A stretch of DNA of 64,000 bases from positions 1 through 64,000 of the forward strand of contig LUUF01000059.1 of the NCBI GenBank assembly GCA_001644045.1. Reading direction: 5' to 3'. This document shows positions 1 to 64,000 of the stretch, one piece after another; position 1 is the first letter of the stretch; each line of letters opens with the position of its first letter. Source of the stretch: Methylomonas methanica (GTDB lineage Bacteria; Pseudomonadota; Gammaproteobacteria; Methylococcales; Methylomonadaceae). Below the pieces are notes generated by a model. That model ran no database searches, had not been told where the DNA came from, and saw nothing but the letters and a program-made list of their open reading frames with translations. A program made the position numbers and the translations under genes.

Positions 1-36
1 AAAATTCAGGACACCCTCGCCAAACACTATTCCATC

Positions 37-567
37 TCAATTGCCATTCTTATGTGACATATTTAATTTAGACAACAGTTCATTAAAACTCTCAACGCTA
101 TTCTTATTAGCTGTATCGATTAGTATTCTTCCTCCATCCCAGGAATCATATTCTCGTTCTTCTACATCTTTCCAGCTTGGTAGCCCCATGCCAGGAATAT
201 CACACTTCCTCTCGTTGATTCGTTTTTTATGCTCTTCTGAATCGGAGCATATAACTTCAATATTTGTATAAGATGAATCAGTTGAAAAAGCTACTTCTTG
301 CCACTCATGCCGGGTTAATTTTATGGGATTACAAGAATCAGCTACAACACTATTTCCGAGTCTCAAATTATCAGCGGCTATTCGATACCAAAGGCGATAA
401 CCCTCACCCTGTACATTAAAATTACATAGGTCGCGTATACCTTGCTCAACAGTATCTACTCTCAAAAACACAGCCTCCAAATGAGAGGCAAGAGACTTGG
501 CTAGAGTAGTCTTTCCTGTTCCAGGTAGCCCAGAAAATATATACAGATGATTCCCTTCAAATTTCAT
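37..567 (-). CDS. Small P-loop kinase-like ATPase (AAA_33/zeta-like)
   Basis: The 176-residue product begins with a beta strand and a clear Walker A motif (GLPGTGKTT, residues 13-21), typical of small nucleotide, sugar or antibiotic kinases of the AAA_33/zeta-like group. A basic helix near residues 113-120 (KKRINERK) could serve as the lid. No signal peptide or membrane segment is visible, so it is probably cytosolic. The ATG at 567 is preceded by AGGGAG six bases upstream, a good ribosome site. The coding sequence is more AT-rich than the genes that follow, which hints at acquisition by transfer (inference). It is followed upstream by a palindromic repeat. The phosphoryl acceptor cannot be told from sequence. 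Confidence 0.75.
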   Translation of the reverse strand: MKFEGNHLYIFSGLPGTGKTTLAKSLASHLEAVFLRVDTVEQGIRDLCNFNVQGEGYRLWYRIAADNLRLGNSVVADSCNPIKLTRHEWQEVAFSTDSSYTNIEVICSDSEEHKKRINERKCDIPGMGLPSWKDVEEREYDSWDGGRILIDTANKNSVESFNELLSKLNMSHKNGN

Positions 568-596
568 GTTTCGCTCCCTGCCACATAAGAAGGAAC

Positions 597-667
597 GTAG
601 GATGTGCTGAACGGAGTGAAGCGCATCACTCGCGAATGATGAGCTTCCTTTCGTCAGCCCATCCTAC
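597..667. repeat. Dispersed palindromic element, GTAGGATG...CATCCTAC ends
   Basis: A 71-bp element with inverted ends GTAGGATG and CATCCTAC and an internal arm pair GATGTGCT/AGCGCATC. A second element with similar ends lies at 43210-43283 and shorter relatives lie around 16.1-17.0 kb. It sits between two genes on the minus strand, as REP/BIME-type elements usually do. Confidence 0.6.
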
Positions 668-732
668 ATTTTTAAGAACAAGCTACGCGGTTGGCGGGCA
701 CACGCTATTCGTGCCCACCCTCTCAAACCAAC

Positions 733-1422
733 TTAATCCGCCGCAAAGCAATAAAAATATCCCGCACCGCCGGTGCTGACCAGGTTTTCCTGGCTGCAGC
801 CTTTGCTGTCGTGAGTGGAGTTCCAGGAGACGTTGCCGCCGGTGGCGCCGCGGTTGGTGCGGTCGGAGTGGCCGACGCGAACACTGCCTTCGCCGCTGCT
901 GGTGTAGTTTTTACAGGTGTGGTCGGCGGCATCGGTGTAGGCGCGACCGTCCGGTTTGGAGCCGGTGATCAGGTCGTGCTGGTTAGGAGTGGCGCCGACG
1001 CCGTTGATTTGCGCGCCTTTTTCGGTCAGGTTGGTGGTACGGTGTACGTTGTTACCCAGCTGGCCCAGCTCCACTGTGTCGCCGTGCAAATGGGCAACGT
1101 CATTCGCGACAATCGCGCCGTTGGCATTAGCCCAGGGGCCGTTGCCGATCCGGTCGCGGGCATTGACGGCAGGTTGGTCGGCCGTGGCCTGGGTGCTCAA
1201 ATAGGCGCGCCAGGTGCGGTTGCCGGCACCGACGTCACTCGCCAGTTTTTGGCAATGGGCATCGGCGCCCGCCAGGCCGCCCAGATCCGCGCCTTTACCG
1301 GAGCCGACACTGGTAACGAAAAAGCCTAGCGGCGGTTTGGGGGCGTCGCTGGGGGCTTGTTGAGCGAAGGCAGTGTTGGCGCTCAGAACGAGCAGGCCGG
1401 CAACAAAGCTAGTTTTTTTCAT
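733..1422 (-). CDS. Secreted lectin-like (endostatin/C-type lectin fold) protein
   Basis: The 229-residue product has a clean signal peptide (MKKTSFVAGLL to NTAFA, cleavage about residue 20) and so is exported. The mature part has the pattern of small bacterial proteins annotated as lectins or collagen XV/XVIII-like: a FFVTSVGSGKGADLGGL start, ADAHCQKLA, RTWRAYLST, a middle rich in Gly/Asn, and a C-terminus GYFYCFAAD. Four cysteines (in DAHCQ, HTCKN, KGCSQ, FYCF) could form two disulfides. The family function is unknown; sugar binding is inferred from the fold only. It stands alone, separated by about 190 bases from the upstream membrane gene. Confidence 0.7.
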   Translation of the reverse strand: MKKTSFVAGLLVLSANTAFAQQAPSDAPKPPLGFFVTSVGSGKGADLGGLAGADAHCQKLASDVGAGNRTWRAYLSTQATADQPAVNARDRIGNGPWANANGAIVANDVAHLHGDTVELGQLGNNVHRTTNLTEKGAQINGVGATPNQHDLITGSKPDGRAYTDAADHTCKNYTSSGEGSVRVGHSDRTNRGATGGNVSWNSTHDSKGCSQENLVSTGGAGYFYCFAAD

Positions 1423-1608
1423 GCATTTTCTCTCTGGTTATGGGTTATCAAAACGGATTCCTTGAGCAAGGTTCCCGCTCGGAAAACAGCACTAATCGTG
1501 CCGTATTTAATCGCCAGGAAATTCCGTTGTTGAACAGAGTTAATGCGCGCTAGCTGTTGAGATACAAGCAGTGTTTGCTGATACCCTGCCTTTAGAGAAG
1601 CACTTACG

Positions 1609-2592
1609 CTACCGACTTGCCTGTAACAAGCGCAAGCAGCCAAGGCCGCCGATGAGCATAATGGCATCGCGCAAACGCATTAACGCAATCAAGCCAATGG
1701 CCGCCTCGGCGGGCAAATTTAGATATTGAAACGCCCAAAACAGCGCCGCTTCCAGAGATCCGACGCCGCCCGGCAAGGGCAACAGAAAAGACAGACGCAT
1801 CGCCACCAAAACAACCAGAAACGCGGGCAAATCTAGGTCAAAATCGAACACGCCGAGCAGCAGCCATAACTCCAATAGCAAACCGGCCCAGCCGCATAGA
1901 GAGAATATAAAGGCTTTGCATAACGCGGGCTTACCTGCCGTTACGGCATCCTTTAAGTCGCTACCCAAGCGCTGCCAATGCGTTTCGATGTGTTGCAAAC
2001 GCGGATGCTGCTGCCAGTGCTGGGCCAGGCGCTTTAGCCAAGCTGATACCCGTTCCGGCTGCTTTAAAATAAACCAGCCAAATAGGGACAAGGTCAGCAA
2101 GATAGCGGTCAGACTCAGCAGGATTTCCCGCCAGCTGGCGACAGCGCCGGCCGGTGAAGCCAGCAGCAATAGCACGGCCAGAATCAGGATGCTGAAGTTG
2201 ATCCACAGCTCGTAAAACCTATCCAGCCCCAATGTCAGCAACGCCCCGTGCAACGGTAAATGGCAACGTTTGTACAACCAGAAAATCTGCAAAGGCTCGC
2301 CGCCGAACTGCGGGCCTGGCGTGATGAAATTGACGGCTTGGCCGGCCTGGCGAATCATCAATAACTGACCAACGCCGACCGGTAATTTCAGCAAATTACT
2401 TAGCACCCACCAACGCTGGGCCGCCATTAAGATAAGGACCAGATTCAGCCCTATCCAGGCCAGCCATTGCTTGAAAGATAGCGTGCCGATAGTCTCGGCG
2501 ATAGTGGCGAGAGGCAATTGGCTAAACACCGCTCCAACCAGTAGCAATGCCGGCAACCACAATAAAATTGGCAGCGCCTTAAACCAGGTCAT
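1609..2592 (-). CDS. Flippase-like integral membrane protein (UPF0104/LPG-synthase TM family)
   Basis: The 327-residue product is almost wholly hydrophobic with about eight membrane segments. It carries the two conserved loops of the lysylphosphatidylglycerol-synthase transmembrane family (AglD/MprF-N-like): FITPGPQFGGEP at residues 89-100 and a C-terminal LPLPGGVGSLEAALFW. Members of this family are thought to move lipid-linked molecules across the inner membrane; the substrate is not known here. Its start codon overlaps the stop of the upstream CDP-alcohol phosphatidyltransferase by one base (TGATG), so the two are translationally coupled, which suggests that it handles the lipid made by that enzyme (inference). 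Confidence 0.75.
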   Translation of the reverse strand: MTWFKALPILLWLPALLLVGAVFSQLPLATIAETIGTLSFKQWLAWIGLNLVLILMAAQRWWVLSNLLKLPVGVGQLLMIRQAGQAVNFITPGPQFGGEPLQIFWLYKRCHLPLHGALLTLGLDRFYELWINFSILILAVLLLLASPAGAVASWREILLSLTAILLTLSLFGWFILKQPERVSAWLKRLAQHWQQHPRLQHIETHWQRLGSDLKDAVTAGKPALCKAFIFSLCGWAGLLLELWLLLGVFDFDLDLPAFLVVLVAMRLSFLLPLPGGVGSLEAALFWAFQYLNLPAEAAIGLIALMRLRDAIMLIGGLGCLRLLQASR

Positions 2593-3710
2593 CAGGCCCC
2601 GTCATAGCGTTGAATCCAGTCGTCGCCCCATGGCCAAAGGCTATAGCGGCCGGTGCCCAGCAGCAATATCCAGCTGACGCTGAAGATCAACAAGCAAGAC
2701 ACAACCGGATTGCTAGCGTGCGGATAACCCCAACCCAACAAGACGATCACGATCAACGCTCCCAAGCGTCCGGCCAAGCCAAGCAAAACCAGAGCAGCGC
2801 CTAACGGCAAGCCGAAAACCAACAGCTTGTCCTCAGTGTCGATTGCATCCTGCATCAGGAAAAACAGCAGCAAGGCTAACAAGATACGCAAGCCCGGCTG
2901 AAAATACTGCTCGCTCCATTCCGCCAAATTCTGATAATTCTGCGGCGTTAACGCACCGCACACCACCCACCAGTCCGCCGCAAATCCGAACAGCACCGGC
3001 AACATGAAGGCAATGCCGGCGATAGCGGTCAACTCGGGGTCAAGCAACGGCCAAAGCGCCACCGCGACGAAGGCCATTTGAAAGCCCGCCAGCGTGCGGC
3101 GCAGCGGATTGGCCGGCAAGGCGTGTAACGGTAACCCCAGTAAACCGCGGCGCTGCAAGCCCCATCGATACACATAGAAAGCCATGCTCAACAGCAGATA
3201 AGAGATATGCAGCTTGCCCAAACCTATCGCCAATAGCGGCGCGATCACCAGTCCCAGCGCATCGAAGCTAATGTCCAATTCATTACCCAACAGGCTCACC
3301 TGTCCGCTGCGGCGAGCAGCGAAACCGTCCAAGCGATCGAGGATAGCCGCCAGCGTGTAAAACAGCGCCGGCAACCATACATAAGATTCAAGCGTTTGCT
3401 GCATAAACAAAAAGCCGCCGGTCAGGGCTATGCAGCCGCCGCGCAAGATGGTTAAACGGTTACCCCAGCCGAGGCTGCCGTATAGCGGCGCTTCCGCATT
3501 GGCGCGATTCAATGCCAAGCGCCGCCATACGCATAGGCAGACATACGCCCAGATTAGACTGGCGCGAAACAGCCAGAGGCCGGCAAGCTGCCAATCCTCC
3601 GCAACACCGAACAAACCAAAACCGATCAGCAGCACGCCTAGGCCCAATTTGGCGATTGCGCGCAATTCCTGCTGCAGAAAATTTAAGGCGGCATTCTCGG
3701 TTCGTTGCAT
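2592..3710 (-). CDS. CDP-alcohol phosphatidyltransferase family membrane protein
   Basis: The 372-residue integral membrane protein holds the full CDP-alcohol phosphatidyltransferase signature around residues 123-146: D-x2-DG-x2-AR-x8-G-x3-D-x3-D (seen as LDRLDGFAARR then LGNELDISFD). Enzymes of this family swap CMP on a CDP-activated lipid or alcohol for a second alcohol in the inner membrane. At 372 residues it is much longer than the usual 180-230; the extra length is N- and C-terminal membrane segments of unknown purpose. It is the first gene of a two-gene coupled operon with the flippase-like protein and is divergent from the sulfatase at 3913. The acceptor alcohol cannot be predicted. 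Confidence 0.8.
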   Translation of the reverse strand: MQRTENAALNFLQQELRAIAKLGLGVLLIGFGLFGVAEDWQLAGLWLFRASLIWAYVCLCVWRRLALNRANAEAPLYGSLGWGNRLTILRGGCIALTGGFLFMQQTLESYVWLPALFYTLAAILDRLDGFAARRSGQVSLLGNELDISFDALGLVIAPLLAIGLGKLHISYLLLSMAFYVYRWGLQRRGLLGLPLHALPANPLRRTLAGFQMAFVAVALWPLLDPELTAIAGIAFMLPVLFGFAADWWVVCGALTPQNYQNLAEWSEQYFQPGLRILLALLLFFLMQDAIDTEDKLLVFGLPLGAALVLLGLAGRLGALIVIVLLGWGYPHASNPVVSCLLIFSVSWILLLGTGRYSLWPWGDDWIQRYDGA

Positions 3711-3912
3711 GTTTTTCTATCGCTGAGTCGGATTAATCGACAAGCTTAAGCAGAAGCCGTGCCAGTTTGGCGTTATTTTTGCTAACAAGCATTTTCAACC
3801 TTAAACAATAATCGCGACTTCTCACCTACATGCCCTTCCCAATAAACATAAATTCTCTTTATCGGCAATGCGTTTGCCGCCCGGATTTAACTGCCTCGCC
3901 GCAGGAAAATCG

Positions 3913-5529
3913 ATGCTAGGCGATAACAGGATTTTCAATCGTCACCGGAGCGCTCACCTCGCAACTGGCTTAAATAGTTTCGCGGTGATTTATGTATCGG
4001 CGGCTTTACTTATTCCCAATCGCCTCAGCTCGATCACGTTGGAGGCTTTTGCTTACCTGCCGTTGGAAGCACTATTGCTCGGCCTGGCGTTGCTGGTGCC
4101 GGGCCGGGTAGGTTCGCTGATTAGAGTATGCGCCGCCGGCCTTTTGGCGACGGGGATCATCTTTAAAATGGCCGACATCGCGGCATATCAGGTTTTCGAC
4201 CGACCGTTCAACCCGGTGCTCGACTCCCGCTTTCCGGCGGATGGAATGAATCTGCTGCAAGGCACGATAGGCCGGATTGGCGCCATCGTCGTCGCTGGTT
4301 TGCTTATCGCCTTGTTGCTAAGTATTTTTTGGTTGACCAACACCTTGCTGCGCCGGGTACAAACGCTGTTGCAAAGTTCCACGCAAATTAGCGGCACGGG
4401 TTTAGTCGCCGGCCTTTTGGCTTGGGGCATTTTCGCCTGCGCGGGCTGGCCACAGGCCGGCAAACCGTTTTACGACCTAATGGCTCAGCACCTTGCCAGC
4501 ATCCGTAGCGGCATGGCCGATCTGGAAAGTTTCAACAACGTCGTCGATAGCGACCCTTATGCCGCAGTACCGGACAGCGCCTTGTTCGAGAAGCTGAAAG
4601 GCAAGGATGTGCTGGTGGTGTTCATCGAATCGTATGGCCGGACCGTGCTCGACAAAGCCGATTACGCCGCGCATATCCGCCCGTTGCTGCAGCAAAGCAG
4701 CACCGATCTCGCCGCACACGGCTTATCGGCGCGTAGTGCTTACCTGAGCTCGCCGACCTACGGCGGCATCAGCTGGCTGGCGCATGGCACGCTGATGTCC
4801 GGATTATGGATCAATAGCCAGACCCGCTACGACCGTTTGGTGATGGGTCAACGCCCTTCCCTAAATCGACTGTTCCGGCGGGCCGGCTGGCACACCGTGG
4901 CGGTACAGCCGGCACATACGATGGCTTGGCCGCAAGGCGAATACTTCGGCTACGACCGCATCTATGCCGCACAGGACTTGGGCTACAAAGGCCAAACCTT
5001 CAACTGGATCACGATGCCGGACCAATACACGTTATCGGCCCTGCAAGCCTTGGAGCGCAAGCCAGGTACCCGGCAAACGTTGATGGCCGAGCTGGCATTG
5101 ATTTCGTCGCACGCCCCCTGGACGCCCTTGCCGAAGCTGGTGGATTGGGACCAGGTCGGCGACGGCAGCATTTTCAACCAGGCCAGAGCCGGCGATACCC
5201 CGGAATTAGTCTGGCAAAACACCGAGCGCATCCGCGAACAATATCGAAAATCCATCGAATATGCGCTGGCTAATATCGTCTCCTACGCGATTGCTTTTGG
5301 CGACGATAATCTGGTGATGCTGGTGTTGGGCGACCACCAACCGGCGCCGTTCGTGACCGGCGAATCGGATAGCCACGATGTGCTGGTGCATCTGATCAGC
5401 CGCGATAGCAAGGTGATCGATGCAGTAAAGGATTGGCACTGGACCGACGGCATGCTGCCGGCCAATGATGCGCCGGTGCTGGGGATGGATAAGTTTCGGG
5501 AGCGATTTATCGCGGCGTTTTCCCGATAA
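3913..5529 (+). CDS. Sulfatase / LTA-synthase-like membrane phosphotransferase
   Basis: About 538 residues: four to five N-terminal membrane segments, then an alkaline-phosphatase-superfamily domain. Visible catalytic landmarks are DVLVVFIESYGR (metal-binding Glu), TYGGISWLAHGTLMSG (nucleophile region) and LGDHQPAPFV (metal-binding Asp-His). Family members such as LtaS, OpgB and EptA-type proteins transfer phosphoglycerol or phosphoethanolamine headgroups on the periplasmic face. An ATG at 3868 is also open, but the one at 3913 has AGGA six bases upstream and is preferred. It is divergent from the CDP-alcohol phosphatidyltransferase pair, with which it may form an envelope-modification unit (inference). 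Confidence 0.8.
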   Translation: MLGDNRIFNRHRSAHLATGLNSFAVIYVSAALLIPNRLSSITLEAFAYLPLEALLLGLALLVPGRVGSLIRVCAAGLLATGIIFKMADIAAYQVFDRPFNPVLDSRFPADGMNLLQGTIGRIGAIVVAGLLIALLLSIFWLTNTLLRRVQTLLQSSTQISGTGLVAGLLAWGIFACAGWPQAGKPFYDLMAQHLASIRSGMADLESFNNVVDSDPYAAVPDSALFEKLKGKDVLVVFIESYGRTVLDKADYAAHIRPLLQQSSTDLAAHGLSARSAYLSSPTYGGISWLAHGTLMSGLWINSQTRYDRLVMGQRPSLNRLFRRAGWHTVAVQPAHTMAWPQGEYFGYDRIYAAQDLGYKGQTFNWITMPDQYTLSALQALERKPGTRQTLMAELALISSHAPWTPLPKLVDWDQVGDGSIFNQARAGDTPELVWQNTERIREQYRKSIEYALANIVSYAIAFGDDNLVMLVLGDHQPAPFVTGESDSHDVLVHLISRDSKVIDAVKDWHWTDGMLPANDAPVLGMDKFRERFIAAFSR

Positions 5530-5652
5530 ATCCTGGTTCCTGGTTTTGCTCAAGGTTTCGGCTTTGTTGCGCTGAGGTCGAAATTTTTTGGTTTGAGCCT
5601 GCTGGCGCTGACCTCTTATTACGCTTAAGGCTTCACCCCTGGAATCATTATT

Positions 5653-5687
5653 TCCCTCCATCACCAGCCGGAGGGAGAATTTTTAGA
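5653..5687 (+). terminator. Hairpin with T-run after the sulfatase gene
   Basis: TCCCTCC (5653-5659) pairs with GGAGGGA (5670-5676) and is followed by AATTTTTAGA. The hairpin lies between the convergent sulfatase and penicillin-acylase genes. Related CTCC...GGAG hairpins recur at 20.93 and 23.2-23.35 kb, so it may also be a dispersed repeat. Confidence 0.55.
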
Positions 5688-5695
5688 GGCTCTCG

Positions 5696-8053
5696 TTAGG
5701 GCACAAAAGACAGAGTCTCGGATTTGGCATCTGCTTGTAAGGGTGTGGCCAGTCCATCCTGCCAGGATTGCTGTTGGTCCCGGTAATGAGGCGACAAAAC
5801 ATGTCCGGACTGGCCGCCGGGCATATGGAAAATAGCGTCGTCTGGATGGGCCGGCGATAGGACTAATCTTTCGCTGGCACCGTGGCCGTGATCCATTACT
5901 CTGACACATACGCTGGCGCAACCATCGCTCGCGAAAGTCGGCATATCCAGCACATTGCCCAACAAAGGCGCGACGCGGCTGAAAGGATGCTGCAAGCTCA
6001 TGCCATGCGTTTGCCCCCAGGTGAGCTTCGCCAAGTCGGTTTCCGGGTATTGCCGGTGCAATGCCTCATGGGTTTGGCGGAGGATATCGACAATCATCAG
6101 CCGCCAGTCGTCATGATAACGACTGCTCAGCAAGCCTGTCGGCCGCTCGGTCAGCAGTTGCCGCAACGGCGTTTCCATTTCCCGCCAGGCGTACCGAAAC
6201 TCGGGATCATGCGCGCGGCAGGCGGCCACCACCTTGGCAAACACTTCTTCCGCCAGGCGTTTTCTGAATTCTTGCAAAAACGCGGCGCCGATACTGTTTA
6301 CCCGCATATGGCCATCCCAGGCCTGCAATGCCCGTTCCACCTCTTGTAAGTCAGACTCTTTGTTAGGTAGGTCCCGGAGTTCCGCCAATGCCAACTGCTG
6401 AAAATAATCCAGGGCACCGCCGCGGCTATCCAGTTGAATAGCGAGTAAATCCTGCTCGGTTAGGCCCTGGTGGTCGCGCAATAATTCGGCGATGCGAAAT
6501 GCCCGGTAGCCCAGTGCCCAATTGTGGGCAATCACATGCGGATAGTCGCTGCCCAAGGTTCTGTTGTTGGCCGTGGCGATAAAACCCTCGGCGGGGTCCA
6601 TCAAGCGTGGCAACTCGTCCGGCGGAATATAACCCTGCCATGCCAAATTACCATCGGCCCAGGAGCGGCTGGCTAAACCGTCAAAACCGACTCGCTTTGG
6701 AAAACGCCCCATGTACGTCCAGCCGATATGGCCTTGCGTATCGGCAAACACCACATTCTGCGCCGGTCCGCCGGCATTGTTCATGATGGTCATCGCTTGA
6801 TGGGTGCTTTGCGCGTTATCCATCTCCAGCAAACCAAGGTCTACCGCATGCCGTTCCAGCGCCACCCACTTGACCGCCACCGGCTGGCCCAGCAAGAGCT
6901 GGTCGGAAACCGGTCCCCAAACGGTGTCTTGTAAAGTAATGTCCTCAGCTGCGGCATCCTTAACCTTTATCGTCTCGGTGTGTTGAGCAAATTCGCGCCA
7001 ACCTTGCGGCGTCCGGTAACGCGTGGGATTGGCGGTATCCAGTTCCAGGCGCACCAAATCCACCAGATCGGCGGTAACGTTGGTAAATCCCCAGGCCACG
7101 TCGTTATTGCCGCCGACCACGACAGCCGGCAGGCCGGGCAGCGTCACGCCGTAAATATGTTTATCCCGATACGTCAAGTCCGCGCGATACCAGATATTGG
7201 GTACGCCCAAACCCAGATGCATATCGTTCGCCACGATAGCGCGACCGTCCGCTGTTTTGCTGCCGGCAACCACCCAGTTGTTCGAGCCGGCAACGACATT
7301 GTCGGCATCGACGTGATTTTGGGCCAGATGCGCGTCTGCGTCCGGCAAGGCCGCCATGGCCTGCACCGGAATGCTCTGGCTGAAACGCCGGGAACTCGGG
7401 CCTCCGACCAATACCGTGGCGTAACTATCGGTGTCCGGCGTCAAGAAGGTTAGTAAATCCGCTGGCAGTGCTTGTTCCATCACACTGACCATACGCTCGT
7501 CCTGTTCCTGGCCGTTCAAGGTTTGAAACATCCCCAACGCCACCAGGATGCTGTCTTCGGCCCGCCAAGGTTCCGGGCTATGCCGCAACACCAAAAACTC
7601 CGGTGGCAATATCCGCGCTTGCTCAATATACGCATTGACGCCATCGACATAGGCTTGCAAGGTCTGGCGTTGAGCAGCGGGCAGATCCTGGACTATGGTG
7701 CTGGCGGTTCTGGAAAGTTGATAAGTACGTTGCTTACGATCCAACTTAAGCGCTGAGGCGCCAAACAATTCGGCCAAACGGCCGGCGCTCTTGCGACGCA
7801 TCAATTCCATTTGAAACAAGCGGTCGCTGGCATGTAGATAACCCAAGGTCCGAAAAGCATCCTCCCGGTTGCTGGCGACAATGGAAGGAACACCCAGGGT
7901 ATCGCTCTGCACGCTAACAGCCTTAGCGAGGCCGGGTAATTTCAGTTCGCCGTCTTCCGTCGGTAATGATGCGCGCAGCGCCGAGTAGATCAGCCCGCAG
8001 ACAACGATTGTCAAAAAACAGATAGCTAAAAATACGGTTCGGGTTTTCCGCAT
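5696..8053 (-). CDS. Penicillin acylase family (Ntn) hydrolase, membrane-anchored or secreted
   Basis: About 785 residues. An N-terminal hydrophobic segment (MRKTRTVFLAICFLTIVVCGL) acts as signal or anchor, so the enzyme is periplasmic. The A-chain region has DTLGVPSIVASN and LGYLHASDRLFQMELMRR, hallmarks of the family. The autocatalytic cleavage site and nucleophile are in VVAGSNNWVVAG: the Ser at about residue 257 would become the N-terminus of the B chain. Downstream AWGFTNVTADLVD and IGWTYMGRFP also fit. A TTG start at 8137 would add 28 residues ahead of the signal and is less likely. Substrates in this family range from beta-lactams to acyl-homoserine lactones and acyl amino acids; which applies here is unknown. 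Confidence 0.85.
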   Translation of the reverse strand: MRKTRTVFLAICFLTIVVCGLIYSALRASLPTEDGELKLPGLAKAVSVQSDTLGVPSIVASNREDAFRTLGYLHASDRLFQMELMRRKSAGRLAELFGASALKLDRKQRTYQLSRTASTIVQDLPAAQRQTLQAYVDGVNAYIEQARILPPEFLVLRHSPEPWRAEDSILVALGMFQTLNGQEQDERMVSVMEQALPADLLTFLTPDTDSYATVLVGGPSSRRFSQSIPVQAMAALPDADAHLAQNHVDADNVVAGSNNWVVAGSKTADGRAIVANDMHLGLGVPNIWYRADLTYRDKHIYGVTLPGLPAVVVGGNNDVAWGFTNVTADLVDLVRLELDTANPTRYRTPQGWREFAQHTETIKVKDAAAEDITLQDTVWGPVSDQLLLGQPVAVKWVALERHAVDLGLLEMDNAQSTHQAMTIMNNAGGPAQNVVFADTQGHIGWTYMGRFPKRVGFDGLASRSWADGNLAWQGYIPPDELPRLMDPAEGFIATANNRTLGSDYPHVIAHNWALGYRAFRIAELLRDHQGLTEQDLLAIQLDSRGGALDYFQQLALAELRDLPNKESDLQEVERALQAWDGHMRVNSIGAAFLQEFRKRLAEEVFAKVVAACRAHDPEFRYAWREMETPLRQLLTERPTGLLSSRYHDDWRLMIVDILRQTHEALHRQYPETDLAKLTWGQTHGMSLQHPFSRVAPLLGNVLDMPTFASDGCASVCVRVMDHGHGASERLVLSPAHPDDAIFHMPGGQSGHVLSPHYRDQQQSWQDGLATPLQADAKSETLSFVP

Positions 8054-8137
8054 GGGGCAGCCAGAGAATAAATTGTTGGTTGGAATATGCGCCTTTATTT
8101 CGGTAATACGCAAGCCGATCAGATCATCGGTACTCAA

Positions 8138-8764
8138 TTATACAAGTACTAACGTAAGTCGCTAATCCGCTAGTTTCCCGTCGAATTCATGCCGGCCGGC
8201 GTTGGCGGCAACGACCAGTCAAACAGTTAGGTGATTAAATCTGGATCGGACAGTGGCCAAGTGTCCAGGCGGCACGCCAAATCCTCTCGTGGTTGCCGCT
8301 GAGTGCTGCGTCGGTACATCCAAGTCCCGCAGAGGTGCCGACGAGGCGTGCAGCGGTGCGCACCAGCGATTGGGGCGTACCGCCGAGCAATTTGTGGATG
8401 TCCCTGTAGCCCGGCTGGGTGCAGCCAAGGCTTTCGGCGGTGCCGCCAGATATATTTTCGGTGCGCATGTGCGGCTTGGGAATACCGCTGGACAATTGTT
8501 CAAAGGATGTTGTTCCGCTGCTGATTTAACAGCAAAGCAGTTGTCCTCACCGATAAAACGTCCTCCTGTTTTTGATCGTAACTTGGTCGTCATTCGTAAA
8601 GTAATTAATGCTAAAACCGTGACTTAGCTAAATAAATGCTCCTGGCTCTCGTGTTGTTATGGATTATGGGCCTGGTTTTTGCTGTTTAGGAGCTACGACG
8701 TGGAAAGTTAAGCAAACCATTTTCCACGATTGATTTTTTAGCGAATTAGCGGAGGACATATCGA
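8138..8764. other. Intergenic region holding a 21-bp tandem repeat
   Basis: The 627 bases between the penicillin acylase and the DUF6152-like gene hold no convincing gene. Open frames on both strands exist only because the tandem repeat at 8257-8500 lacks stops. The remaining 260 bases before the next gene are moderately AT-rich and presumably carry its promoter. Confidence 0.6.
8257..8500. repeat. Degenerate 21-bp tandem repeat, about 11-12 units
   Basis: When the sequence is cut every 21 bases, units line up on the pattern CAAG-x5-CGGCGGTGCCGC (for example the unit near 8427-8447). Units are diverged, with roughly half to two-thirds of positions shared. The period is a multiple of three, so translation gives heptads in every open frame, such as KAFGGAA and QRLGRTA on the plus strand and GGTPQSL, VGTSAGL, GCTDAAL on the minus strand. 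No convincing ribosome site precedes the open frames. Confidence 0.75.
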
Positions 8765-9202
8765 ATGAACACGAAAGGCAAACTGGTAAGCGTGATATTT
8801 GTTGGCGGCCTACTTTCCCTGACAGCACCGCCAGCCCATGCCCACCACGCCTTTTCCGCCGAGTTCGACGCCGAACAACCCATAGAGTTGAAAGGCGTGG
8901 TCACCAAACTGGAATTGGTCAATCCGCATAGCTGGCTGTATCTGGACGTCAAGCAAACCGACGGCAGCGCCAAAAACTGGGGATTCGAATTCGGCGCGCC
9001 CTTCAGCCTGAAACAAAAAGGCATCACCAAAGCCAGCCTGCCGGTCGGCAGCGAAGTCACGATCCAGGGTTATCGCGCCAAGAACGGCAAGGATTTCGGC
9101 TATGCGGTTACTACCGTGCTATCCGATGGCCGTAGCGTTAAAACCGGCGGCGCTCAGGATGCGCCGGACGCGCAAGCACAAGGTAAAGGCCAAGCTCAAT
9201 AA
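8765..9202 (+). CDS. Periplasmic DUF6152-like protein
   Basis: The 145-residue product starts with a signal peptide (to PPAHA, about residue 26) and a mature N-terminus HHAFSAEFDAEQPIELKGVVTKLELVNPH, the characteristic start of proteins assigned to DUF6152. The motif NPHSWLYLDVK followed by GxEVTIQGYRAKNG suggests an OB-like beta barrel. Function is unknown. It heads a run of seven co-directional genes to 12971, with gaps of 4-77 bases, so it is probably the first gene of the operon. The C-terminus is a short low-complexity Ala/Gln tail. Confidence 0.75.
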   Translation: MNTKGKLVSVIFVGGLLSLTAPPAHAHHAFSAEFDAEQPIELKGVVTKLELVNPHSWLYLDVKQTDGSAKNWGFEFGAPFSLKQKGITKASLPVGSEVTIQGYRAKNGKDFGYAVTTVLSDGRSVKTGGAQDAPDAQAQGKGQAQ

Positions 9203-9234
9203 ATCAAATTGGAATTCTCGAAATATAACGGAGT

Positions 9235-10041
9235 ATGTCCTCAATGAGTTCACCCAATAACGGTCCGTCATCGTTGCAAATCGCGCTGATGCTGGCCAGC
9301 GGCTTGATTTTGCTGTTTCTGGCAACCGGCGACGCCGGTGCGGTCACCCCTAAAATTCCCCGGCTCGCCAACGGCAAACCCGACTTTTCCGGCATTTGGC
9401 AAACCACCAGCGCCGCCGATTACGACCTGGAGCCGCACAGCAACCGCAAGGACGCCCCGCCCGGCGCCGGCATCGTCGAAGGCCATTACCTGCCTTATTT
9501 ACCTGCCGCACTGGAGCAAAAGAAGAAAAACTTCGCGGCGCGCGACACGCTGGACCCGGCGCTTAAAGGCTACACGCTGGGTGTGCCGCGCGGCATTTAT
9601 TACCCGGAACCGTTTCAAATCTTCCAGCGCAAACAAGACCTGACGCTGGTCCACCAGTTCGGTCATTCGGTACGGACCATACACACCGACGAAACCGATC
9701 ATCCGAAAGACCCGTACGACTGGTGGCTGGGCGATTCGCGCGGCCATTGGGAAGGCGATACGCTGGTCGTCGACGTCAAGCATTTTAACGACAAGACCTG
9801 GTTCGACCGGGCCGGCAATTATCACAGCGACGCGCTGCATGTCGTCGAAAAATGGGCGTTTATCGACCCCAACACCGTCGAATATAAAGCCACCGTCGAA
9901 GACCCCAAGGTATTCAGCAAACCCTGGAACCTGTCGGTGATTTTGCACCGGCACCGGGAGAAGGATTTTCAGTTGATCGAGGACTACCGCTTCACGCTGG
10001 ACTACGACGACGCCTATCCGCCCAAACCGAACAAACCCTAA
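9235..10041 (+). CDS. Conserved secreted protein of unknown function (PDFSGIW family)
   Basis: 268 residues with an N-terminal signal or anchor (residues about 15-37). The mature part opens with LANGKPDFSGIWQTT, a phrase found at the start of a large, uncharacterised bacterial family, and contains WLGDSRGHWEGDTLVVDV, shared with the next gene. ATGs at 9235 and 9244 are both possible; CGGAG lies just before 9235. It is paralogous to the 338-residue protein encoded 24 bases downstream, so the pair probably arose by duplication. No catalytic motif is recognised. Neighbours suggest a periplasmic role alongside the DUF6152-like protein. Confidence 0.7.
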   Translation: MSSMSSPNNGPSSLQIALMLASGLILLFLATGDAGAVTPKIPRLANGKPDFSGIWQTTSAADYDLEPHSNRKDAPPGAGIVEGHYLPYLPAALEQKKKNFAARDTLDPALKGYTLGVPRGIYYPEPFQIFQRKQDLTLVHQFGHSVRTIHTDETDHPKDPYDWWLGDSRGHWEGDTLVVDVKHFNDKTWFDRAGNYHSDALHVVEKWAFIDPNTVEYKATVEDPKVFSKPWNLSVILHRHREKDFQLIEDYRFTLDYDDAYPPKPNKP

Positions 10042-10065
10042 CGCCGGACACCAGACGAGGACGTT

Positions 10066-11082
10066 ATGACACAAATTAATGCAAGTCGCTCGGCGCTAGT
10101 TTCCGGGCTGGCCATCAGCGTAATGCTTACCGCCGCGCCTAGCTTACACGCTGCCGACGAGACAAAAAAACCGGAACCGGCTACCAAACCGCTGAAACTG
10201 GGCGGCCCCGGCATCGAACAGGAAAGAAGTTTCCCCAAAATCGTCTCCGGCAAATGGGCCGGCCCGAAAACCGCCGACGGCCAACCGGACGTGCAAGGCC
10301 ATTGGTCCAACACCATCGCCAATCATAATAATTTTACCGACCCGCAAGGCGGCATCCTCAACGACCCCAATCCCAATCGGGTAGCCAAGGGGCCGCGCGA
10401 GGAGCGCGCACCTAGCCGGGTCAGTGATCCTGCCGACGGCCAAGTGCCCTTTCAGCCTTGGGCGTTGGAAAAGGTCAAGGATTTTCAGGCGCATTTCCAC
10501 GACCCGGTCAAACCCGAGTACATCGAACCCCTGGCGCGCTGCGCACCGGGCGGCATTCCGAAATCCTTGTTTTGGCATGGTTACGAGATCAGCCAATATC
10601 CGGGTTATGTGTTGTTCCAATTCAACTCGGGCACCCGCATCATTCACCTGGACGGGAAGTCGCATTTACCGGACAACATCAAACTGTGGAACGGCGATTC
10701 ACGCGGCCATTGGGAAGGCAACACGCTGGTGGTGGATGTAACCAATCAAAACGGCAAGGCCCTGTTCGGGCGCTCCGGCGAGTTTATCAGCGAAAACGGC
10801 CATATCCAGGAACGGTACATTTTTAGTAATGACGGCGACCGCTATACCTACGAAGCCGTATTAACCGATCCGACCGTCTATACCCGACCGTTTACCGTGA
10901 CGGTGCCGGCCCGCAAATGGACCGCGAAAGATCAGCCCAACGGCTGGCACTTCGAAGTGGAGCCGGCTAATTACACCGGCAAGGTGGCACTTAAAGAGCC
11001 TATCTTGGATCAATACGAACGCGTCTGCGCCGAGAACAATGGCGGCTTCGGACTAGTCGCCGCTGAAGAACCGAAAAAATAG
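10066..11082 (+). CDS. Conserved secreted protein, paralogue of the preceding gene
   Basis: 338 residues with a signal peptide ending around LHA (residue 29). It repeats the plan of the upstream protein: ADGQPDVQGHWSN near residue 66 and WNGDSRGHWEGNTLVVDV around residue 208, but has an additional central stretch of about 60 residues. Two cysteines (RCAPGG and VCAENNG) could form a disulfide; the upstream paralogue lacks them. No known enzyme motif is visible. It lies within the seven-gene co-directional set and is followed after seven bases by a membrane protein gene. Confidence 0.7.
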   Translation: MTQINASRSALVSGLAISVMLTAAPSLHAADETKKPEPATKPLKLGGPGIEQERSFPKIVSGKWAGPKTADGQPDVQGHWSNTIANHNNFTDPQGGILNDPNPNRVAKGPREERAPSRVSDPADGQVPFQPWALEKVKDFQAHFHDPVKPEYIEPLARCAPGGIPKSLFWHGYEISQYPGYVLFQFNSGTRIIHLDGKSHLPDNIKLWNGDSRGHWEGNTLVVDVTNQNGKALFGRSGEFISENGHIQERYIFSNDGDRYTYEAVLTDPTVYTRPFTVTVPARKWTAKDQPNGWHFEVEPANYTGKVALKEPILDQYERVCAENNGGFGLVAAEEPKK

Positions 11083-11089
11083 GGCCACC

Positions 11090-11587
11090 ATGTCATTAGT
11101 CGAATTTGCCCAACTTCTTAACGACTCCGAGTTCGGCACAGCGCTGCGCGAGTCGGTGTACATGTTTCCGCTGATCGAAGGCCTGCATTTGATCGGTCTG
11201 GCAGTTGCGCTGGGTTTGCTGTTTTTTGTCGACCTACGCCTGCTCGGCCTGTTTCTGCCGCAGTTGCCGGTCGGGCAAGTCTTACACCCGCTGAGACCCT
11301 GGTTGCTGGGCGGATTTTTAATCATCTTCGCGACCGGGATTTTGCTGTTCGTGGCGACGGCGGCAAAAATCATCACCCTGCCGGTGTTTTTCTACAAGCT
11401 GGGCTTTATTGCCCTGGCCGGCATCAATGCCTTGTGGTTTGAATTGAAATGGGGCCGCGACGTCGGGCATTGGGGCAACGAGTCCACCTTACCCGTTGCG
11501 GTGCGTTTTGCCGGCTTTACTTCGCTGACCTTATGGAGCCTGGTGGTCATCGCCGGCCGCTTGATCCCTTACTTGAGTTACCAATAG
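11090..11587 (+). CDS. Four-helix membrane protein, DUF6644-like
   Basis: 165 residues with four or five hydrophobic segments. The N-terminal motif LRESVYMFPLIEGLHLIGLAVALG places a conserved Glu-x2-His pair in a helix, reminiscent of small heme or proton-handling membrane proteins, although this is inference. It resembles the family annotated as DUF6644 from memory. The next gene encodes a protein of the same size and topology with a matching LDHLFCAVLELGHIAG helix, so the two may form a heterodimer in the inner membrane. It has seven bases of spacing from the upstream gene and four to the next. Confidence 0.65.
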   Translation: MSLVEFAQLLNDSEFGTALRESVYMFPLIEGLHLIGLAVALGLLFFVDLRLLGLFLPQLPVGQVLHPLRPWLLGGFLIIFATGILLFVATAAKIITLPVFFYKLGFIALAGINALWFELKWGRDVGHWGNESTLPVAVRFAGFTSLTLWSLVVIAGRLIPYLSYQ

Positions 11588-11591
11588 CCTT

Positions 11592-12068
11592 ATGTCTGTC
11601 CTCGAACTCTTCAAAGCATTGCAATCCAGCGCGTTTGGCCGCTTCGTCGGCGGCCTGGACCATCTATTCTGCGCGGTATTGGAACTGGGCCATATCGCCG
11701 GCATGATCTTGCTGCTGGCGTCGGTGCTGTTGACCAGCCTGAATTTACTCGGCTTGGGTTTACGTTCCGTGCCGCTCACGGAAATTCAACGCAGCACTCG
11801 CAAATTATTCTGGACCGGCCTGACGCTATTGGTGGTATCCGGCCTGCTGATATTTATCCCGGCGGCCACCAGTTACTACTCCAACGATTTCTTTTGGGCC
11901 AAATTCATCCTGTTGGGCCTTGCCTTGCTGGTGTATTTCACACTCTACCGATGGGTTGCAGCCCGCGATTCCAACCAAATCTGGCTGGCAAAAGCCACCG
12001 GCGGCCTCGCTTTGAGCCTGTGGCTGGGCGTGGCCTTTGCCGGTCGTTTTATCGGCTTTTTTGCTTAA
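11592..12068 (+). CDS. Membrane protein, paralogue of the preceding DUF6644-like gene
   Basis: 158 residues, four to five membrane helices. An ELGHIAGMILLLASVLL helix mirrors the EGLHLIGLAVALGLL helix of its neighbour, and both end in an Arg-containing hydrophobic tail (AGRFIGFF here, AGRLIPYL there). The spacing of four bases to the upstream gene implies translational coupling. Placed between secreted proteins and a lipoprotein cytochrome, the pair could be the membrane partner of a periplasmic redox or transport complex, but nothing in the sequence proves this. Confidence 0.65.
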   Translation: MSVLELFKALQSSAFGRFVGGLDHLFCAVLELGHIAGMILLLASVLLTSLNLLGLGLRSVPLTEIQRSTRKLFWTGLTLLVVSGLLIFIPAATSYYSNDFFWAKFILLGLALLVYFTLYRWVAARDSNQIWLAKATGGLALSLWLGVAFAGRFIGFFA

Positions 12069-12144
12069 CGCCGATTCATCGATTTTCGTTTTAAGACGCC
12101 CCGGCATAGAGCCTGCGCCTTCTTTATTCGCAACGGGATTGCCC

Positions 12145-12720
12145 ATGTTCAAACAATCTGATTCACGTTTAAAACTTCTTGTCGGCAGCTTGGCGTCCGC
12201 CAGCCTGTTGATGGCTTGCAACCCGGCTACTACCGAACCTGCTGCCCCGCCTGTTCCTTTCAAACCGGTGGCGACGCTGCAAGAGATCATGACCTCGATA
12301 ATTGACCCGAACATTGATTTCGTCTGGAACTCGGTATCCTCGGTCAGCACGGCTAGCGGCACCGAGGAACGTCAGCCGCGCACCGACGAAGACTGGCGCT
12401 TGCTGCGGCAACATGCCCTGGCCGTGGCAGAAGCCGCGAATCTATTGCTGATCGAAGACCGACCTATCGCGGCCGCCAACGCCGTCACCTCCAGCGGCGG
12501 CGCGGAACTGACGCCGGCTGCGATCAAAACCTTGATTGCCGAGCATCGTCAGGAATTTGTGCAACGCGCGCAACGCCTGCAAAGCACCGCGCAAGGTTTA
12601 CTGGTGGCGATAGACGCGAAAAACGTCGAGGAACTGGAAAAAGCCGGCGGCGAAGTCGAACAAGCCTGCGAGCAATGCCACAGCCAATTTTGGTATCCGG
12701 GCGATGCTCGGCCAAAATAA
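12145..12720 (+). CDS. Lipoprotein cytochrome c'-like protein
   Basis: 191 residues. The N-terminus has a lipoprotein signal (LASASLLMAC, lipid-anchored Cys at about residue 24). A single heme c attachment motif CEQCH lies near the C-terminus after a helical bundle (residues about 90-170), the layout of cytochrome c'/c-556 proteins, where the heme site is C-terminal. An upstream ATG at 12037 overlaps the previous gene and would bury the lipobox, so 12145 is chosen. As the only obvious cofactor protein of the seven-gene set, it suggests that the operon handles electron transfer or small-molecule binding in the periplasm (inference). Confidence 0.75.
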   Translation: MFKQSDSRLKLLVGSLASASLLMACNPATTEPAAPPVPFKPVATLQEIMTSIIDPNIDFVWNSVSSVSTASGTEERQPRTDEDWRLLRQHALAVAEAANLLLIEDRPIAAANAVTSSGGAELTPAAIKTLIAEHRQEFVQRAQRLQSTAQGLLVAIDAKNVEELEKAGGEVEQACEQCHSQFWYPGDARPK

Positions 12721-12800
12721 AGCGTTTAAGGCTTGAGTTTCCCTATTGCGGCACAAAAGCGAACGGCCAACGCCGGACTTTTCAAACCAAAACGAGCGTC

Positions 12801-12971
12801 ATGGTCTTTCTACTTTTGCTAAACCTGATTAGTGTCGCCGCCTGCAATTACTTGGCAAAAACCAGAGACTCCCACCATGTAGTGTTTTGGACCAGTTTAG
12901 GTTTGGGATTAGGGCCGTTGGCTATCCCAATTCTGTGGTTCTTCGTGCGGGGTGCCGGCAAAACGATCTAA
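12801..12971 (+). CDS. Small two-helix membrane protein
   Basis: 56 residues: hydrophobic segment at residues 2-15, a short hydrophilic stretch with Lys, Arg, Asp and two His, then a second hydrophobic segment at residues 27-49 and a basic tail. It is not a family I recognise. A longer frame from 12675 overlaps the cytochrome gene and is unlikely. It ends the co-directional run; two hairpins follow. Confidence 0.45.
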   Translation: MVFLLLLNLISVAACNYLAKTRDSHHVVFWTSLGLGLGPLAIPILWFFVRGAGKTI

Positions 12972-12993
12972 TGCTGGCTAGAGATCTTTAAGC

Positions 12994-13067
12994 TAGGAGC
13001 GGGTTCCGACCTGCTCCTAATGCCTTTATACTCGATCAAACCTTAAAGACGGGGTAAATACCCCGTC
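12994..13067. terminator. Two hairpins between convergent genes
   Basis: The first hairpin pairs TAGGAGC with GCTCCTA (12994-13019). The second is an exact palindrome GACGGGGT-aaat-ACCCCGTC (13048-13067). Neither has a long T-run, but their position between the convergent small membrane protein gene and the XRE regulator fits a bidirectional stop or REP-like element. Confidence 0.5.
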
Positions 13068-13106
13068 CCGCTTAACAGAACACCAGTCTCTGCGTCGTAT
13101 TGCAAT

Positions 13107-13493
13107 TTACAGCGACCGCCCCACACCCCAGCCCAACGCCGGCCAGATGACCCAGAGATGGCGGGGTGTCTGGACTACATTCAAAATGGCCAACGCACCG
13201 ATAACCACGATGTATTGAATCAAATGCGTATAAAACCGCCGCAGTTTGCGCACGTGTTCCAGCGCGAGGATTTCTTCTTTACTAATGCCCTGACTTAAAG
13301 TGCCGTTCATGCCCGACTCCGAATTTAACAGTGAAAAATCGATCTCAAAGACCGCCGCCAGTGACTTCAGGGATTCCACGCTTGCCGTTTGTCCGCGTTC
13401 GATGCGTTGAATGGTGCGGACGCTGATGCCGCTTAAATCGGCCAGTTGTTGTTGCGACCAGCCGTGTTGCAATCTCAGTTTTTGTATAAGCAT
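13107..13493 (-). CDS. XRE-type regulator with C-terminal 2TM domain
   Basis: 128 residues. Residues 1-58 are a Cro/C1-type helix-turn-helix (HGWSQQQLADLSGISVRTIQRIERG), followed by a linker and two hydrophobic segments (IQYIVVIGALAILNVV and LWVIWPALGWGVG), matching the membrane-bound '2TM' regulators. A GTG start at 13514 is open, but the ribosome site AAGGAG falls inside that extension and sits seven bases before the ATG at 13493, which decides the start. Membrane attachment implies it senses an envelope cue or a partner protein. Targets are unknown; the downstream neighbour on the same strand is not obviously co-transcribed. Confidence 0.75.
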   Translation of the reverse strand: MLIQKLRLQHGWSQQQLADLSGISVRTIQRIERGQTASVESLKSLAAVFEIDFSLLNSESGMNGTLSQGISKEEILALEHVRKLRRFYTHLIQYIVVIGALAILNVVQTPRHLWVIWPALGWGVGRSL

Positions 13494-13666
13494 TTGGAAC
13501 TCCTTTTTTATCACTGGCCTTCAGTCTAGCGCCTGATTGGCCTGTTCCGTGACGACATTCCCCCGTCATCGGCACGACAGTTGCCCGCCAAAGCCCCGAC
13601 TAGTGAAAACGTGGGTCTAAGCCGGTTCAAAATCAGGTGCTGGAGACATTTATAAATACATTCCCG

Positions 13667-14908
13667 TCATCCATGACTGGCGGCAAGACTCAAAGCGCCT
13701 TCAATAAAACACCAGAAAGGCTTTTGCGCCATGAAACCGTGATTGGGGAGCACGTATTTATCGGTCTGCACTACCCATAGCGGATCATCCATCGGCACCT
13801 CGGCGACGGGACGCAATTGCAAGCCGTCCGCTACCCGCCAAACCACAGCGCTAGCCATAATCCCCTCCGGTCCGGTCAGCGTTAAGGCATTGGGCAACGT
13901 ATTTATGCCGCCAGAGGTATCGACTGTACATGCCTGATTTGTCGATGTAGTAGCTGTCACTTCCAAACGATGGGTGATAAAACCGCGAAAATGTCCGACG
14001 GCGGTCGCCGCCAAGTCCCATTGCGAAGCGCCCTGCATGTCCACCTGCTCTGCCGGGTCCAGTACCGACTCGAACCAGGCCGGCACGGCCCTACTGTAGG
14101 TAAACATGTTTTTGGTGATGTTATCGGCTTCCGAACTGGCAACCACCACTAAGGGGTTGGTATGTTCAAGGTGTTTCGTTGCAGCGACTCGACGAACCAC
14201 CGCGCGCAGGTCGGCAAAGCGCCGAGCTTCAACCGCCGGATTAACCAACAACACCAGATCACCGAAACGGGCTTGGTCGCCGCGTCCCTGTTGCAAACGT
14301 TGCATCCAGACTGGTTGCAGGGCATTTAATATCACGGACGCTCCCAGACTATGGCCTATGGTCAGCAAGCGGTTATCCGGATCGGCATCGTGTTTGACGA
14401 CAGTCTCGACATTCAACAAGAAATCCAGAAATTGCTTTTGGCCCAGCTGTTCGCTGACCGCCCTTCTGCCCCAAAAGGTCAAGGCCCGCAACCAGGGAGT
14501 TTCCACCGTTTCGCCGCGCCAGCCCAGATACACGCCAATCACTCTGTATTGCGGATTGCGCAGCTTGATATCGCGCAAACTTTCCTTGAAACGGCGGACG
14601 TTGTTGTCGCTGTCCTTGGCGTTATGGTGCCAGCCGTGGGTATACAGCACCACATATTGCGGCTGTTTGCTGTCTTGCAAGCACTTCAGCAAGGCGTCGG
14701 CCTGGCGTTGATCGTAGAAACGGCCGTCGTCGTCGAACTCCACGAAGCCCAAGGTGTAGTCATCTTGCGGGTTGACGACTAAATTCGCGGCGCTGCAATC
14801 CGCGCCGGCATTGGCTAGACAGGGTGTGGTGCGGATCTCGGTACGGAAATATTCTTTGGGCGCGCAAGCCGATAGCAACAGCAGCATCGCGAACAGCAAT
14901 CTGTTCAT
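13667..14908 (-). CDS. Lipoprotein alpha/beta hydrolase
   Basis: 413 residues. The N-terminus has a lipobox (LLLLLSAC, Cys about residue 15), so the protein is lipid-anchored. The hydrolase core shows YVVLYTHGWHHNA (oxyanion region) and a nucleophile elbow TIGHSLGAS with Ser at about residue 188; a candidate His is in the C-terminal third (GHFRGFITHRLE). This architecture fits lipases and esterases distantly related to DUF900. Two other genes linked to lipases (14972 and the remnant at 16130) lie just upstream on the same strand, suggesting that this stretch was once a lipase-partner locus (inference). Confidence 0.7.
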   Translation of the reverse strand: MNRLLFAMLLLLSACAPKEYFRTEIRTTPCLANAGADCSAANLVVNPQDDYTLGFVEFDDDGRFYDQRQADALLKCLQDSKQPQYVVLYTHGWHHNAKDSDNNVRRFKESLRDIKLRNPQYRVIGVYLGWRGETVETPWLRALTFWGRRAVSEQLGQKQFLDFLLNVETVVKHDADPDNRLLTIGHSLGASVILNALQPVWMQRLQQGRGDQARFGDLVLLVNPAVEARRFADLRAVVRRVAATKHLEHTNPLVVVASSEADNITKNMFTYSRAVPAWFESVLDPAEQVDMQGASQWDLAATAVGHFRGFITHRLEVTATTSTNQACTVDTSGGINTLPNALTLTGPEGIMASAVVWRVADGLQLRPVAEVPMDDPLWVVQTDKYVLPNHGFMAQKPFWCFIEGALSLAASHG

Positions 14909-14971
14909 AAGACGGTAACTACCGGGCTTGTAATTGCATATATTTCAAATAAGTCGTTATTGGCGATGCGG

Positions 14972-16048
14972 TCATTGGCTTTCTCTTGATCTGGGATGTA
15001 ATATTTTTAATATGAAATCATGCTTGGAATGTCCTACCACTCTTTGCGCAGGACACGACCAGCCTCGTTCTGTTTTTGCAAATGACCAAGGCTGCCGGTA
15101 TGCAGCCGCGCTGCCGCCGCCGCGATCATGCAAATAGCCGATGCGTTCGCCCAGCAATTCCCCGGTTTGCAGATCGACGACTTTAAGCGAACTGCCGGCA
15201 ATCCACATCTGCCGCTCTTCGGGCGTTTCCAGATCGTCGTAGGTCACGCCGTAGCGGGGCGGCGGATCGCCGGGCGGTTCGCGTGTCAATACGAACTGGA
15301 CTCGGACGCCGTCTATCCAATTAACCGGCTCCTGCATCTCTCGGGGGATGTATCCCCATTGATCAATCAGTTTGCTCCATTTATTCCAATCATTCGTATC
15401 GACTGTTTGCCAGCTGCCGGTATAGCGGTAGCGTTGGTGGTCCGCAGGATCGATGGCTTCGACATAACGAAATGCCGGTCGCGGCTCGATCTTTTTGACC
15501 TCTTTAATTGGCGAGCGGTCGGAAATCGCTTTGTCGCGCAAAAAAGATGCTATATAGCCGTCGAAGCTCATATAGCCGGTCTCATGGTTGTTTTTATAGA
15601 GCCCGCTTCTGTCGAAATCACCCAGGCTTTCATAAGGGCTCTTGGCATTGCTACTGTACTGGTTGATGTCGGAGTTTTCATCGAACTCCAGCTTCATCAA
15701 AAACACACCTTCGACATCGTCGACGGTACGGTAAATCTTCTCGCCCGCGCCCTCACACAGTTCGTGATAGCGATCCAAAGCCTTGGTCATGGTGGCGCGC
15801 TTGGTGTCGATTGCTTGTTGTTTCTGTGAGCGATGATTGGCGAAGTAACCGGTTGGCAAAACCAGCAACACCATCAATTCCAGCGCCACGGCCAGGTAGC
15901 GGTATCTGTGCTCACCCAGCCAGCGCCAGGTGGCTGACACGGTGAGCCAGACCACGATCAAATAAGCCGCTAGGGTGATCAACAGCGCCACCCATTTGAA
16001 CTGCCCATCCGCTCCCAACAAAATCAGCCAAGTCAATATCTCAACCAT
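14972..16048 (-). CDS. Unknown membrane-anchored protein found with lipase-like genes
   Basis: 358 residues: three hydrophobic segments within residues 5-70, then about 285 soluble residues. Conserved-looking phrases are ICEG/LCEGAGEKIYRTVDDVEGVFL, RYGVTYDDLETPEERQMWIAGSSLKVVDL and LLGERIGYLHDRGGG. I have seen this combination in uncharacterised proteins encoded beside lipase genes, but I cannot name the family. The soluble part may bind or neutralise a lipase partner (inference). Immediately upstream lies a damaged lipase-like fragment that may be what is left of such a partner. Confidence 0.6.
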   Translation of the reverse strand: MVEILTWLILLGADGQFKWVALLITLAAYLIVVWLTVSATWRWLGEHRYRYLAVALELMVLLVLPTGYFANHRSQKQQAIDTKRATMTKALDRYHELCEGAGEKIYRTVDDVEGVFLMKLEFDENSDINQYSSNAKSPYESLGDFDRSGLYKNNHETGYMSFDGYIASFLRDKAISDRSPIKEVKKIEPRPAFRYVEAIDPADHQRYRYTGSWQTVDTNDWNKWSKLIDQWGYIPREMQEPVNWIDGVRVQFVLTREPPGDPPPRYGVTYDDLETPEERQMWIAGSSLKVVDLQTGELLGERIGYLHDRGGGSAAAYRQPWSFAKTERGWSCPAQRVVGHSKHDFILKILHPRSRESQ

Positions 16049-16094
16049 ATTAAGTCCATAAGATATGCTGAACGAAACCCAATGAAATGTTCAT

Positions 16095-16130
16095 ATAGGA
16101 TGTTGCCGACGTCATAAGGTGCATCGTATC
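16095..16130. repeat. Short palindromic repeat, copy A
   Basis: ATAGGATGTTGCCGACGT followed by GTGCATCGTATCG. It has the same order of words as copy B at 16374-16406 and flanks the lipase remnant on its 3' side. Confidence 0.5.
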
Positions 16131-16374
16131 GTGGTGTGTCCGGCCAGCAGATTGAAAAAACTATCGAGATAAGCACCATGAAAACCGGCGCCGTTAGCGG
16201 TGACCACTTGATCGACATTGTTCGGAAACAACCGAGCAAACGCCATCGCCAGATGCCCGCCCAGAGAATGACCGGCCACATCGACGATAGCTTTCGGCGA
16301 TAATTTGCCCAGACCGAAATCGGTGGAAGTAGTGAATTGGATGCCGACGAAATACAACCCGATAAGGTGCGCCG
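16130..16374 (-). pseudogene. Lipase-like (GxSxG) gene remnant
   Basis: A frame of 110 codons (16112-16444) contains AIVDVAGHSLGGHLAMAFARLFP, a clear class 3 lipase nucleophile elbow, plus QVVTANGAGF. Only about 80 residues are lipase-like, far below the 250 or more of an intact enzyme. The residues on both sides are translated repeat sequence (copies A and B of the short palindromic element), which shows that the gene was eroded at both ends. No intact start with a ribosome site or catalytic Asp/His can be seen. It is most likely a relic. Confidence 0.6.
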
Positions 16375-16406
16375 ATAGGATGCTGCCGACGCAAGGAGGC
16401 GTATCG
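16374..16406. repeat. Short palindromic repeat, copy B
   Basis: ATAGGATGCTGCCGACGC followed by AAGGAGGCGTATCG; same orientation as copy A, at the other edge of the lipase remnant. Confidence 0.5.
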
Positions 16407-16508
16407 TTCGCGTCACTCGATACCTTGAATTTCATATTGCTCATTACTTCCCCAATTATTTGAATAAATTCCGCGCTTCACAAATTGATGAAAACTGGAA
16501 TACGGCCT

Positions 16509-16527
16509 TTATGCCCTCTGGGTAAAT
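16509..16527. repeat. 19-mer repeat, copy 2 (in the RAYT C-terminus)
   Basis: TTATGCCCTCTGGGTAAAT, differing at two positions from the copy at 16641-16659. It replaces the usual C-terminal end of the transposase. Confidence 0.6.
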
Positions 16528-16640
16528 CCATCACCTGTTTTACATAACCATGCTTGACCGGATTCCAATGGATATAATCGATATGCCGATTTAAATCTTC
16601 TTGGTCTTCGATTAAATGCGCCCAAAATCGTCGTTGCCAC

Positions 16641-16659
16641 TTGTGCCCTGTGGGTAAAT
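16641..16659. repeat. 19-mer repeat, copy 1 (breaks the RAYT frame)
   Basis: TTGTGCCCTGTGGGTAAAT. Removal of 17 bases (16640-16656) would restore the canonical RERGIWQRRFW junction, so this copy looks inserted rather than ancestral. Confidence 0.65.
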
Positions 16660-16995
16660 ACCGCGTTCGCGCCGTTTTTGACGACTTTTGGAAACCCGTT
16701 CACCGGTTGATATTTTTCTGGAAAAATACCCTTTCAATAAATTCCATCGTGTTGAATAATCGCCGTCGTCTGTCGGCAGCGTCCAAATGTAATGCAAATA
16801 ATCGGGCATGATCACGACGGCATTCATATAAAACGGTTTTCGGATTTTTATATACCGAAAGGCTTGGCTTAATACGTCAATTTGCTCAACCAATAATCGA
16901 TTGTTCTTGCGTTCCGCAAGATTGACAGTGAAAAACCACAAGGCTTTGGGTATATAAAAACGTCTATATTCGGTCATGGCTTTTGGCTACTCGAT

Positions 16996-17077
16996 TGATG
17001 CGCCTCCTTGCATCGGCACATCTATTGTAGAGACGCAAGCCCGCGCCGGGCGGAGTCGAAGGGATTTTGCGTCTCTA
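16996..17077. repeat. REP-like hairpins upstream of the RAYT
   Basis: 16996-17023 is an inverted relative of copies A and B (GATGCGCC...GGCACATC arms). 17028-17077 has exact 11-base arms TAGAGACGCAA and TTGCGTCTCTA around a GC-rich loop. Such hairpins are the usual substrates of RAYT proteins. Confidence 0.6.
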
Positions 17078-17114
17078 GCCTTCCAATAACCGGCAATCTC
17101 AATTCGCAAAGGCA

Positions 17115-17741
17115 TTATCCGGCATATTTGACGGTGCAGCCGTAAGGTTTGGTTACCGCTTTGCTGATCGGTTTACCCGCCGCCAGTTCTTTCAAGGCCG
17201 AGGAAATATAGTTCTCGGCGGTAGCGATATCGTCCTGATCGGCCGACGGAATGCTGTCTATGCCGCCTTTGTACAGCAATACACCTTTGGGATCGATGAT
17301 GAACAATTGCGGAGTGTTGGTGGCCGCATACAGTTTGCCGATGGTGCCGCTGGGATCGAATACCACATTGGCCGGCGTGGCGCCGCGTTCCTGGTTTAGC
17401 TTTTTGGCCGTGGCGGCATCCACATAGCCTTCCTTACCCGGCCCGGAAGAAATCACTTGCAGCCAGACCACACCCTGGCTGGCGGCTTGTTTTTGCACCT
17501 TGGGAATATTGCCGGACTCGTAATGTTTACGCACGAACGGGCATTCGTGATTGGTCCACTCCAGAATCACGGTCTTGCCGCGCAAATCGGCGAGATTCAG
17601 CGTTCCACCCTCGGCGGCGGCTCCGGAAAAGGCCGGTGCGGGCTGGCCGACTACCGGCTCCGCCCGCGCGGGGCTGGCGGCCAATAACAAAGTTAAACCC
17701 AATACGAAAAAACCCACTATACGTTGCGAAAACATAAACAC
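17115..17741 (-). CDS. Periplasmic redoxin (AhpC/TSA thioredoxin-fold) protein
   Basis: 208 residues with a signal peptide (to ARA, about residue 27). The thioredoxin-fold core has VGQPAPAFSG, LRGKTVILEWTNHECPFVRKHY with a single peroxidatic-type Cys67, and NTPQLFIIDPKGVLLYKGGID. A second Cys (about 202) is near the C-terminus and may resolve the first. This resembles the redoxin-domain proteins found beside DsbD/ScsB proteins. The gene begins 12 bases after the stop of the DsbD-like gene, so it is most likely a co-transcribed electron acceptor of that reductase, used for reducing peroxide or disulfides in the periplasm (inference). Confidence 0.8.
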   Translation of the reverse strand: MFMFSQRIVGFFVLGLTLLLAASPARAEPVVGQPAPAFSGAAAEGGTLNLADLRGKTVILEWTNHECPFVRKHYESGNIPKVQKQAASQGVVWLQVISSGPGKEGYVDAATAKKLNQERGATPANVVFDPSGTIGKLYAATNTPQLFIIDPKGVLLYKGGIDSIPSADQDDIATAENYISSALKELAAGKPISKAVTKPYGCTVKYAG

Positions 17742-17753
17742 TCCTTGGTTAGC

Positions 17754-19865
17754 TTAAAGTTTGACGATGCCTTTGACGGCATTGATGACGATGTCCGGCG
17801 TCAGAATTTGCGGCAGCACCTCCGCAGTCTGCGCGCCGGGCGCGAAATACAAATACAGAGGTACGCCGCTGCGGCCGTATTCAGCCAGCACGCCGGCGAT
17901 GGCCGGATCGCGGTTGGTCCAGTCGCCTTTCAGATAGACCACGCCTGCCTCGCGAAAGGCGTTCAGCACTGTGTCGCGGCTCAGCGCCACCTGTTCGTTG
18001 ACCAGACAACTGATGCACCAGTCGGCAGTCAGATTCACAAACACCGGCTTGCCTTCGGCGCGCAAACGCCGCAATTCATCGGCGCTATAGGCTTGCCAGT
18101 TTTTATCCGAACTTTGGCTTGACTGTGCGGTAAGAGCGGGCGCATCGACCGAAAAATAGCCGCCGCTAATTGCCAACGCCAACAGCAAGCCGGCGCTGGC
18201 CCCGCCCAAGTGGCGTCTGCCGTCGCTTGAGTTTCTACTGATTTGATACAGCCAGGCCGCAAACCCGATCGCCACGCAACCGATCAAAGCCCCGGCAACC
18301 GCGGTCGGACCGGCTTGCCGGGCCAAGACCCAAATCAGCCAGGCCGCTGTGGCATACATCGGGAACGCCAGGCCTTGTTTCAGATATTCCATCCACAAAC
18401 CCGGCTTGGGTAAACGGCGTTGCAAGGCCGGCCAATGACACAACAGCCAGTATGGCAGGGCCAAGCCGGCGCCCAGACTCAAAAATACCGCCAACATCAC
18501 CAAGGCCGGCTGGCTCAAGGCAAAGCCTATCGCCGCGCCCATGAACGGCGCGGTGCAAGGCGTCGCCACCACAGCGGCCAATACTCCGGTGAAAAAACTC
18601 CCGGAATACCCGGATCGTGCCGCCAATCCCGAACCAATGCCCGCCACCGAGGCACCGATGGTAAACACGCCGGACAAACTCAAACCGACCGCGAACATCA
18701 CATACGCCACCGCCAATACAAACAGCGGCGATTGAAATTGAAAGCCCCAGCCGATGCTGGCGCCGCCGGCTTTCAGCGCGATCAACAAACCGGCCAGACC
18801 GGCAAAACTGGCTAAAATCCCCGCCGCGTAAGCCCACCCGTGCAGCCGGGTTTGCCAACGGTCATGCCCGGCCTGCTGCAACACGGCCAATGCCTTGATC
18901 GACAGCACCGGAAATACGCAAGGCATCAAATTTAAAATCAGACCGCCGGCCAAGGCCAGCAATAATGCATACGGTAGGGCCAAATCGGCGGTTTCCGCCA
19001 CTGGAGGGGCTACGGGCTTGATCATGCCGGGCCAGACCACGCTGACCCGATAGCCGCTCGCGGCGCCGTCCGGACCGATCGCCAATACGCCGTTTAAAGC
19101 CTGGCCGGGCTGCAAGGGTTGGTCGCCGGGCTTCAAGCGTAATTCGATGGCGTTTTCGGTAAATGTCGCCGACTGCTCCGCGGCATGGGAGATTGGTCCC
19201 CATTGCTCGGGGTAAAACAAAACCGCCTGGTTTTGCGCTGCCAGGCCATCGCCGCTCACTCGTAAGATCAGCCCCGCCGCATCTTCGTCTAGTGCGGCCT
19301 TCCAGGGTAAATCGGTCGGCAAACCGGCTTTGGCCGCTTCAACCAACGGACTGCCCGGCTCCACCGCTACGCCTTTCGCCACCACCGGCAGCCGAAGCGC
19401 CAATTCGACTTGCTGCGGGATACAGGTCAGCTCACAGACCAACCATTTCACCTTGGCGTTGATCGGTAACTGCGAGCCCACTTCGGCATTCTCCGCGACT
19501 CGTAGCGTGGACAGTAATGTCACCGCATCGTGATAGCCGTAATTGACCACCGGCCCCAATACGATCTTGCTCGGCGTCGGCCATTGAATCTCGCCCGCCG
19601 TCGAACCGGGCGGCAGCTGATATTGAATCTTGGTGGCCAGACCGGAATCGCCGGGATTTTTCCAGTAGGTGTGCCAATGCGGAATTATCTGCTGATGCAC
19701 GCCGATCAAGATTTCATCACCCGGATGCACGGCGGATACCGCAGCGATCAAGCTGGCTCGCACTTGCTCGGTGGCCGCTTCAGGCCCCGGCTCGGCCAAA
19801 ACCGGCTGCGTGATGAACATCAGCGTGCAAAGTAGAACCAGACTATTTAATTTACGGATGAACAC
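17754..19865 (-). CDS. DsbD/ScsB-type thiol:disulfide transmembrane reductase
   Basis: 703 residues in three modules. After a signal peptide, a periplasmic domain (residues 27-290) carries a Cys pair C144/C148 in VCELTCIP. The membrane domain (295-570, eight helices) has the electron-carrying cysteines C316 (LMPCVFPVLS) and C437 (ATPCTAPF). A C-terminal thioredoxin domain has WCISC (C617/C620). The protein passes electrons from cytosolic thioredoxin to periplasmic clients; the longer N-terminal domain is closer to ScsB than to E. coli DsbD. The start is GTG, supported by AGAGG five bases upstream. The redoxin gene follows directly and is a likely client. Confidence 0.9.
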   Translation of the reverse strand: MFIRKLNSLVLLCTLMFITQPVLAEPGPEAATEQVRASLIAAVSAVHPGDEILIGVHQQIIPHWHTYWKNPGDSGLATKIQYQLPPGSTAGEIQWPTPSKIVLGPVVNYGYHDAVTLLSTLRVAENAEVGSQLPINAKVKWLVCELTCIPQQVELALRLPVVAKGVAVEPGSPLVEAAKAGLPTDLPWKAALDEDAAGLILRVSGDGLAAQNQAVLFYPEQWGPISHAAEQSATFTENAIELRLKPGDQPLQPGQALNGVLAIGPDGAASGYRVSVVWPGMIKPVAPPVAETADLALPYALLLALAGGLILNLMPCVFPVLSIKALAVLQQAGHDRWQTRLHGWAYAAGILASFAGLAGLLIALKAGGASIGWGFQFQSPLFVLAVAYVMFAVGLSLSGVFTIGASVAGIGSGLAARSGYSGSFFTGVLAAVVATPCTAPFMGAAIGFALSQPALVMLAVFLSLGAGLALPYWLLCHWPALQRRLPKPGLWMEYLKQGLAFPMYATAAWLIWVLARQAGPTAVAGALIGCVAIGFAAWLYQISRNSSDGRRHLGGASAGLLLALAISGGYFSVDAPALTAQSSQSSDKNWQAYSADELRRLRAEGKPVFVNLTADWCISCLVNEQVALSRDTVLNAFREAGVVYLKGDWTNRDPAIAGVLAEYGRSGVPLYLYFAPGAQTAEVLPQILTPDIVINAVKGIVKL

Positions 19866-20399
19866 TTAAACCTCTCAAAAAGCCCGACGCCGGCATAGAA
19901 AAAATCAACAGCGAAACGTCACGTTGGGCAATGGATAACAACAGCAGTTTCCATGCCGACCATTGCCAGCTATAAAATATTTCGGCTGCACGCGCTATTC
20001 GCGGAACATTGGTAGGATCGGATAAAAAAAACCGGCCTTCAACCTATGCAAAATGCTGCTGCGCAGGCACCCACTGCTGCCTACTTGTTGCTATAAAAAC
20101 AGTGCACCTTTCTTCGTGATGCCTAAGATGATTGAAAACCACCCCAAATAGCGGTGTTATTCATCACGCCCAAATCATCATTGCCGCAAAATCCCGCCAC
20201 GAGCAAAACCCCTGCTCGCTGTGAACTATTGCATACCCCGCTCAGGTAATAGTCGATAGAAACCTTGCAGGCAAGCGCCTAGATTAAAAACGCGAGATGG
20301 ATGGACCTAGGCCTGATTAAAAGAGTCAGTTTCACAAATACGTTCACTCGGACCAACTTTCTCGCACATTTGTTTCGTTAAAACCATCTGGAGAGAAAA
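19866..20399. other. Intergenic region without a visible gene
   Basis: 534 bases between divergent genes. The only structure seen is a GGCAATGG/CCATTGCC inverted pair at 19927-19967 with a 25-base loop. The segment should hold promoters for both the DsbD-like gene and the small peptide gene; none is distinct enough to call. Confidence 0.4.
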
Positions 20400-20648
20400 A
20401 TGAATCCGAATCAACAAATTACATCGATTAGTTCGAATAAGGCACCGACAAATAGGTCTAAAACCTTGAACAAAGTCACGACCCAGTGCTTTGGTCAAGC
20501 AGGATATGAAATTTCAGCGGCAGAGATAAATCAGGTGTCAGGCGGCGAAATCAAAATTACTCCGGCTCCCAAAATTCCGGAATATATTCCTTTATCGCAG
20601 AGCAACCCCAAGGTGGAACGTGATTTGCCGCGGGTACCTTACCGCTAG
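20400..20648 (+). CDS. Double-glycine leader peptide (bacteriocin-like precursor), orphan
   Basis: 82 residues. The middle part YEISAAEINQVSGG is a textbook double-glycine leader (hydrophobic residues spaced before Gly-Gly), as cleaved by C39-peptidase ABC exporters. The predicted core is 33 residues, EIKITPAPKIPEYIPL onward, rich in Pro and without Cys. The 36-residue stretch before the leader motif is longer than in classical class II bacteriocins and similar in style to that of the 91-residue precursor at 28881. GGAGAG lies five bases before the ATG. No exporter is adjacent; the closest one is at 25014-27143, about 4.4 kb away, which could process it (inference). Confidence 0.65.
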   Translation: MNPNQQITSISSNKAPTNRSKTLNKVTTQCFGQAGYEISAAEINQVSGGEIKITPAPKIPEYIPLSQSNPKVERDLPRVPYR

Positions 20649-20758
20649 CATCTGCGCAATCTGAGTTGCGGCATAGTTAATTTAGCTTGAACTCAAGCCA
20701 AGCGTAAAGAGCCGTGTGTATATTCGGCCGTGGTCATAAAACCCGGTTTTCAAGATTA

Positions 20759-20784
20759 GGTTCCCAAGCAATAGCTTGGGAACC
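20759..20784. repeat. Exact palindromic hairpin GGTTCCCAAGC-aata-GCTTGGGAACC
   Basis: Eleven paired bases around an AATA loop, with a short A-run after it but no T-run. It resembles a stand-alone REP-type palindrome more than a terminator. Confidence 0.6.
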
Positions 20785-20922
20785 AGCTCAAAAAATGTTG
20801 CCAAAACAGCAGCGCAACAGCTTGAACAGCAGTGGTTCCACCGAATAAACAGTTGTTCCGAGGTACGTCTGAACAACGAAATCAAGCTCAGTAATTTTTA
20901 GGGGCCTCTAAAAATTAAAAAA

Positions 20923-20957
20923 CCTCCATCTCCTTCCGGGAGAGGGGATTTTTAGAA
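20923..20957 (+). repeat. CTCC/GGAG hairpin followed by ATTTTTAG
   Basis: TCTCC-ttccg-GGAGA then GGGGATTTTTAG. The tail matches the one after the hairpin at 5653-5687, so these are probably copies of one dispersed element that can also act as a terminator. Confidence 0.45.
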
Positions 20958-21477
20958 AATCCCATTAGAGTTTCCTTTAATTGATTAACTTGTTTCCCTG
21001 GCAGTTAAAGCTTCGTTTTATATTCTTACCTATCAAGTAGCCCCCCATCGCAACATAAAAGACGATATTTCGTATTTCGCGCGACATGTCGTGCCGAAAC
21101 GACTCCATAACCGTTCGCTACAGCACCTACCAAAGCCAAACGCCTAAAAATAAAATCTTTAAATAACAGCGTTTTATATCTATTCCAAATAACAAAACAA
21201 TAACTGGCACAAGAATTGGCTATTAATTCACGTAATACATATTTTTAATAAAAACAGCAATAAATTACAAGGCTTGATTTTAAAAGTTAGTAACAGGCAT
21301 TTTGATACAAGGAAAAACCTCTCAATCGACTGCCGTTAAATAGTTATGAGATGTCTGTGTTTTTATTACATGACAACCAATTGGGTAATAAGGATTTTGA
21401 TTTTATAAAAAACCCTTTTTCAATAACTAAAACCAATTAATAAATCGCCAAATCTAATCAAATAAAGAGGCATCAAG

Positions 21478-22428
21478 ATGGAATCAATTAAATTTAAAGA
21501 ACATATCAATCACGATTTTAAGATCAAACCGTCAATAACGTCTAAATCGATAAACCATGGCGGCAGGCTTTCCAGTGTGGCATTGGCGATTGCATTGTCG
21601 CTCGGCGCCCATTCAGGGTCTGCATGGGCCGCTGCTTTTGACAGCAATATTGTGATTCGCGGCTCGGCGGAGTTTGATAGTATCGGCTCCCCGGCCGCGC
21701 CGACAAACGCCACGCAGGTCGGTTCTTTGACCAGTATCATTGCCGGTTCCACGTCCACCACTACCCTAGTAGGATCCACCGTCACTGGCCCCGATCCTTT
21801 ATCAGGCACCTTAAGCCAGATCGGCGACGGCTTTGGCATCAACTTAAGTGCTAGCGGCACTGGCGGCTCCGCGCCATCAAGCATCAGCCCCCTGTTCGGC
21901 GACTTAACCTTTTCGATTGAAAACAAATCGGCCGTGGATAGCTTTGTAGTTAACCTGCAATTCCAATATAGCCATCAAGTAGAAGCGATCGATACTGTGG
22001 AGCGGAACGATAACGGCGAATTTGCGCAATCGCTGATTGCCTTTTACAAAGCGGACGGTACCGAACTGGCATTTTCTAAAATCATCTCGGATACCATTTT
22101 CGGCAACGAAAAACGTATACCCAGCAATCCCAACAACAACATCGGCACCGGTAAAGGCGGCCTGCTATCCGACGTTGGCACGCTGCTGCTGTCCTTTCTG
22201 CTGAACCCAGGCGATTTAATCAGCTTTGGCGATAGCAACCCCGATCTGAGGATATCTGGTAGCGCGGACTCCGGCAGATTTTCGGTAAGCGCCTCCAGCC
22301 TGATCACGGTCGATTCGGTCACCAAGCAAACCAATAACACAGTCCCTGAACCCGAAACGCTTTGGCTGCTGGCTATCGGCTTGGCCTCAATCCTTGGCAG
22401 TAAACGCCGTAACCACGTTTTCAATTAA
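21478..22428 (+). CDS. PEP-CTERM sorted extracellular protein
   Basis: 316 residues. A long basic N-terminus leads to a signal sequence (LSSVALAIALSLGAHSGSAWA, cleavage about residue 51). The body is beta-rich, Ser/Gly/Thr-rich and Cys-free. The C-terminus is a typical PEP-CTERM sorting signal: VPEPETLWLLAIGLASIL then SKRRN. Such proteins are cut by an exosortase and exported to the surface or the biofilm matrix; no exosortase lies in the window. AAAGAGG lies seven bases before the ATG. It is followed after 32 bases by a tail-collar-domain protein and both may be one transcript. Confidence 0.85.
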   Translation: MESIKFKEHINHDFKIKPSITSKSINHGGRLSSVALAIALSLGAHSGSAWAAAFDSNIVIRGSAEFDSIGSPAAPTNATQVGSLTSIIAGSTSTTTLVGSTVTGPDPLSGTLSQIGDGFGINLSASGTGGSAPSSISPLFGDLTFSIENKSAVDSFVVNLQFQYSHQVEAIDTVERNDNGEFAQSLIAFYKADGTELAFSKIISDTIFGNEKRIPSNPNNNIGTGKGGLLSDVGTLLLSFLLNPGDLISFGDSNPDLRISGSADSGRFSVSASSLITVDSVTKQTNNTVPEPETLWLLAIGLASILGSKRRNHVFN

Positions 22429-22460
22429 TTTCAATTCAATACAATTTAAAGGTGCTCAAC

Positions 22461-23123
22461 ATGTCGAAATCATTCAACAAACCACTCTTGAAACTGGCCA
22501 TGATCGCTGTCACCGGTTTACCGGTGTCTGCCTTCGCTTGCGGTTCCGACCCTTTTCTGGGCGAGATTTGCACATTCACTTATAATTTCTGCCCACGCGG
22601 GTATTTAGAAGCCGCCGGACAGACCCTGAGCATTCAGCAAAATTCAGCCTTGTTTGCGTTATTGGGTACGCAGTATGGCGGCGATGGGGTGCAGACCTTC
22701 GCATTGCCGGATCTGCGCGGCCGTTCGCCGATTGGCGATGGGCAAGGTCCGGGGCTATCGCCTATCCAGGTCGGCGAAGAAACCGGCTCGGAGTTTGTCA
22801 CCATACTCCCAAACCAAATGCCCGCGCACAACCACACAGCCCAAACCAACGTGACCATATCGGCTTCGATTAATGCGGTGAGCACAGCCGGCAACACCTC
22901 CAATCCCTCCGGCAAAGTATTGGCGACTTCGGCATCCAGAGATAATCTTTATTCGAACGCAACACCAAATACGTCGCTAGATTCAGGCGCCATCAGCACT
23001 TCCGCATCGGCCACGACCCAAGTAGGCATTGCGGGGGGAAATCAGCCTCTTTATACCCGTTCGCCTGTTTTGGGTGTCAAATATTGTGTAGCCACGCAAG
23101 GTATTTTTCCTAGCCGAAATTAA
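22461..23123 (+). CDS. Secreted phage tail-collar domain protein
   Basis: 220 residues. A signal peptide (LLKLAMIAVTGLPVSAFA, cut around residue 27) precedes a tail-collar domain: GEICTFTYNFCPRGYLEAAGQ, SALFALLGTQYGGDGVQTFALPDLRGR and LPNQMPAHNHT. These proteins (MdpB/'microcystin-dependent protein' type) are common on bacterial chromosomes without a phage and end in the YCVATQGIFPSRN strand seen here. The ATG at 22461 has AAAGGT six bases upstream; a GTG at 22452 is less likely. Its role is unknown, perhaps surface adhesion. It probably shares a transcript with the PEP-CTERM gene. Confidence 0.8.
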   Translation: MSKSFNKPLLKLAMIAVTGLPVSAFACGSDPFLGEICTFTYNFCPRGYLEAAGQTLSIQQNSALFALLGTQYGGDGVQTFALPDLRGRSPIGDGQGPGLSPIQVGEETGSEFVTILPNQMPAHNHTAQTNVTISASINAVSTAGNTSNPSGKVLATSASRDNLYSNATPNTSLDSGAISTSASATTQVGIAGGNQPLYTRSPVLGVKYCVATQGIFPSRN

Positions 23124-23487
23124 CGGCTGGAATCGTATAGATCTGCCCTGTGTGTTGCGGATAGTTTGACGAGAGGTTCCCGACACTCATAGTTCCTACG
23201 GCCTGACGTCACTGCCATTAAGATAAAAAAGGATTGTTCCCTCTCCCCCCAGTACCCATGCGGCATAAAGGAGAGGGTTAGGGTGAGGAGATAAATAAGC
23301 AAAAAGCTTTATATTGATCCCCTCATCCCTACCTTCTCCCGGAGGGAGAAGGGGCTTCTTCCTTAACTAAATCGCAGTGACGTTAGGCCGTGGGAACTAT
23401 GAAACCAGGCATTAAAACCTCTGATAGATGCGGATTCTTGATGCGAACGGCCCAAGTTAAACCCGCCGCAAGCAAATAAAAACCGGT
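23124..23487. other. Intergenic region mostly filled by a MITE-like palindrome
   Basis: 364 bases between convergent genes; 213 of them are the inverted-repeat element at 23188-23401. Nothing gene-like is seen. Confidence 0.6.
23188..23401. mobile_element. MITE-like element with 28-bp terminal inverted repeats
   Basis: The left end 23188-23215 (CATAGTTCCTACGGCCTGAC...) matches the reverse complement of the right end 23374-23401 at 26 of 28 positions. The interior carries further paired CCCTCTCC/GGAGAGGG-type segments, so the whole 214 bases could fold into one long imperfect hairpin. It has no coding frame. Such features fit a miniature inverted-repeat element or a large BIME. No clear target-site duplication is visible. 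Confidence 0.7.
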
Positions 23488-23832
23488 TTAGCCGAGTTTA
23501 AATCCCACAAAAAAACCGCCCGCACCGCTAACACCCCGACTGGTAAATACCGCCAAACGGTCCAGCAAGAAACTACCGGACTCCTTCGCGGCCTCTGCGG
23601 CGGAACTGGCCGCATTTTCCAAAGCCAGATTGTTGATATTGATCAGGTCGTAATATTCGGCAACGAACAGAATCGACACAATCGCCCCGCCCACAAACAA
23701 GGCGGTGCGCAGCATTTTTTTGGCGAAATAGCCTACCGCCATTCCCAGAATAAACGGTGCGCCTATATTGCCCAATAAGAAAGTTTCGGAAAAAATATCG
23801 TTGGACGCGTGGGTTTCGATAGCGTTGTTCAT
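23488..23832 (-). CDS. FUN14-family membrane protein
   Basis: 114 residues with three hydrophobic, Gly-rich segments: LLGNIGAPFILGMAVGYFAKKML, ALFVGGAIVSILFVAEYYDLI, and SGAGGFFVGFKLG at the very end. The GxxGxxxGYxxKK pattern and terminal GFxxGFKLG match the FUN14 family, best known from mitochondria but also found in archaea and bacteria, where the function is unknown. An amphipathic Ala-rich stretch links the second and third segments. It is a single gene, convergent to the tail-collar gene with the MITE-like element between. Confidence 0.7.
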   Translation of the reverse strand: MNNAIETHASNDIFSETFLLGNIGAPFILGMAVGYFAKKMLRTALFVGGAIVSILFVAEYYDLININNLALENAASSAAEAAKESGSFLLDRLAVFTSRGVSGAGGFFVGFKLG

Positions 23833-24268
23833 AAAATCCTTTCGTAAAATGTATAAAAGTTCACCGTTGATTTTATAACGAATTTGCCTCTGTTCAGTAT
23901 ATCGGGATCTCTAACATTAGTTAGAAAGAACAGACAAAAAATGAGCGACTGATAAAATGGGTTTCAATACTAGGCTTAAAATGAATACCTCAACGCCCGG
24001 TTCCTCGGTTTGTGTTGGTCCAACTAACTTTACAACCGAGCATTTTCAGTCGCTAAACTCGCTTCGCATTCACTAAACGTCTGGACGTATTCGGTCTGTT
24101 TTCGACAAACCTAGAGTTGCGATTTGTGCAAACCAAGTTGCTTAGCCGCTTTAGCAATTTCAACGTGCGCGGCCAATTTCCGGCTTTCTTGTTTGAATTC
24201 AACGCTATGACAGATATAATCATCGCTTATATTCTTGGCGGTGATCACTATTTGTAGGTACTGTAGAA
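23833..24268. other. Intergenic region between divergent genes
   Basis: 436 bases. A CTCGGTT/AACCGAG pair at 24004-24040 with an internal TTGGTCCAA palindrome could be a regulator site or RNA hairpin. No gene is supported. Confidence 0.35.
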
Positions 24269-24850
24269 ATGAAAAAATTTTATTATCCTCTTGAAAGAAT
24301 GCAATTTAGAAACGACTCGGGGCTAAGAAATGTAATTGGTGCGACCTACGGCAAAGACGCTCGTAAAAAAAATGGACACCCCAAGTGGCATCAGGGATGG
24401 GATCTCTACGCTCAGGTCGGTACAGACTGTTTTGCAATTGCAGATGGTATTGTTTTATGGACTAAGCAAAATTCGGGTGATTACGGTACACAGTTATTAC
24501 TTCAATTTAATCGTGACGGCTCAGCGTTTTCTAGTTCGGATTGTTTATTTGCTTTTTACGCACACTTAAGCAAAATGTCTGTAACTCCAGGAACCTTTGT
24601 GACAGCTGGTCAAAAATTAGCCGAAACAGGGATTAGTGGAAATGCAAGTATCAAATATCCCCATTTGCATTTTGAAATTCGAAAAACAAGCGCGATTTCA
24701 GCTGGCAAAGGCGAAGGTAATCGTATTGATCCGGGATATGTTCTCGGTTTTGATTTTATGAGTTGCCGGTCAGAAAATATCGGCGGTATAGACTTTGTCA
24801 CTGGCATGAGTATTAAACGTAACCAACCAACGCCAATAAAAAAATTATAA
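24269..24850 (+). CDS. M23-family metallopeptidase without a signal peptide
   Basis: 193 residues. The LytM/M23 zinc-binding motifs are present: HQGWDLYA (His-x3-Asp) and HLHFE (His-x-His), plus YGTQLLLQF and VTAGQKLAETG between them. Such enzymes cut peptidoglycan cross-bridges. There is no signal peptide or membrane segment, so export by normal Sec is not expected; a lysis protein, effector or non-classical export is possible. The gene is distinctly AT-rich relative to most of the window and stands alone, which suggests horizontal transfer. It is convergent to the peptide exporter gene. Confidence 0.75.
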   Translation: MKKFYYPLERMQFRNDSGLRNVIGATYGKDARKKNGHPKWHQGWDLYAQVGTDCFAIADGIVLWTKQNSGDYGTQLLLQFNRDGSAFSSSDCLFAFYAHLSKMSVTPGTFVTAGQKLAETGISGNASIKYPHLHFEIRKTSAISAGKGEGNRIDPGYVLGFDFMSCRSENIGGIDFVTGMSIKRNQPTPIKKL

Positions 24851-25013
24851 TTAGTATTTTGGTCGAATTGCAATTTTGATTAATTGCTTTTACAGAACAG
24901 CATACTATTTCTGCCGAATTAGAAACTCTAAATCGGCAGGGAATGTTATTCCAATCATCCCCACAATACCCTAAACGCAGATATTCGTGCGATTGATTCG
25001 ACCGGGTTTGATT

Positions 25014-27143
25014 CTAAGCAGCCTGCGACACATAATGCTGTTCGCCAAGCGCGGCGTCGGCGATGGCTTGTAAATCAATAACCCTATCCACCGACGCGAT
25101 GGTTTCCGGGCGATGGGCGATAATGATGCGGGTCAGTTTTAGTTGCTGCACCGCGCCGTTCACCAGCTTTTCGCGGGCTACGTCCAGGTGGCTGGTGGCT
25201 TCGTCCAGCACCAAAATTTTTGGGCGTTTGTATAAAGCGCGTGCCAGCAACACCCGTTGTTTTTGGCCGCCGGACAACACCGTGCCCATGTCACCGATCA
25301 GTGTGTTGTAAGCCATCGGCATGGTCATCACATCCTGATGCACCGCCGCCAGTTGCGCGCAGGTTTCTATCCAGGCTTGATCGGGTTCCGGATCGAAGAA
25401 GCAGATATTGTCGGCAATCGAGCCGGCGAATAATTGATCTTCCTGCATCACCGCCGCCACCATATTGCGGTAATCGTGGCTGTCGATGCGGTTCAGGCGC
25501 ACACCGCCGATCAGGATTTCGCCGGCACTGGGCTGCAACAATCCCAGGATCAGTTTGGCCAGCGTGGTTTTGCCGTAACCGGATGGGCCAATGATCGCCA
25601 CCGACTCGCCCTCGGCAAAATCCAGGTTCAGATTTTTCAGTACCGGCGGCTCGGACGGTGCGTAACTGAAATCCAGATTGCGGATTTGGATCGATGCTGG
25701 CAGTTGATCTTGTCTGGCCCCGCTGCAATGCTCTTGCTCGGGTTCCGCCAGCGCTATATCGGCGACTCGCTCGGTATGCAAACCCAGCATTTTGAATTCG
25801 ATGCCTTTCTCTATGAAACTGCCGACCCGGTGGGTGAATTGGTCTTTAAACGACATAAACGCAAACAGCATTCCCACCGAAAAGCCGCCATCCAGAATGA
25901 ACAACGCTCCCAGCCAAATCACCGCAATGTTTTCCACGCCAAACAATAGGCTGTTTAGCGCGCGGTAAATAATATTGAGCTTTTGCACGCGAATGCCGGC
26001 ATTGAAATGATCGACCATCAGGTTTTGATAGCCATGCCGGCGTTGTAGCTGCCGGTTGAATAATTTCACGCTCTGCATACCGCGCACCGTTTCCAATAAA
26101 TTGGTTTGCTGCTTGGCGGCGCGCAGGATCTGCTCTTCGCTGGCGGCACGCAACGGCGCGAACGAAACCAAGCGTAATAGGCCGTAGAGCAGCGCGGCCA
26201 GGCTGACGATGGCTGCCAGTTTCCAGCTGTACACCAGCATCATGCCCAAGGTCACCAGCGCCATTACCCCGTCGATGATGGCTTCCAGGAAACTGGTGGT
26301 TAAGGTTCTTTGAATCACGTTCAACGATTCGAAGCGCGAGACGATGTCGCCCAGATGACGCTTCTCGAAAAAATTCATCGGCAACTGCAACAAATGCCCG
26401 AACAGATTGCTCATCATCTGCAAATTAACCGAAGTACTGAGTACCAGCACCACCCAGGAGCGTAGCGCGGTGATGCCTATCTGGATCAAGGCCAGCAATA
26501 AAAATCCCAAACCCAGCACCGTCAATAAATTGGTATCCCGAGCGACCACCGCGTTATCCACCACCAGTTGCATAAAAAAAGGCGCTACGATTGCAAACAC
26601 TTCTATGGCAGCAGCCAATAAAATGATTTGCAAGGTAGCGCTGGAGGCACCATTCAACTGGCCGATGAGGCGGGAAAGCTTGATTTGTTGACGTTCGGTT
26701 TTTGCGGTAAAGGCTTGGGTAGGCTGCAACTCCAATGCGATGCCGGTGAAATGTTTGGAGACTTCGGTAAAAGGCAAGTTGACGGTGCCTTTGGCCGGAT
26801 CGTGTATCGTCGCCACGCCGCGCTTAACCTGGGTCAACACCACGAAATGATTGAAATCCCAATGCAAGATGGCCGGCAAGCTAAGTTTGCTCAGTTCGTT
26901 CAAATCCACCCGCACCGGCCGCGACCCCAGATGCAATTGGTTGGCGATCTGGATCAGATGATTCAAGGTCGAACCTTTCAGCGAAAGCGAAAACTTCTGC
27001 CGCAGGCTGGCCAAATCCACCCGGTGTCCATGAAAATTGGCCACCATCGCCAGGCAAGCCAGGCCGCATTCGGCCGCTTCGGTTTGCAGGATCAGCGGGG
27101 TTTTTCTCCGGCCGGAAAAGTCGAGGATATGTTGCATAGTCAT
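25014..27143 (-). CDS. Peptidase-containing ABC transporter (C39-TM-NBD) for double-glycine peptides
   Basis: About 709 residues with three domains. The N-terminal C39 peptidase has catalytic Cys (TEAAECGLACLAM, about residue 26), His (HWDFNHFVVL) and Asp (HDPAKG). The membrane domain (about 155-440) has six helices. The nucleotide-binding domain has Walker A GPSGYGKTT, signature LSGGQKQRVLLARAL and Walker B ILVLDEATSHLD. This type cuts the leader after Gly-Gly and exports the core. The preferred start at 27143 is two bases after the HlyD stop; the upstream 27188 start overlaps that gene. The two double-glycine precursors 1.7-2.2 kb upstream on the same strand are its evident substrates. Confidence 0.92.
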   Translation of the reverse strand: MTMQHILDFSGRRKTPLILQTEAAECGLACLAMVANFHGHRVDLASLRQKFSLSLKGSTLNHLIQIANQLHLGSRPVRVDLNELSKLSLPAILHWDFNHFVVLTQVKRGVATIHDPAKGTVNLPFTEVSKHFTGIALELQPTQAFTAKTERQQIKLSRLIGQLNGASSATLQIILLAAAIEVFAIVAPFFMQLVVDNAVVARDTNLLTVLGLGFLLLALIQIGITALRSWVVLVLSTSVNLQMMSNLFGHLLQLPMNFFEKRHLGDIVSRFESLNVIQRTLTTSFLEAIIDGVMALVTLGMMLVYSWKLAAIVSLAALLYGLLRLVSFAPLRAASEEQILRAAKQQTNLLETVRGMQSVKLFNRQLQRRHGYQNLMVDHFNAGIRVQKLNIIYRALNSLLFGVENIAVIWLGALFILDGGFSVGMLFAFMSFKDQFTHRVGSFIEKGIEFKMLGLHTERVADIALAEPEQEHCSGARQDQLPASIQIRNLDFSYAPSEPPVLKNLNLDFAEGESVAIIGPSGYGKTTLAKLILGLLQPSAGEILIGGVRLNRIDSHDYRNMVAAVMQEDQLFAGSIADNICFFDPEPDQAWIETCAQLAAVHQDVMTMPMAYNTLIGDMGTVLSGGQKQRVLLARALYKRPKILVLDEATSHLDVAREKLVNGAVQQLKLTRIIIAHRPETIASVDRVIDLQAIADAALGEQHYVSQAA

Positions 27144-27145
27144 GG

Positions 27146-28393
27146 TTAAACCCGTCCTAGAATGCTGTAAAGAGGATCGAATACCCATTCGATAAGGCGG
27201 CGATGATCCAGCCAGATGTCGGCATCCAGCAGCATGCCGGATTGCAGCGGAATATCCTGGCGATAGGCTTGCACCGCTTGTTTATCGATCTCGACGGTGA
27301 CCCGGTACACCGGCTCTTGCAAAGTCACCGGTAAATCGGCTTCCTTGGGTGTAATCAAGGTTTTGGCGATTTCGACGATGCGGCCTTGATGACTGCCGAA
27401 GCGTTGATAGGGAAAGGCTTGATAACGCACCGAAACAGTCTGCCCTTGCTCGACAAACCCCACCGCACTGGACGGCACTAACAATTGGGCTTGCAATTTG
27501 GCGCCTAGCGGCAGGATGGACAGCAAGGGATTGGCGGTCGTGGCGTTTTGCCCCTGCTCGGCCAGGATGGTGGTGACGGTGCCGTCGTGCGGCGCAGTGA
27601 TTACGATGTTGCGGCGCGATTCGGATTCGGTAATGTTTTGCGCCAAGGTGGAAATATTGCGCTCGATGGCCGCGCGCTGATTCTTAAATTTCATCTGGCT
27701 ACTGTCCGCTTCCAACTGCGCGGAACGGATGTCGCGTTGTAAGGTCATCTGTACCCGTTGCAAGGCTTGCAACTTGGCTTGGTGATCCAGCCATTCGTCT
27801 TGTTTTTGTTGTGCTTGCACCGCCGAAACGAATTTCGTCGTCAGCAGTTGCTGATAGCGCTGCGAGGTCGCGGCGGCGCCGGCCAGGCGCTGCTGCTGGG
27901 TGTCTATTTCGCTATTGACCTGCTGCAACTCGCGTTGCATGCCATGCAGCCTGTCTAACACTGAGCGGTATTGAATCTGGTCGATTTGCTCTTGCTTCAC
28001 CAGCTCGGTTTCCAGGCTTTCCCGGCGCTGCTTCAATTGTTCAATAGCCGCGGCCTGGGCTTGCGGGGTTTCCCGCGAACTGCTCTCGGTGGACAACACG
28101 AACAGCGTATCGCCGGCCTTGACGGCTTGACCTTCGCGTATGTGCTTTTCAATCAAGGTGCCGGCCTGCGGCGCGTAGACTTTGATTAAACCCATGCTCG
28201 GCGACAAGTAGCCGTTCACATGGGATTTACGGGTGTACTCGCCCCAAAAGGCAAAGGCCATCAGCACCAAGGCACTGCTTACGGCTAAAGCGGTGAGAAA
28301 GGAAAACGACAAAGATTCCACGTGAATAACCTCCCCTAAGGGCTTGTCTTTTTTAAAGTCCAAGGCTTGTTGTCGAAATAACTCATGTTTCAT
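27146..28393 (-). CDS. HlyD-family membrane fusion protein (peptide export adaptor)
   Basis: 415 residues. One membrane helix (SFLTALAVSSALVLMAFAFWG, about residues 30-50), a biotinyl-lipoyl-like half domain (KVYAPQAGTLIEKHIREGQAV), a long coiled coil (about 110-250, rich in Gln/Glu/Leu) and a beta-barrel with APHDGTVTTILAEQGQ. This is the periplasmic adaptor that joins the ABC exporter to an outer-membrane channel of the TolC type; no TolC gene is in the window. Gene order and two-base spacing to the exporter mark one operon. Confidence 0.9.
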   Translation of the reverse strand: MKHELFRQQALDFKKDKPLGEVIHVESLSFSFLTALAVSSALVLMAFAFWGEYTRKSHVNGYLSPSMGLIKVYAPQAGTLIEKHIREGQAVKAGDTLFVLSTESSSRETPQAQAAAIEQLKQRRESLETELVKQEQIDQIQYRSVLDRLHGMQRELQQVNSEIDTQQQRLAGAAATSQRYQQLLTTKFVSAVQAQQKQDEWLDHQAKLQALQRVQMTLQRDIRSAQLEADSSQMKFKNQRAAIERNISTLAQNITESESRRNIVITAPHDGTVTTILAEQGQNATTANPLLSILPLGAKLQAQLLVPSSAVGFVEQGQTVSVRYQAFPYQRFGSHQGRIVEIAKTLITPKEADLPVTLQEPVYRVTVEIDKQAVQAYRQDIPLQSGMLLDADIWLDHRRLIEWVFDPLYSILGRV

Positions 28394-28438
28394 AGCGCCG
28401 TTTCCTTCTCACCATTTTTGACATTGCGACCAAAACCC

Positions 28439-28873
28439 TCAGAGAACGCCGTAGTCGGCCGCCCGCCGCATGTCTTCGGTCGGCTTGAGGTTATTGGTCA
28501 CCACTTGCGGACATCTGAAGCACGCCGAGCGGCCTTCCTGTAGCCACCAACGACAGTCGGCACGAATTGCGCACACCGGCAATTGCTCGGTGACCGTCGG
28601 CGTAAAACGCACGACTTTTTCAGCCAGCCGGCATTTGGATTCCGCCTCCGCATAGTGCCCGCAACCGGTGCAGGCGCATGGCGCGGAGAAGCGGAATACT
28701 TCCGCCGGACTGACGGGACCGGCCAATTCGAGCAATTGCTCGGTCACCGGTTGCGGGGCATTCAGATAGGCCATTTCCGGTTTATCCGCGGTGCCGGTCA
28801 TCACCCCGATGACTTGAGCACCTTCCCATTCCGGCTGCGCGCTGGGGCATAACACTGGGTTATCCGAGGTCAT
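28439..28873 (-). CDS. Eight-cysteine protein of the peptide-export operon, function unknown
   Basis: About 144 residues. The C-terminal half holds a dense cysteine pattern: CACTGCGHY, then SKCRLAE, then PVCAIRADCRWW, then SACFRCPQVVTNN, eight Cys plus one near the N-terminus. The spacing fits two Fe-S clusters or zinc sites (inference). I recall similar Cys-rich proteins ending in CRCPQVVT beside peptide-export operons of other bacteria, but no function. It starts eight bases after the stop of the 91-residue precursor; an earlier start at 28930 overlaps that gene and is unlikely. The position between precursors and exporter suggests a role in maturation, immunity or regulation. Confidence 0.6.
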   Translation of the reverse strand: MTSDNPVLCPSAQPEWEGAQVIGVMTGTADKPEMAYLNAPQPVTEQLLELAGPVSPAEVFRFSAPCACTGCGHYAEAESKCRLAEKVVRFTPTVTEQLPVCAIRADCRWWLQEGRSACFRCPQVVTNNLKPTEDMRRAADYGVL

Positions 28874-28880
28874 GGCGCTA

Positions 28881-29156
28881 TCAACCCAGCTGGGTTGCTC
28901 CTTGAATGCCACCGGCCAGACCGCCGGCACCGGGATTGGTTACGACGTTGTTTAAGCCCTTAAACTGATCGAACCAGGGACCGCCGGCAATGATGCCTTT
29001 GGTAAGCAAAACGCTTAAGCCACCACTGACTTGATCCAATTGGTCCGGATTCAACTCAATACCGGCAGCTTCGCGGGCTTTCAAGGCGCGCTCGATGCCT
29101 TGCGCGGCAAAGGCTGAGAGTTCGTCTGAAGAAATTCGAGTGGTTTTGTTTGACAT
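28881..29156 (-). CDS. Double-glycine precursor peptide 2
   Basis: 91 residues. The leader ends in GIELNPDQLDQVSGG, with the hydrophobic spacing recognised by C39 peptidases; the leader is about 46 residues long. The predicted core has 45 residues, LSVLLTKGIIAGGPWFDQF then a Gly-rich tail with NPGAGGLAGGIQGATQ. It has no Cys and only one Thr/Ser-poor tail, so lanthionine chemistry is unlikely; the Gly-rich amphipathic character resembles pore-forming class II bacteriocins. AGGA lies eight bases before the ATG. It is downstream of precursor 1 by 30 bases and shares the NPGA motif with it. Confidence 0.75.
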   Translation of the reverse strand: MSNKTTRISSDELSAFAAQGIERALKAREAAGIELNPDQLDQVSGGLSVLLTKGIIAGGPWFDQFKGLNNVVTNPGAGGLAGGIQGATQLG

Positions 29157-29186
29157 AACAATTATCCTAAATAAATTGAAAAAGCC

Positions 29187-29372
29187 TTATCTCGCGACGA
29201 GATTGGCAACAGCGACTTTAATGTTGAACGCACCGGGATTGATAACCGGCCAAAATTTGCGCGGAAATTGGCTTAAATCTTGATCCGGGCCAATATTGCC
29301 GCCGGACACCCGATTTAAATCCTTTGCTTGCAAGACTTTCAGGTCTTGATCGAATTTGGATGTTTGAGACAT
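29187..29372 (-). CDS. Double-glycine precursor peptide 1
   Basis: 61 residues, chosen from the ATG at 29372 because AAGGAG lies seven bases upstream. The short leader ends in LQAKDLNRVSGG (about 25 residues). The predicted core of 36 residues, starting NIGPDQDLSQF, has no Cys and ends in a hydrophobic VAVANLVAR. The core contains INPGAF, matching TNPGAG of precursor 2. Together they look like a two-peptide product. First gene of the peptide operon. Confidence 0.75.
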   Translation of the reverse strand: MSQTSKFDQDLKVLQAKDLNRVSGGNIGPDQDLSQFPRKFWPVINPGAFNIKVAVANLVAR

Positions 29373-29673
29373 TGTCTTTCTCCTTAATAAAGTTATGAAG
29401 CCGGCACACCGCCGGCCCAACGACTGCGATAACGACAAGATTGGTTGCCGGACCGCATCCCCATCTACCGGTTTGTGAACTTGAGCGGGTATTGATACTT
29501 TAGGCGTTCGCCACCCTGGAAAGCTGTGACAAATTCCACTGCGAATCCGGGTAGTTTTTCATTCGACGTGGATTGAAAAATGCAGCTGCCGCTACGTGTT
29601 CTTGGGTAGGAGTGGCTTGATTTTTTGACGCTTAAGCGGCGGTTTGATGAGCTTGGAACAGAGCTTGATCGGG

Positions 29674-30141
29674 CTAATTGGCCTGAACGATCAAGCCCAA
29701 AATATTCTCCGCAGGGTTTTGCGCGTCTGCTTGCGGCACACCGGCGGCTTCCAGGGAAATGACGATATCGCCGTCGACAGTTTGAATCGGCGCTTGCCAT
29801 AAGGCAGGCGTCGCGGTTTCTTCCAGCGACGATGAGGGAACGGGCGGTTGGGCGGCTTCAAGAGGATCGGTTCGTTCAACCGTATTCTGCAGCAGCTTGG
29901 TAGTGTTATTGCCGGCCGGCTCGTCCGAATCGGATCTCTCCAGGGACTGCGCGCCGTTGCTTGCCACAGCGTTTGGCGACGTATCCTGGTTAATATTCGA
30001 TGGGTTGGTGCGCAAAGCACCTGTTTCAGAGTAGCCCGCTACCGGCCAGGTCTCAAGCAGGCCAACTCTCCCAATCCAGATCCCGTACAGCAACACCAGC
30101 ATCAATACTATGGCTTGACGATGAGCAACGGAATTAAACAT
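29674..30141 (-). CDS. Membrane-anchored Pro/Thr/Ser-rich protein of unknown function
   Basis: 155 residues. The ATG at 30141 is preceded by GAGGT four bases upstream; an earlier start at 30231 lacks this. One membrane segment (QAIVLMLVLLYGIWIGRVGLL) is followed by about 120 soluble residues rich in Asn, Ser, Pro and Glu. The end, GDIVISLEAAGVPQADAQNPAENILGLIVQAN, looks folded. It resembles a pilus- or export-accessory protein only in general layout. It is upstream of the peptide operon on the same strand with a 300-base gap, so co-transcription is uncertain. Confidence 0.5.
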   Translation of the reverse strand: MFNSVAHRQAIVLMLVLLYGIWIGRVGLLETWPVAGYSETGALRTNPSNINQDTSPNAVASNGAQSLERSDSDEPAGNNTTKLLQNTVERTDPLEAAQPPVPSSSLEETATPALWQAPIQTVDGDIVISLEAAGVPQADAQNPAENILGLIVQAN

Positions 30142-30310
30142 ATCGACCTCGATATAGGATGGCTGCAAAAGTCGCGGAACAGATATGGCGCACAGTAGCC
30201 GGCTTGCAGCAGGATAGCGTTTGGAAATCAACGCGAATTCAATACGTTGAAACCTGATGCAGTCTATTGCCGCAAAAGATGGAGGTCTGTGATTTAATTG
30301 ACTGGAAATG

Positions 30311-30326
30311 TGTGAAATACTTCACT
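30311..30326. promoter_or_regulatory. CRP-type operator TGTGA-N6-TCACT
   Basis: TGTGAAATACTTCACT differs from the CRP consensus TGTGA-N6-TCACA only at the last base. It lies 99 bases before the ATG of the Crp-type regulator and about 170 bases before the start of the divergent membrane protein gene. Confidence 0.55.
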
Positions 30327-30424
30327 ATAGCGACGCCAATCTCTGCGAGAGATGCGTCGCAAACATAACAGACCGTTATCGAAATGCGGCACTTTACTAA
30401 ACCAACCGGTTATAGCCGATCATC

Positions 30425-31090
30425 ATGCAAGCAGAAGTCATCGCCAGTCTGAGCAACATCCCTTTTCTCGCCGGTTTGCCCGAGGAGGCTTTGGAAGCTT
30501 TGGCATCAAGGGCCAAAGTCATTAAATTCCCGAAAAAAGCGATGATCATCGCCGAGGGCGACCAGACCAGTTCGCTGTACATTATTTTATCCGGCAAGGT
30601 GCGGGTGTTCGGCAGCAACGACAAAGACAAGGAAGTAACCTTATTGATTCAGGAAGCCGGCTCGTATTTCGGCGAATTGGCCTTGCTTAGCGACGAACCC
30701 CGTTCCGCCGCTGTCGAAGCCCAGGAAAAGACCGTCTGCGCGGTAATCGCCAAAACCGATTTTATTCACTGGTTGAAACTGCACCCCGATGCAGCGATTG
30801 CGTTGCTTAAAGTATTGTCGGAAAAGGTCCGCTTCCTGACCGAGAAAGTCAAACAAATGGCCTTATCGAATGTTTACGAACGCACCATTAAAGTGCTGCA
30901 AGACATGGCGGAAAAGGAAGGCGACGTGTATGTGATTCATAACCGTCCAACCCAGCAAGAGCTGGCGACGATGGTGGGTTCGTCTCGGGAAATGATAAAC
31001 AAAGTGATGAAAGAACTGACCAAGGGCGGTTATATCAGCGTGGATGAAAAAATCCTCAGAATCGAAACCACGCCGCCGGCCTCTTGGTGA
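30425..31090 (+). CDS. Crp/Fnr-family regulator with a cAMP-type binding pocket
   Basis: 221 residues. The N-terminal cyclic-nucleotide-binding fold (residues about 15-135) has the phosphate-binding cassette YFGELALLSDEPRSAAVEA, with the Glu and Arg-Ser that contact cAMP in CRP. A long dimer helix follows, then a C-terminal helix-turn-helix (RPTQQELATMVGSSREMINKVMKEL). It lacks the Cys cluster of Fnr. It should therefore bind a cyclic nucleotide. A class III cyclase is encoded 4.4 kb downstream on the same strand, and a CRP-type site lies in its own upstream region, consistent with autoregulation (inference). Confidence 0.88.
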   Translation: MQAEVIASLSNIPFLAGLPEEALEALASRAKVIKFPKKAMIIAEGDQTSSLYIILSGKVRVFGSNDKDKEVTLLIQEAGSYFGELALLSDEPRSAAVEAQEKTVCAVIAKTDFIHWLKLHPDAAIALLKVLSEKVRFLTEKVKQMALSNVYERTIKVLQDMAEKEGDVYVIHNRPTQQELATMVGSSREMINKVMKELTKGGYISVDEKILRIETTPPASW

Positions 31091-31420
31091 TTAGCTTATA
31101 TAGCGGTTGTCGGCAAAACTTCACATGATCAACAAGAATCTTCAGCTAAGCATCATAGGAACAGGGATACCCACGGGGCACGAGAGCGGGTATGTAGCGC
31201 CACGGATTGTAAACTTCGAATCATCCATGAAGCTTGAATTCCGACAATTCCTGATCTTTTGTGTGTTAGCAAAAGACTCTTACTAATCATAAAAATTGAT
31301 TACTAATGCACATTAGGTCAATTGACAAAAACAAGAAAATCTAAGCCAAAGTTAATTATTACCTTGATCAGTTAGGGTTTCAGACTTTATCATCCAGAAA
31401 AAACACCTTCCGGAGATAAA
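31091..31420. other. AT-rich intergenic region
   Basis: 330 bases before the FecR-barrel gene, AT-rich from 31250 on, with no gene and no CRP-type site that I can see. It probably carries the promoter of the large downstream gene. Confidence 0.4.
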
Positions 31421-34400
31421 ATGCGCTGCCTTGTGATTTGCTTCATGGTTTTATTTGCGCCAATGTGTTTGGCGGAAACCGATGCGACTGCGACAAGCTG
31501 TAGCGAAGAAAAGGCCGCCAAACTGGTTTCACTGCAAGGCACCTTGTTTTACGACGTTGGTGCCAAGGGACAATGGCAACCGGCACAGTTGGAGCAAACG
31601 CTGTGCGAAGGCAGTCGGATTCGAGTCGAAGCCTACAGTCGCGCATCCTTGCTACTACCCAACGGCATCACGTTGCGCTTGGCCGAAGGCACCGTCTTGA
31701 CGTTAAACGGCATCGCCCCCAACCAACCCACTTTGGTGGATTTGCTGAAAGGTTTTGTACATTTCATCAGCCGCACCCCCAAGCAGTTACAAATCACTAC
31801 CCCCATCGCCAACGCCGGCCCGGAAGGCACCGAGTTTGCATTGCGCGCCGACGATACCAGCGCCGATTTATGGGTTTACGAAGGCGCAGTACGCTTTTTC
31901 AATACTTACGGCGACATTCACCTAAAGGCCGGAGAAGCCGGACAAACCTTGTTGGGCCAGGCCCCGCGCGCGCAAATCGATCTTAAACCCGGCGACGCGG
32001 TGAACTGGGCCTTGTACTACCCACCGCTATTGCCCTATTCAGAGCCTGATGCGGCTAAAGCCCCTGCTCTGCACGCCGCAATTCAGCATTATCGGCAAGG
32101 CCGGGTCGATGCGGCTCTAACAGCGCTGGACCGGATTCCGCAGGCAGAACATTCAGCCGAGTTTTTGAAAGCCCGCGCGGCAATCAGACTGACAGCCGGA
32201 CAAAGCCAGTTGGCGATGCAGGACATTCAAGCCTTGCGATCCAGCAATGCGAATGACGCAGACGCTTCGGCTCTGGAAAGTATCCTGGCGCTCACCCAAA
32301 ATCGCAAAGCCGACGCACTGAGTCTGGCCGAGCGCGCGGTGGCGGCAAATCCGCAATCGGCGACTGCTTATTCGGCGTTATCCTACAGCCAACAAGCCGG
32401 CTTCGAACTGGAAAAAGCCCTGGCTGCGGCGCGGCATGCCAGCCAACTTGCACCAAACGATGCAATGACGTGGGCGCGTTTGTCCGAGCTGCAATTGGCG
32501 CTGGGCTTACGCTCGGAAAGCGCGCAATCGGCGACTAAAGCGTTTATGCTCGATCCGAATTTAGAGAGAACCCAAACCGTGCAAGGCTTTTCGCAACTGT
32601 TCCGGGTGGATACAGCTCAAGCTTTAAAGCATTTCGAAGCCGCCGTACAGTTGGATTCTACCGCGCCGCTACCGCGCCTGGGCTTGGGTCTAACAAAAAT
32701 TCGCAGCGGCGATCTGGAAGCTGGCCGCCGCGATCTGGAAATTGCCGCTATTCTCAATCCTAATGATTCATTGCTACGCAGCTATCTAGGCAAAGCCTAT
32801 TACGAAGAAAAACGCCCGGCGTTGGCCGGCGATCAATTCGACCTGGCGAAGCAACACGATCCGAAAGATCCAACGCCGTATTTCTACGATGCACTGCGCA
32901 AGCAATCCTTGAATCGCCCGGTCGAAGCCCTGCGCGACATGCAGCAATCCATAGAGCTGAACGAAAATCGTGGCGTGTACCGTTCGAAACTGCTGCTGGA
33001 CGAAGACGCCGCAGCCCGTACCGCCAACTTAGCGAGAATTTACAACGATTTGGGGTTTGGGAGGGTTGCGTTGAAGGAAGCTTGGAAATCCTTGGGCCAG
33101 GACGCCACCAATCCTTCGGCCCACCGTTTCCTCTCGGATTCGTACGTTGGGCAGCCCCGTTACCGGGTAGCCAGAGCCAGCGAACTATTGCAGGCGCAGT
33201 TGCTGCAACCGATTAATATCACCCCGGTACAACCGCAACTGACCGGCGAGAATATCGGCATTCTGAACAGTACCGGGCCGGGCAGTTTATCGGTCAACGA
33301 GTACGATTCCTTGTATACCGCTAACGGCGCGCATATGGTCTTGAATGGCGCCTACGGTAGCCGCAACACCCTCACCGACAACGCCATTGTCTCTGGCGTG
33401 TACGACAAACTGTCGATGAGTTTTGGACAGTTTCATTATCAAACCGACGGTTTTCGGCAAAACGACGACTATAAACAAGACATTTACGATGCGTTTGCCC
33501 AATACGCCATCACCCAGGATTTAAATGTCCAGGTGGAATTAAAGACCGAGGATGTTCGTAGCGGGGATACGCCTTTTCGGTTGAATGGATTCAGTGCGGA
33601 CAACCAAAGACAAACCGTGAAGCAAGACACTGCGCGAGTAGGTGCACACTACCGAATAGATAACCACCAGGACATATTATTTTCGTCTTTCTATACAACC
33701 CGCAAGAACGAAATCAATGACCGCATATTAACCGTCGCTGGTCCCATTAGCTTCAACCGCTTTACCGACGATATATCGGACACTAAAAGCTACCAAACCG
33801 AGTTACAGTATATTTTTAATCATGAAGATTTCGATATAACTAGTGGCGCCGGTTATATTAATTCCGATAATGACATTTTATCCAAAAGTTTGGGGAGAAG
33901 AACCACTCCGCCTTTTGCCGTGACAACCAGCCCGCTATTTACCTTTTCAACCCCCAGCGAGCGGCAAACAGAATATTTCAATATCTACAGTTATTTGAAA
34001 TATAAGCTTTCATCCGAGTTAAACACTACATTAGGTTTGAGTTACGATTCTTACGAAGTCGGCACATTTAAAAAGTATCAATTGAACCCGAAGCTTGGGA
34101 TTATTTGGACTCCGACGCAAAGCCTGACTTTACGTGGCGCAGCCTTCCGAACCATCAAAAGACCGCTAACCAACAATCAAACAATAGAACCCACCCAAGT
34201 AGCCGGTTTCAATCAATTCTACGACGAGAATAACGGTGCTGCAGCTTGGCAATATGCTGGAGGCATCGATTACAAACCTACGCAAAATCTGTTTATGGGT
34301 GGCGAACTTAGTTGGCGAGACAGTCAACAAACTATTTCCAATATTTCCACTCAATTTAGCCGAAATGAAGCGGCACATTTAGCTTATCTGTATTGGTCGC

Positions 34401-34837
34401 CTAGCGATTGGCTAACTTTAAAAAGCGAATATCGTTTCGAGAAATTCAAACGAGAGTTTGCGAATAATCTAGATCCAGCGAATCCGCGCAGTGTCGCCTC
34501 TCATCAGGTGCCGTTATCCATTAACCTGTTTCATACATCCGGTCTTTTCGCCAAGTTATCCGGCACTTTTGTAGACCAGCACGCCACATCGAGTAGGCTT
34601 TTAGCCGGCCTTTCCGCCAATACGCCAAGATTTACAGGCGACAGCGAAAGCTTCTGGGTTTTCGATGCCATGCTGGGCTATCGTCTGCCCAACAGACTGG
34701 GCACTCTGGCGCTGGAAGGCCGTAACTTATTCGACAACAACTTTGTTTACCAAAGCGTATTCGACGCCAGCGGCCCCCAACTTAGCCCTTTTATCCCTGA
34801 GCGACAATTATTCGTCAAACTGAGTTTGTTTTATTAA
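31421..34837 (+). CDS. FecR-TPR-outer-membrane-barrel fusion protein
   Basis: 1138 residues. After a signal peptide (cut after MCLA, residue 18) comes a FecR domain (about 35-180: LVSLQGTLFYD, SRIRVEAYSRASLLLPNG, ITTPIANAGPEGTEFAL). Residues about 200-600 are tandem TPR repeats. From about 630 to the end is a beta-barrel of alternating aromatic strands (KLSMSFGQFHY, YLKYKLSSELNTTLGLSYD, LFAKLSGTFVDQ), closing with LFVKLSLFY, whose last aromatic residue fits BAM recognition. The barrel resembles TonB-dependent-receptor barrels but has no plug or TonB box. It is thus one chain from periplasm to outer membrane, likely a sensor or export channel. It is followed by a lipoprotein and a CHASE2 cyclase. 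Confidence 0.8.
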   Translation: MRCLVICFMVLFAPMCLAETDATATSCSEEKAAKLVSLQGTLFYDVGAKGQWQPAQLEQTLCEGSRIRVEAYSRASLLLPNGITLRLAEGTVLTLNGIAPNQPTLVDLLKGFVHFISRTPKQLQITTPIANAGPEGTEFALRADDTSADLWVYEGAVRFFNTYGDIHLKAGEAGQTLLGQAPRAQIDLKPGDAVNWALYYPPLLPYSEPDAAKAPALHAAIQHYRQGRVDAALTALDRIPQAEHSAEFLKARAAIRLTAGQSQLAMQDIQALRSSNANDADASALESILALTQNRKADALSLAERAVAANPQSATAYSALSYSQQAGFELEKALAAARHASQLAPNDAMTWARLSELQLALGLRSESAQSATKAFMLDPNLERTQTVQGFSQLFRVDTAQALKHFEAAVQLDSTAPLPRLGLGLTKIRSGDLEAGRRDLEIAAILNPNDSLLRSYLGKAYYEEKRPALAGDQFDLAKQHDPKDPTPYFYDALRKQSLNRPVEALRDMQQSIELNENRGVYRSKLLLDEDAAARTANLARIYNDLGFGRVALKEAWKSLGQDATNPSAHRFLSDSYVGQPRYRVARASELLQAQLLQPINITPVQPQLTGENIGILNSTGPGSLSVNEYDSLYTANGAHMVLNGAYGSRNTLTDNAIVSGVYDKLSMSFGQFHYQTDGFRQNDDYKQDIYDAFAQYAITQDLNVQVELKTEDVRSGDTPFRLNGFSADNQRQTVKQDTARVGAHYRIDNHQDILFSSFYTTRKNEINDRILTVAGPISFNRFTDDISDTKSYQTELQYIFNHEDFDITSGAGYINSDNDILSKSLGRRTTPPFAVTTSPLFTFSTPSERQTEYFNIYSYLKYKLSSELNTTLGLSYDSYEVGTFKKYQLNPKLGIIWTPTQSLTLRGAAFRTIKRPLTNNQTIEPTQVAGFNQFYDENNGAAAWQYAGGIDYKPTQNLFMGGELSWRDSQQTISNISTQFSRNEAAHLAYLYWSPSDWLTLKSEYRFEKFKREFANNLDPANPRSVASHQVPLSINLFHTSGLFAKLSGTFVDQHATSSRLLAGLSANTPRFTGDSESFWVFDAMLGYRLPNRLGTLALEGRNLFDNNFVYQSVFDASGPQLSPFIPERQLFVKLSLFY

Positions 34838-34885
34838 TTTGGCGATTATTTTCGATCGGGCTTTTTTTAAAACAGGAGAAATATA

Positions 34886-35407
34886 ATGAAAAAAATGCAA
34901 GCGGCGACCATTCTATTGATGAGCACCTTAATCATTGCGTGCGACAAAAAATCCGAACACACCCCACCGGTAAAACAAAGTTCCGCAGTGCCCACCCTGC
35001 TAAAACAAACAGCCATACTAGCGGAAGGTATTAATTTTAAAACCAATCAATCCGTTGTAATTGACTCTCTGACTGGCAAGGAAGTCAAACCTTGCTCCAA
35101 AGCGGCTACGCCCGGCAAAGAAGGTGCTGCCAGCAAAGATGCCAGACAAAGTAATCAAAAAACCGGGCCAGTTACCGGAGATTGCCAAAGCCAAATTCTT
35201 AGCGTTGATGAGGCTGTATTGAACGCGATGAAAATTACTGGTCCGGTTGACGGCGTGATTCTAAAAAATAATAAAGAAGTTAAAGCCAAGTTTTTTGTGT
35301 CGGTAAAAGCGGTATTCGAAGGCTCCTACTGCAACACCTTCTACTTGAACGGGGATCAATATGAAATCTGTTATACACAAGAAGAAATCGACGCCGCGTT
35401 CCAATAA
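34886..35407 (+). CDS. Lipoprotein of unknown function
   Basis: 173 residues. Lipobox LIIAC with the lipidated Cys at residue 19. The mature part has a Lys/Ser/Ala-rich linker and a C-terminal domain with Cys pairs (KPCSKA, GDCQSQ, SYCNTF, EICYTQ) that may form disulfides. AGGAG lies six bases before the ATG. It lies 48 bases downstream of the FecR-barrel gene and upstream of the cyclase, so it probably belongs to the same transport or sensing unit. I do not recognise the family. Confidence 0.65.
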   Translation: MKKMQAATILLMSTLIIACDKKSEHTPPVKQSSAVPTLLKQTAILAEGINFKTNQSVVIDSLTGKEVKPCSKAATPGKEGAASKDARQSNQKTGPVTGDCQSQILSVDEAVLNAMKITGPVDGVILKNNKEVKAKFFVSVKAVFEGSYCNTFYLNGDQYEICYTQEEIDAAFQ

Positions 35408-35441
35408 ATAAGCATTTCAAGACTAGCACCGCAAATGATTG

Positions 35442-35470
35442 TTGGTGGACTCGCCTCTGCGGTCCACCAA
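35442..35470. terminator. Hairpin TTGGTGGAC...GTCCACCAA
   Basis: A perfect nine-base stem around an 11-base loop between the lipoprotein and cyclase genes, followed by only a weak T-run. It may terminate or attenuate the upstream transcript. Confidence 0.5.
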
Positions 35471-35515
35471 ATTCAAAACCACTTTTAAGCCTTTCCCACG
35501 ACTGGCAAAGTCCCT

Positions 35516-37702
35516 ATGGCCCGTCCGTTACGCATCGTCGTTATTGCCATACTCGGTTTTTTGCTAAGCACGCTGGTAAATTTTGCTTTCAATACGGAAA
35601 ACACACTGGGTTTGGACACCTTATTCAAAATCCGCGGCCCGCAAACACCACCCGACGATGTCGTAATCGTGGCGATGGATGAAACTTCAGAATCCGCTCT
35701 TGGCGTCGGCCAAGACTTGACTCGCTGGCGCCACTTGCACGCCGGCTTGATCAGGCAATTGCAAAAGCAGGCAGCAAGTTTTATCGTCTTCGACCTGCAA
35801 TTTATCCGCCCCCAACCCTCTGAAGATCAGGAACTGGCCGCAACGATGCGCGCCGCCGGCAATGTTTTGGTGGTCGAATGCGTACAGAAATTTCGGCACG
35901 GCGATCAAGACTTTTATGGCCGCGAGGAATGCTCCGACAGCAATAGCCGCCCGGCCATTTCCCGAGAAGGAGACACCAACATCCAGCTACCGGAACAATT
36001 GGTCGGGATGCGCAAAGTCTTGCCGACCTCGGCCATAGCCGACGCGGCTTTGGATAGCGCGCCGTTTTATCTGATCAGCGATGCCAGCAATAGTAGCGTA
36101 CGTGAGGTCTGGACTTTTTCGGATGCGTTGGCCGAATCGCCCAGTTTGCCGACACTGCTTTGGTTTTACTATTTGCAGCATTCCGGCGCAATACCCGATC
36201 AAGGTAAACCACTGTCTGCCGGGTTAACAGCACAACGCCGAGCTTGCCAGAGTAACAGCACCATTTCAGTAAGCAACGCTGTGTCTGAACGTCAAATCAA
36301 TGAGGTGTTATGCGAGGGCGACAGCCGCTACCTAAATTACTACGGCCCGCCGCGCACGCTCAGAATGGAATCCTACACCGATGTTTACGAAGGCAAGGTC
36401 GGAGACTTGCAAGGCAAAGTGATATTTGTCGGCCGCGCCAACCGCCAGTTTTCACCGGGTAAATCTGACTTCTTCCAAACCCCTTATTCAGATTCGCGTA
36501 CCGGCAAAATGGCTGGCGTGGAGATCATGGCCACGCAATTCGCCAACTTGCTGGAAGACAGCTTTATCGAAATACCCGCGCCCGGCTGGATCACATCTAG
36601 CTTATTTGGCCTGCTTATCGCGATATTGCTGGTCGGTTTTGCCGGTTGGCCCGGTATCGCCCTCAGCCTGGTCTTTGCCTTGGCGTACGCAAGTTCGACT
36701 GTCTGGTTATTCGGTCAACGCCATTGGTGGTTGCCGGTCGCCGGGCCGCTATTAATTCAATTGCCGCTTTCCTGGCTGCTAAGCTTGGCCTGGTCGCGCT
36801 ACGACTTAATGCGCGAACGCGCGCGCATGCTGGCATTCGTGCGTAGGGTATTTCCGCAATGGGTGGGCATGTTGCCGGCGACGCCGGGACAATGGACGGA
36901 AAATGTTAACGTAGGTTCAGCCAATACCGAAAGAGACGTCAGCGGCTTATGCCTGGCCACCGACATCGAAGGCTACACCACCATCGCCGCCCAACACTCG
37001 CCCCGGGAAATGTGGGCACTATTGAATACCTATTACCAGGTGTTAGGTCACCCTGTCGTATCGCACGACGGCGTGATCGCTGACGTGACCGGTGATGCGA
37101 TGATGGCGGTATGGTTCGATGCGCCGGCAACGCAGCAACGCCGCGCCGCCTGCTTGGCAGCGCTAGAAATGGCCACGGCGGTGGCGTCGTTCAATCTATC
37201 CTCCAGCCAGGAACCGCTTGCCACCCGTATCGGCTTGCATGAAGGGGACCTAACGCTTGGCAGCCTGGATGCTGGTACCTCCAGCCATTACCGGGCCATC
37301 GGCGATACGGTCAACATCGCTTCGCGAATTCAAGGCGTGAACAAGTATCTAGGCACGCGGATTCTGGCATCGCACAGCATCGCCGCCGATTTGGACGACA
37401 TCGAATCCCGGCCCGTAGGTAAGTTTCGCGTGGTGGGCCGTGTAGAACCGGTAAAGCTGGTGGAAATCATTGGAGTCAAGCATGGCGACAACGCCAAGCC
37501 GAACGAAATGCACCACCTATTTGCGGATGGCCTAGCAGCATTTCAGCAAGGCCAATGGACAGATGCTGCTCGCCTATTTCACGCGGCACTCGCTCGCGAC
37601 GCCAACGACGGCCCCAGCCGTTTTTATCTGCGGAAAACCCTGGAATGTAGCGAAATGCAGGCTCTGGAATGGGATGGCGTTGTCGTATTGGACGGCAAAT
37701 GA
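35516..37702 (+). CDS. CHASE2-domain class III adenylate/guanylate cyclase
   Basis: 728 residues. A first membrane helix (9-27) leads into an extracytoplasmic CHASE2 domain (about 30-350: TLFKIRGPQTPPDDVVIVAMDE, MAGVEIMATQFANLL). Three membrane helices (about 355-425) follow, then a class III cyclase domain (about 475-640). The two metal-binding Asp residues are D483 (LATDIEGYTT) and D527 (VTGDAMMAVW); a YRAIGDTVNIASRIQG motif completes the site. A short TPR-like C-terminal part ends the protein. Signals sensed in the periplasm would set cyclic-nucleotide production in the cytosol. Gene order with FecR-type proteins is a recurring one in proteobacteria and cyanobacteria. Confidence 0.9.
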   Translation: MARPLRIVVIAILGFLLSTLVNFAFNTENTLGLDTLFKIRGPQTPPDDVVIVAMDETSESALGVGQDLTRWRHLHAGLIRQLQKQAASFIVFDLQFIRPQPSEDQELAATMRAAGNVLVVECVQKFRHGDQDFYGREECSDSNSRPAISREGDTNIQLPEQLVGMRKVLPTSAIADAALDSAPFYLISDASNSSVREVWTFSDALAESPSLPTLLWFYYLQHSGAIPDQGKPLSAGLTAQRRACQSNSTISVSNAVSERQINEVLCEGDSRYLNYYGPPRTLRMESYTDVYEGKVGDLQGKVIFVGRANRQFSPGKSDFFQTPYSDSRTGKMAGVEIMATQFANLLEDSFIEIPAPGWITSSLFGLLIAILLVGFAGWPGIALSLVFALAYASSTVWLFGQRHWWLPVAGPLLIQLPLSWLLSLAWSRYDLMRERARMLAFVRRVFPQWVGMLPATPGQWTENVNVGSANTERDVSGLCLATDIEGYTTIAAQHSPREMWALLNTYYQVLGHPVVSHDGVIADVTGDAMMAVWFDAPATQQRRAACLAALEMATAVASFNLSSSQEPLATRIGLHEGDLTLGSLDAGTSSHYRAIGDTVNIASRIQGVNKYLGTRILASHSIAADLDDIESRPVGKFRVVGRVEPVKLVEIIGVKHGDNAKPNEMHHLFADGLAAFQQGQWTDAARLFHAALARDANDGPSRFYLRKTLECSEMQALEWDGVVVLDGK

Positions 37703-37870
37703 GCATCGTTACTAGCCCTTACCAAAACTTATAAGCTGCTCCAAATTAGTGTTTGTTAAATACCTGAATCAATGACTTAATATATTTTCAGCCCACGCGG
37801 TTCGATTACGCAATGTTAATCAAACCCATTATGCTGAAGGCTTAAAACGATCATCGCATAAGCGCCCTGC

Positions 37871-38257
37871 ATGACATTTAATCAATATAAGACCTCCGGG
37901 GAGTCGCTATTTATGCTGTGCTTGCGGGGTTACTTGCCTGCGGCGTTTGATGCCTCACTCATTGCGCTCGAATTATTTGTTGACGATTTCAGCTTCCATG
38001 TTCTCCCGTCGCAAACACTGATGTCCACGTTTGCGGAACCAATTGGAACTACTGCGACGCTTTCCGGACCGCCAGAACCGGATACGGCACGGGTTAACCC
38101 GGACCGTGCCGACCGCATGAAGTCTGTTTGGTTGCTAACAAACTATACGCTGGCAGTTCCAGTGTTACTCGCACTCGCGGTCGTATATGTTGCAGCTAAA
38201 GGGCTTGCGGAGGAACGAAACGAACTGCAAGCTATAGCTCGCGAGCAATCGAACTAG
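37871..38257 (+). CDS. Hypothetical protein with one C-terminal membrane helix
   Basis: 128 residues if the ATG at 37871 is used; ATGs at 37913 (GGGGAG nine bases upstream) and 38021 are alternatives. The only clear feature is a hydrophobic helix (YTLAVPVLLALAVVYVAAKGL) near the end, followed by a charged tail. The N-terminal 50 residues look poorly conserved and may be non-coding. No family is recognised; the call is uncertain. Confidence 0.35.
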   Translation: MTFNQYKTSGESLFMLCLRGYLPAAFDASLIALELFVDDFSFHVLPSQTLMSTFAEPIGTTATLSGPPEPDTARVNPDRADRMKSVWLLTNYTLAVPVLLALAVVYVAAKGLAEERNELQAIAREQSN

Positions 38258-38369
38258 AAAAGTCACAATCCAACTTAGTAAAGGCGCTAAAAACTTCTTC
38301 GCAATTAGAGGAGACAAAGAAATAACTTGAACCAGCACAAACTGCATAGGCTGGCTAAAAGCTACGGTT

Positions 38370-38396
38370 ACCCAGCATCAGCGAATGGCGCTGGGT
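38370..38396 (+). terminator. Hairpin ACCCAGC...GCTGGGT
   Basis: Seven-base stem, 13-base loop, then TTTCCTTGTG. A plausible but weak terminator after the hypothetical gene. Confidence 0.4.
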
Positions 38397-38479
38397 TTCC
38401 TTGTGCTTAATAGTCAGCCAAACTGCTGAAAACTGAGCAAAATATCGTAACAGTGCAGTCTAACGTAACTACACAAGTA

Positions 38480-38773
38480 TCAATTCGCAACGCCTGTGTT
38501 TTGAGAGCGTAATTTTCTTGCGGTATCTCTTGATACGGAGCGGAGCGTATATTTAACATTGCCAACCGAAGCTTTACTCGTACTTGTACCGGTTTCAAAG
38601 GCTGAAAATTCCGCACGTTCTGATGGCAGACTCTGCACCCTTACCAATACGCAACTATAAGGAACTTTTGGAAAGAAGGAACTACAGTTGTCTGTGTCCG
38701 CAAAAACGCTTGTCGAGATTAAAGCCGTTATCAAAGCAAACAACAAGCTCGCAATTTGAGTAGGTTTTTTCAT
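38480..38773 (-). CDS. Small secreted protein of unknown function
   Basis: 97 residues. A signal peptide (IASLLFALITALISTSVFA, cut at about residue 25) precedes about 72 residues with two Cys (DNCSSF, YSCVLV), probably disulfide-bonded in the periplasm. AAGGGGGG lies six bases before the ATG. The family is not recognised. Codon use is less GC-rich than in the housekeeping genes of the window. Confidence 0.55.
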   Translation of the reverse strand: MKKPTQIASLLFALITALISTSVFADTDNCSSFFPKVPYSCVLVRVQSLPSERAEFSAFETGTSTSKASVGNVKYTLRSVSRDTARKLRSQNTGVAN

Positions 38774-38917
38774 GTTGTACCCCCCTTAATGATTTTATTA
38801 TAAGAATTATCCCCGTGTACCACTCTCTGCGTCGTACCGAGCGCCTAAGTATCATATTGATTCGAAATCATACCCGCAACATTAATTTGACTAACCCTGT
38901 CTATCCCAACGCAGGCG

Positions 38918-38934
38918 CGCATTATTTTGGTGCG
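38918..38934. promoter_or_regulatory. NtrC-like enhancer site 1
   Basis: CGCATTATTTTGGTGCG matches 14 of 17 positions of the NtrC pattern TGCACTATTTTGGTGCA. It lies about 105 bases upstream of the sigma-54-like promoter. Confidence 0.45.
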
Positions 38935-38949
38935 CTTAAAAAACCAAAA

Positions 38950-38966
38950 CACCCTTATTTGGTGCA
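38950..38966. promoter_or_regulatory. NtrC-like enhancer site 2
   Basis: CACCCTTATTTGGTGCA, 12 of 17 matches, spaced 32 bases (about three helical turns) from site 1. Confidence 0.4.
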
Positions 38967-39030
38967 AAAAAAATCTGTACTAGCCAAACCATACAGCCCT
39001 AACAACCTGTAATTTAAACAAATTTATATA

Positions 39031-39045
39031 TGGCATACGATATGC
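39031..39045 (+). promoter_or_regulatory. Sigma-54-like promoter (-24/-12)
   Basis: TGGCATACGATATGC has GG and GC at the correct 10-base spacing for the -24 and -12 elements. It ends 45 bases before the ATG of the secreted protease-like gene. Confidence 0.5.
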
Positions 39046-39089
39046 CCTGCAAACAATAAGTGTGCGGTAATTTCAATTCCGAGGTCATT

Positions 39090-39593
39090 ATGTTTGTTCG
39101 TATCGTGATAGCAGCAGTATTTGTTAGTTTATATTGTTGGGCACCAACCACCCAAGCTGTGCATGCCGATCAATTCGGCACGACGGTTTCCATGAGTATA
39201 AAAGGCAGTGCGACGTATTATGTTCCAGTCGAATTTGATGGAATAGCCGGGAACGAACTGATGGTTGATACTGGTTCTGACTACGTCACTATCAACGAAA
39301 AAACTTTTGATTTGCTGAAGGAACGCGGAAAGGTTGACTTCGTCAAGCAAGTTGGCGGAACCATGGCTGACGGTACGAGCGTCAGCGTCCCGATTTATCG
39401 CATCGCCAAGCTAAACATTGGCTGCTGCTGTATCGTTCATGATGTGGAAGCAGCTGTATTTGAGGGAACCGAACGTCAGATACTCGGTTTAAGCGCCTTG
39501 AAGAAAGTAGCCCCTTTTGCGCTCTCGGTGGATCCGGCCAGTTTAATACTCAGCGACTGTAAAACGCAGCCGTTAGACCTAGCTAAAAATTAG
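39090..39593 (+). CDS. Secreted retropepsin-like aspartic protease
   Basis: 167 residues from the ATG at 39090, which has GAGGT five bases upstream. After a signal peptide (to about TQAVHA) comes a retropepsin-type fold: the catalytic triad VDTGSDYVTI (Asp near residue 61), GGTMADGTSVSVPIYRIAKLNIG and the second hydrophobic motif ILGLSALKKVAPF. Proteins of this size act as homodimers and include putative periplasmic processing proteases. An unusual CCCI triplet of cysteines follows the GG-flap region. Upstream lie NtrC-like and sigma-54-like sites, suggesting nitrogen control (inference). Confidence 0.75.
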   Translation: MFVRIVIAAVFVSLYCWAPTTQAVHADQFGTTVSMSIKGSATYYVPVEFDGIAGNELMVDTGSDYVTINEKTFDLLKERGKVDFVKQVGGTMADGTSVSVPIYRIAKLNIGCCCIVHDVEAAVFEGTERQILGLSALKKVAPFALSVDPASLILSDCKTQPLDLAKN

Positions 39594-39713
39594 TCCATAG
39601 ACTGTAGCACTTAGAGTGAATGGCGCTTCGCGTGTCCAACCTATCTTTGACGCCAGTCACAAGAGGCAAAAGGAGTCGCTTTCCTTAACTTAAAGCATTG
39701 ATAAATATCCCGA

Positions 39714-39905
39714 TCAATGCCGATCGACTTCCTTCGTTTGAGCCGCGTTATCAATGGCTTTTTCAATTAACATCACGCTGCCGCGCATCAAGGCGGCAAA
39801 CAGCAATATGGAAAAGACCAGTCCCATGGGTAATATGCCCAGCAAACTGGCGATGACCACAATCAGCATGGCAATGCCGGTATTTCCTATTTTAGCGATC
39901 TTCAT
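39714..39905 (-). CDS. Small two-helix membrane protein
   Basis: 63 residues with two hydrophobic segments (TGIAMLIVVIASLLGILPMGL and VFSILLFAALMRGSVMLI) and a charged C-terminal tail. GGGAGG lies four bases before the ATG, good evidence that it is translated. No family is recognised. It is upstream of the AAA ATPase gene region only by position; both genes point away from the protease. Confidence 0.5.
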   Translation of the reverse strand: MKIAKIGNTGIAMLIVVIASLLGILPMGLVFSILLFAALMRGSVMLIEKAIDNAAQTKEVDRH

Positions 39906-40085
39906 TTGCCCTCCCGGACCGTTTGTCGGTCGAAACGAAAACTCGCTTTCACTATATCGGCTTATTGAAATTCAACAATACACGTAACTAGTAATTTATT
40001 GTTTTACTTAATAAAACAGTAGCCTTATTAAGTGTATTGTGTGACTTGACCGCTATTTAATACAAATGACTACCCGGTTTTCAAA

Positions 40086-41792
40086 TTAGGCGGCTTCGTC
40101 CAACAGCTCTAGGCCTCTAAACACCGAACAACGCTTGAATACTTCCAACTCCGGTGCCAATTTCTTTTGCTGACAGAACTTGGCGACCAGCTTGGTCAAG
40201 CCTTTGATGTCGCGACCGGTGGCTCCGGGAAAGATGGCCGCCAGTTCGTCGATCAATTCTTCCCTGACCGGCAAAGAGAATTGTTCGGTCATCACGCGCC
40301 AGATTTTGCAGCGATCCGCATGGTCCGGGGCGTGGTAGCGCAACATGGCGATGCAGCGGGAAATGATAGCTTCATCGATGTCATCCACCCGGTTAGTAGT
40401 CAGGAACAGCAGGCCGTTGAAATATTCCAGCACCCGCAAGAACACACCAACCACGGCGTTGGAAGCCAGGTTGTCGGCGCGGCTTTTGATGTAAACGTCG
40501 GCTTCGTCGATCAACATGACAGCGCCCCAGCGCTGAGCGCGGATCAAGGTGTCCTTCAGGGTTTTTTCCATCTCGGCCACATTCAATCCCAACTGCCCGG
40601 AATGCACCCGGTACAAAGGCCGCTTGATGATCTCCGAATAGACTTCGGCGGTGAGCGTTTTGCCCACGCCGGCCGGCCCTGCGCACAGCACCGTGGTGCC
40701 GCCGGATTTGCCGGCGACGATGTCGTCCATCAACATGTCCATTTCCGCAGTCAGGATGTCGATCAGATCGGTTTGTTCGGGCGGCAAAATCAGCTTTTGT
40801 TTCAATTCCGGCTGATACACATAAGGCTGAGTATCGTCGACGTGCACCCATACGTGGTGATGCAATTCCAGATGGAACATCAGGATATAGCCATGCACCG
40901 GCATTTCCGTGAACATACCTTTGGGTACATCGGCTTTGGCGGCTTCCATCGCACTTTCGGTTTTGCTGTCGTAGCGCATGCTTTTGCCGGCCTTGCGCAG
41001 ATAGGTACCGAGGATGTCGCCGGAGGCATCCAGGCTCAAAGCCCGCTCGCTGAGGATGTTCTCGTCGTTGACCAAGCGGCAGATTCCGCCGCCGGACGAC
41101 ATAACCACGGTGTTTTTTCGTGTCCAATCGCTATTGCGATGGCTGGCGGTTGGGTCCTCGGCGTATTCGCCGGTTCCCCAACCGGAAAACTGCTCGCCAT
41201 AGCGAGCTCGCCAATCGAAATAGCGCGCGGAGGCTTCGTCGTAACTGGCGATTAATTCCGGGGTTTCTTTTAAATAGCCTTTCGTGGCAAAAATCTCCGG
41301 GATGGTTTTGTTAGCCAGATCCTTGCTGCGAATGATCAGGCTCTCGACCATGATTTTACCCTTGGTATTGGCTTTCAATTCGATCAGGATCCGCCCGGCT
41401 TCTTCTTCACCCGGCGGCGTGTAATCCAACCTAGTAATTAGATAAGCCAAGGTTCTGCCCGAAGACTCGACATGAAACAACCAGCCGCGAATGCCGCTAT
41501 CCAAAAAATAGTTGGCTATCGCCGGCAACAGCATTTCCAGCTGATCGACATTGTATCGATGACTGTTGTCGGCCAAGGCCGCTTGCAACGCAATTAATAA
41601 CGCTGCTTGCTGTTGCAAGGCTTCGCCTTCTTGCGAGTAAATGCCGGCCAAGCTCGCTAATTCGGCCTCGCTGAGTAAATCGTAAGGCACCTGCGCCTTG
41701 GTGCCAAAGCGCAATTGGTCGTTTAGGCTTTGCAAGCGTGGGTGATCGGTAAGCAGTTGTTGGAGATAGCGTTTATCTATGGTTAATTTCAT
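40086..41792 (-). CDS. AAA-family ATPase
   Basis: 568 residues. An N-terminal region of about 340 residues without known motifs is followed by an AAA core: Walker A AGPAGVGKTLTAEVYSE (about 371-378), Walker B VMLIDEADVYI (about 427), sensor 1 LLFLTTNRVDDID and arginine finger region IISRCIAMLRYH. The lid contains FPGATGRDIKGLTKL. Such ATPases remodel protein complexes in the cytosol; the target is unknown. It follows the Fe-S protein by four bases, so the two are co-transcribed and may act together in maturation of a metalloenzyme (inference). Confidence 0.8.
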   Translation of the reverse strand: MKLTIDKRYLQQLLTDHPRLQSLNDQLRFGTKAQVPYDLLSEAELASLAGIYSQEGEALQQQAALLIALQAALADNSHRYNVDQLEMLLPAIANYFLDSGIRGWLFHVESSGRTLAYLITRLDYTPPGEEEAGRILIELKANTKGKIMVESLIIRSKDLANKTIPEIFATKGYLKETPELIASYDEASARYFDWRARYGEQFSGWGTGEYAEDPTASHRNSDWTRKNTVVMSSGGGICRLVNDENILSERALSLDASGDILGTYLRKAGKSMRYDSKTESAMEAAKADVPKGMFTEMPVHGYILMFHLELHHHVWVHVDDTQPYVYQPELKQKLILPPEQTDLIDILTAEMDMLMDDIVAGKSGGTTVLCAGPAGVGKTLTAEVYSEIIKRPLYRVHSGQLGLNVAEMEKTLKDTLIRAQRWGAVMLIDEADVYIKSRADNLASNAVVGVFLRVLEYFNGLLFLTTNRVDDIDEAIISRCIAMLRYHAPDHADRCKIWRVMTEQFSLPVREELIDELAAIFPGATGRDIKGLTKLVAKFCQQKKLAPELEVFKRCSVFRGLELLDEAA

Positions 41793-41796
41793 CGCA

Positions 41797-43152
41797 TCAG
41801 TCCTGTGACGGTAAGGCTAAACAAAGTACTTCGGCTAAATGCAGCGGCTTGGCGAAGCCGCCATTGCCGATCTGCTGCTGACAGGAAAACCCGTTGCTGA
41901 CCAGCAGCGCGTCCGGTTCGGCGCGTAAGGCCGGGAATAGTGCCAACTCGGCCATGGCTTGGGCTTGGTCGTAATGCTCGGCTTCGACGCCGAAATTACC
42001 GGCCATGCCGCAGCACGACGATTCGATCAGTTCGAACTTCAAATCCGGCAATTGTTTGAGAAGTTTGCGTACCGACTTGATTGCGCCGACCGCTTTTTGA
42101 TGGCAATGACCATGCAACAGCAAACTATTGACGCCGGGAATGGCTTGAAACGCGATAGGCCAGCGTTTGCCGGCTTGCTCACGGACGATAAACTCTTCCA
42201 GCAACAAGACTTTCTCCGCCAATTTTTGCGCCGGCTCACCCAAACCCAGCTTCAAATATTCGTCGCGTAAACTTAGGATGCAGGATGGTTCCAGCCCGAT
42301 AATGGTGCGGCCCGCAGCAATGTGCTCGGCTAATGCCGTTACCATGCGCGTCGCTTCTGCGCGGGCCTTATCGATCAGGCCGTTGGAAAAATAGGTACGC
42401 CCGCAACAAAGAGGCCGATCCGCTTCATCGCCGGCAAGCGGAGTAGCGATATGCACATGATAACCAGCGGTATTTAGCAGCTTTTTAGCCGCTTCGGTGG
42501 CGGCCGGATTGAAGTAAAAGTTGAAGGTATCGACCAGCAACACGACTTGTTTGTCGGCCAACTCCGGATGCAAACTTAATTCGGATTGCGTGGGCACTTG
42601 AAATGGCCGCTCGGCCGGTTCCGGTAAACGGGCTTTGGCGCTGATGCCCAGCCAGGTTTCGCCTAAACGCGCCAGCAAGGGCAAACGGTTGCGCCACTTG
42701 ATTAACGGCCGCAGCGCGCGCCAGCGTAGTATTTTCGGTAGCTCCGCCCACAGCCGCCGCCTCAGTGAAACGCCGTTACGCTTTACCTGCTGCGCCAGAA
42801 ATTCGGCCTTGATCAGGGCCATATCCACTTCGTTCTCGCACTCGCGCTTGCACCCCTTGCAACTGACGCACAAGGCCATGGTTTCGGCCAATTCCGGATT
42901 GAAAAATGCCGCGTTGTTATCGGCGTTCAATGCCGCTTTCAAGGCTCTAACTCGCCCGCCGGGCGACAGGCCGGGATTTTGAGTAACCCGAAAGCTCGGA
43001 CACATCACGCCCTTGGCATCTCGTTCGCATTGCCGGCTACCGATACACACCGCCACCGCCTTGGCAAAATCGGCGCCATGCTTGGGAATATCGGCATAGG
43101 CGTCGCCCATCCCGGCGTTTTCATAAGACGACCAATCCAGAAACAGTTTCAT
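41797..43152 (-). CDS. (Fe-S)-binding oxidoreductase subunit with two CCG domains (GlpC/GlcF-like)
   Basis: 451 residues. The N-terminal ferredoxin-like region has Cys at 36, 42, 51 (first, incomplete set) and 95, 98, 101, 105 (CVSCKGCKREC, a full 4Fe-4S set). The C-terminal half has two CCG-type domains: RPLCCGRTYF with EPSCILSLRDEY, and HGHCHQKA with ESSCCGMAGNFG. This layout matches the Fe-S part of glycerol-3-phosphate, glycolate and D-lactate dehydrogenases. In many bacteria it is fused to a FAD-linked oxidase; here it stands alone, and no flavoprotein partner lies nearby. Confidence 0.85.
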   Translation of the reverse strand: MKLFLDWSSYENAGMGDAYADIPKHGADFAKAVAVCIGSRQCERDAKGVMCPSFRVTQNPGLSPGGRVRALKAALNADNNAAFFNPELAETMALCVSCKGCKRECENEVDMALIKAEFLAQQVKRNGVSLRRRLWAELPKILRWRALRPLIKWRNRLPLLARLGETWLGISAKARLPEPAERPFQVPTQSELSLHPELADKQVVLLVDTFNFYFNPAATEAAKKLLNTAGYHVHIATPLAGDEADRPLCCGRTYFSNGLIDKARAEATRMVTALAEHIAAGRTIIGLEPSCILSLRDEYLKLGLGEPAQKLAEKVLLLEEFIVREQAGKRWPIAFQAIPGVNSLLLHGHCHQKAVGAIKSVRKLLKQLPDLKFELIESSCCGMAGNFGVEAEHYDQAQAMAELALFPALRAEPDALLVSNGFSCQQQIGNGGFAKPLHLAEVLCLALPSQD

Positions 43153-43475
43153 AGGCAGCAGGCTGATTAAAAACCTGGATCAAGCAAAAACAAAGCCAGA
43201 CAAATCGATGTAGGGTAGATGAGCGCAGCGCATACACCTTTCCCTTCAGTGCTTGGCGGATAAGCTGCGCTTATCCGCCCTACTTTCGGCGCTATCGTTA
43301 CATTTTCCCGCCGGCTTACGGCTCGGCACGATGTAGCAAATCCGACAATCAAGACCCGTAGCGAACGATTTACCACAGCGTTATCAGCTTAAATCGGCAA
43401 CGAACCAAGACAATTCGGTCCACTTATTCCGGCACAAATATTGCGGAAATTAGTCTTTTAACTTGGGAAATCGAA
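43153..43475. other. Intergenic region with a dispersed palindrome
   Basis: 323 bases between divergent genes. The first third is the palindromic element at 43210-43283; the rest shows no gene. Confidence 0.5.
43210..43283. repeat. Dispersed palindromic element, GTAGGG...CCCTAC ends
   Basis: 74 bases with inverted ends and an inner exact hairpin GGCGGATAAGC-tgc-GCTTATCCGCC (43255-43279). The GTAGGGTAGATGAGCGCAGC start resembles the element at 597-667. Confidence 0.65.
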
Positions 43476-43784
43476 GTGGAATTGGAAAACTGTGACTGCC
43501 GCTATTTCATCAGCTATAGCGGCGTGAAATTACCGTTGAAACTGGTCAACGAACTGGCAGACGAAAGCCATCTGGAAAACCGCAACACCTATTTTCGCGG
43601 CTGTTACGATGCCGATCAGCGCCTGCTGCTATTGGAAAAACTGGTCTACGGCGACGTGGAGCTGCGCCATGTGTACACCTACCACCCCAACGGCACACTG
43701 GCAGAAGCGGAAATTACCGATGCGGATGGCGAGATTAATGTGTTGCGCTTCGACGAAGCGGGGGTGGGGTTGGCAGCGGATTAA
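43476..43784 (+). CDS. Conserved small protein (DUF6156-like)
   Basis: 102 residues starting from a GTG. The sequence CRYFISYSGVKLPLKLVNEL, ENRNTYFRGCYD, KLVYGDVELRHVYTYHPNG and AEITDADGE matches a family of about 100 residues found in proteobacteria, which I recall as DUF6156. It has no signal or membrane segment. The beta-rich YHPNG-type repeats suggest a compact cytosolic fold of unknown role. It is convergent to the MCE auxiliary lipoprotein gene, with 19 bases between them. Confidence 0.7.
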   Translation: MELENCDCRYFISYSGVKLPLKLVNELADESHLENRNTYFRGCYDADQRLLLLEKLVYGDVELRHVYTYHPNGTLAEAEITDADGEINVLRFDEAGVGLAAD

Positions 43785-43803
43785 GTTGCTTGGACGAAGT
43801 CTG

Positions 43804-44391
43804 TTAGTGTGCCGCCTGACGCACCGCTTCCGCCAATTCCGCGCTAAACCTAGTCAAGCAACGGCTTTGCGCGGCAACACTTGCTTCGGCGCCCTTACCC
43901 GCCGCTTCGCTGCACTCAAAGCGTTTGCCGATCACAGTCTGTTCGGCTTTTTTCAATTGCCATTGCACGGATAAGCGGCTTTGGCCGGTGGCGGTTTGGT
44001 GCAACTCCAGGATGTCGAAGCTGATTTGGTAATCGATAGTTTGGCGCGGTGCCCAAGGATAGCGGACCACTTGTTCTATGCCCAGCTGTTTGGCCAGGGA
44101 TAGCCCCAAGGCGCGGGCGATATTCTCGTCCAGGCGTTCCGCCCAACGGTTGTGGTCGTCCAGTTGATACTGATGCTCGCTCAGCGCGGTGACCAACTGC
44201 GGACGATCCAGATACGCCGGTAAATGAATGGGACCCAAACCCAACACGGTGCCGGCCGGCAAAGGGGACGCAATAGTTGGCGTGCCGGATTCTGCACTCA
44301 GCATGTAAAACTGGATCGGCGAACTACCGCACGCATTCAGCAACAGTACTGGCAGCAATATCGGTAAATAAATTAAATGTTTCATATTCAT
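43804..44391 (-). CDS. ABC-type transport auxiliary lipoprotein (PqiC/DUF330-like)
   Basis: About 195 residues. Lipobox LLLNAC shortly after the start (ATG at 44391 or 44385). The mature part shows IQFYMLSAESG, LGLGPIHLPAYLDRPQLVT and NRWAERLDENIARALGLSL, the conserved blocks of the PqiC family, which sits in the outer membrane and works with MCE lipid-transport proteins. It ends the four-gene MCE operon on the minus strand, 61 bases after the MCE gene. The C-terminal region has two Cys. Confidence 0.85.
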   Translation of the reverse strand: MNMKHLIYLPILLPVLLLNACGSSPIQFYMLSAESGTPTIASPLPAGTVLGLGPIHLPAYLDRPQLVTALSEHQYQLDDHNRWAERLDENIARALGLSLAKQLGIEQVVRYPWAPRQTIDYQISFDILELHQTATGQSRLSVQWQLKKAEQTVIGKRFECSEAAGKGAEASVAAQSRCLTRFSAELAEAVRQAAH

Positions 44392-44452
44392 CCGGTTTGG
44401 CAACGATGCCTTTAGAAAATCTATTCGGTAAAACACCAGATAACCCGCAGCT

Positions 44453-45445
44453 CTATTTGCCGTAAAGCAGCGACTCCGGCCGCCGTTCCAGCGATTCGGT
44501 CAAATCCTTCAATGACCGAGAGGCGTTGCGCATTTCCACCAGGGCCTGACCTAATTGCGAGTCCGGCGCGGCCATGGTCTCCACCGCGTTCAATGCGTGT
44601 TGCGAACCTTCCAAAACTTTGGTGGCCGTAGTCAGGCTTTGTTCGGCGGCTTTCAACACCGGCAACAACTCCTTGTTGAAATCCTGCAAGGTGGTACGAG
44701 TGTCGCTCAACACGCCGTTGGCGTTGCTCATCAACGGCCCGATCTGATTATTTAGCGTCGCCATCAAACGCTGAGTTTCCTGTAGGGATTTGGCTAAAGC
44801 AGCCAACGATTTCTTGGTGTCGTCGGATTGCAGCAAACTGCGCATTTCGCTGAGCGTATCCGCCAAGTTTTTCATCATCTCCTCGACCGGCAGCTGGCGT
44901 GCGCGGTTGAGAATTTCGTCGGCGGTATTTCTGATCTCGTCTACCGTGGTGGGTACGCTGGGCAGTTCCGGCAGGTTTTTGTAATCCAGCTTAATCAGAT
45001 TGACCGGTTTATCGCTATAAAAATTGAGATCGACATATAACAATCCGGTCAGCAAGCTCTGCGTCTCCAGCCGCCCCTTCAGACCGGCGTCTATCAGTCG
45101 TTGCGCGTCCTGCATGCGCTGCTTTTTGCTGTGTCCGCCGGATTGCTGCACCGACAAGTCTTGCAGCAAGGCCGGATCGATTTCGATCACCACCGGCTTG
45201 AAAATCCGGCCGGTCGCGGAATCCATCACCAGAGAAATTTCCTTGACGTTGCCGATCTGTACGCCCTGCAATTTAACCGGCGCACCGACATTCAAGCCGT
45301 TCAGGGCCGAATCGAAAAAAATCACGAAGCGTTTTTTATCCTTAAAAAAATCGCTACCGCCAAAGATCATCACGCCCGCCGTCAGCAGAATCAACGCGCC
45401 GACCAAAAACGCGCCGATGGCGAATGGATTGGCCTGTTTACTCAC
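44453..45445 (-). CDS. MCE-domain protein (MlaD/PqiB-like lipid-transport tether)
   Basis: 330 residues. One N-terminal membrane helix (FAIGAFLVGALILLTAGVMIF) precedes a single MCE domain (about 40-130: VIFFDSALNGLNVGAPVKLQGVQIG). The remainder is a long alpha-helical, coiled-coil tail (about 165-320), longer than in MlaD, which might form a tunnel towards the outer-membrane lipoprotein. It overlaps the ATPase gene by four bases, so they are translationally coupled. The complex moves phospholipids or other lipids between the membranes. Confidence 0.88.
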   Translation of the reverse strand: MSKQANPFAIGAFLVGALILLTAGVMIFGGSDFFKDKKRFVIFFDSALNGLNVGAPVKLQGVQIGNVKEISLVMDSATGRIFKPVVIEIDPALLQDLSVQQSGGHSKKQRMQDAQRLIDAGLKGRLETQSLLTGLLYVDLNFYSDKPVNLIKLDYKNLPELPSVPTTVDEIRNTADEILNRARQLPVEEMMKNLADTLSEMRSLLQSDDTKKSLAALAKSLQETQRLMATLNNQIGPLMSNANGVLSDTRTTLQDFNKELLPVLKAAEQSLTTATKVLEGSQHALNAVETMAAPDSQLGQALVEMRNASRSLKDLTESLERRPESLLYGK

Positions 45446-46233
45446 GCCGGACTCCTCATGTGTCGATGATTACTATTTTGTTCGGTTTGATCGCCGCGAT
45501 TCAAAAATCGAATCACGTTGGGATGTTTGGATTCGTGCAACAGCTTTTGCGGCGAACCGCCGTCGATATTGGTGCGGGTTTCCGCATCCAGAAACACCGA
45601 ATTGCTGCCGATCGCGAAAATACTGTCCAGATCGTGGGTCACCACCACGATGGTGGCCGACAAAGCACTACTCAAGCTCAGGATCAAATCGTCCAGCAAT
45701 TTAGCGGTAATTGGGTCCAGTCCGGCCGAGGGTTCGTCGAAAAACAGAATCTCCGGATCCAAAGCCATGGCTCGCGCCAGACCGGCGCGTTTTTGCATGC
45801 CGCCGCTCAGCTCGGAGGGATAATAATCTTCAAATCCGGCCAATCCGACCAGCGCCAACTTGTAGGAGACAATCTCCCGCACTTTTTTAGGCGGCAACCG
45901 GGTGGCTTCGGTGATGGGCAGCGCGACGTTTTCTGCCAAGGTCATGGAACTGAGCAAGGCGCCGCTTTGAAACAACACGCCGGTACGCGCCAAAATTTGC
46001 TGGCGGACTTTGGGATCGGCTTGCCAGAGGCCTTGTTCGCCGTAACAGACATCGCCTTTGGCCGGCGACTTCAAGCCTATCATGTGCCGCAGCAGGGTGG
46101 TTTTACCGCAGCCGTTACCGCCCATGATGATAAACACATCGCCGCGATTGATCGTGAAATTCAGATCGCGCTGAATCACGAAATCGCCATAGGTCATCGT
46201 CAGGTTTTTTACCGTGATGCATGCTTCCGCCAT
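45442..46233 (-). CDS. MlaF-type ABC ATPase
   Basis: 263 residues with Walker A MGGNGCGKTTLLRHMIGL (about 37-46), signature SGGMQKRAGLARAM, Walker B EILFFDEPSAGLDP and a switch His in VVVTHDLDSIF. This set matches the ATPase of MCE lipid transporters. A short poorly conserved tail (about 240-263) overlaps the start of the MCE gene. The gene begins three bases after the permease stop. The ATPase powers lipid movement at the inner membrane. Confidence 0.9.
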   Translation of the reverse strand: MAEACITVKNLTMTYGDFVIQRDLNFTINRGDVFIIMGGNGCGKTTLLRHMIGLKSPAKGDVCYGEQGLWQADPKVRQQILARTGVLFQSGALLSSMTLAENVALPITEATRLPPKKVREIVSYKLALVGLAGFEDYYPSELSGGMQKRAGLARAMALDPEILFFDEPSAGLDPITAKLLDDLILSLSSALSATIVVVTHDLDSIFAIGSNSVFLDAETRTNIDGGSPQKLLHESKHPNVIRFLNRGDQTEQNSNHRHMRSPA

Positions 46234-46236
46234 GGT

Positions 46237-47400
46237 TTAAATCCCCAGCCGGTTGCAGATGACGGTCATCACCGAGTCGGCCACGACGATGAACACGATG
46301 GCGGTCACCACCGCCGAGGTACCGGCATCGCCCACCGCCGATGCGCTGCGGCCGCACTGCATGCCGCGCATGCATCCAGACAGCGCAATCAAAATCCCGA
46401 ACACCGAGCATTTTACAAAGCCGATAATAAAATCTTTCATTTTCACCGCGCTGGCGGTGCGATCCAGATATTCAGTCAGGGACACGTCAAAAAAATTCAC
46501 CGTCACAAAGCCGCCGCCGATGATACCCATCAAGTCGGCGTAAAGACATAAAAGCGGCATGATGATGATCAAGGCCAGCATGCGCGGCAGCACCAGAAAC
46601 GCCATCGGGTCCAGGTTCATGGTTTTCAAGGCATCGATTTCGCTGTTGACGTGCATCGTGCCGATTTGCGCGGCGTAAGCGGCGCCGGTGCGGCCGGACA
46701 TGATAATCGCCGTCATCAAGCCGCCCATTTCCCGGGTCATGCCCAGACTAACCAGGTTGGCGATGTAGATTTGCGCGCCAAACAAAGACAACTGCACCGC
46801 GCCGACAAAGGCCAGAATCAACCCGACCAGCAAGCTGATCAATGTGACGATAGGCAACGCCGAGGGCCCGCATTCCTGAATATACAGCCATAAATCCTGG
46901 CGCCGGAAGTGGGCTTGCCCGCGCAGGGTGGCGAAAGTGCTGATGATCATTTCGCCGACAAAGATCAACATCTCCTTGCCATGCTGAACGGCTTTGCCGG
47001 TGCTGACCGTTAAAGCCTGAGACCAGGAAGTCCGAGTTTGGTCGCGATGAGCATCGACGCGCTCCGGCACGGCGGAAACCAGCGTCAGCAAGCCTTGAAT
47101 CGATGCCGGCAGGGTAGATTTATCCACCGCGACACCTTTTTGCGAGGCGTAGTCAATTAGCTTGATTAACTCGGTGACCAGCATGCTGTCCCAACGACCC
47201 AGGGCCTTGGTCGAGACGATGATTTTTTCGACGGTTTTGGTTTCAATCTGCGTCAGTACCGGCTCCAGAGGAGGTAAACGCGCATCCAGCACCCAGTCTC
47301 CGGAAAGCGCAATTTCCAACAATTTGGACTGACGAATCGCGCTGATAGCACACGTTGGTTCGCTATTGGCCGCTGACGTTAAGACTTTTGAAGTTTTCAT
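46237..47400 (-). CDS. MlaE-type permease with an N-terminal STAS domain
   Basis: About 387 residues from the ATG at 47400. The first 110 residues form a STAS-like domain (LLEIALSGDWVLDARLPPLE, WDSMLVTELIKLIDYASQKG), fused to an MlaE permease (about 145-385: FATLRGQAHFRRQDLWLYIQ, LVSLGMTREMGGLMTAIIMSGRTGAAYAAQIGTM, ALKTMNLDPMAFLVLPR). In E. coli the STAS protein MlaB is separate; here the fusion replaces it. No MlaC gene is in the operon. The first gene of the four-gene set. Confidence 0.88.
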   Translation of the reverse strand: MKTSKVLTSAANSEPTCAISAIRQSKLLEIALSGDWVLDARLPPLEPVLTQIETKTVEKIIVSTKALGRWDSMLVTELIKLIDYASQKGVAVDKSTLPASIQGLLTLVSAVPERVDAHRDQTRTSWSQALTVSTGKAVQHGKEMLIFVGEMIISTFATLRGQAHFRRQDLWLYIQECGPSALPIVTLISLLVGLILAFVGAVQLSLFGAQIYIANLVSLGMTREMGGLMTAIIMSGRTGAAYAAQIGTMHVNSEIDALKTMNLDPMAFLVLPRMLALIIIMPLLCLYADLMGIIGGGFVTVNFFDVSLTEYLDRTASAVKMKDFIIGFVKCSVFGILIALSGCMRGMQCGRSASAVGDAGTSAVVTAIVFIVVADSVMTVICNRLGI

Positions 47401-47505
47401 CCATGTTTGTACCGATAATACGTAGCCGCAAGTATGCGCAGAACGCCGACGCATGGCAATAGCCGATCGGCAACTATTTTTTACCGCAATACGCTATAAA
47501 AATGC

Positions 47506-50500
47506 TTATTGATGCGGATCAGGATCGCTTTCCATGCCGTTTCCGCCGGACGTTGGCGATGCAGTTGCCGCCAAGTAATTGCCGATACTGACGACCACCA
47601 CCTCAAGCGCCTGTTGCAGCGCGGCGGAGGCAGCAGCCAAGGACTCGCCACTGCTCAATGCCGTTTCCACATCGACACTGCGTTTGGCTACGTCCGCCAA
47701 TGCCAAACCATAAGCCGCCCCTTTTAGCTTATGCGCCAATGCCGCAATCGCGGCGAGATTGCCTTCCGCCGCGGCAACGCCGATTTCCCGTCCGGCATAC
47801 CGGTACTGATCGACGAAGCGCGCCAGATAGGTCTGATAAAGGTCGTTTTGGTTCCAAATTGTTAGTCCGGCATTAAGATCGATTCCCGGCCAAGCGTCTT
47901 GACCTGAGTTTGGCGTTATGAAGAGTGAATCGGTTTGGCCGCTTGGCATTGCCCGACCCAGCGTATCGTCAGACGCTGCTATCGCAACTCCGGAAGGCGA
48001 TTTTCTTACTGTCCAACGTGCGATCAATGCCAGCATTTGCGGCACGTTAAACGGCTTGGCGATAAAATCGTTCATGCCGGCTTCGAGAGCCGCGTCCTGC
48101 AAATTCTTAAAGGCCCCGGCCGTGAGCGCCACGATAGGTAAATCAGCCCAATCCGGATTTTCGCGTATCCGCCTGGTGGCGGCATAGCCGTCCATGCGCG
48201 GCATTTGTACATCCATCAACACCAAATCGACCGCATTGGGATGGCCAAGCAGCCAATCCACGGCGTCTTGCCCGTCGCTTGCCAAACTCACTTGCGCGCC
48301 CTCGGACTCCAAAATACGCGAGGCCACTTCGCGATTGATGTCGCTGTCATCGACCACGAGTATCCGTACCCCCTGAATCCGCTGCCCTGCCGAGATTGAC
48401 GATTTATCGGGCGCGGCTAACAACGGTTTTGACGATTTAGATAATACCGCCACCACGGCGTTATACAGCGATGATGGCGTTATCGGTTTGCTCAATACCC
48501 CATCGACATGGCTCATATCGGCATGGGACGCTAACAGTTGACGGGAATAAGACGAGGTGACCATCAAAATAATAGGTGTACGTGGAGGATCGGACTTATC
48601 GCCGGACAGCGAAACGCGGATCGATTCCGCTACGCTCATACCATCGACGCCGGGCATCTGCCAATCCAGCAGTAACACATCGTAGGGAGCAGCGTTTTCA
48701 AGACTGGCCAGGACTTCCACGATTGCCGCTCGGCCCGACGCCACTGGCGTGGTATCCCAATTGAGACTCCGCGCGGACATATGCACCGCTTCCCGCGTAT
48801 TCTCGCAGTCATCCACCACCAGCAGTTTCAAATTGTGTAAGGGCAGGACGGCTTGGGTATGGTCGAGGTGGCGCTGCAAGCGCAGTACAAACCAAAACTC
48901 GCTGCCTTCTCCGACGACACTGCTTACCTGCAACTCGCCGCCCATCAAACCCACCAATTGCCGAGAAATGGTCAGCCCCAGCCCCGACCCGCCAAAGCGG
49001 CGACTGATGGTATTATCCGCTTGGCTAAAGGCGGCAAACACATCATCCAATTGTTGTTCGGAAATACCGATACCGGTATCGCGTACCGCAAAACGCAGCG
49101 CCACCTTATCGCCGTTTTGCGCAGCATGCACGCTAACCCGCAACGCTACCTCGCCACGTTCGGTAAATTTAACCGCATTGCTAAGCAAGTTAACCAAGAC
49201 TTGCTGGATACGCAGACCATCGCCAATCACGGCATCGACATCCTCCGGCGGGATGATGATCAATTCCAGATTTTTGCTGTCTGCCGATGTCGCCATCAAT
49301 GCCGCAAGATGATCGAACATATCGCTGAGCCGGAAAGGCACATTTTCAATTTCCAGGCGTCCGGCTTCGATTTTGGAAAAATCCAGAATATCGTTAATAA
49401 TCGCTAACAAGGAACGCCCGGCATCGCGAATTTTCCTCACCAAGCCGCGTTCGTCTTCATCCAGGGGGTGCTGTTCCAGTAAATAGCAAAATCCCAGCAC
49501 CGCATTCATCGGCGTGCGTATTTCGTGGCTCATATTTGCTACAAAGCTGCTCTTCACCTGGCTCAAATGTTCGGCGTGTTGGCGCGCCAGCGTCAGTTCC
49601 CGGGTCCTTTCCTCGACCAGATTCTGCAAATGGTCGCGGTATTCAAACAACTCCGCTTCCTGCCGTTTCCGCAAGCTGATGTCTTGTATCGTGGCTACCC
49701 GATAAATGACTTTATCATCCTGATCTTTAACACTGACCAAATCCACTGATCCCGTGAATTTTGAACCATCCTCACGCCTATAGACCGACTCGAAACTTGC
49801 CTGACCCAAGGTATCGGCCTCTTGCAAACACTGCATTACCAGTCCGACGCGCTCCGCGTCGTGCAAGGATAAAATCGACCGGCCTTCAATTGCCTTACTA
49901 TCCTTGTAACCTAACAGCCGGACAAACGCTGGATTGCACGAGACGATACTCCTTGCATCCGCGCAAACAATTGCAATGCCATGCGCGCAATAGCGAAACG
50001 CGTCTGCCCAACGCTGTTTTTCGGCAGCCATCTGTTTTTTTTCGGTGATGTCCTGCACGGTGCCGATTATACGTAAGGGTTCGCCGCCCGCCCCGCGCTC
50101 CACGCGAGCAATCGCCGACAGCCAACGGCTCTCGCCGTTGACTGGCCGGGTACGAAATTCCAGTCCGGCCGCTTGATCGCCGCTTAACATCAGCTCTATC
50201 CAAGCTTGCAGGGCCGGCCTATCATCCTGGTGAAAGAGTTGCAGAAACTGTTCCCGGCCGGGCGGCACATCGGTTTCCGGCGATAAGCCATGCAGCCTAT
50301 AGGTTTCCTCGCTCCAGACGATTTGCCCGGACACCAGGTCCACCATCCAGCTACCAATATGAGCCACTGCTTGTGAATCAGCCAACAGGCGTTCCTGTTG
50401 TTGCAATGCCTGTTCGGTGTTTTTACGCGCGGTGATGTCTTGAACGATACCGGACAGCAAAACCGCCTTCCCGGTTTGATCCAACTTAGGTCGTCCCTGG

Positions 50501-51549
50501 GCGCAAATCCAACGAATGACGCCATCGGCCCGACGAATTCGGCAATCGAAACTCCAGTCGGTTTGCCCCTCACGGGCAGCGCGAAAACTCTGGTCTACCA
50601 TCTGGCGATGTTCCGGCACAACATGCTCGAGAAACATCTCGTAAGTCCAATCGGGCTGCAACGTGTCGTAACCGAAAATTTGATCATGTAACAGCGTGCG
50701 GTGGGCGACGAGGGTGTCAAGATTCAATTCCCAGGCGCCGGCGTTTAGAGTTTCCAACGCAAACCCCAGGCGCTGCTCCTGCTCATGGATCAGATTTTCG
50801 ATACGTTTGCGCTGACTAATATCAATCACAATCCCGCGATATAGTCGTGGCCGGCCTTGTTCATCCAATTCCGGCTGGCCGCGCGACATTAACCAGCGTT
50901 CCTGGCCGTTGCACAACGCGGCGAGCCGCCATTCCAGATATAGTTCGATATTCTGCTGCACAGCTTGACGAATGGCCGCTTGTGCCATGGCGCTATCATC
51001 CGGATGCACCGTGGATAACCAAAGGTCGTAGGATGCTTGACAAGAAAAAGGCTCCAAGCCGTATAAGCGCCAGAGACCTTCATCCCATTGGTTTTGATTG
51101 GTCTGTAAATTCCACTCCCAGATACCTGCGTTGGCGGCGCGCAGCGCTTGCGTCAAACGCCGGTGGTGAATGTCCGATTCCAAGTTGGCAATTCTTTGCA
51201 ACTCGGCTTTGGAACGGCGCAATTGTTCGAAGGCTAGATTGAAAGACAATCCCATCAACACAAAAATGCCCGTGGAGTAGTAGTAGCGGGCATCAGTGAA
51301 CGCCAAACTACCTTCCGGCGGTATAAAGAAATAAATGCCTATCAGTAATGCGATAGCCGTAGCGATAAGGCCGCACAGCAATCCACCTAAATAGGCACTT
51401 AAAAATACCGCCGGGTAAAATAATATCCAGGTCAGCGGCGATAGCGTGGTCCATAACGACCATTGCAGCAAACCGGCGGCGACAGGAATCGCCAGGGACA
51501 GCACCGAAATCGAATTTATTGGGATTTGGCGGAAACGGATACTAAGCAC
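47506..51549 (-). CDS. Hybrid sensor histidine kinase with DUF4118-like sensor, multiple PAS, two receivers and Hpt
   Basis: 1347 residues. Three or four membrane helices (about 12-115, LTWILFYPAVFLSAYLGGLLCG) of the DUF4118 type are followed by about four PAS/PAC repeats (about 130-640; phrases such as GIVQDITARK and DISLRKRQEAELF mark their ends). The kinase core has H675 (VANMSHEIRTPMN) and an ATP lid (IQQVLVNLLSNAVKFT, DTGIGISEQQLDDVF, GSGLGLTI). Two receiver domains carry D962 (LLLDWQMPG) and D1113 (LMDVQMPRMDG). A C-terminal Hpt domain has H1273 (LAHKLKGAAYG). The whole phosphorelay is thus on one chain. The response regulator at 51603 lies upstream and is probably its partner. Confidence 0.92.
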   Translation of the reverse strand: MLSIRFRQIPINSISVLSLAIPVAAGLLQWSLWTTLSPLTWILFYPAVFLSAYLGGLLCGLIATAIALLIGIYFFIPPEGSLAFTDARYYYSTGIFVLMGLSFNLAFEQLRRSKAELQRIANLESDIHHRRLTQALRAANAGIWEWNLQTNQNQWDEGLWRLYGLEPFSCQASYDLWLSTVHPDDSAMAQAAIRQAVQQNIELYLEWRLAALCNGQERWLMSRGQPELDEQGRPRLYRGIVIDISQRKRIENLIHEQEQRLGFALETLNAGAWELNLDTLVAHRTLLHDQIFGYDTLQPDWTYEMFLEHVVPEHRQMVDQSFRAAREGQTDWSFDCRIRRADGVIRWICAQGRPKLDQTGKAVLLSGIVQDITARKNTEQALQQQERLLADSQAVAHIGSWMVDLVSGQIVWSEETYRLHGLSPETDVPPGREQFLQLFHQDDRPALQAWIELMLSGDQAAGLEFRTRPVNGESRWLSAIARVERGAGGEPLRIIGTVQDITEKKQMAAEKQRWADAFRYCAHGIAIVCADARSIVSCNPAFVRLLGYKDSKAIEGRSILSLHDAERVGLVMQCLQEADTLGQASFESVYRREDGSKFTGSVDLVSVKDQDDKVIYRVATIQDISLRKRQEAELFEYRDHLQNLVEERTRELTLARQHAEHLSQVKSSFVANMSHEIRTPMNAVLGFCYLLEQHPLDEDERGLVRKIRDAGRSLLAIINDILDFSKIEAGRLEIENVPFRLSDMFDHLAALMATSADSKNLELIIIPPEDVDAVIGDGLRIQQVLVNLLSNAVKFTERGEVALRVSVHAAQNGDKVALRFAVRDTGIGISEQQLDDVFAAFSQADNTISRRFGGSGLGLTISRQLVGLMGGELQVSSVVGEGSEFWFVLRLQRHLDHTQAVLPLHNLKLLVVDDCENTREAVHMSARSLNWDTTPVASGRAAIVEVLASLENAAPYDVLLLDWQMPGVDGMSVAESIRVSLSGDKSDPPRTPIILMVTSSYSRQLLASHADMSHVDGVLSKPITPSSLYNAVVAVLSKSSKPLLAAPDKSSISAGQRIQGVRILVVDDSDINREVASRILESEGAQVSLASDGQDAVDWLLGHPNAVDLVLMDVQMPRMDGYAATRRIRENPDWADLPIVALTAGAFKNLQDAALEAGMNDFIAKPFNVPQMLALIARWTVRKSPSGVAIAASDDTLGRAMPSGQTDSLFITPNSGQDAWPGIDLNAGLTIWNQNDLYQTYLARFVDQYRYAGREIGVAAAEGNLAAIAALAHKLKGAAYGLALADVAKRSVDVETALSSGESLAAASAALQQALEVVVVSIGNYLAATASPTSGGNGMESDPDPHQ

Positions 51550-51602
51550 AACAATAAAACTACCGGCAATCCGGTAGTGCCGACTGCAAAAAATTGCAGC
51601 AT

Positions 51603-52505
51603 TTATTCATGCAAGACAATGGTAGCTTCGACACTATTGCCTATACCCCGGTAACTCAAGTGGGTAAATGCCAAACTGTTGGCCATGGCAATGCCTCGGC
51701 CGTGGTTGTCGTTGATACGCTCGATCTGCATATCAAGATAAGGCCGCCAGTCGAAGCCTTTTCCCTCATCGGAAATACTAAAAATCAGACTTCTACCGCA
51801 ACGCCGGAATTTTACGATTGCAGTTTTTTCCGCGTATTCATGTAGTTGCAAACGGCGGTCGATTTCCTGATCCAGCCTATTTTCGCTAATCAGCTGAGTC
51901 TTTTCGTCGTAGCCAATCCCCAAATTGCCATGCTCCACGGCATTTAACATCAATTCGAACAGCCCCATTTCCTGCACCATAGTCAACAGACAAGCGCTTG
52001 ATAATAAAGCTACTATGGTCCGCGCTTGTTCCCGGCTGCGAAAAGCGAAAATGATTTCCTCCGCAAGGTGCAGAGTATCTTTCATATTGAGTAATTCTTT
52101 CCGCGCTAATTGGACTCCGTGATGCTGGTTCAGCGCATTTTGGATCACGGCCCGCAATTGTTCGGCCGAAAAAGGTTTGGTTAAGTAGTAATAAGCACCG
52201 GCTCGTATGCCTTCCAGTATTTTTTCCGGGGCCGTGTCGGCGGTTTCTAAAATGACAGGCAAGACTTTTAAATTCGGATCGGCCTTGATTTGCCGTAAAA
52301 CATCCATGCCGTCGAGACCATCCATAAACTTATCCAAGATGACCAAATCAAACCCGCAAGGATCGGCATGCAAAATATCCAGCGCCTGCTGTCCATGGCT
52401 GGCGGTAACGATTTTATAGCCCGAGTCTCGCAAGTGCAGCTCTATAAGTTCCAACCAGAGCATTTCATCGTCTACAACAAGTATCTTGTGCGAATTGGAA
52501 AGCAT
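51603..52505 (-). CDS. Response regulator with REC and HATPase (anti-sigma-type) domains
   Basis: 300 residues. A receiver domain (1-125) has D58 (LVILDKFMDG) and K110 (YYYLTKPF). The second half is a GHKL ATPase of the RsbW/SpoIIAB type: NAVEHGNLGIGYD, FSISDEGKGFDWRPYL and GRGIAMANSLAFTHLSYRG; it has no His-kinase dimerisation helix. Such proteins act as phosphorylation-controlled anti-sigma or serine kinases. The gene lies 53 bases upstream of the large kinase gene on the same strand, so the two are probably co-transcribed and co-operate (inference). Confidence 0.85.
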   Translation of the reverse strand: MLSNSHKILVVDDEMLWLELIELHLRDSGYKIVTASHGQQALDILHADPCGFDLVILDKFMDGLDGMDVLRQIKADPNLKVLPVILETADTAPEKILEGIRAGAYYYLTKPFSAEQLRAVIQNALNQHHGVQLARKELLNMKDTLHLAEEIIFAFRSREQARTIVALLSSACLLTMVQEMGLFELMLNAVEHGNLGIGYDEKTQLISENRLDQEIDRRLQLHEYAEKTAIVKFRRCGRSLIFSISDEGKGFDWRPYLDMQIERINDNHGRGIAMANSLAFTHLSYRGIGNSVEATIVLHE

Positions 52506-52662
52506 GGAGTCCTTCTAGTGGCTATTGTTATTACTCTGACTTGCTAGCTTACCAGATGAGGTTGTTGTGGCAAATACTAAGGGCTGGCAATTTTCAGATA
52601 TGCTGGGATTCCGGAGCAAGTAACAGTTTCTGATGTTACGGAATAAAACTTTCTAAGCGCTA

Positions 52663-52691
52663 AAAAAAAGCCCCTGACTCGGGGCTTTTTT
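52663..52691 (-). terminator. Strong intrinsic terminator after ssb
   Basis: A-run, stem AGCCCC-tgactc-GGGGCT and T-run (AAAAAAAAGCCCCTG... GGGGCTTTTTT). It can work in both directions and lies between the ssb stop and the response regulator gene. Confidence 0.85.
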
Positions 52692-52713
52692 ATAAGTTAC
52701 TGATAGGTGTCCG

Positions 52714-53175
52714 TTAAAACGGAATATCGTCATCGAAATCGTCATAGGAAGCCGGCGCCGCTTGCGAGCCTGAAGGCGCTGACGGGCGATTGTCGTAACT
52801 GCTGGCCGGCGGCGTATTGCTGTCGGAATAGCTCGCGGTGCCGCCGCTTTTGCTGTCCAGCATGTGCATATTGTCGGCAACGATCTCGGTGGTATAGCGC
52901 TCTTGGCCGTCCTGACCTTGCCATTTTTGCGTGCGAATCCGGCCTTCCACATAAACCTGGCTGCCCTTTTTCAGATATTCGCCGGCGATTTTCGCCAAGC
53001 CGCTGAAAAACACCACCCGATGCCATTCGGTTTCTTCCTTGCGCTCGTTGGTGTTGCGGTCTTTCCAGCGGCGGCTGGTGGCCAGACGGATGGTGGTAAT
53101 GGCGTCGCCGCTCGGCATATAGCGTACTTCCGGATCGGCGCCGAGGCGGCCGATCAGCATAACTTTATTTAGCAT
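52714..53175 (-). CDS. ssb: Single-stranded DNA-binding protein
   Basis: 153 residues. The N-terminal OB fold starts [26 protein letters not shown] and contains [23 protein letters not shown] and [14 protein letters not shown] flexible Gly/Ser/Asn/Pro linker leads to the acidic tail DDFDDDIPF, which binds partner proteins in replication and repair. It follows the MFS gene after 36 bases and ends at a strong terminator. The ssb-uvrA neighbourhood is typical of gammaproteobacteria, although here about 9 kb of other genes separate them. Confidence 0.97.
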
Positions 53176-53211
53176 GGTGTTCTCCGTGTATAAATTGCGA
53201 GTAACAGCAGC

Positions 53212-54597
53212 TTATTGCCACTGCTTCAAAAAAAGACCTAATTGATTTTTATCGAGCTGCTGGTTATCAACTTTCAAATACGCGGCATTCTCTTCGAAAT
53301 GCAGCCGCACTTCCTCGATGCCGTTGATCGCCAGCAAAGCCTTGGAAAATTCCTCGCCGCGTTCCGGTTTGACCGCTTGCAAGGACAACAGCAGATTGGC
53401 CCAATAACGCGGCGGCGACATGAACAAGGCAATCAAAATCCAGCTGGCGGCAATGCCCGCCGAAAACATGAACACCGCCGCAGCGCCGAATTCGCCGTAC
53501 AACCAGCCGCCGGCTCCGCCGCCTAAAAATGCACCGAGGAATTGCGCGCTGGAATAAATACCCATCGCGGTACCTTTTAAATCGCCGGGCGCGGTTTTTG
53601 AAATCAGTGACGGCAAGGTGGCTTCCAATAAATTGAAACCGCAGAAGAAGATCCACAAGCAGGCAATCAAACCAATCAACTCGCCATGCAGCATTACAAA
53701 GCCGACGTTGGCAATCACCAGGGTAAAAATCGCGCCGATAAACACTTTTTTCATCTGCCGTTTCTTCTCGGCGATGATCACGAAGGGGATAATCATCGCC
53801 ATCGAAGTTACCAACACCGGCAGGTACACCATCCAGTGGCTGCCGCCTTGCAAGCCGGCATCGCGCATCAACAATGGCACCACCACGAAGCTGGCCATCA
53901 AAATTAAATGCAAAGCAAAAATGCCGTAGTTCAGGCGCAGTAAATCGGCATTTTTGATCACCGACCCTAGCTCCGAAGGGATGTACTCCGCATCGCGATG
54001 CGTGGTAATTTTTTCGGGGTTAGGCACTACAAATAAAATCACCAAAATGGCCAAGGCCGCCAGTACCGCAATCATCCAGAAGATGCCGGCGATGCCGAAA
54101 TGATGGGCAATGACGGGACCCATCGTAATCGCCACGCCAAACGACACGCCGATGCTGGCGCCTATGGTCGCCATGGCTTTGGTGCGGTGTACTTCCTGGG
54201 TCAAGTCGGCCAACAAGGCCATTACCGCAGCGGAAATTGCGCCGCAGCCTTGCAGCGCGCGGCCGATCAACACGCCATAAATATCGCTCGCCAGCGCGGC
54301 CCAAATGCTACCCGCCACAAACAAAATCAAACCGATCACAATCACGGTCTTGCGGCTAAAGCGGTCGGACAGCAAACCAAACGGAATTTGCAGAATGGCT
54401 TGCGTCAGGCCGTAGATACCCATCGTCAAACCCACCAGTTTGGGCGTCGAGCCCGGCATTTGTTCGGTAAACAACGACAACACCGGCAGCAGCATGAACA
54501 AACCCAGCATTCTGAGCGCATAGATACTGGCCAGCGATACGGTAGCCCGCTTCTCCATGGCCGTCATCGGACTGGTAATATCCTGAACCTGTGTCAA
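53212..54597 (-). CDS. MFS transporter with a C-terminal cytosolic domain
   Basis: 461 residues. Twelve membrane helices cover about 20-390, with the MFS loop motif GLLSDRFSRKTVIVIG between helices 2 and 3. The C-terminal 70 residues are soluble (LLSLQAVKPERGEEFSKALLAINGIEEVRLHFEENAAYLKV), a small ferredoxin-like or heavy-metal-associated-like fold that is a hallmark of the YajR-type group found next to ssb in gammaproteobacteria. Substrate is unknown; drug or metabolite export is typical. Confidence 0.88.
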   Translation of the reverse strand: MTQVQDITSPMTAMEKRATVSLASIYALRMLGLFMLLPVLSLFTEQMPGSTPKLVGLTMGIYGLTQAILQIPFGLLSDRFSRKTVIVIGLILFVAGSIWAALASDIYGVLIGRALQGCGAISAAVMALLADLTQEVHRTKAMATIGASIGVSFGVAITMGPVIAHHFGIAGIFWMIAVLAALAILVILFVVPNPEKITTHRDAEYIPSELGSVIKNADLLRLNYGIFALHLILMASFVVVPLLMRDAGLQGGSHWMVYLPVLVTSMAMIIPFVIIAEKKRQMKKVFIGAIFTLVIANVGFVMLHGELIGLIACLWIFFCGFNLLEATLPSLISKTAPGDLKGTAMGIYSSAQFLGAFLGGGAGGWLYGEFGAAAVFMFSAGIAASWILIALFMSPPRYWANLLLSLQAVKPERGEEFSKALLAINGIEEVRLHFEENAAYLKVDNQQLDKNQLGLFLKQWQ

Positions 54598-55118
54598 ACC
54601 TCTAACTCCTCTTCGCCGTGATATGGTTTAAGGCGCTTATAGTACCAGTTTATCGCTACCCTGCTCCAGCGCGAGCCGCCTAAATCGCATGCCGACAATA
54701 GACATCGACCGCTGTTTCTGGTGGGATATTAACCTTCAATCCGCGCCTGTCTGGCCCTTGGGGGACGACCCAAAAGGTAATTCACGATTTGAAATAAAAA
54801 TTGACGAGACAGCTAAAAACCCAGCGAACTGATGGGCTCGCTCTTCTCCGCGCCCGTCGCAGCGCTAACCTTAAATTTTTTATACATCGAAGCTAAGAAT
54901 GGCGGCACTCAAGAGCTTCCACCTCCTTTTCGCTAGACTTAGCCAGCTTTTTTGAAAGCCAAAACCCTTACCATTCGGTGACGAAGGACCTTGTTCTCTA
55001 AGCAGCAAATTTCCTTACGTCTGCCGGGGACTTTGGTGTATAAATCCGCCAATCTAGGAGCCCGTCAGAATTGTAGGAAGCCAACCATTCAAACAACTAT
55101 TTCACCCGAGGGGATCGC
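54598..55118. other. Intergenic region between divergent genes
   Basis: 521 bases. No gene, clear hairpin or operator is seen; promoters for the MFS and ynbC-like genes should lie here. Confidence 0.4.
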
Positions 55119-56876
55119 ATGTCAGAAACCAAACGTCCCGTAGAAGAAAAAACCTTCACCACCCACGATGGCCTCGCATTGTTTTATCGCCATTGGCCCG
55201 CGATAGAGGAATCCAAAGGAGCTATTGTGTTGGTTCACCGCGGCCATGAACACTCCGGACGCATGGCCCATCTGGCCGAAGAACTGGAGTTATCCGAGTT
55301 TGCCTTTTTTGCCTGGGACGCACGCGGTTACGGGCGTTCTCCCGGCGTGCGCGGCTATAGTCCCAGTCTGGGTACATCGGTACGCGATATACAAACGTTC
55401 ACAGACCATATCGCCGAAACCTACGGCTATGCCGCCGAAAACATCGCGATTGTCGCCCAGAGTGTCGGCGCCGTGGTCGCGGCAACCTGGGTACACGATT
55501 ACGCGCCGAGGATCCGCTGCATGGTACTCGCATCGCCGGCGTTCGACGTGAAGCTTTACGTGCCTCTCGCCAAACCGTTTTTGGCGTTGATGCTGAAGCT
55601 GCGCGGCAATTTTTTCGTCAACAGCTACGTCAAAGCCAAGTTCTTGACTCACGATCCGGAACGAATTGCCAGCTACAACAGCGACCCGCTGATTACCCGG
55701 CCGATTTCGGCCAACATCTTGCTGGAGTTGTATTCGACCTCGGAACGCATCGTCGCCGACGCCGAAGCGATTCATGCCCCCACGCAGTTGCTAGTTTCCG
55801 GCGACGACTGGGTCGTTAGGCAATTGCCGCAATACGAATTTCTGGCCCGAATCGACTCAAAAGTCAAATCGTTGTATTTTCTGCCGGGGTTCTTCCACGA
55901 TACCTTCGGCGAAATCGACCGGGCATTGCCGATAAGCAAATGCCGTTCATTCATCAAAGAAAATTTCGCTCGCGCTCGCCAAAATCCCCATCTGCTGAAC
56001 GCCCACCACGAAGGATACACGCAACGCGAAGCGGCGGCGTTGGCGGTACCATTGCCGGCCCATTCCTGGCACGCACTATATTGGAATCTGACTCGAACGC
56101 TGTTGAAAGTATGCGGCTATATCTCGGACGGCATCCGCCTGGGCCATCAAACCGGATTCGACTCCGGCAGCACCCTGGATTATGTCTACCGTAACCAGCC
56201 GTCCGGAACCACGCCGCTCGGCCGCTTGATCGACTGGTTTTATTTAAACTCCATAGGCTGGCGCGGCATACGCCAACGCAAGGTACATATCGAAGAATTG
56301 CTGCAAAAAGCGTTGGCATTGTTGAGTCGGGACAATCAAGCAATACGCATCGTCGATATCGCTGCCGGTCATGGCCGCTACGTGTTGGAAGCATTAGCCG
56401 CAAGCGAGACACAGGCAGACTCCATCCTGCTGCGCGATTATTCCGACATCAATGTCGAGGCAGGCAACGCGCTGATCCACGGGAAAAATTTACAACACAT
56501 CGCGCGTTTCGAGATCGGCGATGCTTTTGACAAAGACAACCTGGCAGCTCTGGCGCCAAAGCCGACGCTTGCTATCGTTTCCGGATTGTACGAATTGTTT
56601 CCCGATAACGGTTTGATTCGGCGTTCGCTGGCCGGTTTGGCGGAAGCCGTACCTCCGGGGGGGTATCTGATCTATACCTGCCAACCCTGGCATCCGCAAC
56701 TGGAATTCATTGCCCGTGCCCTAACCAGCCATCGCAAGGGTACGGCATGGGTCATGCGCAGAAGGACGCAAGCGGAAATGGACCAATTGGTGGAAGCCGC
56801 AGGCTTCAGCAAATTGGAACAACGGATCGACGACTGGGGGATTTTCTCGGTCGCTTTAGCTCGGCGTAATGCCTGA
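55119..56876 (+). CDS. ynbC: YnbC-like alpha/beta hydrolase - SAM methyltransferase fusion
   Basis: 585 residues, the same length as E. coli YnbC as I recall it. The N-terminal half is a monoacylglycerol-lipase-like hydrolase: VHRGHEHSGRMAHLAEEL and a nucleophile at S115 in VAQSVGAVV (Ala in place of the first Gly of GxSxG), with a likely catalytic His in GFFHDTFGE. The C-terminal half is a class I methyltransferase with motif I VDIAAGHGRYVLEAL (about 412-425) and PPGGYLIYTCQPWHPQ. It is predicted to act on lipids at the inner membrane. The last eight bases overlap the start of the ynbD homologue. AGGGGA precedes the ATG. Confidence 0.85.
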   Translation: MSETKRPVEEKTFTTHDGLALFYRHWPAIEESKGAIVLVHRGHEHSGRMAHLAEELELSEFAFFAWDARGYGRSPGVRGYSPSLGTSVRDIQTFTDHIAETYGYAAENIAIVAQSVGAVVAATWVHDYAPRIRCMVLASPAFDVKLYVPLAKPFLALMLKLRGNFFVNSYVKAKFLTHDPERIASYNSDPLITRPISANILLELYSTSERIVADAEAIHAPTQLLVSGDDWVVRQLPQYEFLARIDSKVKSLYFLPGFFHDTFGEIDRALPISKCRSFIKENFARARQNPHLLNAHHEGYTQREAAALAVPLPAHSWHALYWNLTRTLLKVCGYISDGIRLGHQTGFDSGSTLDYVYRNQPSGTTPLGRLIDWFYLNSIGWRGIRQRKVHIEELLQKALALLSRDNQAIRIVDIAAGHGRYVLEALAASETQADSILLRDYSDINVEAGNALIHGKNLQHIARFEIGDAFDKDNLAALAPKPTLAIVSGLYELFPDNGLIRRSLAGLAEAVPPGGYLIYTCQPWHPQLEFIARALTSHRKGTAWVMRRRTQAEMDQLVEAAGFSKLEQRIDDWGIFSVALARRNA

Positions 56877-58195
56877 AAACAAGGCTGAGCCGGTCGCCAG
56901 CCGCCGCCCTTGGCGGCGCGGCCTGCTCTGGCTGGCGTTTTTCGGTCCTTTTTTTTTTCGCCAGTTACGGTTTAAGCAATTGGTTGGCCACCCGACGCGA
57001 CGACGTGGGTTCCATCGTCTTTACCTGGGAATACCAAATACCTTTCCTGCCCTGGTCGATTCTGCCGTATTGGTCTATCGACCTGTTCTACGGGCTGTCT
57101 TTTCTGGTGGCGCGTAACCGTCAAGAACTGGACGCGCATGCCAAACGCCTGCTGTTCGCGCAATTGGTTTCTTGTATCTGTTTCATCGCCTTTCCGCTGA
57201 AATTCAGCTTCGATCGGCCGCAAACCAGCGGTATTCCCGGTTGGTTATTCGACGTATTGTTGGGTTTCGATAAACCGTTCAACCAGGCGCCTTCGTTGCA
57301 CATCAGCCTGCTGGTCATTCTCTGGACATTTTATGCCCGATATTTGTCGGGCATCCGGCTTTGGTTGCTCCGCGCAATTGCGATAGCAATAGGTTTATCG
57401 GTACTAACGACCTACCAACATCACTTTATCGACATTCCTACCGGCGCTTTGGTCGGTTGCGTCGCGGTCATGCTGTTTTCATTGACGCCTCAAACCGGGC
57501 TAAAACAACGCGATCCGGCACGATTCCGCATCGGTCTATATTACTTTGCCTGTGCGCTGGCGCTAGCCGCGACGGCTTGGAAGCTATCCGGCGCCTGGCT
57601 TTGGCTGCTGTGGCCCGGATGCGCCTTGGCGGCGATGGCAGGTATTTATTGGCTGGGAAACGCCGTGCTGTTTCGCAACATTAACGGACGCATGGATGAT
57701 GCGGTCGCGGTGCTGCTGGCACCCTATTTGATCGGGGCGTGGCTGAATTCCCGCTTGTGGACTTATAAAAACCCGGCGCCGAGCGAAATTACCCCGGATC
57801 TATGGCTGTCCCGCTGCCCTTCGTCCGCGGATATACACCAATTCAAACTCCAAGCGCTTGTCTCTTGCTGCCCGGAAATTTTGGTCGATGCCGGAAAAAC
57901 GCCGACTTACTCGGTAGCTATGTTGGACTTACTGGCACCGGAAATCCAGCAAATCGAACAAGGCGTTGCGGCAATCGACGCGGCCAGGCTACACGGCAAA
58001 ACCTTGCTGTTTTGCGCCTTGGGTTACTCTCGCAGCGCCACCATCGCCGTAGCGTGGTTGTTGACCAATGGGCTAGCCGATTCAATCGATACAGCGGTCG
58101 CCCGGTTACGCAGCGTGCGCCCGGGATTAGTAATATCGGCCAAACATATCCGGCAACTAAAGGCCTGGCAGGTATGGCGGAAGTCGGCTAACTAA
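56869..58195 (+). pseudogene. ynbD: YnbD-like PAP2 / dual-specificity phosphatase fusion, frameshifted in a T10 run
   Basis: A start at 56869 overlaps the ynbC stop and gives PENKAEPVASRRPWRRGLL then AFFGPFFF, after which a run of ten T (56949-56958) puts the rest one base out of frame. In the other frame the protein continues as ASYGLSNWLATRRDD and is open to 58195. Removing one T gives about 441 residues, near the 430 of E. coli YnbD. Domains: PAP2 phosphatase (KFSFDRPQT, PSLHISLLV, YQHHFIDIPTG) with several membrane helices, then a dual-specificity phosphatase with CALGYSRS. As it stands only an internal start at 56984 would give a 403-residue product lacking the first helix. Confidence 0.8.
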
Positions 58196-58234
58196 AAGTC
58201 TCGACACGCTATACTCAGAACGACGAGCATCCCT

Positions 58235-59155
58235 CTAAATCATCAAACGCAAGAAGTAATAACTGAGCGGCGCCACCAAAATCAGGCTGTCGATCCGATC
58301 CAGCAAACCGCCGAAGCCGGGTAGCCAACTGCCGGCGTCCTTGACCCCGGCTTCGCGTTTGATCGCCGATTCGAACAAATCGCCCCACACCGAACCAACC
58401 GCAATCAGCGGCGGCAAGCCGATCAACAATAGCCAGTACAGGTTTTCCGGCAACGCAAAACTCATCAGCCCGGTGCCAAGGTAAGCGCCCAGCAAATTGC
58501 CGATCACGCCTTCCCAGGTTTTATTCGGACTCAGCGCTGTCAGTTTATGCTTGCCGAATAACGACCCGACCGCAAAGGCCGCGTTGTCGCTGAGCGCCAC
58601 CGCCGCGCCGATCACCAGCAATACACCGTCGCCGCCGGGAATATACCGGCTAATCAACACCAAATGCGCCAACAGCCAGGCGATATACGCCCAGCCGAAC
58701 GACGATAAAGCCAGTTGCCTGATACCGGTACTGACGGCCTGAAACGCCAAAGGCTGCGCCACCGCAACCAACAACAGCAACGGCGCCAGCAGGTAAAAAC
58801 CGTCCAGTGAGGCCAAGCCGACCGGCACTGCGGTGATGCCCATGATTTTCAACACCCGCCGGTAGTGAGTGACCAGACCGACCAACTCGGCATACTCGCG
58901 CAAGCCCTGCAAGGTCATACCCAACACCAAGACACCGATCGCCAACGGGCCGCCGAATACCGCGCCTAAATATAGTGGGGCGATGATCGCCCAGGTCCGC
59001 CATTTGACGAACAAGCCTTGCCGGAACAGGTCGCGGCCGTGCTTGCGTAACACCCAGCAGATCAATAACAGCGACAAGCCCAGCAACAGTCCGATCCGCT
59101 CGGCGGCTGGCGCAAAGAATGGGTTTAATAATGGATTAGCGACGAGCGTGGTCAA
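58235..59155 (-). CDS. ynbB: YnbB-like phosphatidate cytidylyltransferase
   Basis: 306 residues, eight or so membrane helices. The CdsA-type signature is present near the C-terminus: LSPNKTWEGVIGNLLGAYLG and SVWGDLFESAIKREAGVKDAGSWLPGFGGLLDRIDSLI, with the Ser-x-x-Lys-Arg-x3-Lys-Asp-x6-Pro-Gly-His/Phe-Gly-x2-Asp-Arg-x-Asp pattern. It would make CDP-diacylglycerol from phosphatidate. It is 38 bases upstream of the ynbA homologue start region on the same strand and convergent to ynbD. A housekeeping cdsA would normally sit with the dxr/uppS genes, so this is a dedicated second copy (inference). Confidence 0.88.
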   Translation of the reverse strand: MTTLVANPLLNPFFAPAAERIGLLLGLSLLLICWVLRKHGRDLFRQGLFVKWRTWAIIAPLYLGAVFGGPLAIGVLVLGMTLQGLREYAELVGLVTHYRRVLKIMGITAVPVGLASLDGFYLLAPLLLLVAVAQPLAFQAVSTGIRQLALSSFGWAYIAWLLAHLVLISRYIPGGDGVLLVIGAAVALSDNAAFAVGSLFGKHKLTALSPNKTWEGVIGNLLGAYLGTGLMSFALPENLYWLLLIGLPPLIAVGSVWGDLFESAIKREAGVKDAGSWLPGFGGLLDRIDSLILVAPLSYYFLRLMI

Positions 59156-59192
59156 AACTACCTCCCATAAGACCTGTGTTCGGGCCGATTAA

Positions 59193-59867
59193 TCAAGCAT
59201 TGGCGTTCAAGTACTGCGCCGCACGGCGCACTCGCAACACGCACGTCACAACGCTGCCCAGCGCGATAACGGCCAAAGCCAGCGCCATCAGCCCGTAACC
59301 GGATGCACCGAATTGCGGATGCCAAGCGTCCGGCGTAAAGCCGAGATACGCGCAGCAGCCGATGACGATGGCCATCCGCATCGGCTTGGCCATCGGCCCG
59401 CCGAAATCGCTAGGTGCGCCGACGCTACGCGCCGCCACCCGCACGTATGCGGTAAACACGGCGGCAAACGCCGCCGCATAACCCAACAGCTCGTGGCCAC
59501 CGGCGCTGAATCCGGCTCCGGCCAAAATCAGCAGGTCCGCGACCCGATCCGGGATTTCGTTGTATAAGGCGCCGACCGGCGACGCCCTGCCCCATTCGAC
59601 CGCCACCATGCCGTCCAGCATATTGCATAACAAGCGCGTACCGACCAGCAATCCCGCCGCGATCCATAAGCCATGCTGGGCAAGGCCATCGGTCTGGCGG
59701 GTAGCGGCCAAAGCAACGGCGGCCAGCGCCGCGGCGCCGACGCCGACCAGCGAAATTGTATTCGCGGAAATATTGGCGTGCGCCAACAGGCGAGCCAAGG
59801 ACTTGGACCAGCCCAACTCCCTGGCGGGGACGTGGCGGCGGTCGGAATTTACGGGATCGGGATTCAT
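59193..59867 (-). CDS. ynbA: YnbA-like CDP-alcohol phosphatidyltransferase
   Basis: 224 residues, about six membrane helices. The catalytic motif is LLCNMLDGMVAVEWGRASPVGALYNEIPDRVADLLILAG (D-G-x2-A..G-x3-E/N-x3-D-x3-D). It should use the CDP-diacylglycerol made by the adjacent ynbB product and an unknown alcohol to form a phospholipid. It lies 12 bases downstream of the acyl-ligase fusion and 37 bases upstream of ynbB, so the three make one minus-strand operon. Confidence 0.87.
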   Translation of the reverse strand: MNPDPVNSDRRHVPARELGWSKSLARLLAHANISANTISLVGVGAAALAAVALAATRQTDGLAQHGLWIAAGLLVGTRLLCNMLDGMVAVEWGRASPVGALYNEIPDRVADLLILAGAGFSAGGHELLGYAAAFAAVFTAYVRVAARSVGAPSDFGGPMAKPMRMAIVIGCCAYLGFTPDAWHPQFGASGYGLMALALAVIALGSVVTCVLRVRRAAQYLNANA

Positions 59868-59879
59868 GCCGGTGATCTC

Positions 59880-62411
59880 CTAGGATTGGAAGGAATTAGA
59901 TTGTTGCTCGGCCAGCAGATTCGCCAAACAAGTGTGCAGCAATTCCGTCGCTTGCTGTTTATCCATATCGGCGGCGATATGAATCGCTTCACCGAAGCAA
60001 ACCCGCACCGGACTGCGCACCGGCCAGTGGGCGCCTTTCGGCAGGATTTTATGGCCGCCTGAAATCGCTACCGGAATCACCGGTACCCCAAGCTCGGTCG
60101 CCAGGTAACCGATGCCGGGCTTGAACCGCAACAATTGGCCGTCCGGCGAACGCGTACCTTCCGGATAGATCAACAACGACCAACCGTTGTCCATCAGCTC
60201 GCCGCAATGGTCCAGACTGCCGCGTATCGAACCGTCGCGGCTGAACGCGAAGGCGTTGATAGTCAAGCTTAGCAAGCCGGCAATCAGTTTTTTACTGAAA
60301 AAATAGTCGGCCGCCGCCGCGATACACAAGCGGCGGCGAACCGGCCACGGCAATGCGCGCAAGAGCGATACGGTATCGATGTGGCTGGCGTGATTGGCGA
60401 TGAACATGACCGGGAACTGCACCTGCCGTAAATGTTCCAGGCCTTTGACTTCGAACGAGCTGCTGACCAACTCTTGCAACAGCGGCAATAAAACGCTCTG
60501 GATCCGTCCGCGCAAAGCCACGGCAAGGTCGGACAACGGCCAACTCGGGAAACGCATCTTCTTTGCCACTCGCTCGCTACGGCCCAGCAGCGCTTTCAGC
60601 TCGCCGACCTCGCAGATCGCGATCAGCTCGGCATCGTCGCAAATGATGCCGAGCTGCGCTTCGATCAGTCCGGCCAGTTCGACCCGAGTCAGCGAATCGC
60701 AGCCCAGGTCCAGCACCAAGTCAGTTTGATCATTAATGCTCCGCACATCAACCCGACAGACGTTGGCCAACAATTGTTCTATGGTTGCCGAACGAGTGTT
60801 AACCGCGACCGTATCGGCCACGGCATCGTGCGTCGATTCGGTATCGACAAACCGGGATTTGGCTTTCCAGCGTTGAATTTTCAGCAAGGGTGTACGCGGA
60901 AAATCCCCTGTCCAATAGCGAATGTCGGAAATCCGTTGATGCGGCGCCAGCACCGCATTGGCATTGCGCACCGCATCCTGGGCGCGGCGCTGCCGCTCGT
61001 CTTCCGGCATCGGTTCCGGAAAACACAGGATCGCGGCTATGCATTGCCGGCCGTGACGGTCGAGCAGATCGGTGACCATGCACGGCCCAATGCCGGGCTG
61101 TTTGGCCAGTTCCAGCTCGATGTCTTCCGGAAATACATTCAAACCGTTAGCCAGCACGATCATGTCCTTGCTGCGGCCCTTGATATACAGCTCGCCGCGC
61201 GGACCAAACGCGCCCAAATCGCCGGTGCGGTAACCGTCCGTATCGCTAAAAACCAGTCGCGTCGCTTCCGGATTTTGCCAATAGCCGCGGCTGACGTTGG
61301 CGCCGCGCACTAGGATTTCATCCTGTTCCGACAAGGTCACCGTGACGCCAGCCACCGGCCAGCCGACCGATCCGGAAATCCGATCGTCGTAACGGTTGAC
61401 CGAAATCACCGGCGCGCACTCGGTAGTACCGTAACCTTGAATCACCCGCACACCCAGCAACTCCCAATGCCGTTCCAGGTTTACCGGCAACGGCGCGCCG
61501 CCGCTGACAAAAAAAACCGGTGTGCCGGCCATCGCCGCGAACAAGCGTTCGGCGCAAAACCGGCGCCAGGCAAACGGCAAACGTTCCGCAATCCGCCACC
61601 ACAGCCGCCAGCGTGACTGGCCGCCGTTTTCGACAATCTGTTTTTCCAATGCATGCCAGATCATCTCCAACATCTGCGGCACCGCTATCACGCCATCGAT
61701 ACGCTTGGCTTCCAGTTTGCGCATCACCACATCGGACTGAAAATTACCGGAAAAATAAATCGTCGCCCCCAACAGCAACGGCGCGAACAGTCCCGCCGTC
61801 TGCTCGAACAGGTGCGACAGCGGCAGCAGCGACAAAAACCGTAGCGGACGGTGTTTGGGGTAGATGTCTTGAATAGCGTTGACGCTGCTGAGAATGTTGC
61901 GATGACTGAGCACCACACCTTTCGGGTTGCTGGTGGTGCCGGAGGTGAAGACGATTTCGGCTATGTCGTCCGGCTGCGGCCGATAGTCAAAATCCGGCGG
62001 TGCCGCCAAAGCAGCGGCCAAAGCGTTAACGGAAAGCTGCGGCAGCGCGTCGAAACCCGGGATTTGATCGTTGCCCAACACGGCCCGGGCTTTCGTCGAT
62101 TCGGCGACTCGGGTAATAAAGTCGATAGACAAATGCGGGTCCAGCGGCACCACCACCAATCCGGCTTTGAAACAGGCGAAGTACGCGGCGACCAATTGCA
62201 GATTGGGTTGGCCGCGCAGCAACAGGCAGGTGCCCGGTCCAAAGCCATAGTCGTTAACCAGCTGTCCGGCGATCCGGTCTACAGTTTGATGCAGCCGGCG
62301 ATAACTCCAGCAATCGTCACGTAAACCAACCCTGCCTACCAAAGCATTCCGCTCCGGGAATGCTGCTGCCGCTTGGTCAAGGAGTTGGTAAAGATTGGTC
62401 AGCATGGCCAT
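59880..62411 (-). CDS. Acyl-ligase - acyl carrier - PlsC acyltransferase fusion
   Basis: About 843 residues from the ATG at 62411 (62405 also possible). An AMP-binding adenylation domain (about 1-510) has IVFTSGTTSNPKGVVLSHRN, VIQGYGTTECAPVISVN and YRTGDLGAFGPRGELYIKGR. A carrier domain follows, with the phosphopantetheine Ser at about 572 (LDLGCDSLTRVEL). The C-terminal third is a PlsC/1-acylglycerol-phosphate acyltransferase: NHASHIDTVSLLRALPW (H-x4-D, about 673) and IYPEGTRSPDGQ. One chain can thus activate, carry and transfer an acyl group onto a lysophospholipid, giving phosphatidate for ynbB. It is similar in idea to the Aas protein but includes its own carrier. Confidence 0.88.
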   Translation of the reverse strand: MAMLTNLYQLLDQAAAAFPERNALVGRVGLRDDCWSYRRLHQTVDRIAGQLVNDYGFGPGTCLLLRGQPNLQLVAAYFACFKAGLVVVPLDPHLSIDFITRVAESTKARAVLGNDQIPGFDALPQLSVNALAAALAAPPDFDYRPQPDDIAEIVFTSGTTSNPKGVVLSHRNILSSVNAIQDIYPKHRPLRFLSLLPLSHLFEQTAGLFAPLLLGATIYFSGNFQSDVVMRKLEAKRIDGVIAVPQMLEMIWHALEKQIVENGGQSRWRLWWRIAERLPFAWRRFCAERLFAAMAGTPVFFVSGGAPLPVNLERHWELLGVRVIQGYGTTECAPVISVNRYDDRISGSVGWPVAGVTVTLSEQDEILVRGANVSRGYWQNPEATRLVFSDTDGYRTGDLGAFGPRGELYIKGRSKDMIVLANGLNVFPEDIELELAKQPGIGPCMVTDLLDRHGRQCIAAILCFPEPMPEDERQRRAQDAVRNANAVLAPHQRISDIRYWTGDFPRTPLLKIQRWKAKSRFVDTESTHDAVADTVAVNTRSATIEQLLANVCRVDVRSINDQTDLVLDLGCDSLTRVELAGLIEAQLGIICDDAELIAICEVGELKALLGRSERVAKKMRFPSWPLSDLAVALRGRIQSVLLPLLQELVSSSFEVKGLEHLRQVQFPVMFIANHASHIDTVSLLRALPWPVRRRLCIAAAADYFFSKKLIAGLLSLTINAFAFSRDGSIRGSLDHCGELMDNGWSLLIYPEGTRSPDGQLLRFKPGIGYLATELGVPVIPVAISGGHKILPKGAHWPVRSPVRVCFGEAIHIAADMDKQQATELLHTCLANLLAEQQSNSFQS

Positions 62412-62581
62412 GGCAACGGGCGAAAGAAAATTGCGCCATCTTAGCCAGCGGTTTCGGAAAAAGTCCACATGATTATGCTCGCCGCCGGTTCGGCAAACTG
62501 GATAATACAAACCGATGCTTTCCCTTCGTGGCTAAAGCCTCGTATAGTATTCGGCTGTTCTAATTCAAGGAATGTAAAACA

Positions 62582-64000
62582 GTGGACACCATCAGCATAC
62601 GCGGCGCCCGCACGCATAATCTGAAAAACATCGATCTGGACTTGCCGCGCGACAAATTGATTGTCATTACCGGCCTGTCCGGTTCCGGCAAGTCGTCGTT
62701 GGCGTTCGACACTATTTATGCGGAAGGCCAGCGCCGCTACGTCGAATCATTGTCGGCTTACGCCCGGCAATTTTTGTCGATGATGGAAAAACCGGATGTC
62801 GACCATATCGAGGGCCTGTCGCCGGCGATTTCCATCGAACAAAAATCCACCTCGCATAATCCGCGTTCCACGGTCGGCACCATCACCGAAATTTACGATT
62901 ATCTGCGGCTGCTGTACGCCCGGGTCGGCATTCCGCGTTGCCCGGAGCATGGCGTATCCCTGGAGGCGCAAACCGTCAGCCAGATGGTCGATCAAGTGTT
63001 GGCGCAACCGGAAGGCGAGCGCTGGATGCTGCTGGCACCGGTGATCAACGACCGCAAGGGCGAGCATGTACTGCTGCTGGAAGACTTAAAGGCCCAGGGT
63101 TTTTTGCGCGCCCGCATCGACGGCGAGGTCTACGAGCTGGACGAGCCGCCGGCGCTGGATTTGAAGAAGAAACACACCATCGAAGTGATCGTCGACCGCT
63201 TCAAGATTCGCGACGACATCCAGCTGCGTTTGGCCGAATCCTTTGAAACCGCGTTACGCTTATCCGAAGGCTTGGCGATTGCCGCCTCGATGGAAAGCGA
63301 TCAGCAACTGTTGTTCTCGGAGCGCTACGCCTGCCCGCATTGCGGCTACAGCCTCAGCGAACTGGAGCCGCGCATTTTCTCGTTCAATAACCCGAAAGGC
63401 GCCTGCCCCAGTTGCGACGGCCTGGGCGTGCGCCAACATTTCGATCCGCAATTGGTGGTGCATAATCCGGAGATCAGCCTGGCCGGCGGCGCGGTGCGCG
63501 GCTGGGATCGGCGCAATGCCTATTACTACCAAATCATCTGCGCCTTGGCGGAACATTACAATTTCGATCCGGAAGCGCCGTTTTCACATATTTCCAAGGA
63601 TATTCAGGCGGCGATTTTGTACGGCAGCGGTGAGGAAAAAATCAGTTTTACCTTCCAGATGGGCAGCGGCAAACCCAAAGCCAGCCGCCATGCCTTCGAA
63701 GGCATCATTCCGAATATGGAGCGCCGTTATCACGAAAGCGACTCGCAAATGGTCCGCGACGAGCTCTCGAAATACCTGGCACAGCAGACTTGCGCGGTGT
63801 GCGATGGGGCGCGTTTAAATCTGGGCGCGCGCAATGTGTTTGTCGAGGAGCAACCCTTGCATCACGTCACCCGCCTGCCGATCAAGCAAACCCTCGGCTT
63901 TTTTCAGGGCCTGAATATCCCCGGCCATCGCGGCGAAATCGCCGCAAAGATTAATAAGGAAATTCAGGAACGCCTGGAGTTTTTAGTCAACGTGGGTCTG
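62582..64000 (+). CDS. uvrA: Excinuclease ABC subunit A (UvrA), 5' part, cut by the window end
   Basis: The first 473 codons of UvrA, running off the window. GTG start at 62582 with AAGGA ten bases upstream. Seen are [21 protein letters not shown], Walker [21 protein letters not shown] (residues 31-40), [15 protein letters not shown] and the first zinc finger [18 protein letters not shown] with CPSCDGLG (about residues 251-282). The product finds helix-distorting DNA damage and loads UvrB in nucleotide excision repair. It is divergent from the acyl-ligase fusion gene. Confidence 0.97.

Follow-up and report, generated by a model that had tools for sequence, protein, structure and literature searches.

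What does a small cysteine-rich protein do in an operon otherwise made up of peptide precursors and export genes? The question is raised by five minus-strand genes in the 64,000-nucleotide stretch of Methylomonas methanica DNA analyzed here (the window). An earlier note on this DNA read them as a compact export operon, perhaps an undescribed two-peptide bacteriocin or signaling system. The features are as follows.

29187-29372, minus strand: precursor 1 (P0002), 61 aa; VSGG leader at 29298-29372, predicted 36-residue core at 29190-29297
28881-29156, minus strand: precursor 2, the partner peptide (P0001), 91 aa; VSGG leader at 29019-29156, predicted 45-residue core at 28884-29018
29061-29138, minus strand: N-terminal helix segment of precursor 2, RISSDELSAFAAQGIERALKAREAAG, common to partners in other phyla (61-partner alignment)
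28962-28997, minus strand: stretch of the precursor 2 core, GIIAGGPWFDQF, containing the I-I-x-G motif
28439-28873, minus strand: Cys-rich protein (P0005), 144 aa; nine Cys, eight of them invariant (C9, C66, C71, C81, C101, C107, C118, and C121)
27146-28393, minus strand: HlyD-type periplasmic adaptor (P0003), 415 aa; Pfam HlyD_3, 2.7e-16
25014-27143, minus strand: C39-peptidase ABC exporter (P0004), 709 aa; Pfam Peptidase_C39 (PF03412) 4.5e-36, ABC_membrane, and ABC_tran

The genes lie in the order and place proposed, separated by 30, 7, 45, and 2 bases from precursor 1 through the exporter, and the domain matches confirm the identities of the adaptor and the C39-ABC protein. With VSGG closing both leaders, the locus holds the features of a C39-exported double-glycine peptide (two GG leaders, exporter, and adaptor), and TolC-family porins are encoded in the genome. 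A lanthipeptide had been excluded, and this held: both cores are free of Cys, and no Lan synthetase was found among the five operon proteins or 10 other scanned proteins of the window. Searches of Pfam and NCBIfam revealed no known tailoring enzyme among the five operon proteins, leaving the Cys-rich protein as the sole candidate. The evidence supports an operon for exporting two peptides in a Methylomonas-like bacterium, and no description of it was found in the literature searched, in keeping with an undescribed system.

The two precursors and an orthologue of the exporter co-occur in 16 of 101 related genomes, all from the genus of the window and including the source genome; exporter orthologues in the 15 others are 77-98% identical. 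Since the same genomes share all three, the grouping is more than chance. The Cys-rich gene occurs in these 16 genomes and in one fragmentary genome of the genus, with a further weak, partial match in one genome of the same order. The operon of two double-glycine precursors, Cys-rich protein, HlyD adaptor, and C39-ABC exporter is real.

The protein described earlier as having eight cysteines has nine, eight of which are invariant across 57 homologues; these eight, together with W/R residues, are fixed across phyla. The family was seen in Proteobacteria, Cyanobacteria, Acidobacteria, Verrucomicrobia, Bacteroidota, Streptomyces, and phage contigs. No credible match was obtained in Pfam, NCBIfam, PHROG, PADLOC, or the PDB, and the AlphaFold2 model, although confident (pLDDT 92.3), found no structural match. 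The Cys-rich protein, without a recognized family or fold, is the new part of the operon.

In Methylomonas, precursor 2 represents a widespread family of partners whose genes lie directly before the Cys-rich gene. A profile of the N-terminal helix, which is shared across an alignment of 61 partners (the reading of the L099 partner, which wrongly fused two frames, was dropped), detected a helix-bearing ORF in front of that gene in 52 of 88 loci and none at E <0.01 in the other 36; 14 of the 52 lie outside the training set of the profile, mostly as close relatives of it, and one locus in the count (L025) is the same record as L103 and thus not independent of that set. When 8,843 ORFs from 98 loci were scanned, 68 scored below 0.003 and the next at 0.04. 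Nearly all of these matches (66/68) immediately precede the Cys-rich gene on the same strand, and the remaining two resemble further partners by eye. A strict I-I-x-G-like motif is present in 39 of 53 partners (8 near-duplicates removed), compared with a mean of 9.5 and a maximum of 19 in shuffled sequences, the motif having been defined on these same partners. It transfers poorly beyond them: it occurs in two of seven NHLP cores, in L117 and not in L116, and in two of four later proteobacterial partners, there off the expected place. By eye, sequences in these two sets that lack the strict motif show only a looser G-hydrophobic-hydrophobic pattern.

The two precursors do not form a pair matched by a common NPGA. 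Both cores do contain NPGA here, but across the genus the motif is present in only 2 of 14 precursor 2 sequences, the others having NQGA, NPTA, NPAA, NPAG, NPSA, or none, so it represents no conserved link between the peptides. This comparison covered 15 genomes, all but G005 of the 16, with 12 precursor 1 and 14 precursor 2 sequences, and omits three precursor 1 sequences and one precursor 2 sequence known from homologue searches. What recurs in the Gly-rich core of precursor 2 is GIIAGG (12/14). In precursor 1, NPG[AS] is kept in all 12 sequences within a nearly invariant core block, DLSQFPRKFWPVINPG[AS]. Precursor 1, also short, stands apart from the partner family of precursor 2, and among the 101 relatives its homologues are confined to the genus. 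Two short peptides elsewhere (L040 and L041) appear related to it by eye.

On whether the Cys-rich protein is tied to exporters, the absence of which would have counted against the earlier note, the outcome is mixed: the tie exists for partners bearing a double glycine but not for most Acidobacterial pairs, which stand alone with neither a double glycine nor a nearby exporter. C39 or HlyD genes are nearby in 15 of 26 loci with double-glycine partners versus 1 of 33 without, a count that leaves out L044b, L103, and L099 and includes L063, scored as double-glycine by regular expression with no such leader evident by eye. Four betaproteobacterial genomes with a double-glycine partner but no exporter adjoining it were checked; all four encode a C39 exporter elsewhere, and in two of them a further partner, Cys-rich gene, HlyD gene, and C39-ABC gene share one locus. 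None of three Acidobacterial genomes with non-GG partners encodes a C39 exporter; one C39 domain match, in a 198-aa frame (E 4.5e-15), came from a Methylocystis genome whose partner is non-GG. In all three phage contigs, a major facilitator superfamily (MFS) transporter follows the pair. The export route therefore differs among partners, with C39/HlyD accompanying the double glycine and an MFS transporter accompanying the phage pairs.

We favor reading the five genes as an operon for peptide export, built around a conserved pairing of precursor 2 with the Cys-rich protein, the latter acting on the hydrophobic core before export (probability about 0.5). On this best reading, the Cys-rich protein would bind its precursor, probably carry metal, and serve to mature or escort the peptide. 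The N-terminal helix of precursor 2 would dock the peptide onto the Cys-rich protein, whose eight invariant Cys probably hold two metal centers (Fe-S or zinc) and which would then modify the I-I-x-G-like core or keep it soluble. The C39 domain would cut after VSGG, and the core would exit through the ABC protein, HlyD, and a TolC-type porin whose gene lies at another locus; precursor 1 may be a second exported peptide of fixed sequence. Through this pairing, a phylum-wide orphan family acquires a definite partner and a function that can be tested. Should the Cys-rich protein indeed act on the peptide, it would differ from the maturation factors known for peptide natural products, and the gene pair would offer a handle on many unannotated peptide loci, including phage-encoded ones. 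More tentatively, such Cys8 two-metal proteins of new fold might constitute a hitherto undescribed peptide-maturation class in many phyla and phages, recognizing a helical leader, modifying or escorting cores with a short glycine-centered hydrophobic motif (sometimes in tandem repeats), and coupled by exchange to C39-ABC, MFS, or Sec-like exporters.

Class II microcins and similar double-glycine peptides are exported by a C39-ABC protein, an HlyD-type adaptor, and TolC, and the operon resembles theirs in its GG leaders, exporter, adaptor, and compact layout. The peptides could accordingly be an unmodified two-peptide bacteriocin that kills relatives, with the Cys-rich protein providing immunity. 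Precursor 2 matches PF10439 (Bacteriocin_IIc) below threshold (E 0.001; 19.4 bits, cut-off 27.1) and has a Gly-rich core, and nothing else in the ORF list of the operon stands out as an immunity gene. Immunity proteins generally evolve in step with their toxins, however, and within the genus the Cys-rich protein is more conserved (70-99% identity) than the peptides (53-89%). Its conservation across phyla disfavors an immunity role, as does its place beside Acidobacterial partners lacking both a double glycine and an exporter close by, and the nearly invariant core of precursor 1 is unlike a fast-evolving bacteriocin. The conserved Cys-rich protein, the cross-phylum partner helix, the lack of a recognized immunity gene, and relatives in methanotrophs, Betaproteobacteria, Cyanobacteria, Acidobacteria, and others further distinguish the operon from class II microcins, and we consider this explanation unlikely.

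The pair might instead be a cytoplasmic two-protein complex of other function, to which Methylomonas merely added a double-glycine leader. Pairs without a GG leader or nearby C39 gene in Acidobacteria and some Alphaproteobacteria point this way, as does the Acidobacterial-type partner (Methylocystis L101, aligned with 23 relatives), which is predicted to be folded (pLDDT 82.6) with its motifs on strands and is to that extent unlike a typical precursor. This is rather improbable given that GG leaders and C39/HlyD genes recur with the pair in Gammaproteobacteria, Betaproteobacteria, Cyanobacteria, and Bacteroidota, that Streptomyces and two of three phage partners have signal- or TM-like N-termini by eye, and that the phage pairs precede an MFS transporter. 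Signaling, with the fixed core of precursor 1 as a pheromone and precursor 2 and the Cys-rich protein as a sensing or processing pair, would fit a dN/dS of 0.17 in that core against 0.28 in the leader (12 short sequences, saturated pairs dropped) and a Crp-type regulator divergently encoded nearby (30425-31090), but it is similarly improbable because the operon contains no receptor or histidine kinase gene and the pair is far more widespread than precursor 1.

Among described peptide families, CTB family bacteriocins (NF038167) are also double-glycine peptides, with weak matches to precursor 2 (E 0.39) and two betaproteobacterial partners (E 0.0066 and 0.022), but every match is under the 32-bit cut-off and the best, to the L045 partner, spans just 19 residues at the leader end. 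The exporter resembles TIGR03796 (491.6 bits, cut-off 853.3) of the NHLP/Nif11 systems (Haft 2010, PMC2887384; Wang 2011, PMC3140520), and the adaptor resembles the NHLM HlyD model TIGR03794 (70 bits, cut-off 156.2). Unlike those systems, the operon has no TOMM or radical SAM enzyme, neither precursor matched TIGR03793 or TIGR03798 up to E 10, and the available portions of the two papers yielded no mention of the Cys-rich protein. In several cyanobacteria, nevertheless, the Cys-rich gene adjoins NHLP, Nif11, and radical SAM genes. In support of the pairing of partner helix and Cys-rich protein, seven distinct cyanobacterial proteins carry the Cys-rich domain with an N-terminal extension bearing a helix-like segment, although the helix profile matches it weakly (best E 0.07).

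The export operon and its surroundings are laid out as follows.

25014-29372, minus strand: peptide-export operon of five genes, in the order precursor 1 (61 aa), precursor 2 (91 aa), Cys-rich protein (144 aa), HlyD adaptor (415 aa), C39-ABC exporter (709 aa, counted from the ATG at 27143)
29677-30231, minus strand: ORF with no Pfam match, ~300 bases upstream of precursor 1
30425-31090, divergent, upstream of the operon: Crp-type regulator
31421-34837, divergent, upstream of the operon: FecR/TPR/TonB-barrel protein

The operon is real and conserved, with five minus-strand genes in the order claimed by the earlier note. Pfam upheld the HlyD and C39-ABC identities, and both precursors have the VSGG leader ending and Cys-free core ascribed to them; the Cys-rich protein contains nine cysteines, not eight. 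The closest loci, of which the four nearest show 97-98% identity, are named Methylomonas, making that the probable genus of the window. Homologues of the Crp-type regulator and the TonB-barrel protein recur in several Methylomonas loci, and the ORF at 29677-30231 resembles, by eye, a cluster from three of the compared loci. The window's genome encodes a second C39-ABC exporter (G000, contig C63, 14234-16237; 32% identical to the operon exporter); that contig yielded no homologue of the Cys-rich protein.

Of 101 genomes compared, the window's own among them and the other 100 its relatives, 18 gave a match to the Cys-rich protein: 17 from the window's genus, and one whose match is weak and partial. 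Precursor 1 and precursor 2 were each found in 16, and an exporter orthologue (77-98% identical, the window's own excepted) occurs in those same 16 genomes. The seventeenth genus genome (G030) is 78% complete and has its Cys-rich gene on a contig of 5,368 bases; a locus at the same coordinates on a 5,368-base contig from another collection (L039) contains an HlyD start and a precursor-1-like start. Across the other 16 or 15 matches, the Cys-rich protein is better conserved than the peptides: its identity to the window is 70-99%, against 53-89% in precursor 1 and 54-87% in precursor 2. Pairwise dN/dS, taken as a ratio of means (short sequences, rough figures only), was 0.28 for the leader and 0.17 for the core of precursor 1 (12 sequences), 0.13 and 0.34 for those of precursor 2 (14 sequences), and 0.14 in the Cys-rich protein (15 sequences). 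The precursor 1 block DLSQFPRKFWPVINPG[AS] is almost invariant. The precursor 2 core drifts, yet GIIAGG is kept in 12/14 sequences, the other two having GVIAGG and GIINGG.

A small ORF usually lies directly before the Cys-rich gene. These partners share an N-terminal helix segment, approximately I-S-x-x-D/E-L-x-x-x-A-x-x-x-x-x-R-A-L-x-A-R, and many carry short stretches such as IIAGG, IIYGG, IINGK, IICGF, or VILGIP. Precursor 2 is clearly one of the partners; precursor 1 is not. With a helix profile trained on 40 partners, 88 loci offering at least 600 bases of upstream sequence were scanned for such an ORF in the 1 kb preceding the Cys-rich gene. One was found in 52 of them, of which 14 lay outside the training set, most being close relatives of its members. 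When 8,843 ORFs from 98 loci were scanned, 68 scored below 0.003 (the next at 0.04), and 66 of these, training members included, lie just upstream of a Cys-rich gene on the same strand. The remaining two resemble further partners by eye, one after the Cys-rich gene (L046) and one ~1.8 kb upstream (L061). The latter, from Microcoleus (E 0.0027), holds LTLGIIYNP. The strict I-I-x-G-like core motif occurs in 39/53 partners, whereas 2,000 shuffles gave 9.5 on average and 19 at most; the count overstates the case because the motif was chosen with the sequences already in view and many of the partners are relatives of one another. In four of six loci found later, the Cys-rich gene is preceded by a small ORF whose start looks leader-like by eye; two of the four have the strict motif, off the expected place. 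Conserved pairing of partner and Cys-rich protein is the best-supported general claim.

The association with C39 exporters considered in the earlier note held for double-glycine (GG) partners, of which 15/26 have C39 or HlyD genes at their locus, and failed for non-GG partners (1/33), in a tally uncorrected for relatedness and drawn from flanks of unequal length. Four betaproteobacterial genomes having a GG partner without an adjacent exporter all encode a C39 exporter elsewhere, and in two of them another partner/Cys-rich pair with HlyD and C39-ABC genes was located there (L116, L117). The minus-strand order at L117 (partner with core SYPIIAGGIFG, Cys-rich gene, short GG peptide ORF, HlyD, C39-ABC) resembles that of the window operon. 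No C39 exporter was found in three of three Acidobacterial genomes with non-GG partners. A Methylocystis genome with a non-GG partner gave one C39 match (E 4.5e-15), located in a 198-aa frame; this counts against a clean split. Acidobacterial pairs are mostly without a recurrent neighbour; one partner of this type (L101) is predicted to be folded (pLDDT 82.6), with a helix at 9-26 and strands at 44-49 and 94-100 covering both motifs.

In the most economical reading, the partner helix would bind the Cys-rich protein, and the core would be what that protein handles; for partners with a GG leader, this would precede cleavage by C39 and export. The Cys-rich protein could be either an enzyme or an escort, any chemistry being putative. 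It is less likely to be an immunity protein, since it is better conserved than the peptides and is also found next to partners that show no visible export signal.

A role for the Cys-rich protein in peptide biosynthesis is supported by its association with natural-product genes at a Nostoc locus (L024), an island of SagB/TOMM genes, a Nif11 radical SAM maturase, and Nif11 precursors. The Cys-rich domain carries an N-terminal extension of ~90-140 residues in seven distinct cyanobacterial proteins (L069, L072, L079, L080, L083, L085, and L087; L024 is identical to L083), and a segment of the extension is like the partner helix, a similarity that is only suggestive (best E 0.07). Upstream lie NHLP-type precursors whose cores show, by eye, G-hydrophobic-hydrophobic tails (IGLVLDSLS, SIFAGFMPINNWLR, PLIAGLIAVD), with the strict motif in 2/7.

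The earlier suggestion of an undescribed peptide system stands in part. The export part is ordinary; the pair of Cys-rich protein and partner peptide is new, within the literature searched. No description of the operon or the Cys-rich protein was found there, most subscription journals being outside its coverage, and the available portions of PMC3140520, PMC2887384, PMC7159879, and PMC11964084 do not mention the protein.

In three phage-collection contigs, a small peptide, the Cys-rich gene, and an MFS transporter lie in a row, the transporter following the Cys-rich gene in all three.

L030: 4524-4697 and 4752-6695, possible phage cassette
L031: 4679-4957 and 5492-6691, possible phage cassette
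L032: 4665-4880 and 4896-6546, possible phage cassette

Phage origin is supported by PHROG matches adjoining the Cys-rich gene, to endolysin and structural proteins in L030 and DnaB helicase in L032; those in L031 are replication-type or unknown only. The row is possibly a phage-encoded peptide export cassette. The preceding peptides of L030 and L031 have tandem glycine-rich repeats (five TGGASIR units and FGGGGD-type units, respectively). Signal- or TM-like N-termini were seen by eye in the L031 and L032 partners and in those of Streptomyces, which include two plasmid loci.

L026: 7690-8435, Cys-rich gene region
L028: 7706-8435, Cys-rich gene region

Both lie amid natural-product genes (condensation-domain or NRPS, ATP-grasp peptide genes), and their upstream small ORFs combine signal-peptide-like N-termini with a Cys at the end.

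Small ORFs preceding the Cys-rich gene in different bacteria share the string LNPQPLPP; no paper containing NPQPLPP was found in the literature searched.

L040: 5354-5572
L049: 7708-7965
L063: 6380-6583
L089: 7495-7638

A Zoogloeaceae contig (L044, 7718-9452) has two partner/Cys-rich pairs in tandem, then an HlyD gene start. In Methylocystis (G503, contig C55, 23717-24007), a partial match to positions 36-126 of the Cys-rich domain (E 9.1e-17) falls within an open frame of 640 residues that may be a larger fusion.
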